Origin: Treponema sp.
Lineage (GTDB): Bacteria; Spirochaetota; Spirochaetia; Treponematales; Breznakiellaceae
Assembly: GCA_031266075.1 (NCBI GenBank)
Contig: JAISBS010000042.1
Coordinates: forward strand, 1 to 51,616
Direction of reading: 5' to 3'
DNA: 51,616 bases
Of the stretch, positions 1 to 51,616 are shown piece by piece (position 1 is the stretch's first letter; every line of letters starts with the position of its first letter). The notes beneath the pieces were generated by a model. It saw nothing but the letters and a program-made list of their open reading frames with translations. It did not search any database and was not told where the DNA came from. A program made the position numbers and the translations under genes.

Positions 1-44
1 AGACCCCTATGGGCCGGCCGCCGAAGAAACCCGATAAAAAATAG
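1..44 (+). CDS. Possible C-terminal tail of a gene entering from the left edge
   Basis: The frame starting at base 3 reads TPMGRPPKKPDKK and stops at TAG 42-44. The last bases closely resemble the end of the proline-rich ORF at 484-663 (PAKPTKK stop), so this may be the tail of a related protein encoded mainly outside the window. Too short to prove. Confidence 0.25.
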   Translation, partial: TPMGRPPKKPDKK

Positions 45-64
45 GGTAATCGGACTATATAAGT

Positions 65-523
65 ATGAACCCTATAGATGAACATAATTGGAAGCTTTAT
101 GAAGCCAGCGAGCGCTACACAGACAAGCTGATAGAAACCCAGCAGAAAACGGACTATTTGGCCGCTCAATGGATTTTTACCCTGTCGGGCGGTTCTTTCG
201 GCCTTTCCTTCGCGTTTATTGAAAAGCTGGTTCCCTTGCAGACCGCCACGCATAAGCCCCTGTTGATTGCCGCCTTGGCATGTTTTGTCCTGGTATTTGT
301 TTTGGAATTTATCGGCATGGCGATAAGTTCCCTCCGCTATACCCTGCTTGTCGCGGAGGCAGACCGGAATCTTGCCCTTAAGTATAAAGGCAGGGAACCC
401 GAATATAAAAAGAGGAGCATCTTTTTTGATCCTAACAGCGCTATCATGTATGCTGTACTCCTCATTTTTTTCGGGGGTTTTGTATGCCTTCTGACCTTCA
501 TTGCTCAAAACATACTTCGATAA
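65..523 (+). CDS. Small three-helix inner-membrane protein, unknown function
   Basis: I do not recognise a family. The 152-residue protein has a hydrophilic N-terminal stretch (about residues 1-35, with helical heptad-like character) and three likely membrane segments near 36-54, 66-88 and 126-148, with a basic cytoplasmic-looking loop (about 100-118) between the last two. There is no signal peptide or lipobox. No Shine-Dalgarno is visible before the ATG; a TATATA box lies at 56-61, only three bases upstream, so the transcript may have almost no leader. The 3' end overlaps a small proline-rich ORF in another frame by 40 bases, which suggests translational coupling. The protein is probably real because of its length and hydrophobic pattern; its role is unknown. 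Confidence 0.7.
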   Translation: MNPIDEHNWKLYEASERYTDKLIETQQKTDYLAAQWIFTLSGGSFGLSFAFIEKLVPLQTATHKPLLIAALACFVLVFVLEFIGMAISSLRYTLLVAEADRNLALKYKGREPEYKKRSIFFDPNSAIMYAVLLIFFGGFVCLLTFIAQNILR

Positions 524-663
524 GCCATAACGACCAGGAAAAACGCTGGAGCCCGAGAGCCCCGCGCCCCATACCGCCGGAAACACCCCCGCCTCCTGTT
601 CAGCCACCGGAATCACCTCCGAAAGCAAAGCCGGAAACTCCCGCGAAACCCACTAAAAAATAG
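484..663 (+). CDS. Small proline-rich protein, overlapping the upstream gene
   Basis: A 59-residue ORF begins with ATG inside the end of the membrane-protein gene and runs to TAG 661-663. Its first half is polar. Its second half is dominated by proline (PRPIPPETPPPPVQPPESPP, then lysine/proline alternation ending KPTKK). Such tails occur in periplasmic spacers or SH3-binding linkers, but no function can be assigned. The 40-base overlap and a similar KPDKK tail ending at base 44 argue that this is a repeated gene arrangement rather than chance. Against it: no clear ribosome-binding site and small size. Confidence 0.4.
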   Translation: MPSDLHCSKHTSISHNDQEKRWSPRAPRPIPPETPPPPVQPPESPPKAKPETPAKPTKK

Positions 664-690
664 CCTCGTAAAAATTCTTTGAAAACCCCC

Positions 691-719
691 TTGACATACG
701 TATAAATAATACGTATGCT
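691..719 (+). promoter_or_regulatory. hicA promoter with overlapping palindromic operator
   Basis: TTGACA (691-696), a 17-base spacer, and TATGCT (714-719) form a good sigma-70 type promoter. A perfect inverted repeat, CATACGTAT (695-703) and ATACGTATG (709-717) separated by AAATA, covers the spacer and both edges. This is the expected place for autorepression by the HicB antitoxin. The -10 ends six bases before the hicA ATG, so the message would start at or next to the start codon. Confidence 0.8.
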
Positions 720-725
720 TATACC

Positions 726-908
726 ATGACGGTGCGGGAAGTTTTGAAGCTTTTGCGTGATGACCTCTGGTTTGTATACGAGCAGAACGGCTCTCATGTC
801 CAGCTTAAACATCCGGTCAAGAAGGGCCGTGTAACCGTCCCGAACCATAGAGGGGATATAAAGAAGGGAACCCTTCACAGTATCCTTAAACAAGCCAGTT
901 TGGAATGA
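726..908 (+). CDS. hicA: HicA-family mRNA interferase toxin
   Basis: The 60-residue protein has the HicA double-stranded-RNA-binding-like fold signature: an N-terminal helix (VREVLKLLRDDLWFV), the central G-S-H (His24, the catalytic position in this family) followed by QLKHP, then VTVPNH and GTLHSILKQA. HicA toxins cleave mRNA and are neutralised by HicB, encoded here 12 bases downstream. The length is typical. The start is fixed by the conserved N-terminal helix. There is no Shine-Dalgarno, and the predicted transcription start coincides with the ATG (leaderless), whereas hicB has its own strong GAGGAG site, which would favour antitoxin translation. The AT-rich promoter contrasts with the surrounding GC-rich sequence, as is common for mobile toxin-antitoxin modules. 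Confidence 0.9.
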   Translation: MTVREVLKLLRDDLWFVYEQNGSHVQLKHPVKKGRVTVPNHRGDIKKGTLHSILKQASLE

Positions 909-920
909 GAGGAGATTGCC

Positions 921-1319
921 ATGCGTAAACTTACCTATCTTGCGGTCTTTGAGACCGATGAAAACCCCGGAATCAGCGTCTATTTTCCCGATATACCGGG
1001 CTGTGTTTCCTGCGGTGATAATTTTGATCATGCCCTGCAAATGGCTAAAGAGGCGTTGTCCCTGCACCTTTACGGCATGGAGAAAGACGGGGAACAATTG
1101 CCTAAGCGGACTGACAAAATCCCTGAAACCGGGCCTGGCGATTTGATTGTTCCCGTGTCCGTGTACCCCGATGTGGTCAAGGATGAAATGAACAACCGCA
1201 GGGAAAAAACTACGGTTACTATACCCCGCTGGCTTAAAGAAGCCGCCGAGGCGGAGGGTATTAATTATTCCCGATTGCTGGAAACCGCAATCAAGGAAAC
1301 CCTGGGGATTGCCTCTTAG
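921..1319 (+). CDS. hicB: HicB-family antitoxin with C-terminal ribbon-helix-helix domain
   Basis: The 132-residue protein starts with the HicB partial RNase-H-like fold (LTYLAVFETDENPGISVYFP, then PGCVSCGDNFDHALQMAKEAL), which binds HicA. It ends with a DNA-binding segment of ribbon-helix-helix type (KTTVTIPRWLKEAAEAEGI, followed by SRLLETAIKETLG; about residues 95-130). Antitoxins of this kind inhibit the toxin and repress the shared promoter; the palindrome at 695-717 is the obvious operator. A GAGGAG ribosome-binding site lies seven bases before the ATG at 921. hicA and hicB form a two-gene operon with no other gene in it. Confidence 0.92.
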   Translation: MRKLTYLAVFETDENPGISVYFPDIPGCVSCGDNFDHALQMAKEALSLHLYGMEKDGEQLPKRTDKIPETGPGDLIVPVSVYPDVVKDEMNNRREKTTVTIPRWLKEAAEAEGINYSRLLETAIKETLGIAS

Positions 1320-1698
1320 GGAAGTCCTATACGGCAAGTCTGCCCTTGAGATCACCCGCAACGTTCCGGGGGTAGGCCCCCGAAGGCCAAGCCCGAGGCC
1401 CCGGCAGCAGGCGGAAGCCGAATCCCCTTATCTCCATTAATGTAACACCAATCCGATAGCAGGGGATTCGAACCGGAGCCGCCGCCGCCTTGCCGAGATC
1501 GAGCTGGCGCGGAAAAATCTGGCCGAAAAAAAACACCCTCGTAGGACGCCTTAATAAAAGATGTCCAAATCCGGCACGGGGTCGAGGGGTGAAGAATCAG
1601 GGGCCCGGTTCTTATGTAATTCCATGGGCGCTTCTGGGCCTTCTTGCTTTTGACAGTGAATCCCGTTTGGCGGTATATTGAATATGTGGAGGAAAGCC
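1320..1698 (+). other. Intergenic stretch between the two toxin-antitoxin modules
   Basis: I see no convincing gene. The stretch contains a GC-rich segment (1360-1440), a T-arm-like string on the minus strand near 1464-1474 that has no tRNA around it, and the first copy of the 17-base repeat TCGTAGGACGCCTTAAT (1539-1555). GGAGG at 1688-1692 is the ribosome-binding site of the next gene. Confidence 0.5.
1539..1555 (+). repeat. 17-bp direct repeat, left copy, flanking the small hicB-hicA module
   Basis: TCGTAGGACGCCTTAAT is identical to 2064-2080. The two copies are 525 bases apart and bracket the reverse-order toxin-antitoxin pair. The right copy includes the last sense codon and stop of the hicA-like gene, so the left copy may be the scar of an insertion or of an earlier duplicate. 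Confidence 0.7.
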
Positions 1699-1899
1699 AT
1701 GGAACTCGAATATACCTACTGGCAGAGTAAAGACGGCTGGCTGGTCGGCCACCTCAATGTTTGGCCGGAACATTTGACCCAGGGCAAATCTATTGCCGAA
1801 CTTGAAGAAATGCTTCTCGACCTGTACGAATTTTATAAAGAGGAACAGGAAGAAAAAACGGCGGAAAAGAAAACCGGAAGGTTAAAGGTTATGGCATGA
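1699..1899 (+). CDS. HicB-like small antitoxin (first gene of reverse-order pair)
   Basis: The 66-residue protein begins MELEYTYWQSKDGWLVGHL, matching the start of single-domain HicB-like antitoxins (a beta-strand pair, then ...GKSIAELEEMLLDLYEFY, the helix typical of the HicB partial RNase-H fold), and ends in a lysine/glutamate-rich tail. It has no recognisable DNA-binding domain. The start at 1699 is chosen because GGAGG lies at 1688-1692; an upstream in-frame TTG at 1678 would bury that site. The gene ends in an ATGA overlap with the hicA-like gene, so the two are translationally coupled. The order hicB then hicA is the reverse of the first module. Confidence 0.72.
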   Translation: MELEYTYWQSKDGWLVGHLNVWPEHLTQGKSIAELEEMLLDLYEFYKEEQEEKTAEKKTGRLKVMA

Positions 1900-2069
1900 A
1901 AAGAGGGGCGCTCTTGAAAGTCCTGTTCGCCCGGGGCGCCGTATTTGTCAAGCACGGGAAAAAGCACGACGAGTATTTGCAGCCTCGAACCGGAAAAAAA
2001 GATTATGTACCCCGGCACTCTGATGTTTGCGAAGAAATGGCCAAAAGTATCATCAAAACTCTTTCGTAG
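1896..2069 (+). CDS. HicA-like small toxin (second gene of reverse-order pair)
   Basis: The 57-residue protein reads MKRGALLKVLFARGAVFVKH, then GKKHDEYLQP..., then YVPRHSDVCEEMAKSIIKTLS. It follows the HicA pattern of an N-terminal helix, a central His (KHD, equivalent to the catalytic His), a basic strand, VPRH, and a C-terminal helix ending in IIK-L. The ATG overlaps the TGA of the HicB-like gene (ATGA), a normal coupling for toxin-antitoxin genes. Its size is at the lower limit of the family. It is easily missed because it is short. The stop codon lies inside the right copy of the 17-base repeat. Confidence 0.75.
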   Translation: MKRGALLKVLFARGAVFVKHGKKHDEYLQPRTGKKDYVPRHSDVCEEMAKSIIKTLS

Positions 2070-2080
2070 GACGCCTTAAT
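2064..2080 (+). repeat. 17-bp direct repeat, right copy
   Basis: Identical to 1539-1555. It overlaps the last codon and the TAG stop of the hicA-like gene. Confidence 0.7.
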
Positions 2081-2104
2081 CAGGTAACAGCCGGATAATC
2101 ATGC

Positions 2105-2138
2105 GGGGGGGAAGCGTTCCACTGTCAACGAGTTAAGG
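2105..2138 (+). repeat. Dispersed repeat carrying TTCCACTGTCAACGAGTTAAGG
   Basis: One of three related copies in the first 4.4 kb. The others are at 3991-4031 (same orientation) and 4299-4335 (inverted). The shared core is a G-run, then TTCCACTGTCAAC, then AGTTAAGG. Confidence 0.6.
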
Positions 2139-2190
2139 ATTCATGTTTCTTAATGTGAGTTCGGCGAAGAAAAAAAGTCCGCGAATTACG

Positions 2191-2241
2191 CGAATGAACG
2201 CGAATATTGTTTCTTCATTCGCGAAAATTAGCGTTCATTCG
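2191..2241 (+). repeat. Hairpin with arms CGAATGAACGC / GCGTTCATTCG
   Basis: Perfect 11-base arms at 2191-2201 and 2231-2241. The left arm is preceded by further CGCGAAT repeats. Probably an intergenic repeat; no gene is visible between 2081 and 2458. Confidence 0.55.
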
Positions 2242-2259
2242 TTGTTGATTCGTAGCGAA

Positions 2260-2374
2260 GGGTACATACCCTTTATAACGCCCAAGGGCGGGGTATGTAC
2301 CCTGAGTCTAATACCTTATGAGAACAACATACCGCGTCAGACCTTCGGTCTGAGCTCTGCCGCGCGGTATGTTG
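2260..2374 (+). repeat. Two-hairpin repetitive element, also present inverted at the right edge
   Basis: Hairpin A has perfect 12-base arms, GGGTACATACCC (2260-2271) and GGGTATGTACCC (2291-2302), with an inner GCCC-AA-GGGC. A spacer with CTGAGTCTAATACCTTATGA follows. Hairpin B has arms CAACATACCGCG (2325-2336) and CGCGGTATGTTG (2363-2374) around an inner hairpin TCAGACC-TTC-GGTCTGA (2337-2353). The right half of hairpin A through the left arm of B recurs in reverse complement at about 51524-51561. Confidence 0.8.
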
Positions 2375-2458
2375 ATTAAGCGCCGGCGGCATGATAGGTT
2401 GTATGAACACCACGCCGGGAGTGTGTTTTACTTTGCACGCATAATTGGGGAGGACACC

Positions 2459-3139
2459 ATGAACAAAAAACAAAAAGGCGCGCTTTTGTTTGTCTGTGCG
2501 CTGGCGGCGCTGGGCCCAGCCTTTGCGGAACCTCCGGAATTTCGGATCAGCGCGGGCGGCGGGGCCTTTTTTATGACCGATGTGGGCGAATCCGTGAGCG
2601 GCTCCTATTTCCCGTCCTGGGCCGCGGCCCGGTTTCAAAACACCGAGAGCAAGATTGGCGGCGGCGCGTTTGCGTTTCTGGACGCCGCCTTTGTTGAGCT
2701 GACAATTGGCTTCTATAGCGGCGTGCGCAAAGGCAGCTGGGAGAAAGTCATGAAAAACGGGTCTCTACAGTCCGAGGAGATTTTCGATCCGATGTATTGT
2801 ATACCGGAAATTGGTTTATGGGGGAAGTACCCCTTTCAACTTGGCTCCGTCACGATTTTCCCCCTCCTGGGTCTTAACTATGCCGTTGCGTGGGTTAAAT
2901 ATAATGGCGATGAAGATGAATTTTTTAACAACATCCTCTGGTTTATGGCCGGCGCGGGGGCTGATTTTTCCCTGGGCCCGGAGCTTTTTCTGCGGGCCGA
3001 GGCGCTTTACGGTCTTCACCTCCAGAGTGATTTGCGGAAGAAAGAAAAAAGCTATTTCGGTAATGGGATCCGCAACTGGGACGAAGAAAAACCCGGCCAC
3101 GGGCTGCGGATGCGGGTGGGTCTGGGATACCGGTTTTAA
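2459..3139 (+). CDS. Outer-membrane beta-barrel protein, about 226 residues
   Basis: The start at 2459 is set by GGGGAGG seven bases upstream and by the signal peptide (MNKKQKGALLFVCALAALG, cleavage likely after PAFA, about residue 23). The mature part alternates aromatic and glycine-rich strands (GGGAFFMTDVGESVSG, GGGAFAFLDAAFVELTIGFY, LFLRAEALYGLHL) and ends in LRMRVGLGYRF, a terminal aromatic residue typical of the beta-barrel assembly signal. Small barrels of this kind are common in treponemes. I cannot assign a specific function. No partner gene is linked. A long GC-rich hairpin follows the stop. Confidence 0.75.
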   Translation: MNKKQKGALLFVCALAALGPAFAEPPEFRISAGGGAFFMTDVGESVSGSYFPSWAAARFQNTESKIGGGAFAFLDAAFVELTIGFYSGVRKGSWEKVMKNGSLQSEEIFDPMYCIPEIGLWGKYPFQLGSVTIFPLLGLNYAVAWVKYNGDEDEFFNNILWFMAGAGADFSLGPELFLRAEALYGLHLQSDLRKKEKSYFGNGIRNWDEEKPGHGLRMRVGLGYRF

Positions 3140-3152
3140 CCGGGGCCGGTCG

Positions 3153-3209
3153 GGGTGTCCGGGAACCGAAGGTTCGGGGTTCCCGGACACCCGGCGGACT
3201 TTTAGTCCG
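3153..3209 (+). terminator. Long hairpin plus three-base-loop hairpin after the beta-barrel gene
   Basis: Arms GGGTGTCCGGGAACC (3153-3167) and GGTTCCCGGACACCC (3178-3192) pair perfectly. An alternative inner fold, GAACC-GAA-GGTTC (3163-3175), competes with the right-hand pairing. CGGACT-TTT-AGTCCG follows at 3195-3209. There is no clear U-tract, so termination is only inferred. Confidence 0.55.
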
Positions 3210-3234
3210 GGCTCTATGCGCGAAGCGACGCAAA

Positions 3235-4026
3235 CTACTGCCAGTTTGCGGCGACGTCGCTGAGGTCCAGGCTGCTGCAGCCGTAAAACGTACCCCTGTC
3301 GCTGCTAGGCACGGCCCCGCCAAAACCGGTGTTTATGGCGGTCTGGGCGGAACCGGTCAGCTTACTACAGTTTTGGAAAGTACGGGACATATTATAACTA
3401 CTGGCATTAAGCCTGACCCCGCTCATAACATGAGCCGTTATCAGATCGTTGATACTGGCGGCCAGGCTGCTGCAGCCGGAAAACATATTGGCAAAAATAT
3501 CGCTGGTTCCGTTTGGCACGGCGGGGAGCAGGGCCGCGGAGACCTCGTTCAGATTGGTACAGTCATAAAAACAAGACCTCCAGGCATCGGGGAATGCCGC
3601 CACACTGGTGTTTTCCGCCAGGTATCCCAGGGCCTTCAGCAGCTTTTGTTTGTTGGCCACGGCGTTTGGCCCGCTTGTGCTGTAGTTGTTACGAAACCCA
3701 AAGGCCGCGTGGCCCGTATTACTGGCCGTCCGGATTGTTATGTCGTATTCCTCATCCGCAGGAAACGTGTGGCCTATTCCGGCATCCAGCGCGCCGGTTC
3801 CGGTTTCATGTTCCTCCGCCGTGCCGTCCCCCCAGTCAATGTACCAGTCAAAGGCCCAACTGTTGTTCGCGGGAATGGTAAAGGCTTTATCCGCCCCCGC
3901 GTCAACCCGCAGAATCAGGGTGCCCGGAACCGCCGGGGGCGGGGGCGGAGCCCTCGCTGAGGGGGACGCCGGAAGACCGCCGCAGGCGGGCTGGAGGCAG
4001 AGGGGAGGCTTTCCACTGTCAACAAG
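3235..4026 (-). pseudogene. Headless PKD-domain / BspA-like leucine-rich surface protein fragment
   Basis: The minus-strand frame stays open from the TAA at 4027-4029 to the TAG at 3235-3237 (263 codons) but has no good start before GTG 3660. From its N-terminal side it reads a proline-rich linker (APPPPPAVPGT), a PKD-like domain (FDWYIDWGDGTAEEHE, then GHTFPADEEYDITIRT), and then BspA/DUF285-type repeats (FYDCTNLNEVS, MFSGCSSLAASI, TFQNCSKLTG, TFYGCSSLDLSDVAANW). Such proteins are surface adhesins with a signal peptide or lipobox and many repeats. Here the export signal is missing, and the frame opens exactly inside the dispersed repeat 3991-4031. I read it as a truncated copy or a silent cassette. 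A short product from GTG 3660 (141 residues) is possible but would lack the PKD domain. Confidence 0.72.
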
Positions 4027-4031
4027 TTAAG
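3991..4031 (+). repeat. Left arm of an imperfect inverted repeat at the broken end of the surface-protein fragment
   Basis: CTGGAGG, then a purine-rich tract, then CCACTGTCAACAAGTTAAG. The reverse complement is closely matched at 4299-4335, with few mismatches in the 20-base core. The same core occurs at 2105-2138. Confidence 0.7.
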
Positions 4032-4151
4032 GGTTTGTATGCCTGAAAGAAACAGTGGGGGTAGCGGAAAAGCGTTTTTGCGGGCGTGGCAGAGCAGCCC
4101 GGCAAGGGCTGTTATACCGGCGATGTAACATTCGCCCGGCGCACGATAAAG

Positions 4152-4183
4152 GCCGCCGTACCCGATAAAGGGAGGCGGCTTTT
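4152..4183 (+). terminator. Terminator-like hairpin with a short T-run
   Basis: GCCGCC (4152-4157), CCC (4161-4163), loop, GGG (4170-4172), GGCGGC (4174-4179), then TTTT. It lies between the two inverted-repeat arms. I see no gene from 4027 to 4680. Confidence 0.45.
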
Positions 4184-4298
4184 AGGCTGCCGTACGCGCC
4201 GCGTAGCAAAAACCTTTGGAGCGAGGGGGAGCAGCGGAAAAAAAGCTTGTTACCGGGTAACAACTGGTTCACCTTTCACATCAACAGCGCTCCCCCTT

Positions 4299-4335
4299 CT
4301 TAACTTGTTGAAAGTGGGAGGCTTCCCCCCTCCAG
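4299..4335 (-). repeat. Right arm of the inverted repeat paired with 3991-4031
   Basis: CTTAACTTGTTGAAAGTGGGA followed by a GGCTTCC and CTCCAG tract. Its reverse complement matches 3991-4031 closely. The 267 bases between the arms hold no recognisable gene. Confidence 0.65.
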
Positions 4336-4415
4336 GCTGTTGAGGAAATACCGTACGCACTGCGGGACCGCGGCAAAAGCAGTCCGTAAGAGGCCGAACA
4401 AACCGGACAAATCCA

Positions 4416-4444
4416 TTGACAAACAGGGAAGATTCGGTTATACC
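4416..4444 (+). promoter_or_regulatory. Candidate promoter upstream of the PH-domain operon
   Basis: TTGACA (4416-4421), 17-base spacer, TATACC (4439-4444). It would give a leader of about 230 bases that contains the nested hairpin at 4479-4527 before the ATG at 4681. Confidence 0.5.
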
Positions 4445-4478
4445 AAACTTACTGATCTTCAGGATAATGGGTGTGTCC

Positions 4479-4527
4479 GGCAGCCCGGGCCTCCGGTTCG
4501 TTGTTGGCTGCCGCGGACTCACGTCCG
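4479..4527 (+). repeat. Nested hairpin element, copy 1
   Basis: The outer stem is GGCAGCC (4479-4485) / GGCTGCC (4506-4512). The inner stem is CGGGCC-TCC-GGTTCG (4486-4500), followed by TTGTT. A second hairpin, CGGAC-TCAC-GTCCG (4514-4527), follows. Copy 2 at 30696-30746 keeps the inner core and TTGTT but has a different, still complementary, outer stem. Confidence 0.7.
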
Positions 4528-4680
4528 GCACAGGCCGTGTAAAATACTCCGCTTTTTGGCTGTGTTTATCAAAAAGTTTTCGGTTTCCGGGCAATGCTAA
4601 ATTGGTATTTTGTACCCAATGGGTATGTGAAGAAGCCTCCGTATGGGGGTTCAGGTACGATTGCGTCAGAGGAGGACACA

Positions 4681-5118
4681 ATGGCATCACTGGCATCAGG
4701 CATTATGCTTGCGGAAAATGAGAATTTGGTCATGGAGATTGAGGCGGAACTGTGGGCGTCCAGTTCCAACCCGGCCGCCCAGCTTTTGGGGTCGGTCTAC
4801 AAGGTCATAGCCATGGTTTTGGGCTTCCGGAAAAAGGGGTTCCTGGTGATAACCGACAAGCGGGTGGTTGAAGTCTCTACCCAAATAGGCTGCTGGGTTA
4901 TTACCACGGGACGGCAGGTAAAATATGTTTTGCCCAGCAGTGTGAAAGAAATAGGCTATAACAGAGCCTCCACCCTGGGCTGCTTCTGCCCGGCCTACTA
5001 TCTGTATTATGAATCATTTACCCAGCGTACCGCTATTCAGCTGAAAGGCGCAGACGAGGCGGGGGCCCTGAAAGCGGCAAACGCATTTTACAGTGCCATT
5101 GCTCACCCATCGGCATAA
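4681..5118 (+). CDS. Bacterial PH-like domain protein (first gene of three-gene operon)
   Basis: The start at 4681 is supported by AGAGGAGG ending six bases upstream. The 145-residue soluble protein has the strand pattern of bacterial pleckstrin-homology-like domains: an N-terminal ENENLVMEIEAELW, then KKGFLVITDKRVVEV (the usual 'turns-on-a-strand-with-TDKR' signature), then VKYVLPSSVKEIGY, and a C-terminal helix EAGALKAANAFYSAI. A cysteine pair (LGCFCPAYY) sits in the central loop. Such domains often sit near membranes or in larger assemblies. The downstream membrane-protein genes overlap it by 26 bases and then by 4 bases, so the three products are likely made in proportion and may form a membrane complex. 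The function is unknown. Confidence 0.72.
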   Translation: MASLASGIMLAENENLVMEIEAELWASSSNPAAQLLGSVYKVIAMVLGFRKKGFLVITDKRVVEVSTQIGCWVITTGRQVKYVLPSSVKEIGYNRASTLGCFCPAYYLYYESFTQRTAIQLKGADEAGALKAANAFYSAIAHPSA

Positions 5119-5539
5119 AAAAAAGGATGTGTTAAGATTCCTGTATCTGAATGCGTACGCATGCTTGATTGCGGGTGCGGGAATCTTAACGCTCGGAGCG
5201 CCTTTTTACCGGATTAGGTGGTGGATTTTTATTATACAGGCCATAGCCGCCATCAAGCTGTTTACGGTTGCCGGAAAGTTATTCTCCACATGGGAAGAAA
5301 AAAAACGGAAAATAGAGATCCTCATACAAAGGAACCGGGACGGGTTCCGTCCGGACACGTTCGGCGTGTTTATGCAGGCCCCCTGCGGCAGGCTTATGGT
5401 GCGTCAGGCGTTGAAGGATTTGGGTATGCCGGGGGAATACAAGGGCCTCCTGAAACTGCGAAAGCCGCTGCGGGAACGGCTGCGAATGAATTGTATGCCG
5501 GTTAAAACCGTTATTTATATACATAAGGATATGGGATGA
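5093..5539 (+). CDS. Basic membrane-anchored protein, middle gene of PH-like operon
   Basis: The 148-residue protein has two membrane segments (about residues 17-36 and 42-62: LNAYACLIAGAGILTLGAP and WWIFIIQAIAAIKLFTVAG). A strongly basic cytoplasmic domain follows (EEKKRKIEILIQRNRDG..., GLLKLRKPLRERLR). I recognise no family. It starts inside the end of the PH-like gene (26-base overlap) and ends in an ATGA overlap with the next gene, which is strong evidence for one operon. A GTG at 5129 is an alternative start that would remove the overlap, but no better ribosome-binding site supports it. Confidence 0.65.
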   Translation: MPLLTHRHKKKDVLRFLYLNAYACLIAGAGILTLGAPFYRIRWWIFIIQAIAAIKLFTVAGKLFSTWEEKKRKIEILIQRNRDGFRPDTFGVFMQAPCGRLMVRQALKDLGMPGEYKGLLKLRKPLRERLRMNCMPVKTVIYIHKDMG

Positions 5540-6237
5540 GCGTTGTACCGGTTTTCCTGGGTATCATCGCCGGAATGGTGATTGCCTGGATTTTGAACAG
5601 TCTCCTGGCCGCCAGGGTTGAAAATAAAAGCCACAGAACCGGGTTACAGGTGGCGGCGTACATCGTATGCGTTATCCTGGGGGTAGCGTTTGCCGCGGTT
5701 GGTTCGTTACAGGCGGCTATGGATGATTTTATCGAAGGCAGAATAGTATTTATTGAGGCCGCGCTTGATGAACGGTTCCCCCAGGCACATATACTGGAAA
5801 CGGGTATTGACGCAAGCGAGCTTTCGTCGGCGGCTGATACATTACAGGGCATAATAGACACTATCGATACCCGTGATGACGGCTTTTTTGAGCGAATACT
5901 TTACGCTGTTTTTTTGAATAAAGTAACCGGGTATGTATACGCGGCCAGGGACGGCGTTACGAACCTCTCCACGATGGGGAATGAAAACGGGGTGGTTACT
6001 ATCCGGTCTGTGTTATATCACTTAAAAGATATGGCGCTGAAAACCATGGCGCCCTATTTTATAGTGGGACACCTGGGGGTCCTTGTCTTATTGCTGGTTT
6101 ACGCCGGAATTTACGGCGGTATTGTGGTCTTCCTGAAAAAAGGCGGCGCGCTCTACAACAAATCGATAGTATTTGGGGATATTGCGCATAACAGCGACAG
6201 CGATAGCGACAACGAGAAATTCCAAAATAAAAAATGA
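5536..6237 (+). CDS. Membrane protein with large extracytoplasmic domain, last gene of PH-like operon
   Basis: The 233-residue protein has N-terminal membrane segments near residues 4-24 and 38-58, a soluble middle domain (about 60-170, acidic, with FIEAALDERFPQ and TLQGIIDTIDTRDD), and a C-terminal membrane segment near 175-200 followed by a short tail rich in Asp and Ser (HNSDSDSDNEKFQNKK). I recognise no family. The ATG overlaps the preceding stop (ATGA). A small hairpin just after the stop may end the operon. Confidence 0.68.
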   Translation: MSVVPVFLGIIAGMVIAWILNSLLAARVENKSHRTGLQVAAYIVCVILGVAFAAVGSLQAAMDDFIEGRIVFIEAALDERFPQAHILETGIDASELSSAADTLQGIIDTIDTRDDGFFERILYAVFLNKVTGYVYAARDGVTNLSTMGNENGVVTIRSVLYHLKDMALKTMAPYFIVGHLGVLVLLLVYAGIYGGIVVFLKKGGALYNKSIVFGDIAHNSDSDSDNEKFQNKK

Positions 6238-6242
6238 AGACA

Positions 6243-6262
6243 AACGGGTGAATTGCCCGTTC
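6243..6262 (+). terminator. Hairpin after the PH-like operon
   Basis: AACGGG-TGAATTG-CCCGTT. It is short and lacks a T-run, so it is a weak terminator candidate. Confidence 0.4.
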
Positions 6263-6321
6263 CCGCTCAATTGAACCAAAACGGGGGAAATTTGCGGCAT
6301 AACCGTCACCCGGCGCTCACC

Positions 6322-6350
6322 TTGAGAAAAACGCCGGTTCGATCTACAAT
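6322..6350 (+). promoter_or_regulatory. Promoter giving an apparently leaderless message
   Basis: TTGAGA (6322-6327), 17-base spacer, TACAAT (6345-6350). The ATG at 6357 begins six bases after the -10, and no Shine-Dalgarno is present, so transcription should start at or very near the A of ATG. Confidence 0.72.
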
Positions 6351-6356
6351 TCATCC

Positions 6357-7187
6357 ATGACTTTGTCGGAGCGGAACATCATGTTCAGGGCCGGAATTTT
6401 CATCGCCGCCGCTGCCGTGCTGCTGGCCGCCGCCGCCGCATGGGTGGTTATACCGGCCCTTCCCGCTGCCGGGGAAGCCGCCCGCCGCGCGCCGGGGATC
6501 ATCCAGTCCTTCATCGGGCAGTTCCTTGAACCAAACCCCTACGCACCGCTGGCCGCCATAGCCGCTTCGGCGCTGTACGCCCTCATTACCCTGATTCTCA
6601 TCTCGTATTTTTTTGAAAAAACCCAGGCCCCGGAGATTCTCTTTTTCGCCTTTTTTGCGGCTTCCTTTTCTTTTGAGGCAATCCGGTTCATGGCGCCCCT
6701 GCAGCAAATTTTCGCCGTTCCCCCCCTCTATCAGGTGATCGCGTTCCGGGTTCTGCTGTTCAGCCGCTACTTTGGCATTTTTGCCCTCTTTACCGCCAGC
6801 GCATACGCCGCGGGTCTGGAGGTTCAAAAACAGCGGGACATTTTTCTGATTATTACGGTGGCCGCTCTGGTTGTCGTTATGGGGGTTCCCATTGACGTGT
6901 TGTCCTGGGATTCCAGTTTCAGCATGATCGGCGGCTATACCGCCATGTTCAGAATGATCGAAGCGGGGACGCTGCTGATTACTATGGTCAGCTTTTTCAT
7001 TTCCGCCTGGACCCGGGGCTCCCGTGAATACATCCTTATCGGGGCCGGTTCGTTTCTGGTGTTTTTGGGGCGGAACATTCTTTTGAGCGCCGACACCTGG
7101 TTAAGCCCTGCCCCCGGCCTGATTCTGCTGGCCCTCGGCACCTGGCTGATCTGCACCCGACTGCACCATGTGTACCTGTGGCTTTAG
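6357..7187 (+). CDS. Polytopic membrane protein, unknown function
   Basis: The 276-residue protein is almost entirely hydrophobic, with about eight membrane segments (first near residues 10-32, last near 252-272) and short basic cytoplasmic loops. I recognise no catalytic motif. The overall plan resembles 7TM-type conserved membrane proteins of treponemes, but that is only an impression. It is monocistronic: a terminator-like hairpin precedes it at 6243, another follows at 7198, and the next gene is convergent. The ATG has no ribosome-binding site and sits six bases after a good -10, so it is probably translated from a leaderless mRNA. Confidence 0.75.
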   Translation: MTLSERNIMFRAGIFIAAAAVLLAAAAAWVVIPALPAAGEAARRAPGIIQSFIGQFLEPNPYAPLAAIAASALYALITLILISYFFEKTQAPEILFFAFFAASFSFEAIRFMAPLQQIFAVPPLYQVIAFRVLLFSRYFGIFALFTASAYAAGLEVQKQRDIFLIITVAALVVVMGVPIDVLSWDSSFSMIGGYTAMFRMIEAGTLLITMVSFFISAWTRGSREYILIGAGSFLVFLGRNILLSADTWLSPAPGLILLALGTWLICTRLHHVYLWL

Positions 7188-7197
7188 GGGAATTCGG

Positions 7198-7217
7198 GAA
7201 ACCCCGGTTGGGTTTTC
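7198..7217 (+). terminator. Hairpin between convergent genes
   Basis: GAAACCC (7198-7204) pairs with GGGTTTTC (7210-7217) around CGGTT. It has a short T-run on the plus strand and could serve the gene ending at 7187. Confidence 0.5.
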
Positions 7218-7275
7218 AGCGGGTATGCTTTAGGATTCTGCCGCGCTTTGCGGGGGATGAAGTTTTCGGCGTTTT

Positions 7276-7926
7276 TTACCGGGACATTAACTGTACTACC
7301 AGACCCACCGTGAAGGGCAGGGCAAGGTTGTCATAATCCTCCAGCGGCAGGGCCTCTACGGCCATGGCGGTAAGGGCGGCGGCCAGCGCCAGATGGAAAT
7401 CGCCGGAAACCCCGTAGGCGGCAATGTAGACCGCGGTGAAACAGGCCAGGGAACCCTCCACGCTTTTGCCGCAGAGGAAGGCGGGCCGCAGGCGGCCAAG
7501 GAATTTTCCCGCCAGGCCGGCAAAGCCGTCGCCAAAGGCCAGGGCGTAGATGGCAATGGAGGCCGCCGGGGCGGGGTACAGGAGCAGGGCCAGAAGAGCG
7601 CCCAGGCCCAGGGTTACGGGGCCCATGACAAAATGGCCCAGATCCCGGGAACGGGAAGCCATGCGGGTCAGGGAGGAAATGACGGGAACCCGGATGCCGG
7701 AAAGCCGCAGGGTTTCCATCAGGGTATAGCCCAGAACGCCCGCGGCAAGGATGAATATCGTCAGGGGGCGGTTTACCGCCGCCATGGACGGGCTCAGGGC
7801 AATGAGAAAATGGATCGATTTTCTGATAATTTCGGTTTTTAGTTCAAAAAAATCCGGAACCGGGGAGGAAGCCCCGGCCCGGAAGGAGGAAAGCGTCATA
7901 CTTTTTTGAATCAACATTTCATTCAT
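7276..7926 (-). CDS. Dolichol/phytol kinase-like CTP-transferase family membrane protein
   Basis: The 216-residue polytopic protein carries the C-terminal signature of the CDP-diglyceride synthetase/phytol-dolichol kinase family: ALAFGDGFAGLAGKFLGRLR, then GKSVEGSLACFTA, then EALPLEDYDNLALPFTVGL. These enzymes use CTP to phosphorylate or activate isoprenoid alcohols or lipids at the membrane; the exact substrate here is unknown. The start is placed at 7926 because the sequence upstream is not protein-like and a -10 box (TACAAT, minus strand 7938-7933) ends six bases before this ATG, with no ribosome-binding site. Nearby in-frame ATG codons at residues 4 and 10 are alternatives. It stands alone between a convergent and a divergent gene. 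Confidence 0.82.
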   Translation of the reverse strand: MNEMLIQKSMTLSSFRAGASSPVPDFFELKTEIIRKSIHFLIALSPSMAAVNRPLTIFILAAGVLGYTLMETLRLSGIRVPVISSLTRMASRSRDLGHFVMGPVTLGLGALLALLLYPAPAASIAIYALAFGDGFAGLAGKFLGRLRPAFLCGKSVEGSLACFTAVYIAAYGVSGDFHLALAAALTAMAVEALPLEDYDNLALPFTVGLVVQLMSR

Positions 7927-7932
7927 GCATAA

Positions 7933-7938
7933 ATTGTA
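7933..7938 (-). promoter_or_regulatory. -10 box six bases before the lipid-kinase-like start
   Basis: TACAAT on the minus strand. The -35 region is weak. The spacing matches the leaderless pattern seen at 726, 6357, 8639, 19956 and 35446. Confidence 0.55.
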
Positions 7939-8231
7939 GCAAATTTCGTGCCAAGTTCCCGCCGCCGGCAAAAAATTTTTCTTTTTTGATACCTGGGAGC
8001 CCATAAATCGTGGTTTTGCGGCACAGTGGGGCGCAAAAACCCGCAGGCGCGACAGGCTTCTGGGCGGCGGATAATGAAAATGGGGATGAATGAACCGAAA
8101 TACCGGGGAATGGGGCCAAAAAAGGCGGGCCGGAAAAACCGGGGGCCGCGGATTGTATGGAAAAATATACGCCGTGAATTCACAAATTACTATGTGTGGA
8201 ACTTCCGGAAATCCCGATTGAGTTTCCGGGG
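7939..8231. other. Intergenic region without a convincing gene
   Basis: Open frames exist on both strands (8026-8277 plus, 7923-8183 minus), but they are basic, low in complexity and lack ribosome-binding sites. I see no known RNA. The region leads into the tandem repeat at 8232. Confidence 0.4.
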
Positions 8232-8600
8232 ACAGCCTGCGGCTGCTTTTTGTGCGCCGGTGCGTACGACCAGCTAAAGCTGGTCTACCATCGTTTTATA
8301 CGCTGCCATTATTGTGCGCCGGGCGTGTGTTACCGGTATTTTAAGACAGCCTGCGGCTGCGTTTTCGCGCCGGTGCGTACGCCCGTCTAAAGCCGGTCTA
8401 CCGCTGTTTATGTGCTACCATTATTGTGCGCCGGGCGTGTGTTACTGGTATTTTAAGACAGCCTGCGGCTGCGTTTTCGCGCCGGCGCGTACGACCAGCT
8501 AAAACTGGTCTACCGCTGTTTATGCGCTACCGTTATTGCGCACCGGGCGTGTGTTACCAATATCCAATTAACAGCCCTTAACGGGCTGCTTCTTGTGCGC
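8232..8600 (+). repeat. About 113-bp tandem repeat, three copies plus a partial fourth
   Basis: Copies begin at 8232, 8346, 8458 and (partial) 8571. Each starts with ACAGCCTGCGGCTGC (a CAGCC-TGC-GGCTG hairpin), passes a GTGCGTACG palindrome and a CCAGCTAAAGCTGG-type hairpin, and ends near GCCGGGCGTGTGTTAC and TATTTTAAG. The fourth copy changes the first hairpin to CAGCCC-TTAA-CGGGCTG, still paired. No ORF spans the array convincingly. Confidence 0.85.
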
Positions 8601-8626
8601 CTCTGTAAATTGTCCGGCAAACTGGC

Positions 8627-8632
8627 TATACT
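8627..8632 (+). promoter_or_regulatory. -10 box six bases before the DUF4349 gene
   Basis: TATACT. The ATG at 8639 follows after six bases and has no ribosome-binding site. The -35 is poor (TGTAAA at 17-base spacing). It probably drives the four-gene operon 8639-12708. Confidence 0.55.
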
Positions 8633-8638
8633 CACAAT

Positions 8639-9685
8639 ATGAAAGGCATAAAAGATATTCAAATCAGATACCCGGCGGCGGCGCTTTGCGCGGCCATCGC
8701 CCTTTTGCTAGCGGCTGGATCCTGCTCGGCCAAAGAGCCGGCCCCGAATGCGGGCCGTTATGCGGGGGCCCCGGCGGTCGATATGAGTGCCCAGTACGGG
8801 AACGTGTTCAGCGCAAACGTCCGCCCCCAGGGGGCGGTGGGTCTGGATCGCGCTGTCCAGGCGGAAGAGGCGGCGGACGCCGGAGGCCCCGATTCGCCGG
8901 GGGCCGGGGCGGGGCCGGGGGCGGATGCGGAACTGCCACGGAAGCTGGTACGGCGGGCCAATATCAGCATCCGGGTGCAGGAGCCGGAAAAGGCCGGCGC
9001 GGCAGTTACCGATCTGATGGAGCAGTATGGCGCCTATGCGTCCGCGGTAAATATTTGGGAGAATTCCCGGCATTATACTATCCGGGTTCCCGCCGCTTCG
9101 TATACCAGCCTGCTTTCCGCCCTGGACGGCATGGGCCGCCTTCTCCACCGCTCGGAGAGCGCCGAGGACGTAACGATCCGGTACTATGATCTGGAGGGGC
9201 GGCTGGCCACCAAGCGGGAACTCCTTAAAACCTACCGCTCCTATCTGGGCCGGGCCGGAAACATTGAGGAAATCCTCTCCGTGGAAGCGAAAATCGCGGA
9301 GCTTGAGGCCGACATAGACGGCACGGGGAAAGAACTTCGCTCCCTGGCCAACCGGGTGGACTACGCCACGGTGGAACTGGAAATTCAGGGCCCCGAAAGT
9401 ATCCCCGCCTTCGCCGCTCCCACGCTGGGTGAACGGATCCGCGGGCTGTTTGGTTCACTGGGGGGCTTTTTCTCCGCGGCGCTGCTGTTCCTTTTGGGGA
9501 TAATCGTCTACGGAATCCCCTGCCTCCTTTTTCTGGCCCTGATCTTCTGGCTCCTCTTTGGCAGAATTGGTTTGCTCAAAAAACTCTGGCGTCTGGTTGT
9601 GGGAAAAAGCACGGGAAAAGGCGCCGCGCCTCTGAAGACCGGCAGGCCCAGGGACAAACAGGGGACAGGAGCCGCTGTAACGTGA
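8639..9685 (+). CDS. DUF4349-domain lipoprotein
   Basis: The 348-residue protein starts with a basic N-terminus and hydrophobic stretch ending in a lipobox (LLLAAGSC, Cys29), so it is a predicted lipoprotein. After a low-complexity Ala/Gly/Pro-rich linker (about 35-95) comes the DUF4349 core: RKLVRRANISIRVQEPEKA, ...GAYASAVNIWENSRHYTIRVP, ...ESAEDVTIRYYDLEGRLATK, then a coiled-coil (NIEEILSVEAKIAELEADIDG) and VDYATVELEIQG. A C-terminal membrane segment (about 275-315) and a basic tail follow. DUF4349 proteins are envelope-anchored with unknown function. The gene overlaps the next (GTGA) and heads an operon. The start has no ribosome-binding site but a -10 at six bases. Confidence 0.87.
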   Translation: MKGIKDIQIRYPAAALCAAIALLLAAGSCSAKEPAPNAGRYAGAPAVDMSAQYGNVFSANVRPQGAVGLDRAVQAEEAADAGGPDSPGAGAGPGADAELPRKLVRRANISIRVQEPEKAGAAVTDLMEQYGAYASAVNIWENSRHYTIRVPAASYTSLLSALDGMGRLLHRSESAEDVTIRYYDLEGRLATKRELLKTYRSYLGRAGNIEEILSVEAKIAELEADIDGTGKELRSLANRVDYATVELEIQGPESIPAFAAPTLGERIRGLFGSLGGFFSAALLFLLGIIVYGIPCLLFLALIFWLLFGRIGLLKKLWRLVVGKSTGKGAAPLKTGRPRDKQGTGAAVT

Positions 9686-10461
9686 GTTATTTATACGAAA
9701 CCCACCTGCACACCGTGTTGTCCAGCGCCTGCGGGGTCTCCGCTGGGCCGGACTATATCCACCGCTACATTGACGCCGGTTTTTCGGGCATCATCGTGAC
9801 GGATCATTTTTTCCGGGGCAATACCGCCATAGACCGCAGCCTGCCCTGGCGGGAATGGGTGAACCAATTCTGCCGGGGCTACGAAGAAACCAGGGAGGCC
9901 GGGAAACGGCTGGGACTGGATGTGTTTTTCGGCTGGGAGGAAACCTTTGACGGCTGCGACGATTACCTCGTCTACGGCCTGGATAAAGCATGGCTGCTGG
10001 ATCACCCCGAATCCCGGAACTGGACCCGGGGGGAACAGTACCGGGCGGTGAACCGGAACGGCGGCTGCGTGGTTCAGGCCCATCCCTTCCGGCAGCACGA
10101 CTATATCCGCCGGATCATTTTGTCGCCGGGCTGCGTAAATGCGGTGGAGGCCGCCAACGCGGGAAACCACGAACAGTCCTACGACGCTCTGGCGGCGCGG
10201 TACGCGGAAAAACTGGGCCTCCCCAAAACTGCGGGCTCGGACATTCACGATGCGGGGCAGTTTGAATGGGGGGAAATTTTCGGCGTCCGCCTGAATAAAA
10301 AGATAGACTGCATCGCCGGCTATGTGAAAGCCGTCAAAGAAAAAAACATTGAGGGACTGAAAATAAGCGAAGGCCGCTGTGATTATTCGGGGGATGAAAC
10401 CGTGTCCCTGCCGGTGGAAATCCGGGACGCCCGGGATTGCGGCGCCGGGTATACGGCGTAA
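9682..10461 (+). CDS. PHP-domain metal-dependent phosphoesterase
   Basis: The 259-residue protein has the PHP metal-binding motifs in order: ETHLHT (His8, His10), IVTDHFF (Asp41, His42), a Glu in FFGWEET, VVQAHPFR, and AGSDIHD near the C-terminus. PHP enzymes hydrolyse phosphoester bonds (for example histidinol phosphate or nucleotides); the substrate here is unknown. There is no signal peptide, so it is cytoplasmic. The GTG start overlaps the TGA of the DUF4349 gene, so translation is coupled. A GGGGG-type ribosome-binding site for the next gene lies just after its stop. Confidence 0.88.
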   Translation: MSYLYETHLHTVLSSACGVSAGPDYIHRYIDAGFSGIIVTDHFFRGNTAIDRSLPWREWVNQFCRGYEETREAGKRLGLDVFFGWEETFDGCDDYLVYGLDKAWLLDHPESRNWTRGEQYRAVNRNGGCVVQAHPFRQHDYIRRIILSPGCVNAVEAANAGNHEQSYDALAARYAEKLGLPKTAGSDIHDAGQFEWGEIFGVRLNKKIDCIAGYVKAVKEKNIEGLKISEGRCDYSGDETVSLPVEIRDARDCGAGYTA

Positions 10462-10473
10462 AAAGGGGGATGT

Positions 10474-11139
10474 ATGAAGAAGATTTTTTTCCTGGCGGGC
10501 CTTGTTGTTCCGCTGGGTATTTTGGCCGCCCAGACTGTGCTGCCCGGTTATCAGGGATTCTGGGATCGGGACAAAAGAATCACCGCTCTGGATATTCTTG
10601 AATATTACCCTGACCGGCTCCCCTATTTAAGAAACGAAATCTACGCCCGCTACGGGCGATCCTTTGTTACCAGGGCGTATCAGGACTACTTTAACCAGCA
10701 GGGATGGTACCGGATCCGAAGCAATTATACTGATGACTGGCTTTCCGGGACGGACAAGTACAATGCCGAACTTCTGCGGGCCATGGAACAGGCGCCTCCC
10801 GCCGCTGATACGCTGGAGCTATTGCTGCGGAATATTGAGTACCGGTCCGCCAGCCATCTTTTGACGTTTAACGATCGCGAAGTTATGGAACGGGACTCAA
10901 ACGAAGGGTACGGTATGTACAGCGGCTGGGGAGGAACTGCGTCAAGCAGGCCCTACTTTATTGTGGGCGACTGGGTGCTGACCGCCGGTTCTTCCTATCA
11001 GGGCCGCGTTGAGGTGTATGCCTACCGGCTTAACCACACAACAAAAAGAATCACCACCACGGCCAATGCGTATATGGACGAGAAGGTTCTTGAACCCCTG
11101 AGACAGGCCCGGGACCGGCTGCTTTCCCCGTCCAGATAA
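10474..11139 (+). CDS. Exported YARHG-domain protein
   Basis: The 221-residue protein has a signal peptide (MKKIFFLAGLVVPLGILAA, cleavage near residue 19-20). It then carries the YARHG-type motif LRNEIYARYGRSFVTRAYQD with YFNQQGWYR directly after (about residues 50-80). This domain is found in extracytoplasmic proteins and is thought to act outside the membrane; its ligand is unknown. The C-terminal half (about 105-221) has mixed alpha/beta character. AAAGGGGG precedes the ATG by about six bases. The stop is directly followed by the ATG of the next gene (no gap), so it is co-transcribed. Confidence 0.82.
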   Translation: MKKIFFLAGLVVPLGILAAQTVLPGYQGFWDRDKRITALDILEYYPDRLPYLRNEIYARYGRSFVTRAYQDYFNQQGWYRIRSNYTDDWLSGTDKYNAELLRAMEQAPPAADTLELLLRNIEYRSASHLLTFNDREVMERDSNEGYGMYSGWGGTASSRPYFIVGDWVLTAGSSYQGRVEVYAYRLNHTTKRITTTANAYMDEKVLEPLRQARDRLLSPSR

Positions 11140-12708
11140 ATGCTGGGCCCCGCGTTTTATCGCTCTGCGGGAAAGGCTGTTCCCCCTGCCGGAGCCCTGC
11201 TTTCGTTTGCGGTTTTTCTGCTGGTTTTGCGGGTCTGGGAAGGGCCGGGCGGCTATGATGTGTATTATTACGCCCTCCAGATAAAGGCGCTGACCCTTCA
11301 CGGCAAATTGCTGTTTTTTGATTTTTCCCTGGTTTATTATGTGTTATACCTGATAAACCGCCTGGTACAAAATCCTGTCCTCAGCGTCCAGGTTCTTTCC
11401 TCCCTGAGTATGGCGGTAATTTATTACTGCCTTATCATGATGAGCCTGCGCCGGGGTTTTTCCCTGTATAAAACAGCGGCGGCCAGCATCGCGGTTTTTA
11501 ATCCCGCGTCCTTTAACCTGCTGCTGGAATTTACCAAAAACAGTTTTGCCCTGGCCCTGTTTTTTCTTTCTGTCCTTTTATTGAGCGGCGGACAATATGC
11601 CCGGCCTGAAAGCGGGGACGCGGCGGAAAAGGGGGGCGGAAGATTTTTTCGTTCTCTTGTTCCTCCCCTGAACAAAAAGACCTTTTTCGGCATCCTTGCC
11701 GGCCTGGCGGCTGTTTTTTCCCACCGTATTATCCTGATCCTGATGGCGCTTTTTTTTCTGCACCGCGCCGCCGGACTTTGGAAAACCCGCCGCCCCCGCG
11801 AATGGAAGCCGCTCAAGTTTTTGATCGCCGGCAGCGGGATTCTTCTGGCCCTGCTGGCGCTCATCTTTTGGCGGAAATGCTTCGCCGGCAGGATGCCGCC
11901 CCTGGACATACAGGCCCCCATCCAGCGCCTTGTTCAGTTGAACGGCCACCGGCTCTGGATTGGCGAACGAATCTTTTATACCCTGCTACAGGTTTCCCTG
12001 CTTTTTGTCATCCCCTGGGCCCTGATCCGGCAGCGGCGGCCCTTTGCCCCTGCTTCGCTCTTCGGTTTTCTGGCCTGGGCGTTTGTGTTTCCCTTTCTCC
12101 GCTTTTCCTGGGACGGCCTGGGTTTCCGCCTCCTTATCATGGCTCCGCTTTTTGCCGCCCCCTGGCTCATAGACCTAGAGATGAAACAGGGGCGCAAAGC
12201 CGTTTTCCTGACGGCGGCGGTTCTTTTTTTTGCCGGCAGCGGGTTTTTCATCTCCGGGGCGCTGCAGTATCTTGCCCGGGGCAAGGGGCCCGATTACGCC
12301 CGCCATGAACGGGAACTGGATTCCCTGAAAACCCTGGCCGCGGGGAGGCGTATCATAGCCCACCGGGGCCTGGCGGGTTTTTTATGGTTTGAAAAAGGCA
12401 TCAGGAGCGAAAATTTTATTCCTCCGCCGGAAGAAGCAGACCGGTATCTCCGGCTGGTATATTTCTTTTCGCCGGAAACTTTTGAACCCTACCGCCGCGA
12501 TGAAGAGCCCCGGCCCCGTGTTCCGGGCGGCGGCTATACGCTTGTCGAAGAATATTTATGGCAGCGTTTTTACCAGGACCGGCGGGACATTCAATTTTTA
12601 AAATCCGAAATAAACCCCTGGCTCCCCCGGCCCGCGTCGGGTTTTTCGATCAACGAAAAAGTTGCCGCATTAATGAGTCCCGCTTCCGACGAATTCCCAG
12701 CGCCCTGA
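11140..12708 (+). CDS. Large polytopic membrane protein, GT-C glycosyltransferase-like
   Basis: The 522-residue protein has about ten membrane segments, starting near residues 18-34 and ending near 345-375, followed by a soluble C-terminal domain (about 380-522). The overall plan (a YDVYYY motif in the first loop, polybasic cytoplasmic loops, and a soluble tail) resembles GT-C mannosyltransferases or EpsG-like polymer proteins, but I see no decisive motif. It starts directly after the stop of the YARHG gene, with no ribosome-binding site of its own, so it depends on coupling. Its 3' end overlaps the convergent carboxypeptidase gene by 118 bases, which is unusually long. Confidence 0.7.
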   Translation: MLGPAFYRSAGKAVPPAGALLSFAVFLLVLRVWEGPGGYDVYYYALQIKALTLHGKLLFFDFSLVYYVLYLINRLVQNPVLSVQVLSSLSMAVIYYCLIMMSLRRGFSLYKTAAASIAVFNPASFNLLLEFTKNSFALALFFLSVLLLSGGQYARPESGDAAEKGGGRFFRSLVPPLNKKTFFGILAGLAAVFSHRIILILMALFFLHRAAGLWKTRRPREWKPLKFLIAGSGILLALLALIFWRKCFAGRMPPLDIQAPIQRLVQLNGHRLWIGERIFYTLLQVSLLFVIPWALIRQRRPFAPASLFGFLAWAFVFPFLRFSWDGLGFRLLIMAPLFAAPWLIDLEMKQGRKAVFLTAAVLFFAGSGFFISGALQYLARGKGPDYARHERELDSLKTLAAGRRIIAHRGLAGFLWFEKGIRSENFIPPPEEADRYLRLVYFFSPETFEPYRRDEEPRPRVPGGGYTLVEEYLWQRFYQDRRDIQFLKSEINPWLPRPASGFSINEKVAALMSPASDEFPAP

Positions 12709-13514
12709 GCCTTGAGGATCAGTTCGGGCCGGTATTCAAAATGCATGGTATCAAAATGGTACCACTTGCCGCCCCAGATAAACCCGTGCTTTTCAAATAT
12801 TTCGACGATGGCGCGGGGGATGGTATTTTTATACTCGCCGGCGCCGTTTTTTTCCCAGAGCCAGTAATGGCTGGGGCCCACCGCGATGTCTACGGCAATG
12901 CCGAAAGAATGGGGGCTCAGGCGGCTGGTTCCCGCCACCGGACGGTAATTGAAGGTTCCGCCCGGCGGAAGCAGATAGGAACGGTATTCCGGCCCCAGGA
13001 CTTCAAGGGCGGCGATAACGCTTTCCAGCTTTTTGTCTATGCCAAAACGGGCGCTGATCAAAAGCCGGGGGCCGTTTAACGAAGGCATCCACTGAACGGG
13101 TCTGAGGGCGGCCCGGATGTCCTTTTCGCTGCTGCCGTAAAGGGCTTTGAAAAAAATATCGGGCCGGAAGCGTCCGGGGTCTTCATTCGGGGCCGGCGGA
13201 TTCACCATGTCGCCCAGGGGATAGGGAAGGCGGAGCATATCTTCAAGATCAGGATCTTCCAGCAGGGTTTCAAAATCTTTTTGTTTTCCGTCATCATAGG
13301 GCACGACGGTTCCGTCGGGAAAGCGTATCCCCAGGCCGGGAACAATCTCGAAGGCCCCGGCATAGGCGGCGGCCAGAATTTCCAGATCCCCTCTCATGTC
13401 CGCACAGGCAAGGCCGGCGCCTCCCAAAAAAAGCAGCGCCCATATTATAAACTTAAAATTGCTGTTCCAAAAACCGAGGTTCCGAAACCGCTTCAACCAT
13501 TTAATTTTTTTCAT
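12591..13514 (-). CDS. M15-family D-alanyl-D-alanine carboxypeptidase-like protein (VanY type)
   Basis: The 307-residue protein has a basic N-terminus and one hydrophobic segment (about residues 22-40, FIIWALLFLGGAGLACA), acting as signal or anchor. The catalytic domain carries the M15 zinc motifs: SRLSPHSFGIAVDI (SxHxxGxAxD) and, near the end, KWYHFDTMHFEYRPEL (the second metal site). Such enzymes trim peptidoglycan stem peptides in the periplasm. It is the last gene of a leftward five-gene envelope operon; its start overlaps the sugar-transferase stop by 14 bases. The C-terminal 35 residues past the M15 core lie in the region that overlaps the convergent membrane-protein gene. Confidence 0.87.
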   Translation of the reverse strand: MKKIKWLKRFRNLGFWNSNFKFIIWALLFLGGAGLACADMRGDLEILAAAYAGAFEIVPGLGIRFPDGTVVPYDDGKQKDFETLLEDPDLEDMLRLPYPLGDMVNPPAPNEDPGRFRPDIFFKALYGSSEKDIRAALRPVQWMPSLNGPRLLISARFGIDKKLESVIAALEVLGPEYRSYLLPPGGTFNYRPVAGTSRLSPHSFGIAVDIAVGPSHYWLWEKNGAGEYKNTIPRAIVEIFEKHGFIWGGKWYHFDTMHFEYRPELILKAQGAGNSSEAGLINAATFSLIEKPDAGRGSQGFISDFKN

Positions 13515-14148
13515 CTGGTGTTCCTCCCGCGGTCATGATGGAATTCCGGTAGGCCCGGATTGTGGGGCCGGGCTTAAGGCCGCCGCGCCGGGAAAAAGGC
13601 GCCGCGGTGGCAAACAGAAGCCGGCAATACAGCGCGGGACAAAGTTCCCGGCCCAGCCGTTTATCCAGACGGCGCTGTATCCTGCCGGGAAGAATGTTCC
13701 GGCGTTTGAGGAATATCTGGGACAATCCCGTCCAGCCCGGCTTCAGGTTCCGCCGTTCCGGCGAGTCAACCAGCGCGGCGTGTTCGGCCAGAAGGGGGCG
13801 GGGGCCCACAAAGCTTTCAAGCCCCGCGAGAATAAGGGCTATGTCGGGAATTTCATCCACATGGCACTTTCGCAAAAACCTGCCCCAGGGGGGGATACGG
13901 TTCGGCTCCAGATGGGCCCGCCCGCCCCCGGACGGAAACGGCGTTTCTCCATCGAACATACTTTTGATTTTGATATAGGTAAAAGGCTCCCCGTCCCGCC
14001 CAATCCTTTGGGATACGTAAAAAATTTTTCCAAAAACAACAAGCTGGGGAAGAAAAAGGAGCGCAAACATCAGCAGGGCAAAGGGAAGCAGCGTCAGGGC
14101 GATCACAATGTCCATGAGCCGGATGATACCGGCGTCCCGAAGGTTCAT
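13501..14148 (-). CDS. Bacterial sugar transferase (polyprenyl-phosphate sugar phosphotransferase family)
   Basis: The 215-residue protein has a single N-terminal membrane hairpin (about residues 10-38). The family's cytoplasmic motifs follow: SQRIGRDGEPFTYIKIKSM, then WGRFLRKCHVDEIPDIALIL, GLESFVGPRPLLAEHA, and RRNLKPGWTGLSQIF. These enzymes transfer a sugar phosphate from a nucleotide sugar to undecaprenyl phosphate, starting glycan or capsule synthesis. The motifs are slightly divergent (AGLESFVGPRP where GDMS-VGPRP is usual; GWTGLSQ for GITGWAQ), so activity is likely but not certain. It overlaps the racemase gene by ATGA and the carboxypeptidase gene by 14 bases. No other glycan genes are adjacent. 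Confidence 0.85.
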   Translation of the reverse strand: MNLRDAGIIRLMDIVIALTLLPFALLMFALLFLPQLVVFGKIFYVSQRIGRDGEPFTYIKIKSMFDGETPFPSGGGRAHLEPNRIPPWGRFLRKCHVDEIPDIALILAGLESFVGPRPLLAEHAALVDSPERRNLKPGWTGLSQIFLKRRNILPGRIQRRLDKRLGRELCPALYCRLLFATAAPFSRRGGLKPGPTIRAYRNSIMTAGGTPDEKN

Positions 14149-14954
14149 GCCGGCGCGCCTGCGGGAAGCGGGCCGGCGGAATTCAAATCCGGGGCGGTAT
14201 GAACGAAGGGAAGGCCGGAAAAGCCGAAGGCCGCTTCCGCCGACCGCCGCGAGTTTTCCGCGCCGCCGGTGGTAATATACGCACGCCTGTTTCCGGCGGG
14301 CGGACGGTTCCCGCCGGTCCGCCGGAAACAGAGGCTCCGCAGGGCGGAACCGGGGTCAATGATTTCAAGATCGCCGGCCATGTTTTTGATGAGGGGAGAA
14401 ACCGCGGGATAATGGGTGCAGGCTAATACCAGGGTTTCAATGCCTCCCAGGGCGGCAAGAGTCTTTTCCAGAAACGCGGGGATGGGAGCCGTATCCCCCG
14501 CCTCAATGAGGGCGGAAAGTTCCTGGGCCGGGCAGGAACGGACGCGGTTGCCGGCGGCTTCCAGCGCCTTTTGATAAATGCCGCTTTGTATGGTGCGGAT
14601 CCCGCCGATGACGCCGATGACCCGGCCCGAAGGCAGGGGCGAGGCGAGGAAGGCGTGGATTAAACTGAGGATCTCCACCCCTTCGGATCGGCTGGAGGCG
14701 GCGGATAGTACACTTGACATGGCGTTACAGGCCACGGCGAGGGTGTCGATCCCCCGGCCTGCGGCAAAGGCGGCGATTTCCCCGATCCGCCTGCGCAGTT
14801 CTTCGGGGCTTTGCTTTCCATAGGGGACGCTGCCGGAATCCGAAAGGTATACCATATCCGCTCCGGGCCGCGCGGCGCAAAGGCTCTGGAACAGCGGCAG
14901 GCCACCGATGCCCCAGTCCAGAACCATCAGCCGGCAGCCGTTTTTTTTCTGCAT
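14145..14954 (-). CDS. Glutamate racemase-like protein with altered N-terminal motif
   Basis: The 269-residue protein belongs to the Asp/Glu racemase superfamily: VYLSDSGSVPYG, VACNAMSS (first catalytic Cys, about residue 76), GVIGGIRTIQSGIYQKAL, and LACTHYPAVSPLI (second catalytic Cys). Glutamate racemase makes D-glutamate for peptidoglycan. Two features are unusual. The N-terminal D-S-G-x-G-G motif, whose Asp/Ser contact substrate, reads DWGIGG. The VACNTAS motif reads VACNAMSS. Both cysteines are kept, so isomerase chemistry is possible, but substrate preference may differ. The last 50 residues are Gly/Arg/Ala-rich and unlike the family. It overlaps both neighbours, in an operon with cell-wall and glycan functions. 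A second murI elsewhere in the genome would support a changed role. Confidence 0.78.
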   Translation of the reverse strand: MQKKNGCRLMVLDWGIGGLPLFQSLCAARPGADMVYLSDSGSVPYGKQSPEELRRRIGEIAAFAAGRGIDTLAVACNAMSSVLSAASSRSEGVEILSLIHAFLASPLPSGRVIGVIGGIRTIQSGIYQKALEAAGNRVRSCPAQELSALIEAGDTAPIPAFLEKTLAALGGIETLVLACTHYPAVSPLIKNMAGDLEIIDPGSALRSLCFRRTGGNRPPAGNRRAYITTGGAENSRRSAEAAFGFSGLPFVHTAPDLNSAGPLPAGAPA

Positions 14955-15646
14955 ACAAAACCCGCCGTAACGCCCCTGAGACCGGCGCTCAAGAGCCTGA
15001 ATTTTTCAACATGGAATTTTTGCGCTACCGCTTCTTTTGCTTCGGCAATATTCCGCCTGGGGTGTTCTGCGATCATGCGCTGCCACGCGCTGTTTTCCGT
15101 CAGCCGCCGCAATTTTTTGCGGTAGTCCCGGTTCCTGATATACAACAGGCGGACCGCCGTCCATGTGGACAGGTATCGGTGGAAATACCGGGGATTAAAG
15201 GATCCGTCAAAAAGGTCTACCAGGATAAAAATGCCGCCCTCTTTTAAAACCCGGCGTATCTCATCCAGCGCCCGGTCCCACGCCATATACCGGAAACTTA
15301 ACAGCGAAACAACCATGTCAAAACAGCCGTCCGCAAAGGGCATGGCCTCCACCGCTCCCTGCCGCAGCGTTACGCCGCCGCACAGCGCCCTGGCCGCGAT
15401 GGAATACATGACGGAACTCGGCTCCAGGGCGTACAATTCCGGCGCCATCCCCTGCAGGGCCTTTGAAAGATACCCGTTCCCGCAGCCCAAATCCAGAAGG
15501 GAGCGGGGCCGGAATTTTTTTACCAGCCGCCGTATCCAGGGCCATTCAAAGACCCGCAGGCCAATACTGTCAAAAACCGCCGCGTATTCCTCCGCCACGG
15601 GGTCGTATGTTTCCGCGGCGGCGGGTGGCTCATTACATTTCTTCAA
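14927..15646 (-). CDS. SAM-dependent methyltransferase (Methyltransf_11 type)
   Basis: The protein has the class I methyltransferase motifs: LLDLGCGNGYLSKAL (motif I, SAM binding), ELYALEPSSVMYSIAA (acidic-loop region), GAVEAMPFADGCFDMVVSLLSF (motifs II/III), and VLKEGGIFILVDLFDG (motif IV/V). The substrate is unknown; context suggests lipid, quinone or glycan methylation. The start is uncertain. The frame is open to 15742, but that region lies inside the upstream lipoprotein gene and its residues look random. TTG at 15646 is the first start close to the conserved domain and lies just before the lipoprotein stop, giving an overlap of 14 bases. At the 3' end it overlaps the racemase gene by 28 bases. 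Confidence 0.8.
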   Translation of the reverse strand: MKKCNEPPAAAETYDPVAEEYAAVFDSIGLRVFEWPWIRRLVKKFRPRSLLDLGCGNGYLSKALQGMAPELYALEPSSVMYSIAARALCGGVTLRQGAVEAMPFADGCFDMVVSLLSFRYMAWDRALDEIRRVLKEGGIFILVDLFDGSFNPRYFHRYLSTWTAVRLLYIRNRDYRKKLRRLTENSAWQRMIAEHPRRNIAEAKEAVAQKFHVEKFRLLSAGLRGVTAGFVCRKKTAAG

Positions 15647-16613
15647 GCCAGGCGCCGAAAATCCAGCCCTCCACCGGCTGGACGATGCGGTACCACCGGT
15701 CCGCCTGCCCGTCGAGCGTGAATCTATCAACTGTTTCCTCAATGGCGTACACCTCGGCGGACTCCATCAATTGCGTAAGCACGGTTGATGAAGTATTGGG
15801 TTTTTCGCGGACATTTACATCGTCACTCAGCACCCAAAACCAGGCGTCTATTTCCCGCACCGGGACCGCGGTGTCGCCCCCGGCAAGGGTCCGGATTTCA
15901 CCGGCAAAAATCGAATCGGGATAATCGTACAACGCGGAGTCGAGAAGGGCTGTACGGCGGTTCTTTTCCTTTTCCGGGTCCAGCGCCCCGGCGGTCTGCA
16001 GCAGGATCGAAGACTGTACGTCCTGTTCACGGTAGGAAATTGCGGAGGTCTTGATAAATAAATTCCGCCGGTATGTCTGGTTCACCGGATCATAGGCTTC
16101 TATCTGAATAAAACCGTCTTTTTCGGTTTCGGAAAGGGTTCCTAGCACGGTTTTGCGGGGCAGAATATAATCGGTGGCGTCAACATTTTTGGCGCTGCGG
16201 TAGAGGTTCGCTTTTTCTTCGGTTACTACGGCCAGATCGCTGCCTACGGTCAGTTGGGTTGCGAAGATCAGGCCCTCTTTACCAGTATCCCGCCGGACAC
16301 GAAGATAGCCATAGACCTTGCTGTCGTAGGGGTTTGTCGCCTGCCTCGGTTCCGGCGCGAGGAGCTGCAATTTTTCACCCAGCGGAATTGATTCGACCGC
16401 TTTGGTAACATCCGTTTCGGCCCCCGTATCCTTGTCAATCGTATAGAGCCACATTCCGATGCGCATCGGGTAGGCAAGAACGGCGGATGCCGGAATCCCC
16501 TGCCTTCCGCCGGCAATTCCCGTACCGGCAGCTCCCGGCGCCGCGTTTCTGGAACACCCCGCCGGTAAAAGCAGGGCCCCCGCCAGCAGGAAAAACGAAA
16601 CGGTTCTTTTCAT
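15633..16613 (-). CDS. SH3-domain lipoprotein, first gene of envelope operon
   Basis: The start at 16613 is set by AAGGAG eight bases upstream and by the lipoprotein signal (MKRTVSFFLLAGALLLPAGC, Cys20). The mature protein of about 307 residues has a Gly/Ala-rich linker, a middle region with beta-strand character (about 70-190, possibly a first SH3-like unit: GEKLQLLAPEPRQATNP... GYLRVRRDTGKEGLIFA), and a clear C-terminal bacterial SH3 domain (DVNVREKPNTSSTVLTQL ... RWYRIVQPVEGWIFGAWL). Bacterial SH3 domains usually bind cell-wall peptides. It heads a leftward operon with a methyltransferase, a racemase, a sugar transferase and a carboxypeptidase. A TATACT box lies about 50 bases before the start. 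Confidence 0.87.
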   Translation of the reverse strand: MKRTVSFFLLAGALLLPAGCSRNAAPGAAGTGIAGGRQGIPASAVLAYPMRIGMWLYTIDKDTGAETDVTKAVESIPLGEKLQLLAPEPRQATNPYDSKVYGYLRVRRDTGKEGLIFATQLTVGSDLAVVTEEKANLYRSAKNVDATDYILPRKTVLGTLSETEKDGFIQIEAYDPVNQTYRRNLFIKTSAISYREQDVQSSILLQTAGALDPEKEKNRRTALLDSALYDYPDSIFAGEIRTLAGGDTAVPVREIDAWFWVLSDDVNVREKPNTSSTVLTQLMESAEVYAIEETVDRFTLDGQADRWYRIVQPVEGWIFGAWLEEM

Positions 16614-16751
16614 TTGATACTCCTTCACGATCTCTTGATTGGAAAGCGTGTCCAGTATATCACAGGCCGCCCGAAAAAAACAGGGCGCAATGCGCAGGGT
16701 TTCCCGGCGTTCCCTTCCACAATCGGCGTACATTTGCTACTATTCCGAGTC

Positions 16752-16796
16752 TGTCCACAAAGTAACCTCGAACCGAAGGTTCGCACTTTGTAGACA
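16752..16796 (+). repeat. Two-level hairpin between divergent genes
   Basis: The outer stem is TGTC-c-ACAAAGT (16752-16763) / ACTTTGT-a-GACA (16785-16796). The inner hairpin is CGAACC-GAA-GGTTCG (16769-16783). It belongs to the same family as hairpins near 2337, 3163, 4486, 30702 and 51384. A TACTAT box at 16738-16743, with TTCCAC 17 bases further upstream, may be the promoter of the XRE-cupin gene, placing the hairpin in its leader. Confidence 0.6.
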
Positions 16797-16858
16797 GACA
16801 CTGTTCTGATACGCGGCAAAAGAACCGGTTGCCGCAGCCCGCAACGTAAGGAAGCGCC

Positions 16859-17407
16859 ATGGAAGACGAACTCTCCCAAATCCCCGGACGGATCAAGGAA
16901 TTCCGGGAGATTCTGGAAATCAGCGCCATTGATATGGCGAAGGACATCGGGCTGGATTACGAAACCTACGTCAAATACGAATCCGGCGAGCTTGACATCC
17001 CGATCAGCGCCCTCTACAAGATCGCGCACCGGCTGGGGGCCGACACCACCGTCCTTATCACCGGGGAAGACCCCCGGATGGAACACGCCAGCGTGTGCCG
17101 GAAGGGCAAGGGGGTCAGGATAGAACGGTATCCGGGCTACGAATTTTCCAGCCTGGCCTATAACTTCAAGGGCCGGACCATGGAGCCCCTGCTGGTCTTC
17201 CTCGACCCCGGAAAGGAAGAGGCCGCCCCGGTGTTCCACTCGGGCCAGGAATTCAACTATGTGGTTGAAGGAGCGGTCAAGGTAACGGTGGGTGGACGGG
17301 AGTATGTGCTGGCCGCGGGGGACTCCATTTATTTTGACGCCCGCCTTCCCCACGGGCAAAGCGCGGTGAAGGGCCCCGCTTCATTTATCACCATCATACA
17401 GGAATAA
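16859..17407 (+). CDS. XRE-family regulator with C-terminal cupin domain
   Basis: The 182-residue protein has an N-terminal helix-turn-helix (about residues 9-66: IKEFREILEISAIDMAKDIG, then YVKYESGELDIPISALYKIA) and a C-terminal cupin (about 105-180: PVFHSGQEFNYVVEGAVKVTV, GDSIYFDARLPHGQSAV). Such regulators sense a small ligand in the cupin and control a nearby metabolic gene. AAGGAAG lies before the ATG. The acyl-CoA synthetase starts five bases after its stop, so the two form an operon, and the synthetase product or substrate is the likely signal. This pairing is known from other bacteria; the ligand here is inferred, not shown. Confidence 0.9.
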   Translation: MEDELSQIPGRIKEFREILEISAIDMAKDIGLDYETYVKYESGELDIPISALYKIAHRLGADTTVLITGEDPRMEHASVCRKGKGVRIERYPGYEFSSLAYNFKGRTMEPLLVFLDPGKEEAAPVFHSGQEFNYVVEGAVKVTVGGREYVLAAGDSIYFDARLPHGQSAVKGPASFITIIQE

Positions 17408-17411
17408 CACC

Positions 17412-19109
17412 ATGGATGAAATATTGTCCCGGTACTGTCCCCGGATAGAATTTGACAGCTATGAGGATTTTTACGCCAACTACCGGTGTACCGTGCCGGA
17501 AGATTTTAACTTTGCCTATGATGTGGCGGATGAATGGGCCCGGCTCCAGCCGGACAAGCTGGCTCTCCGGTGGACCAATGACGGGGGGGACATGAGGTCC
17601 TGGAGCTTTGCCGATATAAAGCGTTTAAGTGACAAGGCCGCCAACGCCCTGCTTGATTTGGGAATTCAAAAAGGCGATGTGGTCATGCTGATCTTAAAAC
17701 AGCGGCCCCAGGTGTGGTATATCATGTGCGCCCTGATGAAGATCGGCGCGGTCTGCATCCCCGCTTCCTACCAGCTTACCGCCAAAGACCTGGAGTACCG
17801 CTGCGCCGCCGCGGGGGTAAAACTGCTTATCACCATTGACGATGCGGAGATGCTGGAGAACATCAGGATCGCGGCGGCCCCCCGCGCGGTGCTCCAAAAG
17901 ACCGCCGTTGTAGGGAACAGTATCCCCGAAGGCTGTATTGATATGGACGCCGCCATTGAAAAGGCCGGTGAAAAATTCACCCGTCCTCAGGGGCAGGCGG
18001 CGGCCTCTTGCAACGATCCCATGCTGATCTATTTTTCTTCCGGCACCACGGGCCTGCCGAAAATGGTCCTCCACAACCACACCCTGCCCCTGGGCCATAT
18101 CGTTACGGCCAAATACTGGCAGTGCGTGGAGGACGGCAAAATCCACATGACCCAAACCGATTCGGGGTGGGCGAAATTCGCCTGGGGGAAAATCTACGGC
18201 CAGTGGATCTGCGGAGCCGCCATCGGCGCCTATGATACGGAAAAATTCACCCCCCAGGGTATGCTGGACGCGATTCAGCGCCTGCGGCCCGCCACCTTCT
18301 GCGCCCCGGCGACGATCTTCCGCTACCTTATCAAGGAAGACCTTTCGGCCTGCGATTTCAGTTTTATCAAACATACCTCGGTGGCGGGGGAACCCTTAAG
18401 CCCGGAAGTCTATCATCAAATTAAGGAAAAAACGGGCCTTGAAATTCGGGAGGGCTTCGGCCAGTCGGAAACTTCGGTCATGGCCGCCACCTTCAAGTGG
18501 CTCCCGGCGAAGCCCGGTTCCATGGGCAAACCGGCCCCCCTTTTCGGCCTCAACCTGCTTGACGAGGATGATCAGCCCTGCGATGACGGGATCGTGGGCA
18601 ATATCAGCATCACCAACGCGGGGGACCACTCTTTTTCCGGGGCGACGGTTTCAAACACGCCGGGCCTGTTCCGGGGCTACCTCCAGGATGAGGAGATCAC
18701 CAAGGGCTGCTGGTACGGCGGAACCTACCGGACCGGCGATATGGCCTGGCATGATGATGAGGGCTACTACTGGTTTGTGGGGCGGAACGACGACGTGATC
18801 AAATGTTCCGGCTACCGCATCGGCCCCTTTGAGGTGGAAAGCGCCCTGATGGAACATCCCTCGGTGCTGGAGTGCGCGGTAACTGCCGCGCCGGATCCCA
18901 TGCGGGGCCAGGTGGTCAAGGCCACCATCGTGCTGGCCAGGGGTTTCGCCCCGTCCGATGAACTGAAGCGGGAATTGCAGAACCATGTTAAACGGGTAAC
19001 CGCCCCCTACAAGTACCCCCGGATTATCGAATTTACCGGAGAACTGCCGAAAACGGTGAGCGGAAAAATTCAGCGGAACCTGATCCGCAAAAAAGACGGG
19101 GGGAACTGA
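17412..19109 (+). CDS. AMP-forming acyl-CoA synthetase (medium-chain/aryl type)
   Basis: The 565-residue protein has all core motifs of the ANL adenylate-forming superfamily: the P-loop IYFSSGTTGLPKMVLHNH (about residues 206-223), GWAKFAWGKIYGQWICGA, EGFGQSET (about 352-359), YRTGDMAWHDDEGYYWFVGR, DVIKCSGYRIGPFEVESAL, and a C-terminal PKTVSGKIQRN with the catalytic Lys about 552. It activates a carboxylic acid with ATP and CoA. The length and motif style fit the ACSM/acetyl-CoA-synthetase-like branch; the acid is unknown. It is cotranscribed with the XRE-cupin regulator. The convergent proC gene starts four bases beyond its stop, with no terminator visible. Confidence 0.92.
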   Translation: MDEILSRYCPRIEFDSYEDFYANYRCTVPEDFNFAYDVADEWARLQPDKLALRWTNDGGDMRSWSFADIKRLSDKAANALLDLGIQKGDVVMLILKQRPQVWYIMCALMKIGAVCIPASYQLTAKDLEYRCAAAGVKLLITIDDAEMLENIRIAAAPRAVLQKTAVVGNSIPEGCIDMDAAIEKAGEKFTRPQGQAAASCNDPMLIYFSSGTTGLPKMVLHNHTLPLGHIVTAKYWQCVEDGKIHMTQTDSGWAKFAWGKIYGQWICGAAIGAYDTEKFTPQGMLDAIQRLRPATFCAPATIFRYLIKEDLSACDFSFIKHTSVAGEPLSPEVYHQIKEKTGLEIREGFGQSETSVMAATFKWLPAKPGSMGKPAPLFGLNLLDEDDQPCDDGIVGNISITNAGDHSFSGATVSNTPGLFRGYLQDEEITKGCWYGGTYRTGDMAWHDDEGYYWFVGRNDDVIKCSGYRIGPFEVESALMEHPSVLECAVTAAPDPMRGQVVKATIVLARGFAPSDELKRELQNHVKRVTAPYKYPRIIEFTGELPKTVSGKIQRNLIRKKDGGN

Positions 19110-19113
19110 GGGT

Positions 19114-19956
19114 TCAGCGCGGCGCGGGGGCTCCCAGTTCGATTGACCGTTTCCAGGCCGCCTCCACCGCGTTCATTACCGTTCCCCGGAACGCCCCCCG
19201 CTCCAGCGCCGCGATTCCCGCAATGGTCGTGCCGCCGGGGGATGTTACCATGTCCTTGAGTTCGCCGGGGTGTTTCCCAGTCTCTTCCACCATGGCGGCG
19301 GCCCCCAGCACCGTCCGGGCCGCGTAGCGCAGGGACTTGTCCCGGGGCAGCCCCGCCCGGACGCCGCCGTCCGCCAGGGCTTCAATAAACAGGTACACAA
19401 AGGCCGGCCCCGAACCGGAGAGCCCGGTTACCGCGTCCAGATACGCCTCATCAACCCGGTCGACAAGCCCCGCGGCCCCGAGGATTTTTTCCAGCTCGCC
19501 GGTTTGTGCGGCCTCCAGTTCCGGGGAAACCGCCAGGGCGATCATCCCCCGGCGGATGAGGGCCGGGGTGTTGGGCATGATCCGGGCTGTGGGGATCCTG
19601 CCCGCCGGGCCGCTCCCCGCCAGAGCCTGGATTTTCCCGATGGGCCAGCCTGCGGCCATGGACACCAGAACCGGCGGCTTCCCCGCGGCCAGCCGCTCCC
19701 CCAGAACCGGGGCGATTTCCCCCAGCAGGCTCCCCAGCGCCTGGGGCTTGACGGCAAGGAACACATAATCGCCCTTCGCCGCCGCCTCCGCCGCGGAAGC
19801 GTAGATCGCGGCCCCCAGCTCTTTGGCCGCCGCCGCCGCCTTCGCCCGGTCCGTATCGCAAAAGCCGATGCGCCCGCCCCCCGCGATTTCCGCCGCGCCC
19901 TTCATCAGGGCCGTTCCCATGTTCCCGCTGCCTATGCAGGCGATTGTGCTGTCCAT
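19114..19956 (-). CDS. proC: Pyrroline-5-carboxylate reductase
   Basis: The 280-residue enzyme reduces 1-pyrroline-5-carboxylate to proline with NAD(P)H. Visible motifs are the N-terminal Rossmann GxGxxG (ACIGSGNMGTALM), a conserved FLAVKPQ (VFLAVKPQALGSLL), RIMPNTPALIRRGM, and the C-terminal signature LSGSGPAFVYLFIEALADGGV ... DMVTSPGGTTIAGIAALE. The length is normal. The start at 19956 gives the standard N-terminus; upstream codons (to 20061) are not conserved-looking. A -10-like TATCAT (minus strand, 19968-19963) ends six bases before the ATG, and there is no ribosome-binding site, fitting the leaderless pattern. It is monocistronic. Confidence 0.94.
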   Translation of the reverse strand: MDSTIACIGSGNMGTALMKGAAEIAGGGRIGFCDTDRAKAAAAAKELGAAIYASAAEAAAKGDYVFLAVKPQALGSLLGEIAPVLGERLAAGKPPVLVSMAAGWPIGKIQALAGSGPAGRIPTARIMPNTPALIRRGMIALAVSPELEAAQTGELEKILGAAGLVDRVDEAYLDAVTGLSGSGPAFVYLFIEALADGGVRAGLPRDKSLRYAARTVLGAAAMVEETGKHPGELKDMVTSPGGTTIAGIAALERGAFRGTVMNAVEAAWKRSIELGAPAPR

Positions 19957-19962
19957 GGCTTG

Positions 19963-19968
19963 ATGATA
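19963..19968 (-). promoter_or_regulatory. -10 box six bases before proC
   Basis: TATCAT on the minus strand. I see no good -35 in the GC-rich sequence upstream. The spacing to the start codon equals that at 726, 6357, 7926, 8639 and 35446. Confidence 0.5.
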
Positions 19969-20030
19969 CCGGATTCGGCGGGCCGCCGCTACCATACCAG
20001 CATGGATGCCGCGGTAACCGGGCTTTAGCT

Positions 20031-20094
20031 GGAGTTTGCTTTGCAAACTCCGAACCATCAATCCGGCAGGGATGCCAGATTGATGGCTTTAGCC
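20031..20094 (+). repeat. Cluster of short hairpins upstream of the regulator array
   Basis: GGAGTTTGC-TTT-GCAAACTCC (20031-20051) is a perfect 9-base stem with a three-base loop. CCATCAATC (20055-20063) pairs with GATTGATGG (20078-20086). GGCTTTAGC occurs at 20021-20029 and again at 20085-20093. Confidence 0.65.
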
Positions 20095-20124
20095 TTGACG
20101 TATAGCGGCGGCGCCTGTTATAAT
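20095..20124 (+). promoter_or_regulatory. Strong promoter of the MalT-like regulator array
   Basis: TTGACG (20095-20100), 18-base spacer, TATAAT (20119-20124). Transcription would start near 20131 and give a leader of about 85 bases. Confidence 0.75.
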
Positions 20125-20130
20125 TTTTCT

Positions 20131-20177
20131 GGTTTTTGTTAAAATAACACCAAATTGTGGAAAATACTACAAAAACC
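20131..20177 (+). promoter_or_regulatory. Inverted repeat at the start of the leader
   Basis: GGTTTTTGT (20131-20139) pairs with ACAAAAACC (20169-20177). It sits at the predicted transcription start, so it could be an operator for the encoded regulators or a 5' hairpin. Confidence 0.45.
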
Positions 20178-20215
20178 AGGGATAGTAGTTGATACCGGAT
20201 AAAAAAGGAGCGATT

Positions 20216-22786
20216 TTGCCGGATCAAACCTTTCAGAGCAATGTACCTCTCTCACCGGGAAACCAGATTTATCTGGAACGGCCCCAGATAAGCGGCCTGC
20301 TGGAAAAGGCGGTGCAAAACCCGGTAGTCATTGTCAGCGCCGGGGCCGGATACGGCAAGACCCATGCGGTCTACTCTTTTGTCCGTACCTGCAAGGCCCT
20401 TATCGGCTGGATACAGCTTTCCGAACGGGATAACATCGGCGAGCGTTTTTGGGAAAATTTTATCTCCGGGATCAGTCTGGGCAACCCCACGGCGGCGGCC
20501 AAGCTGGAAAAAATCCCCTTCCCGGAAACGGAGCGGGAATTTGACCGCTACATGAGCATCCCCGAAGAAGATACGGACCCGGACAAACGGTACATCTTTG
20601 TCTACGACGATTTTCACCTGATCCACAACAAGGCGGTACTGCGTTTTCTGGAACGGTCCATCTCCGCGCCCTTCCCCAACATTACTTCCATTATCATTTC
20701 CCGGACCGAGCCGGAGATCAATCTGGTCAAGCTTCTTTCCAAGGGGCTTTTGGGCCGGATCGCCGAAGAAGACCTCCGGTTCAGCCGGGACGAGATGATC
20801 GAATATTTCCGCATCCAGAACATCAAGCCCTCGCCCCAGACGGTTTCCGCCATATACCACGATACCGAAGGCTGGGCCTTTGCCATTCACTTGGCGGGCC
20901 TCTCCCTGAAAAACGCGCCCCCCGGCGCGGGCTATGTACCCCAGGCCATGCGGTCGAATATTTTCAAACTGGTGGAAAGCGAGATCGTGGGGACCGTATC
21001 CGGGGAACTGCGGAAATTCCTTATCAAGCTGTCTCTCATCGAACACCTGGCGCCGAAACTGCTGCAGGACATTGCCGGGGAAAAAACCTTGATCAAAGAG
21101 ATGGAACGGATCGGCTCCTTTATCCGTTTTGACGCCTACCTCGACGCCTACCAGATTCACCACCTTTTTCTGGACTACCTCAGGGGGAAGCAGACGGAGC
21201 TTTCTGAAGCGGAGCGGCGGGAAGTCTACCGGCAGGCTGCGGCCTGGTGCGCCAAAAACAACCAGAAGGTGGAAGCCATCGGCTACTACGAACAGGCGGG
21301 GGACTACGGGGCGCTTATTGATGTGGTTGAAACGATGCCCGCCATACTGCCGAACCGGACGGCCCGGATGCTGCTGGAAATCATGGAACGGGCTCCGGCG
21401 GAAATATACGACCAGATCGCCACAGCCCAGGTGATCCGCACGGGCCTCTACCTGACCCTTGAAATGTTCGACAAATCCCGGGAGGAACTGCTCGCGGTTA
21501 TCGCCAAACTGGAAGCCCAGCCGCTTTCTCCTGCCTCATACCGGACCCTGACGGGCTGTTACAATCTCCTGGGATTTATCGGCATGAACACCTGTTCCTA
21601 CACCCGGGACTATGACTACGTGCATTATTTTGAAAAGGCCCGGTACTATTACGAGTTCAACAAGTTTGAAGTCAAGCCCCCCATATCGATAATCGCCCTT
21701 AGCTCCTATCTCTGCCGGGTAAACAGCGAAGAAAAGGGGGAAATGGAAAAGTACATCGGGGCCATCAGCGCGTCGATCCCCTATACCTCGGTAACTTTCG
21801 GGGGCTGCGTGCTGGGGATGGACGATCTGTGCCGGGGGGAGCTGACTTTTTTCCGGGGAGATATGTCCGGGGCGGAACAGCTCCTGCTCCGGGCCCGCCG
21901 GAATGCCCGGCAGGGGAACCAGTACGAAACCGAAAACCGGGCCCTTTTTTACCTGCTGCGGGTTTATTTTGCCCAGGGGAACCTGGCCGCCATTGAAGAC
22001 ACGATGAAGCAGCTTGAAGCCCAGCTTGACGAACAGTATTACCTTTCCCGCTTTACCTACCATGACATTGTTACCGGATGGTACTACGCCCACACCGGGC
22101 AGGGCGACAAGCTGGCCCCCTGGCTGAAAAACGATTTTGAAGAAAGCGATCTCAACTCCATCGTCTTTGGCCTTGAAGTGCTGGTCAAGGCAAAGTACTA
22201 TTTTGCGGAACGGCGCTTTCCCGCGGCGCTGGCGGTTCTGGAAAGCTGGGGAACCCGGAGCAGTCTGTGGGATTTTGTTCTGGGGAAAGTCGAGAAAAAA
22301 GTTCTGGAGGCGGTCTGCCGCTTCCGGCTTCGGGACATAAGCGCCGCCGCCGCCGCGCTGGAAACGGCGTACCGGCTGGCCCGTTCCAACGCCCTGTATA
22401 TGCCCTTTGTCGAAATGGGCAAAAATATGCGGGCCCTGGCCGCGGCGGTTTTGAAGAACAATACCACGGCGATTCCCGCAGCCTGGCTGGAACGGGTCCG
22501 CCGGAACGCTTCGGCCTATGCGCGAAAATTCTTTTTGGCAAGCGCCCAGCAACAGGAGCCCGAAACGGGCCGGAAAAAACCCGGCCCCGGCGGGGCGGCC
22601 CTTTCCCGGCGAGAGAAGGAGATCCTCAGCGGCCTTTCCCAGGGCCTTACCAGAGAAGAGATCGCTGGGATTTCCGCCATATCGGTCAACACGGTAAAGA
22701 GCGTGATCCGCAGCATTTACAATAAGCTGGGGGCGGTAAACCGGGCCGATGCGGTGCGGATCGCCGCATCGCGGGGACTGGTGTGA
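20216..22786 (+). CDS. MalT-like LuxR-family ATP-dependent regulator, array member 1
   Basis: The protein of about 856 residues is built like MalT/STAND regulators: an NTPase domain with Walker A GAGYGKT (about 43-49) and Walker B-like FVYDDFHLI (about 128-136), a winged-helix-like segment (RKFLIKLSLIEHLAPKLLQDI), a long TPR-like superhelix (about 350-760), and a LuxR HTH at the C-terminus (LSRREKEILSGLSQGLTREE, then SVNTVKSVIRSIYNKLGAVN). Such proteins bind ATP and an inducer, oligomerise and activate transcription. I chose TTG 20216 because AAAAAAGGAG ends five bases upstream and the paralogue at 22824 has the same TTG and context; the frame is open to TTG 20189. It is the first gene after the promoter at 20095. 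Confidence 0.88.
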   Translation: MPDQTFQSNVPLSPGNQIYLERPQISGLLEKAVQNPVVIVSAGAGYGKTHAVYSFVRTCKALIGWIQLSERDNIGERFWENFISGISLGNPTAAAKLEKIPFPETEREFDRYMSIPEEDTDPDKRYIFVYDDFHLIHNKAVLRFLERSISAPFPNITSIIISRTEPEINLVKLLSKGLLGRIAEEDLRFSRDEMIEYFRIQNIKPSPQTVSAIYHDTEGWAFAIHLAGLSLKNAPPGAGYVPQAMRSNIFKLVESEIVGTVSGELRKFLIKLSLIEHLAPKLLQDIAGEKTLIKEMERIGSFIRFDAYLDAYQIHHLFLDYLRGKQTELSEAERREVYRQAAAWCAKNNQKVEAIGYYEQAGDYGALIDVVETMPAILPNRTARMLLEIMERAPAEIYDQIATAQVIRTGLYLTLEMFDKSREELLAVIAKLEAQPLSPASYRTLTGCYNLLGFIGMNTCSYTRDYDYVHYFEKARYYYEFNKFEVKPPISIIALSSYLCRVNSEEKGEMEKYIGAISASIPYTSVTFGGCVLGMDDLCRGELTFFRGDMSGAEQLLLRARRNARQGNQYETENRALFYLLRVYFAQGNLAAIEDTMKQLEAQLDEQYYLSRFTYHDIVTGWYYAHTGQGDKLAPWLKNDFEESDLNSIVFGLEVLVKAKYYFAERRFPAALAVLESWGTRSSLWDFVLGKVEKKVLEAVCRFRLRDISAAAAALETAYRLARSNALYMPFVEMGKNMRALAAAVLKNNTTAIPAAWLERVRRNASAYARKFFLASAQQQEPETGRKKPGPGGAALSRREKEILSGLSQGLTREEIAGISAISVNTVKSVIRSIYNKLGAVNRADAVRIAASRGLV

Positions 22787-22787
22787 T

Positions 22788-22806
22788 GAAGACCCGCCGG
22801 GTTTTC
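22788..22806 (+). repeat. Hairpin directly after array member 1
   Basis: GAAGACCC-GCC-GGGTTTTC begins one base after the TGA and has a three-base loop. A similar hairpin follows member 2 (25408-25426). It could be an attenuator or RNA-stability element; the next ribosome-binding site is just downstream. Confidence 0.55.
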
Positions 22807-22823
22807 ATGTGAGGGGAGCGGCT

Positions 22824-25406
22824 TTGCCGGATCAAACTTTTCAGAGCAACATATCCATCTCGCCGGGGAACCAGGTGTATCTGGAACGGCCCCAGATAGA
22901 CCGCCTGATGGAACTGGCGGTGCAGAACCCCGTGGTTATCGTCAACGCCGGGGCAGGGTACGGGAAAACCCATGCGGTCTATTCGTTTCTCCGTACCTGC
23001 ACGGCCCGGATTAGCTGGTTTCAGCTTTCCGAGCGGGACAATATCGGCGAGCGGTTTTGGGAAAATTTTGTCTCCGGCATTTCTCTGGGAAACCCCAAGG
23101 CCGCGACCAGGCTGATCAGCACCCCCTTCCCGGAAACGGACCGGGACTTTGAACGCTACATGAGCATCCCCGAAGAAGATACGGAGCAGGACAAAAAATA
23201 TATTTTTGTCTACGACGATTTTCACCTGATCCACAACAAGGCGGTGCTGCGTTTTCTGGAACGTTCTATCTCCGCGCCCTTTCCCAACATCACCTCGATC
23301 TTTATTTCCCGGTCCGAACCGCCGCTGAACCTGACCAAATTCCTGTCCAAGGGGCTTTTAGGCCGGATCACCGAGGAAGAACTCCGGTTCAGCCAGACGG
23401 AAATGTGGGAATATTTTCGGATGTTGAACGTCAACCCCGCGCCCCAGACGGTTTCCACAATATACCGCGACACCGAAGGCTGGGCCTTTGCCATCCACCT
23501 CGCGGGGCTGGCCCTGAAAAACGCCCTGCCCGGCGCGAGTTATGCCCCGCAGGCCATGAGGTCGAATATTTTCAAACTGATAGAAAGCGAGATCATGGAC
23601 ACCGTATCCGCGGAGCTGCGGAAATTTCTTGTCAAGCTGTCCCTGATCGATCATCTGGCGCCGGAGCTGCTCCGCAAAATCGCCGCGGGCGTAAAGGAAG
23701 AGGAACCGCTGATCCGGGAAATGGAACAGATCAGTTCCTTTATCCGCTTTGACGCCTACCTCAACGCCTACCGGATTCACCATTTGCTGCTGGAATATTT
23801 AAGCGGGAAGCAGCATGAACTTTCCGAAACGGAGAAACGGGAGGTCTACCGCCAGGCCGCCGGGTGGTGCGCCGAGAACAACCAGAAAACGGACGCCCTC
23901 AGCTACTACGAAAAGGCGGAGGATTACGATCATCTTATCACCATAGCCGACAACCTGCCGCTGGTATTGCCCGCCCAGCTTGCCCGGTTCATTCTGGAAC
24001 TGCTGAACCGCCTGCCCCCGCAGATCTTCACCGGGCACCCCCTTCTGTATGCGGTGCGGGCCCGGACATTGACCAGCCTGAGTATGTTTGAACAGTGCGA
24101 CGGGGAATTGCGGGCTCTGATCCCCCGGATCGAAGCTCTGCCCCCGTCCCCCGTAATCCACTGGCTTCTGATGGCCCTGTACGCCAACTGGGGCCTTATC
24201 GGCATCATCACCAGCACCTATACCGGGGATTACAGTTTTACCAGCCGCCTGGAGCAGGCCGCGTACCACGGGAACCAGACCGGCGGCCATGTGCTGGAAC
24301 CGCCGCTGTCGGTGATCAACATTGGTTCGTATACCTGCCGGGTCCAGAGCCCGGAAAAAGCGGAAATGGAACGATTCATCGACGCCATCGCCAGGGCGGT
24401 TGTCCATCTCCCCGCCATCGGGGGCTGCGGCTGGGGCATAGATGTACTGGCCAGAGCGGAACTCGCTTTTTTTCGGGGGGATATGCGGGGGGCGGAACAG
24501 CTTTCTCTACAGACCCTGAAAAAAGCCGAAGAATGGGGGCAGTACGAAATTGAAAACCGGGCGCACTTTTTTCTGCTGCGGATCAGCCTGTCCCGGGGGG
24601 ATTTTGAGCGCATCGGCGATATTTTCCGGCAGATGGAGGCCCGGCTTGATCAGGTTCATTATGTAAACCGGTTTACCTACTATGACATTGTGAGTGGCTG
24701 GTATTATGTCCAGACCGGGCAGACGAACAAGCTGGCCGCCTGGCTGAAAAACGATTTTGAGGAAAGCGACCTGAATTCTATGGCGCAGGGGCTGGAAGTT
24801 CTGATGAAGGCCAAATACCATTTCGCCGAAAAACGCTACCCCGCGGCCCTGGCGGCGCTGGAAGGCCGGAGGAACAAATACGACGCCGGGGATTTTGTAC
24901 TGGGACAGATCGAAATAAAAGTTCTGGAGGCCCTGTGTCGTTACCACCTCCGGAACCAGGCCGCGGCTTTTGCCGCGCTGGAAGCGGCGTACCGGCTGGC
25001 CCGGCCCAACGCCCTGTATATGCCCTTTATCGAGATGGGAAAAAACATGCGGGCCCTGGCGGGCGCGGCCCTGAAAGATCAGGGCGTCGCCATCCCTCCG
25101 GCCTGGCTGGAACGGGTCCGCCGGAACGCTTCGGCCTATGCAAGAAAACTGTTTTTGGCCGCCGGGCAGCGCCCGCAGGACGGGCCGCCCGTAAAACCCC
25201 GGATTGCCGGCGGCGCGGCCCTTTCCCCGAGGGAAATGGAGGTTCTCACGGGCCTTTCCCAGGGCCTGACCCGGGAAGAAATCGCCGGACATTCGGCCAT
25301 ATCGGTCAATACGGTAAAAAGCGTGATCCGCAGCATCTACAATAAGCTGGGGGCGGTAAACCGGGCCGATGCGGTACGGATCGCCGCATTGCAGGGACTG
25401 GTGTGA
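22824..25406 (+). CDS. MalT-like LuxR-family regulator, array member 2 (close paralogue of member 1)
   Basis: The protein of about 860 residues has the same architecture as member 1: Walker A GAGYGKT, FVYDDFHLI, a TPR-like centre and a C-terminal HTH (LSPREMEVLTGLSQGLTREE, SVNTVKSVIRSIYNKLGAVN). The first ~370 residues and the last ~60 are nearly the same as member 1, while the middle (about 380-560, the likely inducer-sensing superhelix) differs strongly. The start is TTG 22824, with GGGGAG upstream, identical in context to member 1. It lies 37 bases after member 1 and is probably cotranscribed. The pattern suggests recent duplication followed by change or conversion concentrated in the sensor. 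Confidence 0.88.
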   Translation: MPDQTFQSNISISPGNQVYLERPQIDRLMELAVQNPVVIVNAGAGYGKTHAVYSFLRTCTARISWFQLSERDNIGERFWENFVSGISLGNPKAATRLISTPFPETDRDFERYMSIPEEDTEQDKKYIFVYDDFHLIHNKAVLRFLERSISAPFPNITSIFISRSEPPLNLTKFLSKGLLGRITEEELRFSQTEMWEYFRMLNVNPAPQTVSTIYRDTEGWAFAIHLAGLALKNALPGASYAPQAMRSNIFKLIESEIMDTVSAELRKFLVKLSLIDHLAPELLRKIAAGVKEEEPLIREMEQISSFIRFDAYLNAYRIHHLLLEYLSGKQHELSETEKREVYRQAAGWCAENNQKTDALSYYEKAEDYDHLITIADNLPLVLPAQLARFILELLNRLPPQIFTGHPLLYAVRARTLTSLSMFEQCDGELRALIPRIEALPPSPVIHWLLMALYANWGLIGIITSTYTGDYSFTSRLEQAAYHGNQTGGHVLEPPLSVINIGSYTCRVQSPEKAEMERFIDAIARAVVHLPAIGGCGWGIDVLARAELAFFRGDMRGAEQLSLQTLKKAEEWGQYEIENRAHFFLLRISLSRGDFERIGDIFRQMEARLDQVHYVNRFTYYDIVSGWYYVQTGQTNKLAAWLKNDFEESDLNSMAQGLEVLMKAKYHFAEKRYPAALAALEGRRNKYDAGDFVLGQIEIKVLEALCRYHLRNQAAAFAALEAAYRLARPNALYMPFIEMGKNMRALAGAALKDQGVAIPPAWLERVRRNASAYARKLFLAAGQRPQDGPPVKPRIAGGAALSPREMEVLTGLSQGLTREEIAGHSAISVNTVKSVIRSIYNKLGAVNRADAVRIAALQGLV

Positions 25407-25407
25407 T

Positions 25408-25426
25408 GAAAACCCGTGCGGGTTTC
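25408..25426 (+). repeat. Hairpin directly after array member 2
   Basis: GAAAACCC-GTGC-GGGTTTC starts one base after the TGA. It is the counterpart of the hairpin at 22788-22806. Confidence 0.5.
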
Positions 25427-25465
25427 GACTGGAAACCGGCGGCCCCATGATATAAACTAAAAAAA

Positions 25466-28030
25466 ATGGCGAAAAAAACAGTAAAAAATACCATGCCGCA
25501 GGATCATTTGTTTCTGGAGCGGCCCCGGGTAGACCAGATTCTGGAACGGGCCTTTCAAAGCCATGTGGTTACGGTGGTGGCCGGGGAAGGGAACGGCAAA
25601 ACCTGCGCGGTCTATTCTTTTTTGCAAAAAGACCCCCGAAAAATCATCTGGGTGCAGCTTTCCGAGCGGGACAATCTGGGCTGGCGTTTCTGGGAAAACT
25701 ATACCGGCGAGGTGGCCCACCTGAACCGGGATGCCGCAAAGGTTCTTGCCGGAATGGGCTTCCCCGAATCGAGGCAGCAGTTTGAACGGTACTTTACCCT
25801 GCTGCGAAGCGACATTATCAGCCCCGCCCGGTACGTGATCGTCTTTGACGATTTTCACCTTCTTACCAGTCCCCGGGTTTTGCGGCATCTGGAACGGGCC
25901 CTGGCCCCGCCTTTTTCAAAAAACACCATCGTCTTTATCTCCCGGACCGAACCGGCGCTGAACACCTTGAGCCTTTTGGCCAAGGGCCTGCTTTCCCAGA
26001 TCACCGTGGAAGACCTCCGGTTCAACGAAGAAGAAATCGGCGAATACGCCCGGCTCTGTGAAATTCCGCTGGAGGGGGAAGCGGTTTCCCGGATCGCCCA
26101 GGAAACCGAGGGTTGGGCCCTGGCGGTGGACCTGATGCTCCAGGAAATGAAAGCCGGCACCGGGGACAGGGAAAAGCCGGTCTGGGATCTGATGTTGAAC
26201 CCCATCAGAAAAATCGAAGAAGATATGTTCAACTCCATGGGCGGGGGACTGCGAAAATTCCTCATCAAGCTGTCCCTCATCGAACACTGGCCCCTGACCC
26301 TGCTGGAACGGCTCGACCCGGAGGGGAAAAACATTGCCGCCATGGAAAATTTCAGCGCCCTGATCCGTTTTGACGCCTACCTTCACGGCTTCAGGATTCA
26401 TCACCTGTTTCTGGATTTTCTCCGGGAAAAACAGCATACCCTGTCCGTGGAGGAAAAGTGGGAAGTCTATGCCATCGGCGCCCAGTGGAGCATCGAAAAC
26501 AACATGGTCATGGACGCCGCGATAAATTATGAGCGGGCCGGGGATTACGGCGGACTTGTCCGAATCATCAACTCCCTGCCCGCCCTGCTTTCCCGTACGG
26601 TGGCGGCCTTTTTCCTTGACATCCTCAACCGGATGATCCCTGCGGAACAGCGCCCCGGCGAACCGGAGGATCTGCTCTTTGTGCGCTATGTGATCCGCCC
26701 CCGGCTGTTGATGCTGCTGGGCCGGTATCAGGAATCCGCCGGGGAATATGAACGGGGTATCCGCCATATCGAAGCACTGCCCCCCGGCCTCTGGCGTTCC
26801 GGGAGCCTCTCCCGGGTCTGCTGCAGCATGGGAATCCTGAAAATTCTTTCCTGCCGTTACACCGGGGATTACGATTTTGCCCCCTGGTTTGAGCGGTCGT
26901 ACCATTATTATCTTGAAAACCCCGAAGGGCTCCGGGATCAGACGCTGAGCAGCAACCTGAATTCCTATATGCTGCAGGTTGGAGACCCCGCGGCGCCGGA
27001 AGAAGTGGAAGTTTTTGTTCAGGCCCTGACACTGGCGGTTCCCTTTGCCGCCAACGCCCTGAACGGTTTCCTTTTTGGGACCGATACGCTGGTTCGGGCG
27101 GAGTTGGCCTACTACCAGGGGGATCTAAACCAGGCCGAGCAATTCGCCCGGCAGTCGGTGTATCAGGGCCGGGAACAAAAACAGTACGAGGTGGAAAACC
27201 GGGGCCTTTTTTTCCTTATACGGATTGCCGTACATACCGGAAATTTTGCGGAGATTCGGCGTCTACAGCGGCAGCTTGAGGCCCAGCTTGAAATCCCCGG
27301 CTACCTCAACCGCCACGCCATCTACGATATTATGATGGGCCGCTTTTACAGCCGGATCGGGCTCATCGAAAAAATCGCCCCCTGGCTTCGCGCCGAGGTT
27401 GACGAAGGGGAATTCAACGGCCTGTTCCGCAGTTTTGACATTTTGATAAAAGCCCGGTGTTTCTTTTTTGAAAAAAATTACGCGGCGGTGCTGCAGATTC
27501 TGGGAGAAAAAAAACACCGGGACGATATGGAAAGCTTTATTCTGGGGAAGCTGGAGATCCTGGCGCTGGAGACCGCGGCCCGCTTCCGCCTGGGGGAAGA
27601 GGCTGCGGCGCTGGAGGCGCTGGAAACGGCGTATCTGACGGCGGCCCCCAGCCGTCTTGATATGCCTTTTATCGAGATGGGAGAAGATATGCGGCTGCTG
27701 GCGGGGGCGGGCCGGGCCAGCGATAAAATCCCCCGGCCCTGGCTGGAGAACATCCGCAGCCGGGCATCGGCATACGGCAAACAGGCTGTGCTGGCTGCGG
27801 AATATTGCCGGGCCGGGGACGCGGAACCAAAGCCCACGGCCTATCTGACCCGGCAGGAACGGGCGGTGCTGTCCGGCCTTTCCCGGGGGCTCAAACGGGA
27901 AGACATTGCCGCGGAAACGGGCATTTCCCTGAACAACGTCAAGACCACCATCAGCGCCGTATACGGCAAGCTGGGGGCCCTGAACCGGGCCGACGCCATC
28001 CGGATCGCCGGTACATGGGGAATTGTATAA
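25466..28030 (+). CDS. MalT-like LuxR-family regulator, array member 3
   Basis: The protein of 854 residues has Walker A GEGNGKT (near residues 39-45), IVFDDFHLL, the winged-helix-like RKFLIKLSLIEHWPLTLLERL, a TPR-like centre, and a C-terminal HTH (LTRQERAVLSGLSRGLKRED, SLNNVKTTISAVYGKLGALN). It is more like member 4 than members 1-2. The Walker A loop has Asn in place of Tyr. The ATG at 25466 has no ribosome-binding site; TATAAA at 25451-25456 lies nine bases upstream, so it may have its own nearly leaderless transcript as well as read-through from member 2. The gene ends two bases before member 4. Confidence 0.87.
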   Translation: MAKKTVKNTMPQDHLFLERPRVDQILERAFQSHVVTVVAGEGNGKTCAVYSFLQKDPRKIIWVQLSERDNLGWRFWENYTGEVAHLNRDAAKVLAGMGFPESRQQFERYFTLLRSDIISPARYVIVFDDFHLLTSPRVLRHLERALAPPFSKNTIVFISRTEPALNTLSLLAKGLLSQITVEDLRFNEEEIGEYARLCEIPLEGEAVSRIAQETEGWALAVDLMLQEMKAGTGDREKPVWDLMLNPIRKIEEDMFNSMGGGLRKFLIKLSLIEHWPLTLLERLDPEGKNIAAMENFSALIRFDAYLHGFRIHHLFLDFLREKQHTLSVEEKWEVYAIGAQWSIENNMVMDAAINYERAGDYGGLVRIINSLPALLSRTVAAFFLDILNRMIPAEQRPGEPEDLLFVRYVIRPRLLMLLGRYQESAGEYERGIRHIEALPPGLWRSGSLSRVCCSMGILKILSCRYTGDYDFAPWFERSYHYYLENPEGLRDQTLSSNLNSYMLQVGDPAAPEEVEVFVQALTLAVPFAANALNGFLFGTDTLVRAELAYYQGDLNQAEQFARQSVYQGREQKQYEVENRGLFFLIRIAVHTGNFAEIRRLQRQLEAQLEIPGYLNRHAIYDIMMGRFYSRIGLIEKIAPWLRAEVDEGEFNGLFRSFDILIKARCFFFEKNYAAVLQILGEKKHRDDMESFILGKLEILALETAARFRLGEEAAALEALETAYLTAAPSRLDMPFIEMGEDMRLLAGAGRASDKIPRPWLENIRSRASAYGKQAVLAAEYCRAGDAEPKPTAYLTRQERAVLSGLSRGLKREDIAAETGISLNNVKTTISAVYGKLGALNRADAIRIAGTWGIV

Positions 28031-28032
28031 TC

Positions 28033-30609
28033 ATGGCCTCCATGCTGCCCCGTCCCCGGCTGGACCGGCTTTTTGAAGTGGCCATGACCTGCCCGGTCGT
28101 TCTGGTCCGGGCAGGCCCGGGTTACGGAAAAACGCAGGCGGTCTCTTCGTTTTTGGCCGGGTCCGGGGCGGAAACGGTCTGGGTGCAGCTTTCCCCGGAG
28201 GACAATTTAAGCTGGCGTTTCTGGGAGCATTACGCCGGGGCCGTGGCCCGGATCCGCGCGGACTCAGGAGCCCGGATCGCCGAACTGGGGTTCCCCGAAA
28301 CGATCCGCCAGTTTGACAGGTATATGTCCCTGCTCTACGAACAAACCGGGCCCCGGAAAAAACTCGTTACCGTCTTTGACGATTTTCACCTGATCCGGGC
28401 GCCCGATCTGCTGGCCTTTTTCCGGCGGGCCCTGAGTTCCCCCCTGTCCAACGCGGCGATCATCCTGATCACCCGGAGCGAACCGGAACTGAACATGGTG
28501 CCCCTGCTTTCCAGGGGAAATCTGGCGGAAATTACCGGGGAAGATCTCCGGTTCAGCGCCGGGGAAACGGCCCGTTTTTTTCAGGCCCGGAATATCCCGC
28601 TGGGGGAGGAGGAACTGGCCCGGATCAACGGGGATACGGAAGGCTGGGCGCTGGCGGTGGATCTGGTGGCCAGGGGTCTGGAAAAGGGCGGGGCTGGCGT
28701 AAAACGCCGGGGCCTTTCCCTTTCGGAATCTTTTAGAAAAATCGGGGAAGAGCTTTTCGCGGCGCTGGGGGAGGAGCGGCGGAAATTCCTCATTAAACTC
28801 AGCCTGGTCGACTATTGGCCGCTGGAACTGCTGGAGCTTTTTTCCGCGGGCCAGACCGGCCCCGAAGACATGGGTTCCCTCAACGTTTTTATCCGCCGGG
28901 ATATGTATATACCGGGCTGCCGGGTACACCGCCTGTTTCTGGATTTCCTCCGGGAAAAACAGGGGGAACTCCCCCCGGCGGAAGTCCGGGAACTGTACCG
29001 CCGGGCCGCCGCATGGTGCCAGAAAAACCATCTCCGGCTGGACGCCGCGGCGTATTACGAACGGGCCGGGGATTACCGGGGCCTCCTGGAGGTCATTGAT
29101 TCCCTGCCCCGGATTCCCCCCCTGCGGGTAGCGGCCTTTTTGCTGGACATTATTGACCGGGCCCCGGCTTCCCCGGAGCCCGCCGCCGCCGGCGATGACA
29201 ACGGCGATTTTCTCTTTCTGCACTACGTCGTCCGGGCGAACCTGCTCATGTGTCTGGGCCGTTTTGAAGAATCCGGGGCCCTGTGCCGGGAGGCCCTCCG
29301 CCGTTTTGAACCCCTGCCCCCCGGCCCCCTCCGTTCCCGGCTTCTTCAGGGAGCCTATAACAGTCTGGGCACCCTGACCCTCCAGACCTGCCGCTTTACC
29401 AGAAACTACAACGCCCTCCCCTGGTTTGAGCAGGCCCATCGCCATTACCGGGAGTACCCGGAAGCCGCGCGGCTGGGGCAGATCAACCAGAGCAATATCA
29501 GTTCCTATGTCCTCCCGGTGGGCTGCCCCGCGGGGCCGGGGGAAATTGACGGAGCCCTTGATGCCGCCGCCGCGGCCATCCCCTACGCCGCCGCCTCCCT
29601 GAACGGCTACCTCTCCGGCTCCGGGGAACTGGGCCGGGCGGAACTGGCCTATTATCAGGGGGATTTGGCGGCGGCGGAGCAATTCGCCCGGCTGGCCGCG
29701 TATCAGGCCCGGAAACAACAGCAGCACGAAGTGGAAAACCGGGCGCTTTTTTACCTGTTGCGGCTCAATATTCACCGGGGGGATGTCAGGGAAATGCGGG
29801 AACTCCAGCGGCGGCTGGAGAACCAACTGGAAATCCCCGGCTACCTGAACCGCTATACCATCCACGACATCGGCATGGGGCGCTTTTACGCCCAAACCGG
29901 GATGACCGGAAAGATCGCCCCCTGGATCAGAAATGAATACGAGGAAGGGGAATTGAACGCCCTGTTCCATAACTTCAATGTGCTGGTCAGGGCCTGGTGC
30001 CTCTTTGCGGAAAAAAACTACGCCGCCGCCGCCGCGGCCCTGAAACCCGGCGAAAACCGGCGGTATCTGGAAAGCTTCCTGCTGGGAAAGCTGGAAATCA
30101 CGGCGCTGGAGGCCGCGGCCCGGTTCCGGCTGGGGGAAACAGACCGGGGGCTGGATCTGCTGGAAGCGGCGTGGAACATGGCGGCCCCCAATTCTCTCGA
30201 TATGGCCTTTATCGAGTTGGGGGAGGATATGCGGCTGCTGGCAGGGGCCGCGCTGGATTGCATTTCCCGGAAGGGGGCCCGGCCCGGCGGAATTCCCGCG
30301 GCCTGGCTGGAACGCATCAGGCGCCGGGCTTCGGCCTACAGCAAAAAACTCGGCCCGCTGGCGGAACGGTTCCTCCGGGCGGAACAGCAGGATCAAAACC
30401 CGGCGGTGTACCTGACCTACCGGGAACGAAAAGTTCTGTCCGGTCTTGCCCGGGGACTCAAACGGGAAGACATTGCCGGGAACTCCGGTCTCTCCCTCAA
30501 TACGGTCAAGGGGGTTATCCGGGCTATATACGGCAAACTGGAGGCGGTAAACCGGGCCGACGCGATCCGGATCGCCCTGGATCAGGGGATTCTGAGACCC
30601 CACCGGTAA
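28033..30609 (+). CDS. MalT-like LuxR-family regulator, array member 4
   Basis: The protein of about 858 residues starts MASMLPRPRLDRLFEVAMT, with Walker A GPGYGKT, VTVFDDFHLI, RKFLIKLSLVDYWPLELLEL, a TPR-like centre, and a C-terminal HTH (LTYRERKVLSGLARGLKRED, SLNTVKGVIRAIYGKLEAVN). The start at 28033 is two bases after the stop of member 3 and lies within its ribosome footprint; the frame is open far upstream (27805), but that region is the 3' end of member 3 in another frame. It forms a pair with member 3. The inducer and targets are unknown; no sugar-utilisation or transport genes are next to the array. Confidence 0.87.
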   Translation: MASMLPRPRLDRLFEVAMTCPVVLVRAGPGYGKTQAVSSFLAGSGAETVWVQLSPEDNLSWRFWEHYAGAVARIRADSGARIAELGFPETIRQFDRYMSLLYEQTGPRKKLVTVFDDFHLIRAPDLLAFFRRALSSPLSNAAIILITRSEPELNMVPLLSRGNLAEITGEDLRFSAGETARFFQARNIPLGEEELARINGDTEGWALAVDLVARGLEKGGAGVKRRGLSLSESFRKIGEELFAALGEERRKFLIKLSLVDYWPLELLELFSAGQTGPEDMGSLNVFIRRDMYIPGCRVHRLFLDFLREKQGELPPAEVRELYRRAAAWCQKNHLRLDAAAYYERAGDYRGLLEVIDSLPRIPPLRVAAFLLDIIDRAPASPEPAAAGDDNGDFLFLHYVVRANLLMCLGRFEESGALCREALRRFEPLPPGPLRSRLLQGAYNSLGTLTLQTCRFTRNYNALPWFEQAHRHYREYPEAARLGQINQSNISSYVLPVGCPAGPGEIDGALDAAAAAIPYAAASLNGYLSGSGELGRAELAYYQGDLAAAEQFARLAAYQARKQQQHEVENRALFYLLRLNIHRGDVREMRELQRRLENQLEIPGYLNRYTIHDIGMGRFYAQTGMTGKIAPWIRNEYEEGELNALFHNFNVLVRAWCLFAEKNYAAAAAALKPGENRRYLESFLLGKLEITALEAAARFRLGETDRGLDLLEAAWNMAAPNSLDMAFIELGEDMRLLAGAALDCISRKGARPGGIPAAWLERIRRRASAYSKKLGPLAERFLRAEQQDQNPAVYLTYRERKVLSGLARGLKREDIAGNSGLSLNTVKGVIRAIYGKLEAVNRADAIRIALDQGILRPHR

Positions 30610-30695
30610 ACGCCCCCGGCAGCCGGCCCGGTTCTGTCCGCATACCGCCCGCCGGTCAGCAGCTTCGCCTGACGGTGGGGCATTGGGCTTGTTCA

Positions 30696-30778
30696 ATAAC
30701 CCGAACCTCCGGTTCGTTGTTGGTTATCGGCTAACCCGCGGTTAGCTTGCAAGTCTCGCAAGAAACCCTGCGGGTTTC
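30696..30778 (+). repeat. Nested hairpin element, copy 2, followed by further three-base-loop hairpins
   Basis: The outer stem is ATAACC (30696-30701) / GGTTAT (30722-30727). The inner hairpin is CGAACC-TCC-GGTTCG (30702-30716), followed by TTGTT. Then come GCTAACC-CGC-GGTTAGC (30730-30746) and GAAACCC-TGC-GGGTTTC (30762-30778). The inner core and TTGTT match 4486-4505; the outer stem differs but is complementary. Confidence 0.75.
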
Positions 30779-30808
30779 AATGCTCCGCATTTTTGCTGCT
30801 TTTAAGCG

Positions 30809-30842
30809 GATTTGTTCAAAAACTGAAGCTTTTAAACAAATC
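30809..30842 (+). repeat. Hairpin with arms GATTTGTT / AACAAATC
   Basis: Arms at 30809-30816 and 30835-30842. The interior (CAAAAACTGAAGCTTTTA) recalls the perfect palindrome at 51225-51254 in degenerate form. Confidence 0.45.
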
Positions 30843-30844
30843 TA

Positions 30845-30876
30845 AATAAAAAAACATAAAAATAAAAAAACATAAA
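30845..30876 (+). repeat. Perfect tandem duplication of a 16-base AT-rich unit
   Basis: AATAAAAAAACATAAA occurs twice back to back (30845-30860, 30861-30876). It lies about 90-120 bases before the PocR-AraC start, a position suited to an UP-like element or repeated activator site. Confidence 0.6.
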
Positions 30877-30886
30877 AGACAAAGAA

Positions 30887-30926
30887 AAAACGAATTTTTG
30901 CCGTTTGGGTGTATTCCGTTCGTTTT
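30887..30926 (+). promoter_or_regulatory. Inverted repeat upstream of the first PocR-AraC gene
   Basis: AAAACGAA (30887-30894) and TTCGTTTT (30919-30926) pair perfectly. The position fits an operator, possibly for autoregulation. Confidence 0.45.
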
Positions 30927-30964
30927 GATCCCCTTAAATATTATGATATGAAGGAGTAATAACG

Positions 30965-32386
30965 ATGAACGGAAGACAAAATTCCGGAATTGTAAATCCA
31001 CCCCTGTTAAAAAACGGAGCGGCCATGTCCGATTTAAGCATCATCCGCCGCCGGGAGCTTGACCCCCTGTTGGCCCGGGCCCTTGAAGTCCTGAAGTCCT
31101 ATGAGAAAGCGACGGATTGCCCCATCTCGGTTCTGGGGCCCGATTTCCACACGATTGAGGAATCCAAACATCCCAAGGCCATGCTTTTCTGTACGCTCTG
31201 CAAACGGTATTGCCCGGATCCCTGCAAAAAATTCACCAGCCAGGAATACCCCTGTACGGATATGCATTTGGAGGCCATAAAAAAGGCCCAGCGTCTGGGC
31301 GGTTCCTACATATACACCTGCGCCATGGGCTTTATCTTCTGGACCAGCCCCATTTACGCGGGCCAGCGTTTTGCCGGGGCCCTCATGTCCAGCGGCATCA
31401 TCGCTATCGGGCGGGATCAGGCGACGGACAATGTGTTCCGTCTCTGCGGCGGGGATCGTTCCCGGGAAGAAGTGGAGTCCTATCTGGAAAACATCCCCCA
31501 AAGGACCTACGAAGAAGTAAAGGCGCTGGCCCAGATGATGCTCCACTGCGCGGAGCAGTTGTCCAACAACGCCGAGGACGCCTATGAGCCCCGGAAACGG
31601 TACACCAAACCGGAACCCCGGCGGGATATGGGCATCCATCTGATCAAGGGCGGGGGCCGGAGTCCGGAGGATTCGGGACAAGGCTACCCGCTGGACAAGG
31701 AACGGATGCTGCTGGCCAGCCTCCGCCGGGGGGACAACGAGGCGGCGAAAAAAATTCTCGGCGAACTGCTGAACGCCCTCTATAACTCAGGCTCCGGCAG
31801 TTTTGAATTCTTCAGGCTCCGGGCCATGGAACTGGTAGTCCTCCTTTCGCGGGCCGCGGCAAGCCCGGAAAGCGCGGATGCCGGCTTGATTCTGGAAGCC
31901 AATAACCGCTATCTTAAAAAGATTGCCGATTCCCAAAACATCAGGGAGCTGACGGAAAATTTGCACGCTATTGTTGACCGCATGGCGGGGAAAATTTTCT
32001 CCTTTCAGGGGATCCGTCATTCATCGGCCCTGCGGAAAGCGGAGCGGCACATCTGGGAAAACTACACCCGGAAGATCAGCCTGCAGGAAATTGCCGAAGC
32101 GTCGGGGTTGTCCGCCCCCTACTTCAGCACTATTTTTAAGGAGGAAATGGGAGAAAATCTTTCCAGTTATCTCAACCGGCTCAGGATTGAAAAGGCGGCC
32201 ACCATGCTGGCGGAAACTGAATTGACCCTGAACGAAATTGCCGGCGCCTGCGGGTTTGAGGATCAAAGCTGGTTTTCCAAAATCTTCAAAAACTTTACCG
32301 GCCTGAGCCCCGGAAAGTACCGGGAGAAGGGTGGGAATTACATTGCTTCCTTCTCCGGGGGGATTTTATCCCAGGTCGATGCATAA
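30965..32386 (+). CDS. AraC-family regulator with N-terminal PocR sensory domain, copy 1
   Basis: The 473-residue protein has a PocR ligand-binding domain (about residues 30-200; CTLCKRYCPDPCKKF, YPCTDMHLEAIKKAQ, SYIYTCAMGFIFWTSPIYAGQRF), a linker with conserved YPLDKERMLLASLRRGDNEAA, and a C-terminal AraC double HTH (about 365-460: YTRKISLQEIAEASGLSAPY, LTLNEIAGACGFEDQSWFSK, TGLSPGKYREKG). PocR domains bind small diols or similar ligands and have conserved Cys/His residues that may hold a metal or sense redox state. AAGGAG lies nine bases before the ATG. A close paralogue follows at 32476 with its own promoter-like sequence. The ligand and target genes are unknown. Confidence 0.9.
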   Translation: MNGRQNSGIVNPPLLKNGAAMSDLSIIRRRELDPLLARALEVLKSYEKATDCPISVLGPDFHTIEESKHPKAMLFCTLCKRYCPDPCKKFTSQEYPCTDMHLEAIKKAQRLGGSYIYTCAMGFIFWTSPIYAGQRFAGALMSSGIIAIGRDQATDNVFRLCGGDRSREEVESYLENIPQRTYEEVKALAQMMLHCAEQLSNNAEDAYEPRKRYTKPEPRRDMGIHLIKGGGRSPEDSGQGYPLDKERMLLASLRRGDNEAAKKILGELLNALYNSGSGSFEFFRLRAMELVVLLSRAAASPESADAGLILEANNRYLKKIADSQNIRELTENLHAIVDRMAGKIFSFQGIRHSSALRKAERHIWENYTRKISLQEIAEASGLSAPYFSTIFKEEMGENLSSYLNRLRIEKAATMLAETELTLNEIAGACGFEDQSWFSKIFKNFTGLSPGKYREKGGNYIASFSGGILSQVDA

Positions 32387-32410
32387 CCGGAATAAAATCC
32401 GGCTGATCAG

Positions 32411-32432
32411 AATATGCTACAATACGCATATT
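32411..32432 (+). promoter_or_regulatory. Palindrome around a -10 box before the second PocR-AraC gene
   Basis: AATATGC (32411-32417) and GCATATT (32426-32432) flank TACAAT (32418-32423). A factor bound here would block the promoter. The -35 is weak. Confidence 0.55.
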
Positions 32433-32475
32433 GTGGTTACGCTCAATATTTTTACTAATGGAACGTGTATATTTT

Positions 32476-33870
32476 ATGAAAGACGAACGGGCCCAGCACA
32501 ACCTCAGCTCTGCGGACAGAACGGATCCTGTCCTCCTCAAGGCCCATAAAATGCTGTCCGCGTACGCACAGGCGACCGGAACCATGATCAGCATCCATGA
32601 TCATAATTACCAGGTTATCCCCGAAATGTCCGGGGATGTTCTGGTCGAAAAAAACATCTGCCTCTGCTGTACCAAATACCGGACCGGCGTTGAGGTAAAA
32701 AAAATCCAGGATCTAAACGAGAATCCCTGCCGGGAAATGCACCTCAACGCCTTCCGGAAATCCCAACTGCACGGCGGCTCCCGCATCTATGTCTGTGATA
32801 TGGGTTTTATTTTTTGGACCAGCCCCATTTACAAGGAGGGCCGTTTTATCGGCGGCCTGGTGGGTTCCGGTTTTCTCAGCGTCGATATGAACGAAACCAT
32901 TGGCCGGATCTCCAGCATGAGCGGCCAGGCACTGTCCCCCGAAGAGGTTCAGCGCCGGATCGACGCCTTTCCCCGGATCGACATGGAAAAGGCCAAAGCC
33001 CTGGCGGACATCATGCTGCTCTACGCCGAGTCTCTGTCCACCGGGAGCGAAGACTACCACGAAACCCTGCGGCGGCGGGCGGAACAGCAGGCCGGCATCA
33101 CCGCCTGTATTGAAGAACTCAGGCGGCAATACCCCGAGGGAACCCCGGCCCCCAGCTACCCCCTGGACAAGGAGCGGATGCTGCTGGCCAGCCTCCGCCG
33201 GGGGGACAATGAGGCGGGGAAAAAAACTCTTACCGAGATTCTGGCGATCCTCCTGTTTACCAATCCCGATCATTTCAAAACCATCCAGTTCCGGGCCATT
33301 GAACTGGTGGTTCTCCTTTCCCGGGCAGACATTAACCCCGGCTATACGGAAAAAACGGTTCTGGAAACAAACAACTATTATTTAAAGCGGATTCAGGAAT
33401 CCCAGTCCATCGAAGAATTAATCGACGTGCTGCATATCACGGTGGACCGGATGGCGGGCCAGATTTTTTCTTTTCAGGGGATCCGCCATGCCACGGCCCT
33501 GCGGAAAGCGGAACGGTACATCTGGGAAAACTACACCCGGAAGATCAGCCTGCAGGAAATCGCCGATGCTTCAGGGCTTTCGGCCCCCTATTTCAGCACG
33601 ATCTTCAAGGACGAAATGGGGGAAAATCTTTCCAGCTACCTCAACCGCCTGCGGGTTGAAAAAGCCAGCCGGATGCTGCTGGAAACGGATCAATCGTTGA
33701 GCGAAATTGCCGGATCCTGCGGCTTTGAGGATCAGAGCTGGTTTTCCAAGATATTCAAAAACTATACCGGCATGAGCCCCGGAAAATACCGGGGACAGGG
33801 CGGCGGCATGGCGCAGGAAATTTCCGAAGACAACCTCTCGGCGGATTATAAAACGATCATTTCCCGATGA
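32476..33870 (+). CDS. AraC-family regulator with N-terminal PocR sensory domain, copy 2
   Basis: The protein of about 464 residues parallels copy 1: PocR core (CLCCTKYRTGVEVKK, NPCREMHLNAFRKSQ, SRIYVCDMGFIFWTSPIYKEGRF), YPLDKERMLLASLRRGDNEAG, and the AraC HTH (YTRKISLQEIADASGLSAPY, SLSEIAGSCGFEDQSWFSKI, TGMSPGKYRGQG). The DNA-binding halves are almost identical and the ligand halves differ, so both may read similar sites but different signals. The start is uncertain: ATG 32476 and ATG 32458 both lack a ribosome-binding site. TTG 32431 is seven bases after the TACAAT box and would be leaderless. The gene is followed by a hairpin at 33881 and the convergent trmB. Confidence 0.88.
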   Translation: MKDERAQHNLSSADRTDPVLLKAHKMLSAYAQATGTMISIHDHNYQVIPEMSGDVLVEKNICLCCTKYRTGVEVKKIQDLNENPCREMHLNAFRKSQLHGGSRIYVCDMGFIFWTSPIYKEGRFIGGLVGSGFLSVDMNETIGRISSMSGQALSPEEVQRRIDAFPRIDMEKAKALADIMLLYAESLSTGSEDYHETLRRRAEQQAGITACIEELRRQYPEGTPAPSYPLDKERMLLASLRRGDNEAGKKTLTEILAILLFTNPDHFKTIQFRAIELVVLLSRADINPGYTEKTVLETNNYYLKRIQESQSIEELIDVLHITVDRMAGQIFSFQGIRHATALRKAERYIWENYTRKISLQEIADASGLSAPYFSTIFKDEMGENLSSYLNRLRVEKASRMLLETDQSLSEIAGSCGFEDQSWFSKIFKNYTGMSPGKYRGQGGGMAQEISEDNLSADYKTIISR

Positions 33871-33880
33871 GGAGCGGCTG

Positions 33881-33905
33881 TTCCGAAACCGTCCGGGTTT
33901 TGGAA
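33881..33905. terminator. Hairpin between convergent PocR-AraC and trmB genes
   Basis: TTCC-g-AAACC (33881-33890) pairs with GGTTT-t-GGAA (33896-33905). It could end transcription from either side; no long T-run. Confidence 0.55.
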
Positions 33906-33910
33906 CAAGC

Positions 33911-34621
33911 TCAGGAACCTCGCGTTTTTACCAGCCACAACTCCCGGACCCGGTGGTCTTTGGCCAGGCCCTTTTCCTCGAATTTGGTCTTGGGCCGCCA
34001 GTCCCGGGGCGGGGCAAACCCGCTGTGGGGGTTGGAGAGGCCCGGCGTGGCGGAAAGTTCCGCCAGGGCCCAGTCCGCGTAGTTTTCCCAGTCCGTAACC
34101 ATGTAGACATAGCCGCCGGGACGGAGTCTTTCCGCCAGGGCGTCCGTAAAGGGCCGGGTTACAAGCCGCCGTTTGTGGTGCCGTTTTTTCGGCCAGGGAT
34201 CGGGAAAAAAAATGTGGAAGCCCTCCACCGAACCGGGGGGGATCATTTTACCCAGAACTTCCACCGCGTCGTGTTCGATAATGCGGATGTTTTTTAAGTC
34301 CCGTTGGCCGATTTCCCAGAGGAGCCGCCCGATTCCGGGCCGGTAGACTTCCAGGCCAAGGTAGTTTGTGCCGGGATTTTTTTCGGCCACCAGGGCGGTG
34401 GCGATTCCCATGCCAAAGCCGATCTCGATAACAAGGGGATGGCCGTTGCCGAAAACCCCTTCGCAATTCAGGGGGCGGTCTTCAAAGGGGAGACAGAAAA
34501 ACGGGGACAGGGTTTCGTAAGAGCGCCGCTGGGCGTTGCTCATCCGGCCCGCCCGGAGGACGTAACTTTTGATTCCCTGGGCCGGCGGAGGGCCGGGGGA
34601 AGCTGCTTCGTTCCCGGCCAT
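33911..34621 (-). CDS. trmB: tRNA (guanine-N7-)-methyltransferase
   Basis: The 236-residue enzyme methylates N7 of G46 in tRNA using SAM. Visible signatures are the SAM-binding LVIEIGFGMGIATALVAEKN, YLGLEVYRPGIGRLLWEI, the family-defining FHIFFPDPWPKKRHHKRRLV, GGYVYMVTDWENYADWALAE, and a C-terminal TKFEEKGLAKDHRVRELW. The length is normal, with a short proline-rich N-terminal extension (about 15 residues). The start lies two bases after the stop of the upstream lipoprotein gene, so the two are cotranscribed. Confidence 0.95.
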   Translation of the reverse strand: MAGNEAASPGPPPAQGIKSYVLRAGRMSNAQRRSYETLSPFFCLPFEDRPLNCEGVFGNGHPLVIEIGFGMGIATALVAEKNPGTNYLGLEVYRPGIGRLLWEIGQRDLKNIRIIEHDAVEVLGKMIPPGSVEGFHIFFPDPWPKKRHHKRRLVTRPFTDALAERLRPGGYVYMVTDWENYADWALAELSATPGLSNPHSGFAPPRDWRPKTKFEEKGLAKDHRVRELWLVKTRGS

Positions 34622-34623
34622 AT

Positions 34624-35307
34624 CTAGCGGAGGGGAACCACATCGGTAAGGACCGATGTATAATACGCCGGGTCTTCGGCCCAGAGGGCCGCGGCCCGCA
34701 CGGTGGGGGAAAGATTCAAATCCGTTATCTGGCCCTCCACGGTAGCCATCGTTATAACCGTAACCATATTTCCCTGTTCATCGTAGCAGATAAATTTGTT
34801 TACCGGATAATTTGAATTGATCCGGTAGCGGCCCCCGGTGATGGTAATAAGGGGGAAGGGGAAACGGGGCTCGGCGGGAGCGTCAAAGCTGAAGAGCCGC
34901 TCGGACTGCTCGCCCCCCTTGTTCACCAGCACCGCCCGGAACTGGCCGCGGGGAAGGCTTTCGTCTCCGGTCATGGCGATGGCGCGGGTGCCTATCCAGG
35001 TTTGGCCGTCCTGCTCGTGGGTGATCCAGTCGCCGCTCTGGATATGCCAGCGAAGCTGCTCCCGGTCATGGTAAAGGTACAGATCGGCGAGATTTTCGAT
35101 ACCGTCATCGTCATTGGGGATAACAAAAAAGGAAAACCGTTCTTCGGGCCGTTCAAGTCCCTGGTAATAGACCAGCGAGATAAAGCCGTAGCTTATCGTC
35201 GGCTCCGACCGGGAACAGGCGGAAAAAAACGCCAGAGTTCCCCACAGGCAAAGCAGGAGAACCGCAGGCCGGGAAATTCCCGGATTTAAAAAAAAGCCGC
35301 CGCGCAC
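34624..35307 (-). CDS. Lipoprotein of unknown function, upstream of trmB
   Basis: The 227-residue protein has a lipoprotein signal (AVLLLCLWGTLAFFSAC, Cys about residue 31). The mature beta-rich domain (RFSFFVIPNDDDGIENLADL, WHIQSGDWITHEQDGQTWIG, PRGQFRAVLVNKGGEQSE) resembles no family I can name. The GTG start at 35307 has GGAGG eight bases upstream. The promoter TTGTAA-17-TATAGT (minus strand, 35355-35327) precedes it. It is cotranscribed with trmB, which is conserved in some treponemes by impression only. Confidence 0.8.
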   Translation of the reverse strand: MRGGFFLNPGISRPAVLLLCLWGTLAFFSACSRSEPTISYGFISLVYYQGLERPEERFSFFVIPNDDDGIENLADLYLYHDREQLRWHIQSGDWITHEQDGQTWIGTRAIAMTGDESLPRGQFRAVLVNKGGEQSERLFSFDAPAEPRFPFPLITITGGRYRINSNYPVNKFICYDEQGNMVTVITMATVEGQITDLNLSPTVRAAALWAEDPAYYTSVLTDVVPLR

Positions 35308-35326
35308 CGGGTAAGCCTCCGGTTAA

Positions 35327-35355
35327 ACTATAGCCGCCGTTTCTTCATTTTACAA
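35327..35355 (-). promoter_or_regulatory. Promoter of the lipoprotein-trmB operon
   Basis: TTGTAA (minus strand 35355-35350), 17-base spacer, TATAGT (35332-35327). It is a leadered promoter with a Shine-Dalgarno in the transcript. Confidence 0.65.
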
Positions 35356-35410
35356 TAGGGCAATGCCCCTTGGTCAGCCGGATTGGGGGAACCGCATACC
35401 GGAAGGACCG

Positions 35411-35439
35411 TTGACGGCAGGCAATACAAAGACTATGTT
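35411..35439 (+). promoter_or_regulatory. Promoter giving a leaderless GTG-start message
   Basis: TTGACG (35411-35416), 17-base spacer, TATGTT (35434-35439). The GTG at 35446 starts six bases after the -10 and has no ribosome-binding site. Confidence 0.68.
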
Positions 35440-35445
35440 TGAGCG

Positions 35446-37170
35446 GTGAGCAAAATCCGCCCAGGCCCCGCGTTTTTTTTTACGGTCCTGTTCTTCCTCC
35501 TCCCGGCGCCGGCGCGGCCCCAAAACAGCGGGGATGGCCCGGCGGAAATAAAGCGGCTTTTTGAAAGCCGGGGCTTTTCTGTTGAAGAGGGGCTCCTGTT
35601 TTCCGGCGGGGAAGTCCGGGAGGAAACCCCGGAGTCCGGCGAAGCCGGGGCTCCCTCCCTGCTGATCCCTTTTCCCGGAACAGCGGGGACACGGGCGGAA
35701 AGCGGCGGTTCGGGGATCAAGCTGCCGGAGCTTCCGCCGCTGATGATCGCCGCTTTTCCCCTGGACGGCGCATACGAAACACCCGCCGCCGGGCTCCCGG
35801 AAGGCGGTTTGCCGGACGGCGAAGCGCCGGAAAACCGCCTTCCCTATCCGCTCCAGGCGGCCCTCAGCCTGGCCGGACAGCGCCGGGAAGGGCAGGCCGC
35901 CGGACAAAGGTTCCCCGGCGATCTGCTGATCGCCTTTTTGGGAAAAGATGACATCCGCCAATACGAGGACCGCCGGAGCCGGATCGCCGGGGAACTGGCC
36001 GCCTACGGCGGCATGATCGGGGCCCCGGAAAACGCCTTTTTCTGGTATTTTGATCTGCCGGAGCCGCCCCAATCGCTGGTCATCCACCACGGCACATCCC
36101 GAACCATTGCCCCCCTGGACGCCCTGGAGGGGCTGCCGGAACTGTTTCGATCCCTGGGCCTCCGCTACAGTTTTGCGGTTCCCTTTAACGAAATGTATAA
36201 ACTGGGGCTCGCCGGCGGCCCGGAAATTCTGCGGTTCACCCAGGAACAGGACATCCGGGCCCTCTTTTTTTCCGGCGCCGGCGTTCTGGCGGCGGGGGAT
36301 CCGGGGCGGATTTCCGCCGCGGCCCTGGCGGAACTGATCCTCGCCTATGCGGGTTCCCGGGAAAGTCCGGGCGAAAATCCTGATTATCATTATTTAATTA
36401 TTCCCCTGGGGAGGAGCCATATCTTTCTTTCCCAGGAACATACCGCCCTGCTGCTCCTCCTCTTTGCCGCCGTCTTTTTTCTCAGCCTCCTCCTGTACCT
36501 GGGTTTTTTCCGCCCCCCCATGGCCCGGATTCGCCTTTTTTTCCGCTGTTTTTGGGTGATCCCCGTGTTTTCCCTTTTGCTGTTTGTGTCCCTTGAAGGA
36601 GCGGGGCTGATCACCGGCCTTCTTTCCCGGGGGCGGGATCATTCGGTGGCCCTGGTGTACGGATGGTCCGCATGGAAGCTGATCCTGGGACTTGGTTTTT
36701 TCGCCCTAATCTCCATTCCCCTGGGGAATTACCGGATAAGCCGGCGGCCTGCCTTCTACGGTTCCGGCGCCCTGCTGGTGATCATTCTGGATATTTTTAT
36801 CACCGCCTGGGTGGACATTTCCTTTATCCCCTTTTTTATCGCGGCCTTTGTGCTGATTTTTTTTGGCGCCCAGATAAAACGCCCGCTTCCGGTGTACCTC
36901 TGCGCACTGTCGGCGCCGTTTTACGGCTTTATCGCCGGTTTTTTTTCGATCCGGTCGGGGTACGGAGGGCTGGGGGAAATCCTCCTTTCCAACGATCCCT
37001 ATGCCGCGGTATTTATGATCCTGGCCTTCCTTCCCTTTGTGCTGCTTTTTAAGCGGGGCATCAGCCTGGGACGCCGGGGAAAACCGGTTCTGATCCGCCG
37101 GCTGGTTCCCTTTTTCGTTCTCATGGGCCTTGGCGTCATGCTGGTTCCCCTGCTGATTATAGCCAGCTAA
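35446..37170 (+). CDS. Exported N-domain plus eight-helix membrane protein, unknown function
   Basis: The 574-residue protein has a signal peptide or first membrane segment (about residues 8-24, FFFTVLFFLLPAPA) and an extracytoplasmic domain of about 300 residues with a proline/glycine-rich start and strand-helix pattern (DLLIAFLGKDDIRQYEDRRS, FFWYFDLPEPPQSLVIHHG, EILRFTQEQDIRALFFSGAG). About eight membrane segments follow (about 325-574). I recognise no family. The GTG start is supported by the promoter spacing, not by a ribosome-binding site. The gene's 3' end overlaps the convergent lipoprotein gene by 14 bases. Its plan, a soluble outer domain on a polytopic base, suggests an envelope or glycan-related role; this is inference. 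Confidence 0.75.
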   Translation: MSKIRPGPAFFFTVLFFLLPAPARPQNSGDGPAEIKRLFESRGFSVEEGLLFSGGEVREETPESGEAGAPSLLIPFPGTAGTRAESGGSGIKLPELPPLMIAAFPLDGAYETPAAGLPEGGLPDGEAPENRLPYPLQAALSLAGQRREGQAAGQRFPGDLLIAFLGKDDIRQYEDRRSRIAGELAAYGGMIGAPENAFFWYFDLPEPPQSLVIHHGTSRTIAPLDALEGLPELFRSLGLRYSFAVPFNEMYKLGLAGGPEILRFTQEQDIRALFFSGAGVLAAGDPGRISAAALAELILAYAGSRESPGENPDYHYLIIPLGRSHIFLSQEHTALLLLLFAAVFFLSLLLYLGFFRPPMARIRLFFRCFWVIPVFSLLLFVSLEGAGLITGLLSRGRDHSVALVYGWSAWKLILGLGFFALISIPLGNYRISRRPAFYGSGALLVIILDIFITAWVDISFIPFFIAAFVLIFFGAQIKRPLPVYLCALSAPFYGFIAGFFSIRSGYGGLGEILLSNDPYAAVFMILAFLPFVLLFKRGISLGRRGKPVLIRRLVPFFVLMGLGVMLVPLLIIAS

Positions 37171-37813
37171 ATACCAGCCCCAGCCCCTCGGGGGAACAAA
37201 GCAGTTCTCCCGTATCAATTGAAAAAGCAGCCGTTTTCCCCCGGCGCCGCAGTTCCACCCCCTCCGGTGCGGCCAGGGGCCTTCCCGCGCCGTCGGTAAA
37301 GGCAAGCTCCGTGGCGCCGGGAGCGGAAAAGCTCAAGGATACCCGGTAGGTCCGGGAAATTTCCCGGACCAGGGCCAGCAGTTCCGGGTCGGCGTCTGGT
37401 ACGCCGGGGTAGAGGATCAGGGTCAGCTGTTTTTTCCCCTCCGCCTCGGTGAAAGAAGCGCCCTGCCCCGTCCCGGCAAGGAAGGGGATCAGGGCCCCGG
37501 TATGATCAAAGGCCAGCCTTACCCGGTTTATGATATCCGCGCCGTCATTTTTTGACGAAAAGGAAACCATGCGCAGGCCCGGCAGCCGTTCCATGGTTCG
37601 TTCAAAATCCGCCCGCCCGGCGGGAATGGTCTGCCAGCGTTCGTTGCCGTCAAGCCTTCCCAGGGATTCGGCCATTTTGGATACCCGGTACTCAAGGTTC
37701 ATGACGCCTGAACCATTCTTCCGAATGCTGAGGTCTGCCTGGAGGCCGATGCAGGAGCCCAGGGTAAAAACACTGATGAGGGAGAGAAGCGCCGCAAAAC
37801 GAAAATGGGTCAT
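37157..37813 (-). CDS. Lipoprotein of unknown function
   Basis: The start at 37813 is chosen because AAGGA lies eight bases upstream and gives a clean lipoprotein signal (MTHFRFAALLSLISVFTLGSC, Cys21); the in-frame codon at 37843 overlaps the preceding gene. The mature domain of about 197 residues is beta-rich (DLSIRKNGSGVMNLEYRVSK, MVSFSSKNDGADIINRVRLA, KKQLTLILYPGVPDADPELL). It resembles the spirochaete lipoproteins with an immunoglobulin-like or LolA-like look, but I cannot name a family. It is cotranscribed with the DUF503 gene 26 bases upstream. Confidence 0.8.
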   Translation of the reverse strand: MTHFRFAALLSLISVFTLGSCIGLQADLSIRKNGSGVMNLEYRVSKMAESLGRLDGNERWQTIPAGRADFERTMERLPGLRMVSFSSKNDGADIINRVRLAFDHTGALIPFLAGTGQGASFTEAEGKKQLTLILYPGVPDADPELLALVREISRTYRVSLSFSAPGATELAFTDGAGRPLAAPEGVELRRRGKTAAFSIDTGELLCSPEGLGLVFSWL

Positions 37814-37839
37814 GGACTGTTCCTTTTCAATAAAATTTT

Positions 37840-38115
37840 TCAAAATTCTTCCGAATGGATCCGTACGTCATGGATACGGACGGGAATGTCCCGCTCGATC
37901 ATATCAAAAGCTTTTTGAAGCACCGATTCGCCGAAGCTCCGGGAATTGGACGCCAGGGCCCCGCCGATTTGGGCGAAGGACAGGGAATCCTGCAGGTCAA
38001 TCTCGGCGGCGCTTATGTGAAAACGCCGGTGGAGCTTGTCCTTTACCGCGCGGATGATCCGGCGTTTTTCCTTTATGTTGTCCACGCCGGGGATCTCAAA
38101 AATCAACTGGATCAT
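37840..38115 (-). CDS. DUF503 family protein (YlxP-like)
   Basis: The 91-residue protein (MIQLIFEIPGVDNIKEKRRI, then IRAVKDKLHRRFHISAAEID, QDSLSFAQIGGALASNSRSF, MIERDIPVRIHDVRI) matches the DUF503 fold of about 90-95 residues, which in other bacteria sits next to ribosome-assembly and translation genes and may bind RNA. The start at 38115 is the family start; the frame is open to a GTG at 38154 but the extra residues are not family-like. Two TATAGT boxes in the divergent region could drive it. It precedes a lipoprotein gene, an unusual neighbour for this family. Confidence 0.82.
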   Translation of the reverse strand: MIQLIFEIPGVDNIKEKRRIIRAVKDKLHRRFHISAAEIDLQDSLSFAQIGGALASNSRSFGESVLQKAFDMIERDIPVRIHDVRIHSEEF

Positions 38116-38184
38116 GGATACTATCACGCGCGCTACCCTGAAAAACCGCCTCACTGGACTAAACCCGGCTGCTTACGTCTATAC

Positions 38185-38190
38185 TATACA
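38185..38190 (+). promoter_or_regulatory. Possible -10 six bases before the giant surface-protein gene
   Basis: TATACA, within a TATACTATACACTATAA run that can also serve the divergent DUF503 gene (TATAGT on the minus strand). No good -35 is visible. Confidence 0.4.
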
Positions 38191-38196
38191 CTATAA

Positions 38197-41100
38197 ATGG
38201 ATGTTTTGCGAAGACTATTCCCGGCTGCCCAAATTTCGCGTCCCCCTGCGGGGGCCTGCTGTTTTTTTTATCCCCGCCTTTTTTTGGTTCTGCTTTTTTT
38301 TCTGGCCGTTTTTTCTCTTCCCGCCGATGAAACGGCCCCGCCGGAAGCCGGGAAGGAAAGCGCCGATCCGGCGATGGAATTGTTTGTGGAGGATCTCCGC
38401 CGCCGGATAAAAAACGAGGCCGCCGCGGAACTGATGTCCATCCGGCTGTGGGATGTGGACGTATCGATCCAGGCGTCGGGGTACTGGAAGGGAACCTTAA
38501 GCGGCAGCCTGGGCCTTTCCCTGACCCCCCTGGGGGCGGCGGCGATCTCGCCGGATTCGCCGGTTCTTTTCCGGCAGGAGGCGGATTTGTCCCTTTCCCT
38601 GTGGATCCGAAAACGCTGGTTTATGGAGGCCGGTTTTCTGGACGACTACAACCTGAACACCTACCGGGCGGGATACCAGGGCCTGCCGGGGGAAGCGATC
38701 CAGTATGTGGGGCTGGGAAACCGGGGCCTTGATTTTCCCAACTTTCCGTATCTGGATTTGGGGGGCGAATCTCCCTCGTCCTTCGGCGCATACGGACGTT
38801 TCGGCGGCGGGCCCCTGAGCCTCCACGCCCTGGTCCGCTATGATTTGGCGGCCCTGGAGGAACGGATCTTTGTGGGGAACCGGGAGCGGACTTTTTCCTA
38901 CACCCCCCTGACCCAGCCCGTCCGGGGCCGTTCCTTTGTGCTTCCCGGTGAAAATCTGGACGCCCCGCCGGTTGTTTATCTGGAGGATGAACAGGGGGAT
39001 CTCCGGGATCAGAAGGGCCGCCGCTGGCGCGCGGCAGTCCCCAGCGAATACGCCGCCGGGGCCGCTTTGGGACTGGTGGAACTGGGCGCCGTCCCTGCGG
39101 GCATGGTTGCCGCGGCCTATACAAGGGGGGGAACTTATCCCTGGGAAGACCCGGCCATTATCGGCGCATACGGACCACCCTCCGGTTTCCTGGGGGAAAT
39201 TCAGCAATGGTTCGCCGGGATCAATCTGGCAAACTATCCCCAGCCATCGGGGGACGGGAGCGGGGGCCCCGGAACCATTACCCTGTATCAGGGGGGCGTT
39301 CCTGTTGCGGTTGCCCTGGCGCTGTATGAGCCGGGGTCCTTCTCCCCCTTTGAGCGGATGAGCCGGTATGGGGCCGCTTCCAGCGCTTCCACCGATGCGG
39401 CCCTGGTACGGCTTTCCACCGGAGACCGGGTTTCCGGCTATGATGTCCTGCCCCTGGACGACAGCGCGGTTTCCACCGACATTCCCCTCTACGCATCCGC
39501 GGAGATCCGGCGGGAAATTTATGAACTAACGGGAACAAATTTTCCCCCGGACCGGAAAAGCGTGGAAAGCCGCTGGCCCCTGGCGGACAGTTACCCCCAT
39601 ATTTACCTGCCCGGATCCGGCGCGTTTACCGAAGATCTGGGAATCCGGTTTACCAATTACGGCAGCGCGGGCTCCTACCATATCGGCTCCGACGTGGTTC
39701 CCGGATCAGTGCAGGTCTGGCGGGGGGGCCTGCGGGATCCCCGGATTGTCTACGATGCGGCCAGCGGAGTAGTGGCGCTGGAGAGTCCCGCAGGGTTTAA
39801 CGAGACTATCCGGATCACCTATCTGAAGCGGAGCGTGGATCGGCGGTCGGGGAGCCTGGCCGCGGGGATCGGCGCCGTTTACAACCCTGACGGCCCCTTT
39901 AGTTCGGAACTGGCCTTGGGAATGCGCTGGAACCTTGAAGAGAACGCCTATGCGGAAAGCGGCTCCCTGAATCCCGGAACCGTGGGGCTGGGGGCGAAGG
40001 CTGCCTGGGACTACGGCCAGTTGAAGGCGCAGCTTACCGCGGGACTGGGCTTTGAACAGCCCGACGCTTCGGGCCTCTACCGGGCCGCCGGGATGGAGGG
40101 GCATGAGATCAGCCTGGCCCTGCCGTCCGGCTCCGCCTTTATTTCCGAGGCCCCCGGCCAAATGACCCTGGGCAGCCGCGCCGATCTGACCTACCGGAAT
40201 TACCGGGAGCCGGGTATTCTGGGAAACCTCAAGTCCATAGACTGGGACGGGGCCCTGGTGGTTTCCGGGAAAAGCGGCCCCTATCCGGTGAATGATCCGG
40301 CCCTCACTTCCCGGACCCATGTGCTGGCCGCGGAATTTGCGCTGGGCCCGGGGGCGCTGTGGGCGGGGTTTGAGGTTCCCCTGGGAAATGACGGGGCCCT
40401 GCTGGAAGAAGCCCGGGAAATCGAGATTCCCTTCCGGTTTTACGGTTTTGATGCCCCGCCGTCCCCCGGTTCCGGTTTTAAACTGATCTTTCAGATCGGC
40501 GCCCTTTCGGACAAAGACCTGGGCTATACGGAAAACGCGGATCTTATTGTGGAAGAGACGCTCTTTGACATCACGCTCGGCTCCTTTGATACATTCCCGA
40601 AGAGTATTTCCTTCGCCCTGAACGGCGAAGACCGCCGGAAATTGCGGGGGGCGAAATTTATGCGAATTTTCGCCGTTTCTACCGGATCGCTGCCGGCGAT
40701 CCGGGGCCGGGTGCTGCTGGCCCCCCCCATTGTTCGGGGCCTGGGCTTCCGGCCAATAACCGTACGCGGCTCCCAAATTGCGGGGGCGGAAGATTTTGGA
40801 AGCCCCAACTCGGTTTCCGCCCTTGAAAAAAGTGAAACGGGAAGCAGCCGCCTGCAGGACAAATACGGCGATACGATCAAGCGCCTGCACCAGGACGGAC
40901 AAAACCAGCGGGTACTGGAACTTTCCTGGCACGGAATGGATTCCGGTTTTTCCGCCGGGGCGGACGGCAGGATCAGCGCCCTTCCCCTTTCGAGTTACCG
41001 AAAGCTTGTTTTTTTTATCAAGGGGCCCACTGCGGAAAGCCCCGGCTTTAGCGGCGGGGAAACCCTGCGCTTTATCCTTGGCCGGGGGCCCCAATCCCTT

Positions 41101-43107
41101 GCCCGGAACGAAGAACTCAACCTGGACGCGGAGATTCCCCTTTCGGCCTTCAGCCCCGGCGCATGGTCAAAGGTGGAGATCACGTACCGGGGCGAAAACC
41201 GGGGCGTCCGTGTGGAGGGCCGGCTGGTGGACGGGGCCCGGCTGACCTACCGGGGACCGGGGGAAACCGCGGCGGAGGGGGCCGGGGAGACCAACGCGGG
41301 CTACCTCGCGGTTTTCGTGAGCCCCGATGGGGCCGCGCCGCCCGAGCTGCCCAACGGCGGCTTTCTGCTGGACGAAGTGCTTCTGGAAGACCCTTCCCCG
41401 GTCTGGCAGCTAAACGGGGGCGGCAGTGCGGAATGGAACCGCCCCGGCCCGTTGATCAGTTACCGGGGAACCGGCATCGTCTCAGATATCTCCCTCTCCA
41501 CCGCCTTGGAATCGGGAATCCGGGGCGACCCCTTCGGCCCGGCGCCCGAAGGTTCCGGCGGGGTGATAAGCCGGTCTTCCGGGGAACTCAGCCTTCTGGG
41601 GGCCCGCGTCCGGGGCAATGTGTCCCTCACCGCCCTGAGCGGGGATTTTTACTGGAGCGGCGGCCACAGCCTTTCCCGTTCCTGGGGCCCTGTTTCCGTG
41701 GAGGAATCCTTTTCCGCCGCCCCGGAAGACGGCGCCATGGATCACCGTGTCGGCCTGGGTCTTTCCGGCCCGGTCAGCTCCCGGCTGAACGGGGAAGTGT
41801 TTTACGAGGATGAACGGCTGGATCGAAAATGGAACTGGTCGCTGGATTATGCGCCCTCCCGGAACTATATTCCCGCCCTGGCTCTTGAAACCACCGCTGC
41901 CTGGACCGAAAGCACCCCGGTTCCCGGCGAAGGGCTGCACAATTACGGGACAACCTGGGCCCGAAGCTGGGAACCGCTGATTCCGGATCCGGGGGCCGGG
42001 GCGGTAAAACGGGACTCCCGGGGGCTCATCAGAATTACCGAAAAGACCAGCCCCGTGGGTGCGGAACTCAGCCTGGAGGGGTCTTCGGCCTTTTCCAAAA
42101 CCGGCAACCGTACGCTGTCAAGCAGCATGATCCGGCTTGACATTCCCATGCTCATCGGCCCCGCGAACCTGAACTTCCGGGGGGAACGGCGGTTTCGGCG
42201 GCGGCTGGTGTTTTCGGGAAAAGACGTATGGGAAGACGGCGCAAAATTCGGCGAAAGCATCGGGGATTCCCTGCTCCTCTGGGGCGCGGTTCCCCTCTAT
42301 TCCCTGTTCAACCCCGGTCTGGGAGCGGCCATGGATCAGGGACTTGAAAATTCCCCCTCCGCGGCGCTGGGGGAATACAGCGCCTTTACCGACCAGGCCG
42401 GCGTCAGCCTGCGCCATCCCCCCTTCTACGACCGGCGGGCCCTTTTTCTTCCCTCCACCGCGGGCCTGAGCGCTACCCGGATTCTGGAGCGGAAACTTGA
42501 TGTCCGGCTGGATATGCTGAGTCTGGGGGGGAACCTGGGGTTTTCCGCAGTCAATATGTTCGGCGCCCTGGGGATGCTCCCCCTGTTTTCCTTTTACCAG
42601 GGGGATGAATTCACCCACAATCTGGAAATATCGGCGGCAATCCCCCGGCAGGAAAAAACGTCCTGGCGTTTTCAGTCGCGTCTGGGCGGTTCCTTCTCCG
42701 GCTTTTCCGGGGCGGCGCTGGGCTTTGCCAACACGCTGACCGCCGGTTCCACCGGCTGGCTGGAAAGCTTTATCCTGGACTGGACGGCGCCCACCCAAAA
42801 AAGCCTGCTCAGTCTTTTGTACAACTGGATTGCCGCCGGAATCCGTGGGCAAAGCTCCTGGCTTGCCGCTTCCGGCCTGATGGACGCCGGTTATGAACAA
42901 CTCCGCAAGGAAAGCCTGGAACTATCCGTAGACCATTCGGAAGATTACCTCCAATGGACCGCGAGCCTGGGGCATGAGTCGATCATCCGTGTTTTGGGAC
43001 GGCTTTATTTTTCCGTCTTCGCCAAATTAAACTGCGCCGGGAATGAAGAAACCCGGAGTTTATCCTTCGCCGGGACCTTCGGTACGACCCTCAACATCAG
43101 TTTCTAG
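38197..43107 (+). CDS. Giant surface/outer-membrane protein, 1636 residues
   Basis: The protein begins with a long signal-type N-terminus (hydrophobic core about residues 28-41, cleavage near SLPA-DE). It continues with repeated short strands rich in Gly and aromatic residues (SLSLWIRKRWFMEAGFLDDY, QYVGLGNRGLDFPNFPYLDL). In the middle lies a beta-sandwich-like domain (about 900-1030: LPLSSYRKLVFFIKGP, GETLRFILGRGPQSLARN, IPLSAFSPGAWSKVEITYRG), and barrel-like strands run to the C-terminal Phe of [10 protein letters not shown]. The terminal aromatic residue and strand pattern suggest an outer-membrane barrel. The central domain and size recall SprA-like giant barrels, but I cannot confirm this. 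The last 48 bases overlap the convergent TPR gene. Confidence 0.78.
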   Translation: MDVLRRLFPAAQISRPPAGACCFFYPRLFLVLLFFLAVFSLPADETAPPEAGKESADPAMELFVEDLRRRIKNEAAAELMSIRLWDVDVSIQASGYWKGTLSGSLGLSLTPLGAAAISPDSPVLFRQEADLSLSLWIRKRWFMEAGFLDDYNLNTYRAGYQGLPGEAIQYVGLGNRGLDFPNFPYLDLGGESPSSFGAYGRFGGGPLSLHALVRYDLAALEERIFVGNRERTFSYTPLTQPVRGRSFVLPGENLDAPPVVYLEDEQGDLRDQKGRRWRAAVPSEYAAGAALGLVELGAVPAGMVAAAYTRGGTYPWEDPAIIGAYGPPSGFLGEIQQWFAGINLANYPQPSGDGSGGPGTITLYQGGVPVAVALALYEPGSFSPFERMSRYGAASSASTDAALVRLSTGDRVSGYDVLPLDDSAVSTDIPLYASAEIRREIYELTGTNFPPDRKSVESRWPLADSYPHIYLPGSGAFTEDLGIRFTNYGSAGSYHIGSDVVPGSVQVWRGGLRDPRIVYDAASGVVALESPAGFNETIRITYLKRSVDRRSGSLAAGIGAVYNPDGPFSSELALGMRWNLEENAYAESGSLNPGTVGLGAKAAWDYGQLKAQLTAGLGFEQPDASGLYRAAGMEGHEISLALPSGSAFISEAPGQMTLGSRADLTYRNYREPGILGNLKSIDWDGALVVSGKSGPYPVNDPALTSRTHVLAAEFALGPGALWAGFEVPLGNDGALLEEAREIEIPFRFYGFDAPPSPGSGFKLIFQIGALSDKDLGYTENADLIVEETLFDITLGSFDTFPKSISFALNGEDRRKLRGAKFMRIFAVSTGSLPAIRGRVLLAPPIVRGLGFRPITVRGSQIAGAEDFGSPNSVSALEKSETGSSRLQDKYGDTIKRLHQDGQNQRVLELSWHGMDSGFSAGADGRISALPLSSYRKLVFFIKGPTAESPGFSGGETLRFILGRGPQSLARNEELNLDAEIPLSAFSPGAWSKVEITYRGENRGVRVEGRLVDGARLTYRGPGETAAEGAGETNAGYLAVFVSPDGAAPPELPNGGFLLDEVLLEDPSPVWQLNGGGSAEWNRPGPLISYRGTGIVSDISLSTALESGIRGDPFGPAPEGSGGVISRSSGELSLLGARVRGNVSLTALSGDFYWSGGHSLSRSWGPVSVEESFSAAPEDGAMDHRVGLGLSGPVSSRLNGEVFYEDERLDRKWNWSLDYAPSRNYIPALALETTAAWTESTPVPGEGLHNYGTTWARSWEPLIPDPGAGAVKRDSRGLIRITEKTSPVGAELSLEGSSAFSKTGNRTLSSSMIRLDIPMLIGPANLNFRGERRFRRRLVFSGKDVWEDGAKFGESIGDSLLLWGAVPLYSLFNPGLGAAMDQGLENSPSAALGEYSAFTDQAGVSLRHPPFYDRRALFLPSTAGLSATRILERKLDVRLDMLSLGGNLGFSAVNMFGALGMLPLFSFYQGDEFTHNLEISAAIPRQEKTSWRFQSRLGGSFSGFSGAALGFANTLTAGSTGWLESFILDWTAPTQKSLLSLLYNWIAAGIRGQSSWLAASGLMDAGYEQLRKESLELSVDHSEDYLQWTASLGHESIIRVLGRLYFSVFAKLNCAGNEETRSLSFAGTFGTTLNISF

Positions 43108-44076
43108 GGGTTCGGCGTTTTCCGCTTCGATTTTTTGGGCCTCCAGCCCGGCGGCAACCCGCTTCGCCTCGTCTATCAGTGCCCTGACGCTCTCCCGCCG
43201 GGCCCGGCTGATTCGCTCGTTTTGGGCCAGTTCTTCCAGCAGCGCCGTATCGGCAAAGCCCTCGGACACGGCGTTTTTCAGCTCGGCGATCCCTTCTTCA
43301 TTCTCCGGGTCCGCGATGAGGAGCAGCCGGCCCAGGGCAAAACGGAGATCCGCCTTTTTCGGATCCGTGCTGTCCGGGGAAAGGCCGGCCAGGGCCATCC
43401 GGTATTCCTCCAGGGCCCGGGCGTAGAGTTCCGCCTTTTCCAGAATTTGGGCGTATTCATACCGCACCTTGGGATCCGAATTGTTGACCAGCCATTGGGC
43501 GTAGGAATCCATCGCCTCGATCTTGTTCTGGGCGGCCTGGGCCCTGGCATAGAGAAGCAGCGCCTCGTTGTTGTCCGGCAGGGTGAATTCATGGGCCGCC
43601 AGCGTTTCCTCCGCCTCGGCGTATTTTTTCACGGCAAAAAGCACCAGCGCGTAATTGTAGCCGTCATCGGCGCTTTCCGGCGTCAGGGCCAGTACCCGCT
43701 GGTAGTACCCCTCGGCGATCCCGAAATCCCCGGTTTTAATCCGCGTATAGGCGGCGGCCTTGAGGGCCATCACATTTTGGGGATCCTTTTTCAGCACCGC
43801 ATCAAAATGTTTCGCCGCGTCTTCGTAGCGCCCGGTCTCAAAGGCAATCCGGCCCAGGTTATATTCCGAGGCCGCATGTGTCTTGTCCGCCGCGGCGGCC
43901 CGGTTCAGCCACTTTTCCGCCTCTTCAAATTTTCCCATGTCGAAGTAGGCCATCCCCAGGGAATAATACTCCTCCGCCGAAGCGGCCCATCCGGCGCAGG
44001 AGCCAAAGGCCCATACCGTCAGGGCGGCGGCGCAGACAAGGAGTAAAGACGGCGGGGAAAAGGCGATTTTTTTCAT
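43060..44076 (-). CDS. TPR-repeat lipoprotein
   Basis: The 338-residue protein has a lipoprotein signal ([18 protein letters not shown], Cys27). At least five tetratricopeptide repeats follow from about residue 34 ([100 protein letters not shown]), ending in a charged Glu/Asp/Gly tail. TPR lipoproteins act as scaffolds in the periplasm or at the outer membrane. The start overlaps the stop of upp (ATGA), so translation is coupled to a pyrimidine-salvage gene, for which I see no functional reason. The 3' end overlaps the giant surface-protein gene. Confidence 0.88.
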
Positions 44077-45140
44077 TTTCCGGTATTCAGCACCGTGTTT
44101 TCGATTTCCCGGAGCTGGGCCCGGTAAAGCCGGGCGATATTATCCCCGTAATCGGCGATCAACTGGATGATGTTCCGGGGGTATGCGTCCGCGTCCCGGC
44201 CATTGATCCGGTCTCCCGCGTCCCCCAGCCCCGGCATAATATAGGCCGCGTCGTTGAGGATCGGGTCCATCCAGAGGGTATAGACCCGGCAGTTGTCCAG
44301 CGCCCGGACCACCCGGAGGGCCCCTTTCAGGGCCGCAATGGCGTTAAAAAACTGGATGGACCGGGGTTTAATCCCCTCCTCCAAAAGGTACTTTACCACC
44401 GTTACCAGGCTCCCCCCGGTGGCGTTCATGGGATCGGCAAAAACCAGATCCTTGCCGTCCAGGGCGGGGAGATCAAAATAGGACTTGTCCAGATCCAGAA
44501 TATACTCCATATCGGATTCTTTTTTGGTATCGTCCCGCTTGATCCTGAACAGGGCGAAAGGGGTTACATAGCCATGGGACGAGTATTCCTCAATCTCCTT
44601 GGACATAATCATCGACGGCAGCAGGGCCCCCCGGAGCATGACGCACATTACCGTGTTTTCGATCTTTTCGTCGATATTGGTGATCTTGTGTACCGCATAG
44701 TTCTGCACCGGGGCCGTTACCGGAGTTTTGACAATAAGGTAGTTTTTGTTGATCCCCGGCGTCCCCCCGTAGGCCAGTTTGAAAAGCATCTCATAGGCCC
44801 GCTGGATATAGTAGACAAATTCCTGGTTACCCGTCCGCACGTCCCGGAGCTTGGCGATGAGCCGCGATGCCTCGGGGTGGCTTTCCTGGGGGGCCAGAAA
44901 GGAATAGACGTGGATATTCGCCGCTTCCCGGCAAATTTCCTGCATCATAATGCCCATTTCGTTATACAGGGAAATAAGCTCGTCCTCCGCAGCCCGCCGT
45001 TCTTCCGGCATCCCCGAAGACAGGCGTCTGAAATTCTCCATAACCTGGCGGTAAATTTGATCCATCCGGGCCAAATAATCCCGGTCGGCGCCGGTCAGGT
45101 AGCCGTCCAGGTCTTCCGCCTTGAGAACAACTTTATTCAT
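44073..45140 (-). CDS. upp: Uracil phosphoribosyltransferase with N-terminal extension
   Basis: The protein has 355 residues, whereas the usual enzyme has about 210. The C-terminal two thirds carry the family motifs: [40 protein letters not shown] (the PRPP-binding loop), and [20 protein letters not shown] (uracil-binding region). It makes UMP from uracil and PRPP. The first ~130 residues form a separate helical domain ([40 protein letters not shown]) of unknown role, perhaps regulatory. The start at 45140 gives [13 protein letters not shown]; the promoter TTGCAT-17-TATACT lies just upstream and leaves only a few leader bases. The stop overlaps the TPR gene (ATGA). Confidence 0.88.
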
Positions 45141-45149
45141 CGTTTCAAA

Positions 45150-45178
45150 AGTATATTTTTTAGTTCCTTTTGATGCAA
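45150..45178 (-). promoter_or_regulatory. Promoter of upp
   Basis: TTGCAT (minus strand 45178-45173), 17-base spacer, TATACT (45155-45150). The ATG follows nine bases after the -10, so the leader is at most a few bases and holds no Shine-Dalgarno. Confidence 0.7.
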
Positions 45179-45252
45179 GCGGCAGGGCCGGGGCGGGCAA
45201 AGTTCCCCGCCGGGCGCTCCGTTTGGCTTTTTTACAAAATAGGGTGGTTTTT

Positions 45253-45295
45253 TTGTAAAATAATGTTTTACAATATCTGAAAAATACATTATTGT
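45253..45295 (+). promoter_or_regulatory. Rrf2 gene promoter with overlapping palindromic operator
   Basis: The perfect palindrome TTGTAAAA-TAATG-TTTTACAA (45253-45273) overlaps the -35 TTTACA (45267-45272). A 17-base spacer and TATTGT (45290-45295) follow. A half-site TTTTACAAAA occurs upstream at 45230-45239. This is a likely autoregulatory site of the Rrf2 protein and could also affect the divergent upp promoter. Confidence 0.72.
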
Positions 45296-45321
45296 TAGAC
45301 TCAGCAATTTAAGGGGGTTTT

Positions 45322-45756
45322 ATGAGGATTACAACACGGGGGCGTTATGCGCTCCGGGCGTCGCTGGCTCTGGCAAAACTGGGCACGGACGGGGAGCCCG
45401 TTTCCATAAATATCCTTGCGGAAGAAGAAAACATCTCCTCTGTTTTTCTGGAACAGATTTTTTTCAAACTGCGGAAGGCGGGGATTGTTTCCTCGGTCCG
45501 CGGGCCGGGGGGGGGCTTTTGCTTCGCCCGGTCTCTGGAAACGCTGACGGTCAAGGAGATTTTGGACGCCGCAGGGGAAGATTTAAGCGTCAGCCCCTGC
45601 GACAAGCATCATGAAGACTGCGACCGGATCAGCGGCTGTTTGAGCCACCGGGTGTGGATGGAAATGACCGGGCTGGTCAACAATTATTTACGGAACCTGA
45701 CCCTGGCGACCATTTTGGAAAAGAACGAATTTGCCGCAGAACAAGAAGTTTCCTGA
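45322..45756 (+). CDS. Rrf2/IscR-family iron-sulfur transcription regulator
   Basis: The 144-residue protein has an N-terminal winged helix (MRITTRGRYALRASLALAKL, SVFLEQIFFKLRKAGIVSSV, GPGGGF). It is followed by the cluster-binding loop CDKHHEDCDRISGCLSHRVW, in which three Cys (C-x6-C-x5-C) and a His two residues later match the IscR ligand pattern. IscR-type proteins sense iron-sulfur status. AAGGGGG lies five bases before the ATG. The operator at 45253 fits self-control. The next gene starts inside its 3' end (26-base overlap). No isc or suf genes are linked, so it is called IscR-like, not IscR. Confidence 0.9.
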   Translation: MRITTRGRYALRASLALAKLGTDGEPVSINILAEEENISSVFLEQIFFKLRKAGIVSSVRGPGGGFCFARSLETLTVKEILDAAGEDLSVSPCDKHHEDCDRISGCLSHRVWMEMTGLVNNYLRNLTLATILEKNEFAAEQEVS

Positions 45757-47236
45757 CAAAGCGGACGCCCGCAGCTACCGGATACTGACCGGGGCCCTCA
45801 AAAAACGCCGCCGGGGAGCCACCGTGGCGGATGTCGCGGCGGCCACCGCCCTGCCCCTGGCCGTCATCCGGGAACAGCTTCCCCGGGCCGCGGACGAATA
45901 TTCCGCCCGCCTTGAGGTAACCGAATCCGGGGAAATCCGCTATTCCTTCCCCCGGGGCTTTGTCAGCCGCTACCGGGGCTTCCGGGCAGGCCTGCGGAAT
46001 TTTTTTGAACACGCCGGGCATCTGGCCAGGGCTTTTTTCGCCGGGCTTTTCAAGGTCTGGATCATGGTGATGCTGGTAGGCTACTTCGCGCTGTTTATGC
46101 TGCTTGCCCTGGCCAGCCTCTTTATCGCCGTGGCGGGCCGGTCATCAAACTCAGGCAGCCGGGGCCGCAGTTCCGGCGGCGGCGTTTTTCTGGGCCCCCA
46201 TATCTTCGACCTGATCTTTCGGATCTGGTTTTATTCGGAACTGACCAAATCCCCGGACTCCCGGCAGCGCTACGGCGGCCAGAACGCCGGGCGGCCCAAA
46301 GGCCGGCCCCTGCACCGGGCGATTTTTTCCTTTGTCTTCGGCGACGGGGATCCCAACCGGGACTGGGCGGCACTGGAAAAAAAGGCCTTTATCGCCTGCG
46401 TCCAGGCCCGCCGGGGGGTCATTTCCCTGCCCGAATATATGGCCCTGAGCGGCCTGGAGCCGGAAGCGGCGGAGCGGGAACTGATGGCCCGGTGTTTTGA
46501 ATTCGGCGGCTCCCCGGAGGCCACCGAAGCGGGAACCATCGTGTACCGTTTTGACGAACTCCTCCTCCGCTCGGATCAGGGCGACCGCTCTTTCCCGGAA
46601 GTTTCCGCCCCCATCCGGCGGCTGCGGCAGTTTTCCTCCAACAAAAAAAACATGAACGCCTGGTTCGGCGTTATCAACACGGTGAACCTGGCCTTTGGCA
46701 GCTATTTCCTTTTTAACGCCATGAACACCGGGGCCATTCTGACCGAAGCCCATTTCCAGGCCAGTTCTTACCTGTACGCCGTGGTCTGGCATTTTTTCAC
46801 CCTCGCCGCTTCTAACCCCCTGCCCCTGATAGGCGTTGGGCTGGGGCTGGTTCCGCTGGTGTTTTCCCTGCTGTTCTGGCTCATCCCCGGCCTCCGCTAT
46901 CTGTTTGAAAACCGGGAAAATGAAAAAATCAAGCTGAACAACCTGAAAAAAACCGGCTTTGCCCATATCTGGTCAAACCCTCTGGGAGTCCGGGAAAACG
47001 ACATTGACAGTCCCGTGGCAGAATGCCGCCCCCGGAACATGGCCGCCGCCCGGGACCGGATTATCAAGGACATGGGGGCCGTGGCTGTCCCCGATGTGGA
47101 GCTTGACGGGCGGGGCAATACGGTCTACCTCTTCCGGGAACTCCGGCGGGAAAAAGAGGCGCTGGACGCATACCGGGCCGCCGTCCGGCCCGAAGCCTCC
47201 GCACTGGGAAAAACCGTGTTTGACAGCGATTCCTGA
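45731..47236 (+). CDS. Membrane protein with winged-helix-like cytoplasmic parts, unknown family
   Basis: The 501-residue protein starts with TTG inside the end of the Rrf2 gene, so it is probably translated by coupling. Its N-terminal ~75 residues look like a small helical DNA-binding-type fold (ILTGALKKRRRGATVADVAA, ATALPLAVIREQL). A membrane hairpin follows at about 105-137, then a long cytoplasmic-looking region (about 200-300) with a second winged-helix-like pattern (KAFIACVQARRGVISLPEYM, LSGLEPEAAERELMARC), two more membrane segments near 310-335 and 355-385, and a C-terminal charged domain. I recognise no family. Its link to an iron-sulfur-sensing regulator suggests redox or stress control, by inference only. 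Confidence 0.75.
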   Translation: MPQNKKFPDKADARSYRILTGALKKRRRGATVADVAAATALPLAVIREQLPRAADEYSARLEVTESGEIRYSFPRGFVSRYRGFRAGLRNFFEHAGHLARAFFAGLFKVWIMVMLVGYFALFMLLALASLFIAVAGRSSNSGSRGRSSGGGVFLGPHIFDLIFRIWFYSELTKSPDSRQRYGGQNAGRPKGRPLHRAIFSFVFGDGDPNRDWAALEKKAFIACVQARRGVISLPEYMALSGLEPEAAERELMARCFEFGGSPEATEAGTIVYRFDELLLRSDQGDRSFPEVSAPIRRLRQFSSNKKNMNAWFGVINTVNLAFGSYFLFNAMNTGAILTEAHFQASSYLYAVVWHFFTLAASNPLPLIGVGLGLVPLVFSLLFWLIPGLRYLFENRENEKIKLNNLKKTGFAHIWSNPLGVRENDIDSPVAECRPRNMAAARDRIIKDMGAVAVPDVELDGRGNTVYLFRELRREKEALDAYRAAVRPEASALGKTVFDSDS

Positions 47237-47270
47237 GCCGCCCCGGAGCCGTCAGCCCGGCGGCCTCAGG

Positions 47271-47300
47271 TTGTGGACGGTTCCGCTTTCATGATACTAT
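47271..47300 (+). promoter_or_regulatory. Candidate promoter of a small leader ORF and exported-protein gene
   Basis: TTGTGG (47271-47276), 18-base spacer, TACTAT (47295-47300). The ATG at 47307 follows after six bases. An alternative -10, TATAGT, lies at 47298-47303. Confidence 0.45.
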
Positions 47301-47306
47301 AGTAAT

Positions 47307-47390
47307 ATGAGCGTTGTTCAGAAACCGCCGGCTCCTTCGGGGTCTTCCGTTTCCGGACAACGCCGGTTCATTTGTGGAGGTTTCCCATGA
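47307..47390 (+). CDS. Possible leader peptide coupled to the exported protein gene
   Basis: The ATG opens a 27-codon frame (MSVVQKPPAPSGSSVSGQRR, then FICGGFP) whose TGA (47388-47390) overlaps the next ATG as ATGA. The GGAGG of the next gene lies inside it. It starts six bases after a -10-like TACTAT and has no ribosome-binding site. If translated, it would couple ribosomes into the downstream gene. It may be chance. Confidence 0.35.
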   Translation: MSVVQKPPAPSGSSVSGQRRFICGGFP

Positions 47391-47758
47391 AAAAAATCGT
47401 ACTGATAAGCGGCCTGTTGTTTGTCTGTTCAATGTCCCTTTTTGCCCAGATACGGAACGGGCAAAACCTCAATCTCTATTCCTGGACAAAGGACGGAGCG
47501 GAAACGGGCATGATCGATCAAATCAGCGGCGCGGTGGTTCAAACCAACGGCAACGAAGTGAAGTACACCCTGCGGACCAAAGACGGCGCGGTCATTGTCA
47601 TTGACTTTAACCGGGTGAGCAAACGGCTTCACTACATTACCGGCGAAGAAGAACTATACAGCACCACCGGCAATTTCCGGGAATCCGGCTCCACGTCCAT
47701 TTTTACGTTTACCGGTGAAGACGGCGTGGAGAACGTGTTGAAATTCAGACGGATATAA
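47387..47758 (+). CDS. Small exported protein, unknown function
   Basis: The 123-residue protein has a signal peptide (MKKIVLISGLLFVCSMSLFA, cleavage after SLFA). The mature part is a compact beta-rich domain (LNLYSWTKDGAETGMIDQIS, KYTLRTKDGAVIVIDFNRVS, LHYITGEEELYSTTGNF, TSIFTFTGEDGVENVLKFRR). I recognise no family. GGAGG eight bases before the ATG sets the start. The solute-binding lipoprotein gene begins seven bases after the stop, so they share a transcript. Confidence 0.75.
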   Translation: MKKIVLISGLLFVCSMSLFAQIRNGQNLNLYSWTKDGAETGMIDQISGAVVQTNGNEVKYTLRTKDGAVIVIDFNRVSKRLHYITGEEELYSTTGNFRESGSTSIFTFTGEDGVENVLKFRRI

Positions 47759-47765
47759 AGGACCC

Positions 47766-48605
47766 GTGCGCCAGCCATACATGAGAGCCGCCGGTAACGC
47801 CTTTCTTTTCTTTTTGGTCTTCGGCCTTTTGTGTAATGGATGCGCGAAACAAAAGCGGCAGCCACAGGGACTTACCCTTGCGGCGGGTGTGCTTTCGGTG
47901 GGCGTTGAGGCCGGGTATCCGCCGATGGAATACTATGATGTTGACGGCAAAACGCTTGCCGGGTTTGACATTGAGCTGGCAAAGGCGATTGCCGGCAGGC
48001 TGGGGATGGAGGCGAAGTTTATCGATACCGCCTGGGAGGGCATCTTGGCGGGGCTTGAGACCGGCAAGTATGATGTGGCGGTTAATATCACGATCTTACC
48101 GGAACGGCAAAAACGGTACAATTTTACCAGACCGTATATTGACAGCTCAATCGCCATTGTCGTGCTTAAAACCTCTGCCTTGAATATTGAAAAGCCCGAA
48201 GACATTGCCGGTCTCAACGTTGCGTACCAGAGCGATACAACGGCGCATTATTTTACCGAAACGGTAAGCCGGCGGGGAGCGCGTTTTACGCCCTATTCCT
48301 ATGATAAAATACTCAATTGTTTTGATGAGCTTCGGACAGGAAGGGTCGATGTGGTTGTGGCTGACAATATAGCCGCCCATGCCTATACGGAAAAAGAAAA
48401 CAGCCCCTATAGCCTTGTCTGGCAGGGGCCTTCCGATGAATATATCGGCCTGTGTCTTAAAAAAGGAAATGACACCCTCACCGCCGCGCTGGACTCGGCG
48501 TTGGATGAACTGTTTGACGATGGAACTTTGCCGGAGCTTTCCCAAAAAATATTTAACCGGGATATGGTTTCCGCGGTCATGCAGGCGTATCCGGGGAACC
48601 GCTGA
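47766..48605 (+). CDS. Amino-acid-type ABC transporter solute-binding lipoprotein, orphan
   Basis: The protein of about 279 residues has a lipoprotein signal (FLFFLVFGLLCNGC, Cys about 26) and a family 3 solute-binding domain: LSVGVEAGYPPMEYYDVDGK, LAGFDIELAKAIAGRLGMEA, WEGILAGLETGKYDVAVNIT, RQKRYNFTRPYIDSSIAIVV, EDIAGLNVAYQSDTTAHYF, and FDELRTGRVDVVVADNIAA. Such proteins deliver polar amino acids to a permease. No permease or ATPase gene is adjacent, so it either uses a distant transporter or senses ligand. The start is GTG 47766 or ATG 47781. It ends convergent to the DinG gene, 66 bases apart. Confidence 0.9.
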   Translation: MRQPYMRAAGNAFLFFLVFGLLCNGCAKQKRQPQGLTLAAGVLSVGVEAGYPPMEYYDVDGKTLAGFDIELAKAIAGRLGMEAKFIDTAWEGILAGLETGKYDVAVNITILPERQKRYNFTRPYIDSSIAIVVLKTSALNIEKPEDIAGLNVAYQSDTTAHYFTETVSRRGARFTPYSYDKILNCFDELRTGRVDVVVADNIAAHAYTEKENSPYSLVWQGPSDEYIGLCLKKGNDTLTAALDSALDELFDDGTLPELSQKIFNRDMVSAVMQAYPGNR

Positions 48606-48671
48606 AAACCCAGCCTGAGTTTCCGGCGGCTCCCGTGGTTCTCCGTGGTTTTCCGCTTTCGTAAAGCCCGC

Positions 48672-51194
48672 TCATTTCGTTGCATACAGGAAATTCTCCA
48701 TGGTTTGAAGAATCGTGTCCAAATCGCCGAAGCAGGTTTTTGTTTTGGGCAGGGAGCGGAGGAAGAAGCCGCCGTAGCGTTTGCGGAGGAGCCGCCCGTC
48801 CAGAACAGCCACCACCCCATGATCGCTGGAACGGCGCATGAGTCTGCCGAAGCCCTGTTTGAACTTCATCACCGATTCGGGGAGGGACAGTTCCATAAAG
48901 GGATTGCCGCCCCGCTGTTCCAGGGCCTCCCGGCGGGCCTCAAAGACCGGATCGTTGGGAGTTCGGAAGGGCAGGCGGCAGAGGATCACCAGCCGGAGGG
49001 TGTCCCCCGGCGCGTCCACCCCTTCCCAGAAAGAATCAGTGGCAAAGAGGACGCTGCTTTCGTCGGCGAGAAAGGTCTGGAGCAGCCGGGTCCGGTCGTC
49101 GTCCCCCTGTTTGAGACAGCGGATGCCCAGGGCCGCCAGTTCCGGCTGGGCGGCGTTGTAGGCGCTCCGCAGGGACTGGTAGGAGGTAAAAAGGATCAGG
49201 GCGGAGCCCCCGGACACGGCGGCAAGCCGGGCCGCGGCCTGATTCACAAAGGGCTGGTAGTCCGCTTCCTCCGGCAGGGGCGCATCGGCGGGAACCGCCA
49301 AAAGCACCGAGGCGGCGTAGGGAAAGGGACTGGGAAAACGCCCGGTCAAAATCTCCCGCCCGCCGGCCACATTCAGGCCGCAGCGGCCCGCCCAGTAGTC
49401 AAAGGATCCCGGCTCTTCGCCGCCGTCCTCCCCGGTTTCACCGGCATAGCGGCCCGGCTCCGCTGTCGTCAGGGTTGCGGAAAGACAAACCACCGTTTTG
49501 TTCGGTTCAAAAAGGGCCTCCCTGAGGCCGGGGGCTACATCCACGGGGGTTACGTGAAACACCGCATAGGGTTCCCGCCCGGCGCTCTGGCGTTTTTCCA
49601 GCCACATCACCTCCTGGGGCCGTTCCCGGTATTCAACAAAGGACGCGCAGATTTCGCCGATGGTTTCCAGCCGCCGCAGAACCGGCTTGATCTCCCAAAC
49701 CGCGGCGTTGTCTTCATCTTTGGCGCCGAGGGCTTCAAGCAGGTTCCGCACCAGTTCCGTCAGGACGAGGATTTTTTTCCGCAGATCCTTGAGCCCCGGA
49801 AAAAGGACACCCTCCGCATCCGCCCGCCGGGGGCAGAGCCGGAACACCCCTTCGCCGCCGCAGAGTTCCCCGGCGCATTGATCCAGCGCGTCCGCGGCTT
49901 TCCGGATCCGCTCAATGGCCGCGGCGGCATCGTCGATTTTGTCGTCCGCGCCGGGGACAAGAGCCGCCAGACGAAGCAGCAGCCCCTGACGCTGGGCCCG
50001 CCGCCGCCGGTAGAGCCGCCCGAGCTGGCGGTAAATCCCCGGCCTGCTCCACTCATCGGAAAAGAAGGAAGTCGCCGCTCCCTCCATCGTATGGGCCTCG
50101 TCGATGATCACCCGGGTAAAGGGCGGCAGAACCACGGTGTTGTCATAGCCCGCCCCTTTCCGCCGGGCCGCCAGGTCCGCAAAGAGCAGATGGTGGTTTA
50201 CCACCAGAATCCGGGCATCCGCCGCCTCCCGCCGGAGGGTAAGGACAAAACAGCGTTCCCGCTCGGGGCAGCGCATCCCCATGCAGAGATCCGCCTCGGA
50301 ACAGACCCGGGACCAGACCGTATCGGCGGGGACAAACGAAAGATCCGGGCGGCTGCCGCTTTGGGTAGCCTCCGCCCAGTTGCTGATACGGGCCAGTTCC
50401 TCCTGTTCCGCATCCTCCAGATCCGGCTCCCGGAGAGCGTCGCCAAGCCGGCGGCGGCAGAGGTAATTGCCCCGGCCTTTCATCAAAAGGGCCTTGATCT
50501 TTTTGTGCAGGGCCCCTGTTACCAGGGGGATATCCTTCTCAAAAAGCTGCTGCTGGAGGGTGATAGTGGCGGTAGAAATGACGATCCGCTCGTTGTTGGC
50601 CAGCGCGTAGTGGATTGCGGGCAGCAGGTAGGCGAAAGATTTCCCTACCCCCGTCCCCGCCTCCGCGGCCACGAGGGCGTCTTCGTTAAAACCACGGATA
50701 ACCAGTTCCATCAGGTCGATCTGGGCCTGCCGCGGTTCGTAGGAGGGCAGCCGCCCGGCAACGGTTCCGCCCTCCCGGAGGGCCTCGGTAATCGCCCCGG
50801 CATCGAGGGCCTTCCGTTTCCGCCGCCTGACCGGTTCGGCCACCACGTAGACATTTTCCACCAGGTTGTCAACAATGTAGGCCCCGGTTCCCCCCTCCGC
50901 GGCCCGGCCCGCGATAACGAGGTCGTTGTCGCTGGGGGTCAAAAAGCCCGAGGGGTGGTTGTGGATAAGTACGTCCGGCAATTCCTCATCCTGTCCCGCC
51001 ACCGGGCCGTCCTCCGATCCGGCGCCCAGAGCCAAAACCGAGTCCTCGTTTCCCCGGGCCCGCACCCGTATCCGGGCCACAAGACCCTTATCGTCAAGGC
51101 CGCCCAAGGCAAAGACCTCGTTCCCCCCGGCGTCCTTTATTTCCGCCCTGAGCCGGATGATGCACTGTTCCGTAAACCGTTTTTCCGCCCGCAC
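48672..51194 (-). CDS. DinG-family helicase fused to an N-terminal JAMM/RadC-like domain
   Basis: The 840-residue protein is a fusion. Residues 1-~115 form a JAMM metallopeptidase-like (RadC/MPN) domain with the full motif: Glu26, His78-x-His80 (LIHNHPSG), Ser88 and Asp91 in the canonical spacing. Residues ~150-840 form a DinG/XPD-type SF2 helicase: Q-like YEPRQAQIDLM, Walker A EAGTGVGKS (about 178-186), cluster Cys residues at about 246, 298, 304, 309 and 315, VVNHHLLFADL, the DEAH box (about 365-368), then SATL, ILFTSYQSLR, FATDSFWEGVDAPGD and the late helicase motif QGFGRLMRR. DinG helicases unwind 5'-3' and resolve R-loops. The GTG start has GAGGA seven bases upstream. Confidence 0.9.
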   Translation of the reverse strand: MRAEKRFTEQCIIRLRAEIKDAGGNEVFALGGLDDKGLVARIRVRARGNEDSVLALGAGSEDGPVAGQDEELPDVLIHNHPSGFLTPSDNDLVIAGRAAEGGTGAYIVDNLVENVYVVAEPVRRRKRKALDAGAITEALREGGTVAGRLPSYEPRQAQIDLMELVIRGFNEDALVAAEAGTGVGKSFAYLLPAIHYALANNERIVISTATITLQQQLFEKDIPLVTGALHKKIKALLMKGRGNYLCRRRLGDALREPDLEDAEQEELARISNWAEATQSGSRPDLSFVPADTVWSRVCSEADLCMGMRCPERERCFVLTLRREAADARILVVNHHLLFADLAARRKGAGYDNTVVLPPFTRVIIDEAHTMEGAATSFFSDEWSRPGIYRQLGRLYRRRRAQRQGLLLRLAALVPGADDKIDDAAAAIERIRKAADALDQCAGELCGGEGVFRLCPRRADAEGVLFPGLKDLRKKILVLTELVRNLLEALGAKDEDNAAVWEIKPVLRRLETIGEICASFVEYRERPQEVMWLEKRQSAGREPYAVFHVTPVDVAPGLREALFEPNKTVVCLSATLTTAEPGRYAGETGEDGGEEPGSFDYWAGRCGLNVAGGREILTGRFPSPFPYAASVLLAVPADAPLPEEADYQPFVNQAAARLAAVSGGSALILFTSYQSLRSAYNAAQPELAALGIRCLKQGDDDRTRLLQTFLADESSVLFATDSFWEGVDAPGDTLRLVILCRLPFRTPNDPVFEARREALEQRGGNPFMELSLPESVMKFKQGFGRLMRRSSDHGVVAVLDGRLLRKRYGGFFLRSLPKTKTCFGDLDTILQTMENFLYATK

Positions 51195-51224
51195 CGCTGT
51201 TCCTCAATATTAGAAAATACGAGA

Positions 51225-51254
51225 GTTGTTCAGAAACTGCAGTTTCTGAACAAC
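51225..51254. repeat. Perfect 30-base palindrome upstream of the DinG fusion gene
   Basis: GTTGTTCAGAAACTG is followed at once by its reverse complement CAGTTTCTGAACAAC. It lies about 30 bases before the GTG start, over the probable promoter. It may be an operator or a member of the hairpin family (compare 30809-30842). Confidence 0.75.
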
Positions 51255-51383
51255 AACCACTAAATCAACTATATCATTACCGCGGTCAAACCGGAACAGG
51301 TTTTTACGGACAATGGCTGTCCGCACACGGTATTGACATCCAGGGAAGCTCCGGAAACCCAACCGGTTTTGCGTGGGAATGTT

Positions 51384-51486
51384 CAGACCGAAGGTCTGCG
51401 CGCAGCGGAATGACCTAGCCGTTGCGGAGGCCGAGCCGCCTATTAGCCCGAAGGCATACAGGACAAAAAAGCGTGAAAAGTCCTGT
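51384..51486 (+). repeat. Short hairpins in the right-edge intergenic region
   Basis: CAGACC-GAA-GGTCTG (51384-51398), with CTGCGCGCAG partly overlapping it, and ACAGGAC (51458-51464) paired with GTCCTGT (51480-51486). No gene is visible from 51195 to the window end. Confidence 0.55.
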
Positions 51487-51506
51487 CAGGCGAAATAAAA
51501 TCAACA

Positions 51507-51616
51507 ACCTCGCCCTAAAGGGACGAGGTATGTTGTTCTCATAAGGTATTAGACTCAGGGTACATACCCTTTATAACGCCCTAAAGCTCCCCCGCGCAAG
51601 CGGGCTCTTGGGCATG
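51507..51616 (-). repeat. Inverted, altered copy of the 2260-2374 element, cut by the window end
   Basis: Read on the minus strand it contains GGGTATGTACCC, CTGAGTCTAATACCTTATGA and GAACAACATACC, as at 2291-2333. It then has a different inner hairpin: CTCG around CCCT-AA-AGGG, with stems ACCTCG / CGAGGT (51507-51529 on the plus strand). The loop segment next to the 12-base arm is in the opposite orientation and carries an extra GC-rich hairpin (near 51585-51613). Confidence 0.75.

Follow-up and report, generated by a model that had tools for sequence, protein, structure and literature searches.

Which reaction, if any, takes place at a JAB/JAMM site that is tethered to a DNA helicase? The question is raised by the JAB-dinG gene ('RadC-like DinG', with known orthologues) at positions 48672..51194, minus strand, of a Treponema sp. 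contig whose 51,616 nucleotides constitute the window analysed here. The gene encodes 840 amino acid residues, starts with a GTG codon, with GAGGAA just 5' of it, and ends with TGA (48672-48674); the window contains no tRNA and gave no match in an Rfam scan. Three parts, all encoded on the minus strand, may be distinguished in the protein: an N-terminal JAB/JAMM domain (residues 5-120; 50835..51182), delimited by the AlphaFold model and by Foldseek and VIA matches; a basic linker falling between the modelled domains (residues 121-140; 50775..50834); and a DinG/YoaA/XPD-type superfamily 2 helicase, recognised by profiles, model and Foldseek (residues 141-837; 48684..50774). The N-terminal domain contains Glu26 (51117..51119), the general-base glutamate of the JAMM site, His78-Asn79-His80 (50955..50963) with the predicted zinc ligands, Ser88 of the JAMM motif (50931..50933) and Asp91 (50922..50924), the predicted third zinc ligand, at exactly the E-x(n)-H-x-H-x7-S-x2-D spacing that the first-pass annotation had read. 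Also as read there, the helicase has a Walker A motif (GTGVGKS, residues 180-186; 50637..50657), a DEAH box (residues 365-368; 50091..50102) and four Fe-S cluster cysteines (Cys246, Cys304, Cys309 and Cys315; 50250..50459), of which Cys309 and Cys315 are kept in 81/81 aligned sequences and Cys246 and Cys304 in 80/81; the alignment columns of helicase motif VI (QGFGRLMR; 48834..48857) are mostly invariant. The presence of both domains in one chain, part of the same earlier claim, is confirmed by the open reading frame, profiles, fold models and orthologues.

The fusion is common and already in print (PMC5512222; PMC11981726), an outcome that the first-pass annotation had itself named as counting against its claim. 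RadC-DinG fusions were noted earlier (PMC5512222), and the 'RadC-like DinG' subgroup was named in a 2025 review, according to which no research had been conducted on it (Cheng, 2025; PMC11981726, section 3.8); in the literature we found no biochemistry or other experiment on any member. Cheng describes a DinG helicase with MD1/MD2, Arch and a CCCC Fe-S site, together with a RadC-like domain with E, H, H and D, the helicase being YoaA-like and the genome lacking HolC (PMC11981726). The window protein has the DinG helicase with its Fe-S cysteines and an N-terminal domain with E, H, H and D; its gene is an ordinary member of the subgroup, to which this copy adds nothing unusual.

RadC-like DinG is widespread. 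In a protein search, 50 of 59 related genomes had a match to DinG, most of them with JAB, and a query with the JAB domain only matched 138/296 Spirochaetota genomes, stand-alone RadC being among the matches. Among 84,980 species genomes scanned, 485 relatives of the domain were confirmed, and the best 80 of these 485 were all JAB-DinG fusions, hosted by Spirochaetota, Geobacterales, Acidobacteriota, Dadabacteria, Sumerlaeota, Hydrogenedentes, KSB1 and others. Several of the genomes used in the analysis are incomplete MAGs. The fusion is near-universal in the order Geobacterales (57/58 sampled genomes, four of them with the fusion split over fragments), common in Spirochaetota and present in 8/80 Acidobacteriota genomes; viral contigs searched with the JAB domain gave no relative. 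Since it is conserved in several phyla, the fusion is not a product of chance. Four loci with open reading frames of 994-1171 residues (L027, L028, L034 and L035) were candidates for extra N-terminal domains and were rejected by inspection, their leading residues being low-complexity and Arg/Gly/Pro-rich, in a high-GC stop-free frame before an internal methionine.

What kind of domain is joined to the helicase? The helicase itself matched Pfam Helicase_C_2 (1.8e-43) and the NCBIfam YoaA/DinG models (2.6e-156), the best of which was YoaA, at 521.9 bits and below its equivalog cut-off of 680, followed by DinG models, with the DinG equivalog at 341.4 against a cut-off of 598. On the window protein, the RadC profile PF04002 scored 20.0 bits, just under its cut-off of 22.1, and TIGR00608 15.1 bits, below its cut-off of 133.85; PF04002 matched 24/24 members of an alignment of the window protein's domain and 23 relatives (A1; best 2.7e-12), and many JAB-DinG relatives exceed its cut-off narrowly. 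Structure prediction, proposed as a check in the first-pass annotation, agreed with both assignments. AlphaFold modelled the JAB domain alone with a pLDDT of 82.8 and the full-length protein with 89.1 (pTM 0.85), the best Foldseek match of the latter being DinG with ssDNA (6fwr, 5e-38). The JAB model consists of a helix, two strands, the strand bearing HNH, a helix and two strands (alpha-beta-beta-beta-alpha-beta-beta), and its top Foldseek matches in the PDB were solved JAMM structures and RadC: AfJAMM (1oi0), RadC (2qlc), Rpn11, CSN5, AMSH-type proteins and PfJAMM1. VIA-align also placed AfJAMM 1oi0 first (Z 9.9, rmsd 2.7, 93 residues aligned); RadC 2qlc, rank 2 in Foldseek, was not among the best 50 VIA matches. 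As modelled, the N-terminal domain has the JAB fold.

Those matches bear on a reading that we consider rather unlikely, in which JAB acts as a peptidase or isopeptidase and clears proteins, among them DNA-protein crosslinks or a modified protein of the fork, in front of the helicase or in its wake. In its favour, canonical JAMM proteins are the top structural matches, all five JAMM residues are intact, and the DALI comparison by Cheng likewise pointed to metalloproteases, with resemblance to PfJAMM1 and CsRpn11 (PMC11981726). Against it, inspection of recurrent neighbour clusters, with profiles run for the RelA/SpoT gene and a few window genes, revealed no recognisable ubiquitin-like or E1/E2 gene, and the literature on DNA-protein crosslinks with DinG yielded no link to RadC-like DinG. 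A further point against it is that the known JAMMs do not act as general proteases, their cuts falling behind a Ubl tail. A crosslink protease, which is how the first-pass annotation had understood the fusion, is one form of this alternative, possible and unsupported: nothing was found that favours removal of DNA-bound protein over nucleic-acid processing.

Whether the site is active can be approached through its conservation. Glu26, His78, His80, Ser88 and Asp91, together with Gly48, Asn79 and Pro81, are invariant in 191 loci (173 distinct in the domain), conservation of HNHP being partly a selection effect, since 80 loci (genome_contigs) were chosen with the HNHP pattern; the Spirochaetota loci came from a protein alignment and are free of this bias. 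The motif was also present in all 19 further domains, whose genomes had been retrieved by full-length protein rather than by motif. Each copy that still holds the domain has all five catalytic residues intact. Judged from this sequence conservation, catalysis by the fused JAB domain is very likely, and the domain is predicted to bind zinc. The same pattern weighs on the idea, improbable to us, of a regulatory or sensory domain that binds a metal, a nucleotide or the tail of a protein without turnover: changes of Glu26 or Ser88 would be expected somewhere if the domain were merely structural or sensory, and there are none in the 191 loci.

The domain is absent from some relatives. At seven Treponematales loci with an intact helicase, JAB sequence is undetectable upstream; an eighth (L114, on contig C3 of G239) carries a decayed remnant whose metal site (HNH and Glu) is gone. 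In the helicase tree, the JAB-less or decayed loci nest within JAB-bearing clades, a placement that favours JAB loss, with at least four changes by parsimony, a count which, even with the tree, cannot by itself separate loss from gain. The JAB domain is dispensable to the helicase, since several lineages have dropped it and the helicase stays intact where it is absent; this independent absence indicates that the domain is unneeded for unwinding, which would suit a sensor. L114, alone among the retained domains in having a degraded site, is decayed throughout, as expected if catalysis is the purpose of the domain; its remnant offers a snapshot of domain loss. Two further loci first counted as JAB-less were rejected as such, one (L023) having a frameshift, with JAB present in a different reading frame of that stretch, and the other (L048) lying at a contig edge, with its JAB part recorded as L049.

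The neighbourhood adds one regular feature. No neighbour conserved across phyla was seen; in Treponematales, a gene with RelA/SpoT and TPR domains lies upstream of dinG and co-directional with it at 11 loci in two families (L006, L013, L020, L022, L024, L039, L044, L153, L163, L192 and L198), and a tRNA-Glu(UUC) gene stands between the two, in the same direction, at 9/9 loci scanned. This order is not visible in the window because the contig ends there. The conserved RelA/SpoT-TPR neighbour could hint at signalling and, with it, at a sensor; at L044 the JAB domain has been lost and the RelA/SpoT neighbour kept. Elsewhere in the window, positions 45731-47236 encode a 501-residue membrane-like protein with no Pfam match, homologues of which lie downstream of dinG, on the opposite strand, at 13 related loci.

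A perfect 30-base palindrome, GTTGTTCAGAAACTGCAGTTTCTGAACAAC (51225..51254, unstranded), had been placed over the promoter of the gene in the first-pass annotation. The palindrome is there; its reading as a promoter element, or as a dinG operator, was rejected, since it is a copy of a dispersed repeat, outside the dinG system, and the congener (L002) has no copy upstream of its dinG. With at most two mismatches allowed, this genome has copies at 10 places, against 0 for the reversed control, and the congener has 21 places with a related palindrome pattern. The repeats, palindromes of 30-36 bp that share the core GTTCAGAAACTnnAGTTTCTGAAC, form a family in this genus. They often lie outside long open reading frames, at times two or three close together; further copies lie on contigs C22, C34, C50, C54, C66, C69, C74, C75 and C116 of this genome (G000; L201-L209) and in the congener (L211-L218), and a diverged one at 30814-30837 of the window. 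A second perfect palindrome, of 22 bases (GGTCCGGGAAATTTCCCGGACC), was observed at 37349-37370.

It has long been asked whether JAB domains of the RadC type act as nucleases, as peptidases or as neither, a question on which RadC-like DinG could bear directly. The best Pfam sequence match of the domain in the sampled relatives is RadC, and in a profile comparison the glutamate of the RadC 'KEHF' motif aligns with Glu26. The VHPREVF (HPRE) and LDH signatures are found in 20/20 stand-alone RadC proteins of the same order and in 0/191 JAB-DinG proteins. An ordinary RadC is encoded alongside the fusion in nearly all Treponematales genomes examined (here at G000:C111:10283-10639), in genomes of the order Geobacterales and in 8/10 genomes of several other groups. 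Because the signatures are absent and ordinary RadC coexists with the fusion, the fused domain is, by sequence, a separate JAB subfamily and no substitute for RadC.

These comparisons also touch a possibility that we entertain tentatively: the domain may hydrolyse nucleic acids, as a nuclease or otherwise, and so do the job that the DnaQ exonuclease does in ExoDinG or the endonuclease in EndoDinG. Its position is N-terminal like that of the nuclease domains of other DinGs, an argument already in print (PMC5512222), its sequence profile is nearest to RadC, and a nuclease hypothesis has been published for RadC-type JABs (PMC5512222; PMC11981726; PMC3482391). Weighing on the other side are the missing HPRE and LDH signatures of RadC, the lack of any nuclease fold among the PDB matches listed for the JAB model (Foldseek and VIA), and, in the literature found, the absence of any JAB domain with demonstrated nuclease activity. 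Published opinion is divided: the Aravind group favours a nuclease, Cheng a metalloprotease-like fold (PMC11981726).

One genome brings RadC and DinG together. On contig C59 of G405 (L252:133-1501, L259), uppP, radC and dinG follow one another, the gene before radC being the usual neighbour, which we take to be uppP from reading its sequence; radC is complete, lies 56 bp upstream of a dinG without JAB, on the same strand, and is the sole PF04002 match of the genome. The role of RadC has reportedly been disputed since 'RadC, a misleading name?', and RadC is said to be an orphan. If real, G405, which is one MAG and might be misassembled, possibly represents a natural swap of the fused JAB domain for stand-alone RadC, tying RadC to DinG. 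Adjacency of radC and dinG as a general rule was rejected (1/76 genomes of the family of G405), no such junction being found in the other 75 genomes; in many Geobacteraceae, radC lies ~11-18 kb from dinG. That RadC generally partners DinG-type helicases, with JAB-DinG as the Rosetta stone and the site processing whatever substrate the helicase exposes, be it a protein adduct or nucleic acid, is an idea that we hold to be very doubtful; if it were true, RadC would have naturally taken the place of the fused domain in G405.

What, then, does the tethered site do? The catalytic residues are strictly conserved and the domain is repeatedly absent as a whole; the two together lead to the prediction that JAB is an enzyme and that its substrate arises as DinG unwinds DNA. 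RadC-like DinG is probably an Fe-S helicase with a catalytically active JAB zinc hydrolase, acting on a substrate somewhat likelier to be nucleic-acid-linked than protein. The 5'-3' Fe-S helicase, of DinG/YoaA/XPD type, would open a DNA structure such as an R-loop, a flap or a stalled fork; unwinding would bring the tethered JAB site to a substrate at the opened DNA, and the JAB domain would hydrolyse it there. A nucleic-acid-linked substrate seems slightly more likely than protein by analogy, because other DinGs carry exo- or endonuclease domains at the position of JAB. To our knowledge, all JAMM enzymes with proven chemistry are peptidases, and the DALI comparison by Cheng gave no nuclease similarity (PMC11981726), so that this preference is drawn entirely from context.

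Among known systems, the closest is RadC-like DinG itself, exemplified by Desulfuromonas soudanensis, with the same N-terminal E/H/H/D domain and Fe-S DinG/YoaA-like helicase; the window protein differs in its Treponematales host, and it has an insertion of ~12 residues before HNH, lacking in most relatives and modelled with low confidence (residues 57-69). Stand-alone RadC (PF04002) shares with the fused domain the HNHPSG-x3-PS-x2-D core, the JAMM glutamate and the JAB fold, whereas VHPREVF and LDH are absent from the fused domain, and both occur in the same genomes. Canonical JAMM/MPN+ proteins (AfJAMM 1oi0, PfJAMM1 5lda, Rpn11, CSN5 and AMSH) share the fold and the full E-HxH-S-D site, but have HSH or HTH in place of HNH; here, by contrast, a helicase is fused to the domain and no ubiquitin-like partner was recognised nearby. 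E. coli YoaA and DinG, ExoDinG (S. aureus) and EndoDinG share the helicase core and the Fe-S cysteines, the window protein scoring under the equivalog cut-offs of YoaA and E. coli-type DinG; ExoDinG and EndoDinG also carry an N-terminal catalytic domain, which is DnaQ or an endonuclease in them and JAB here.
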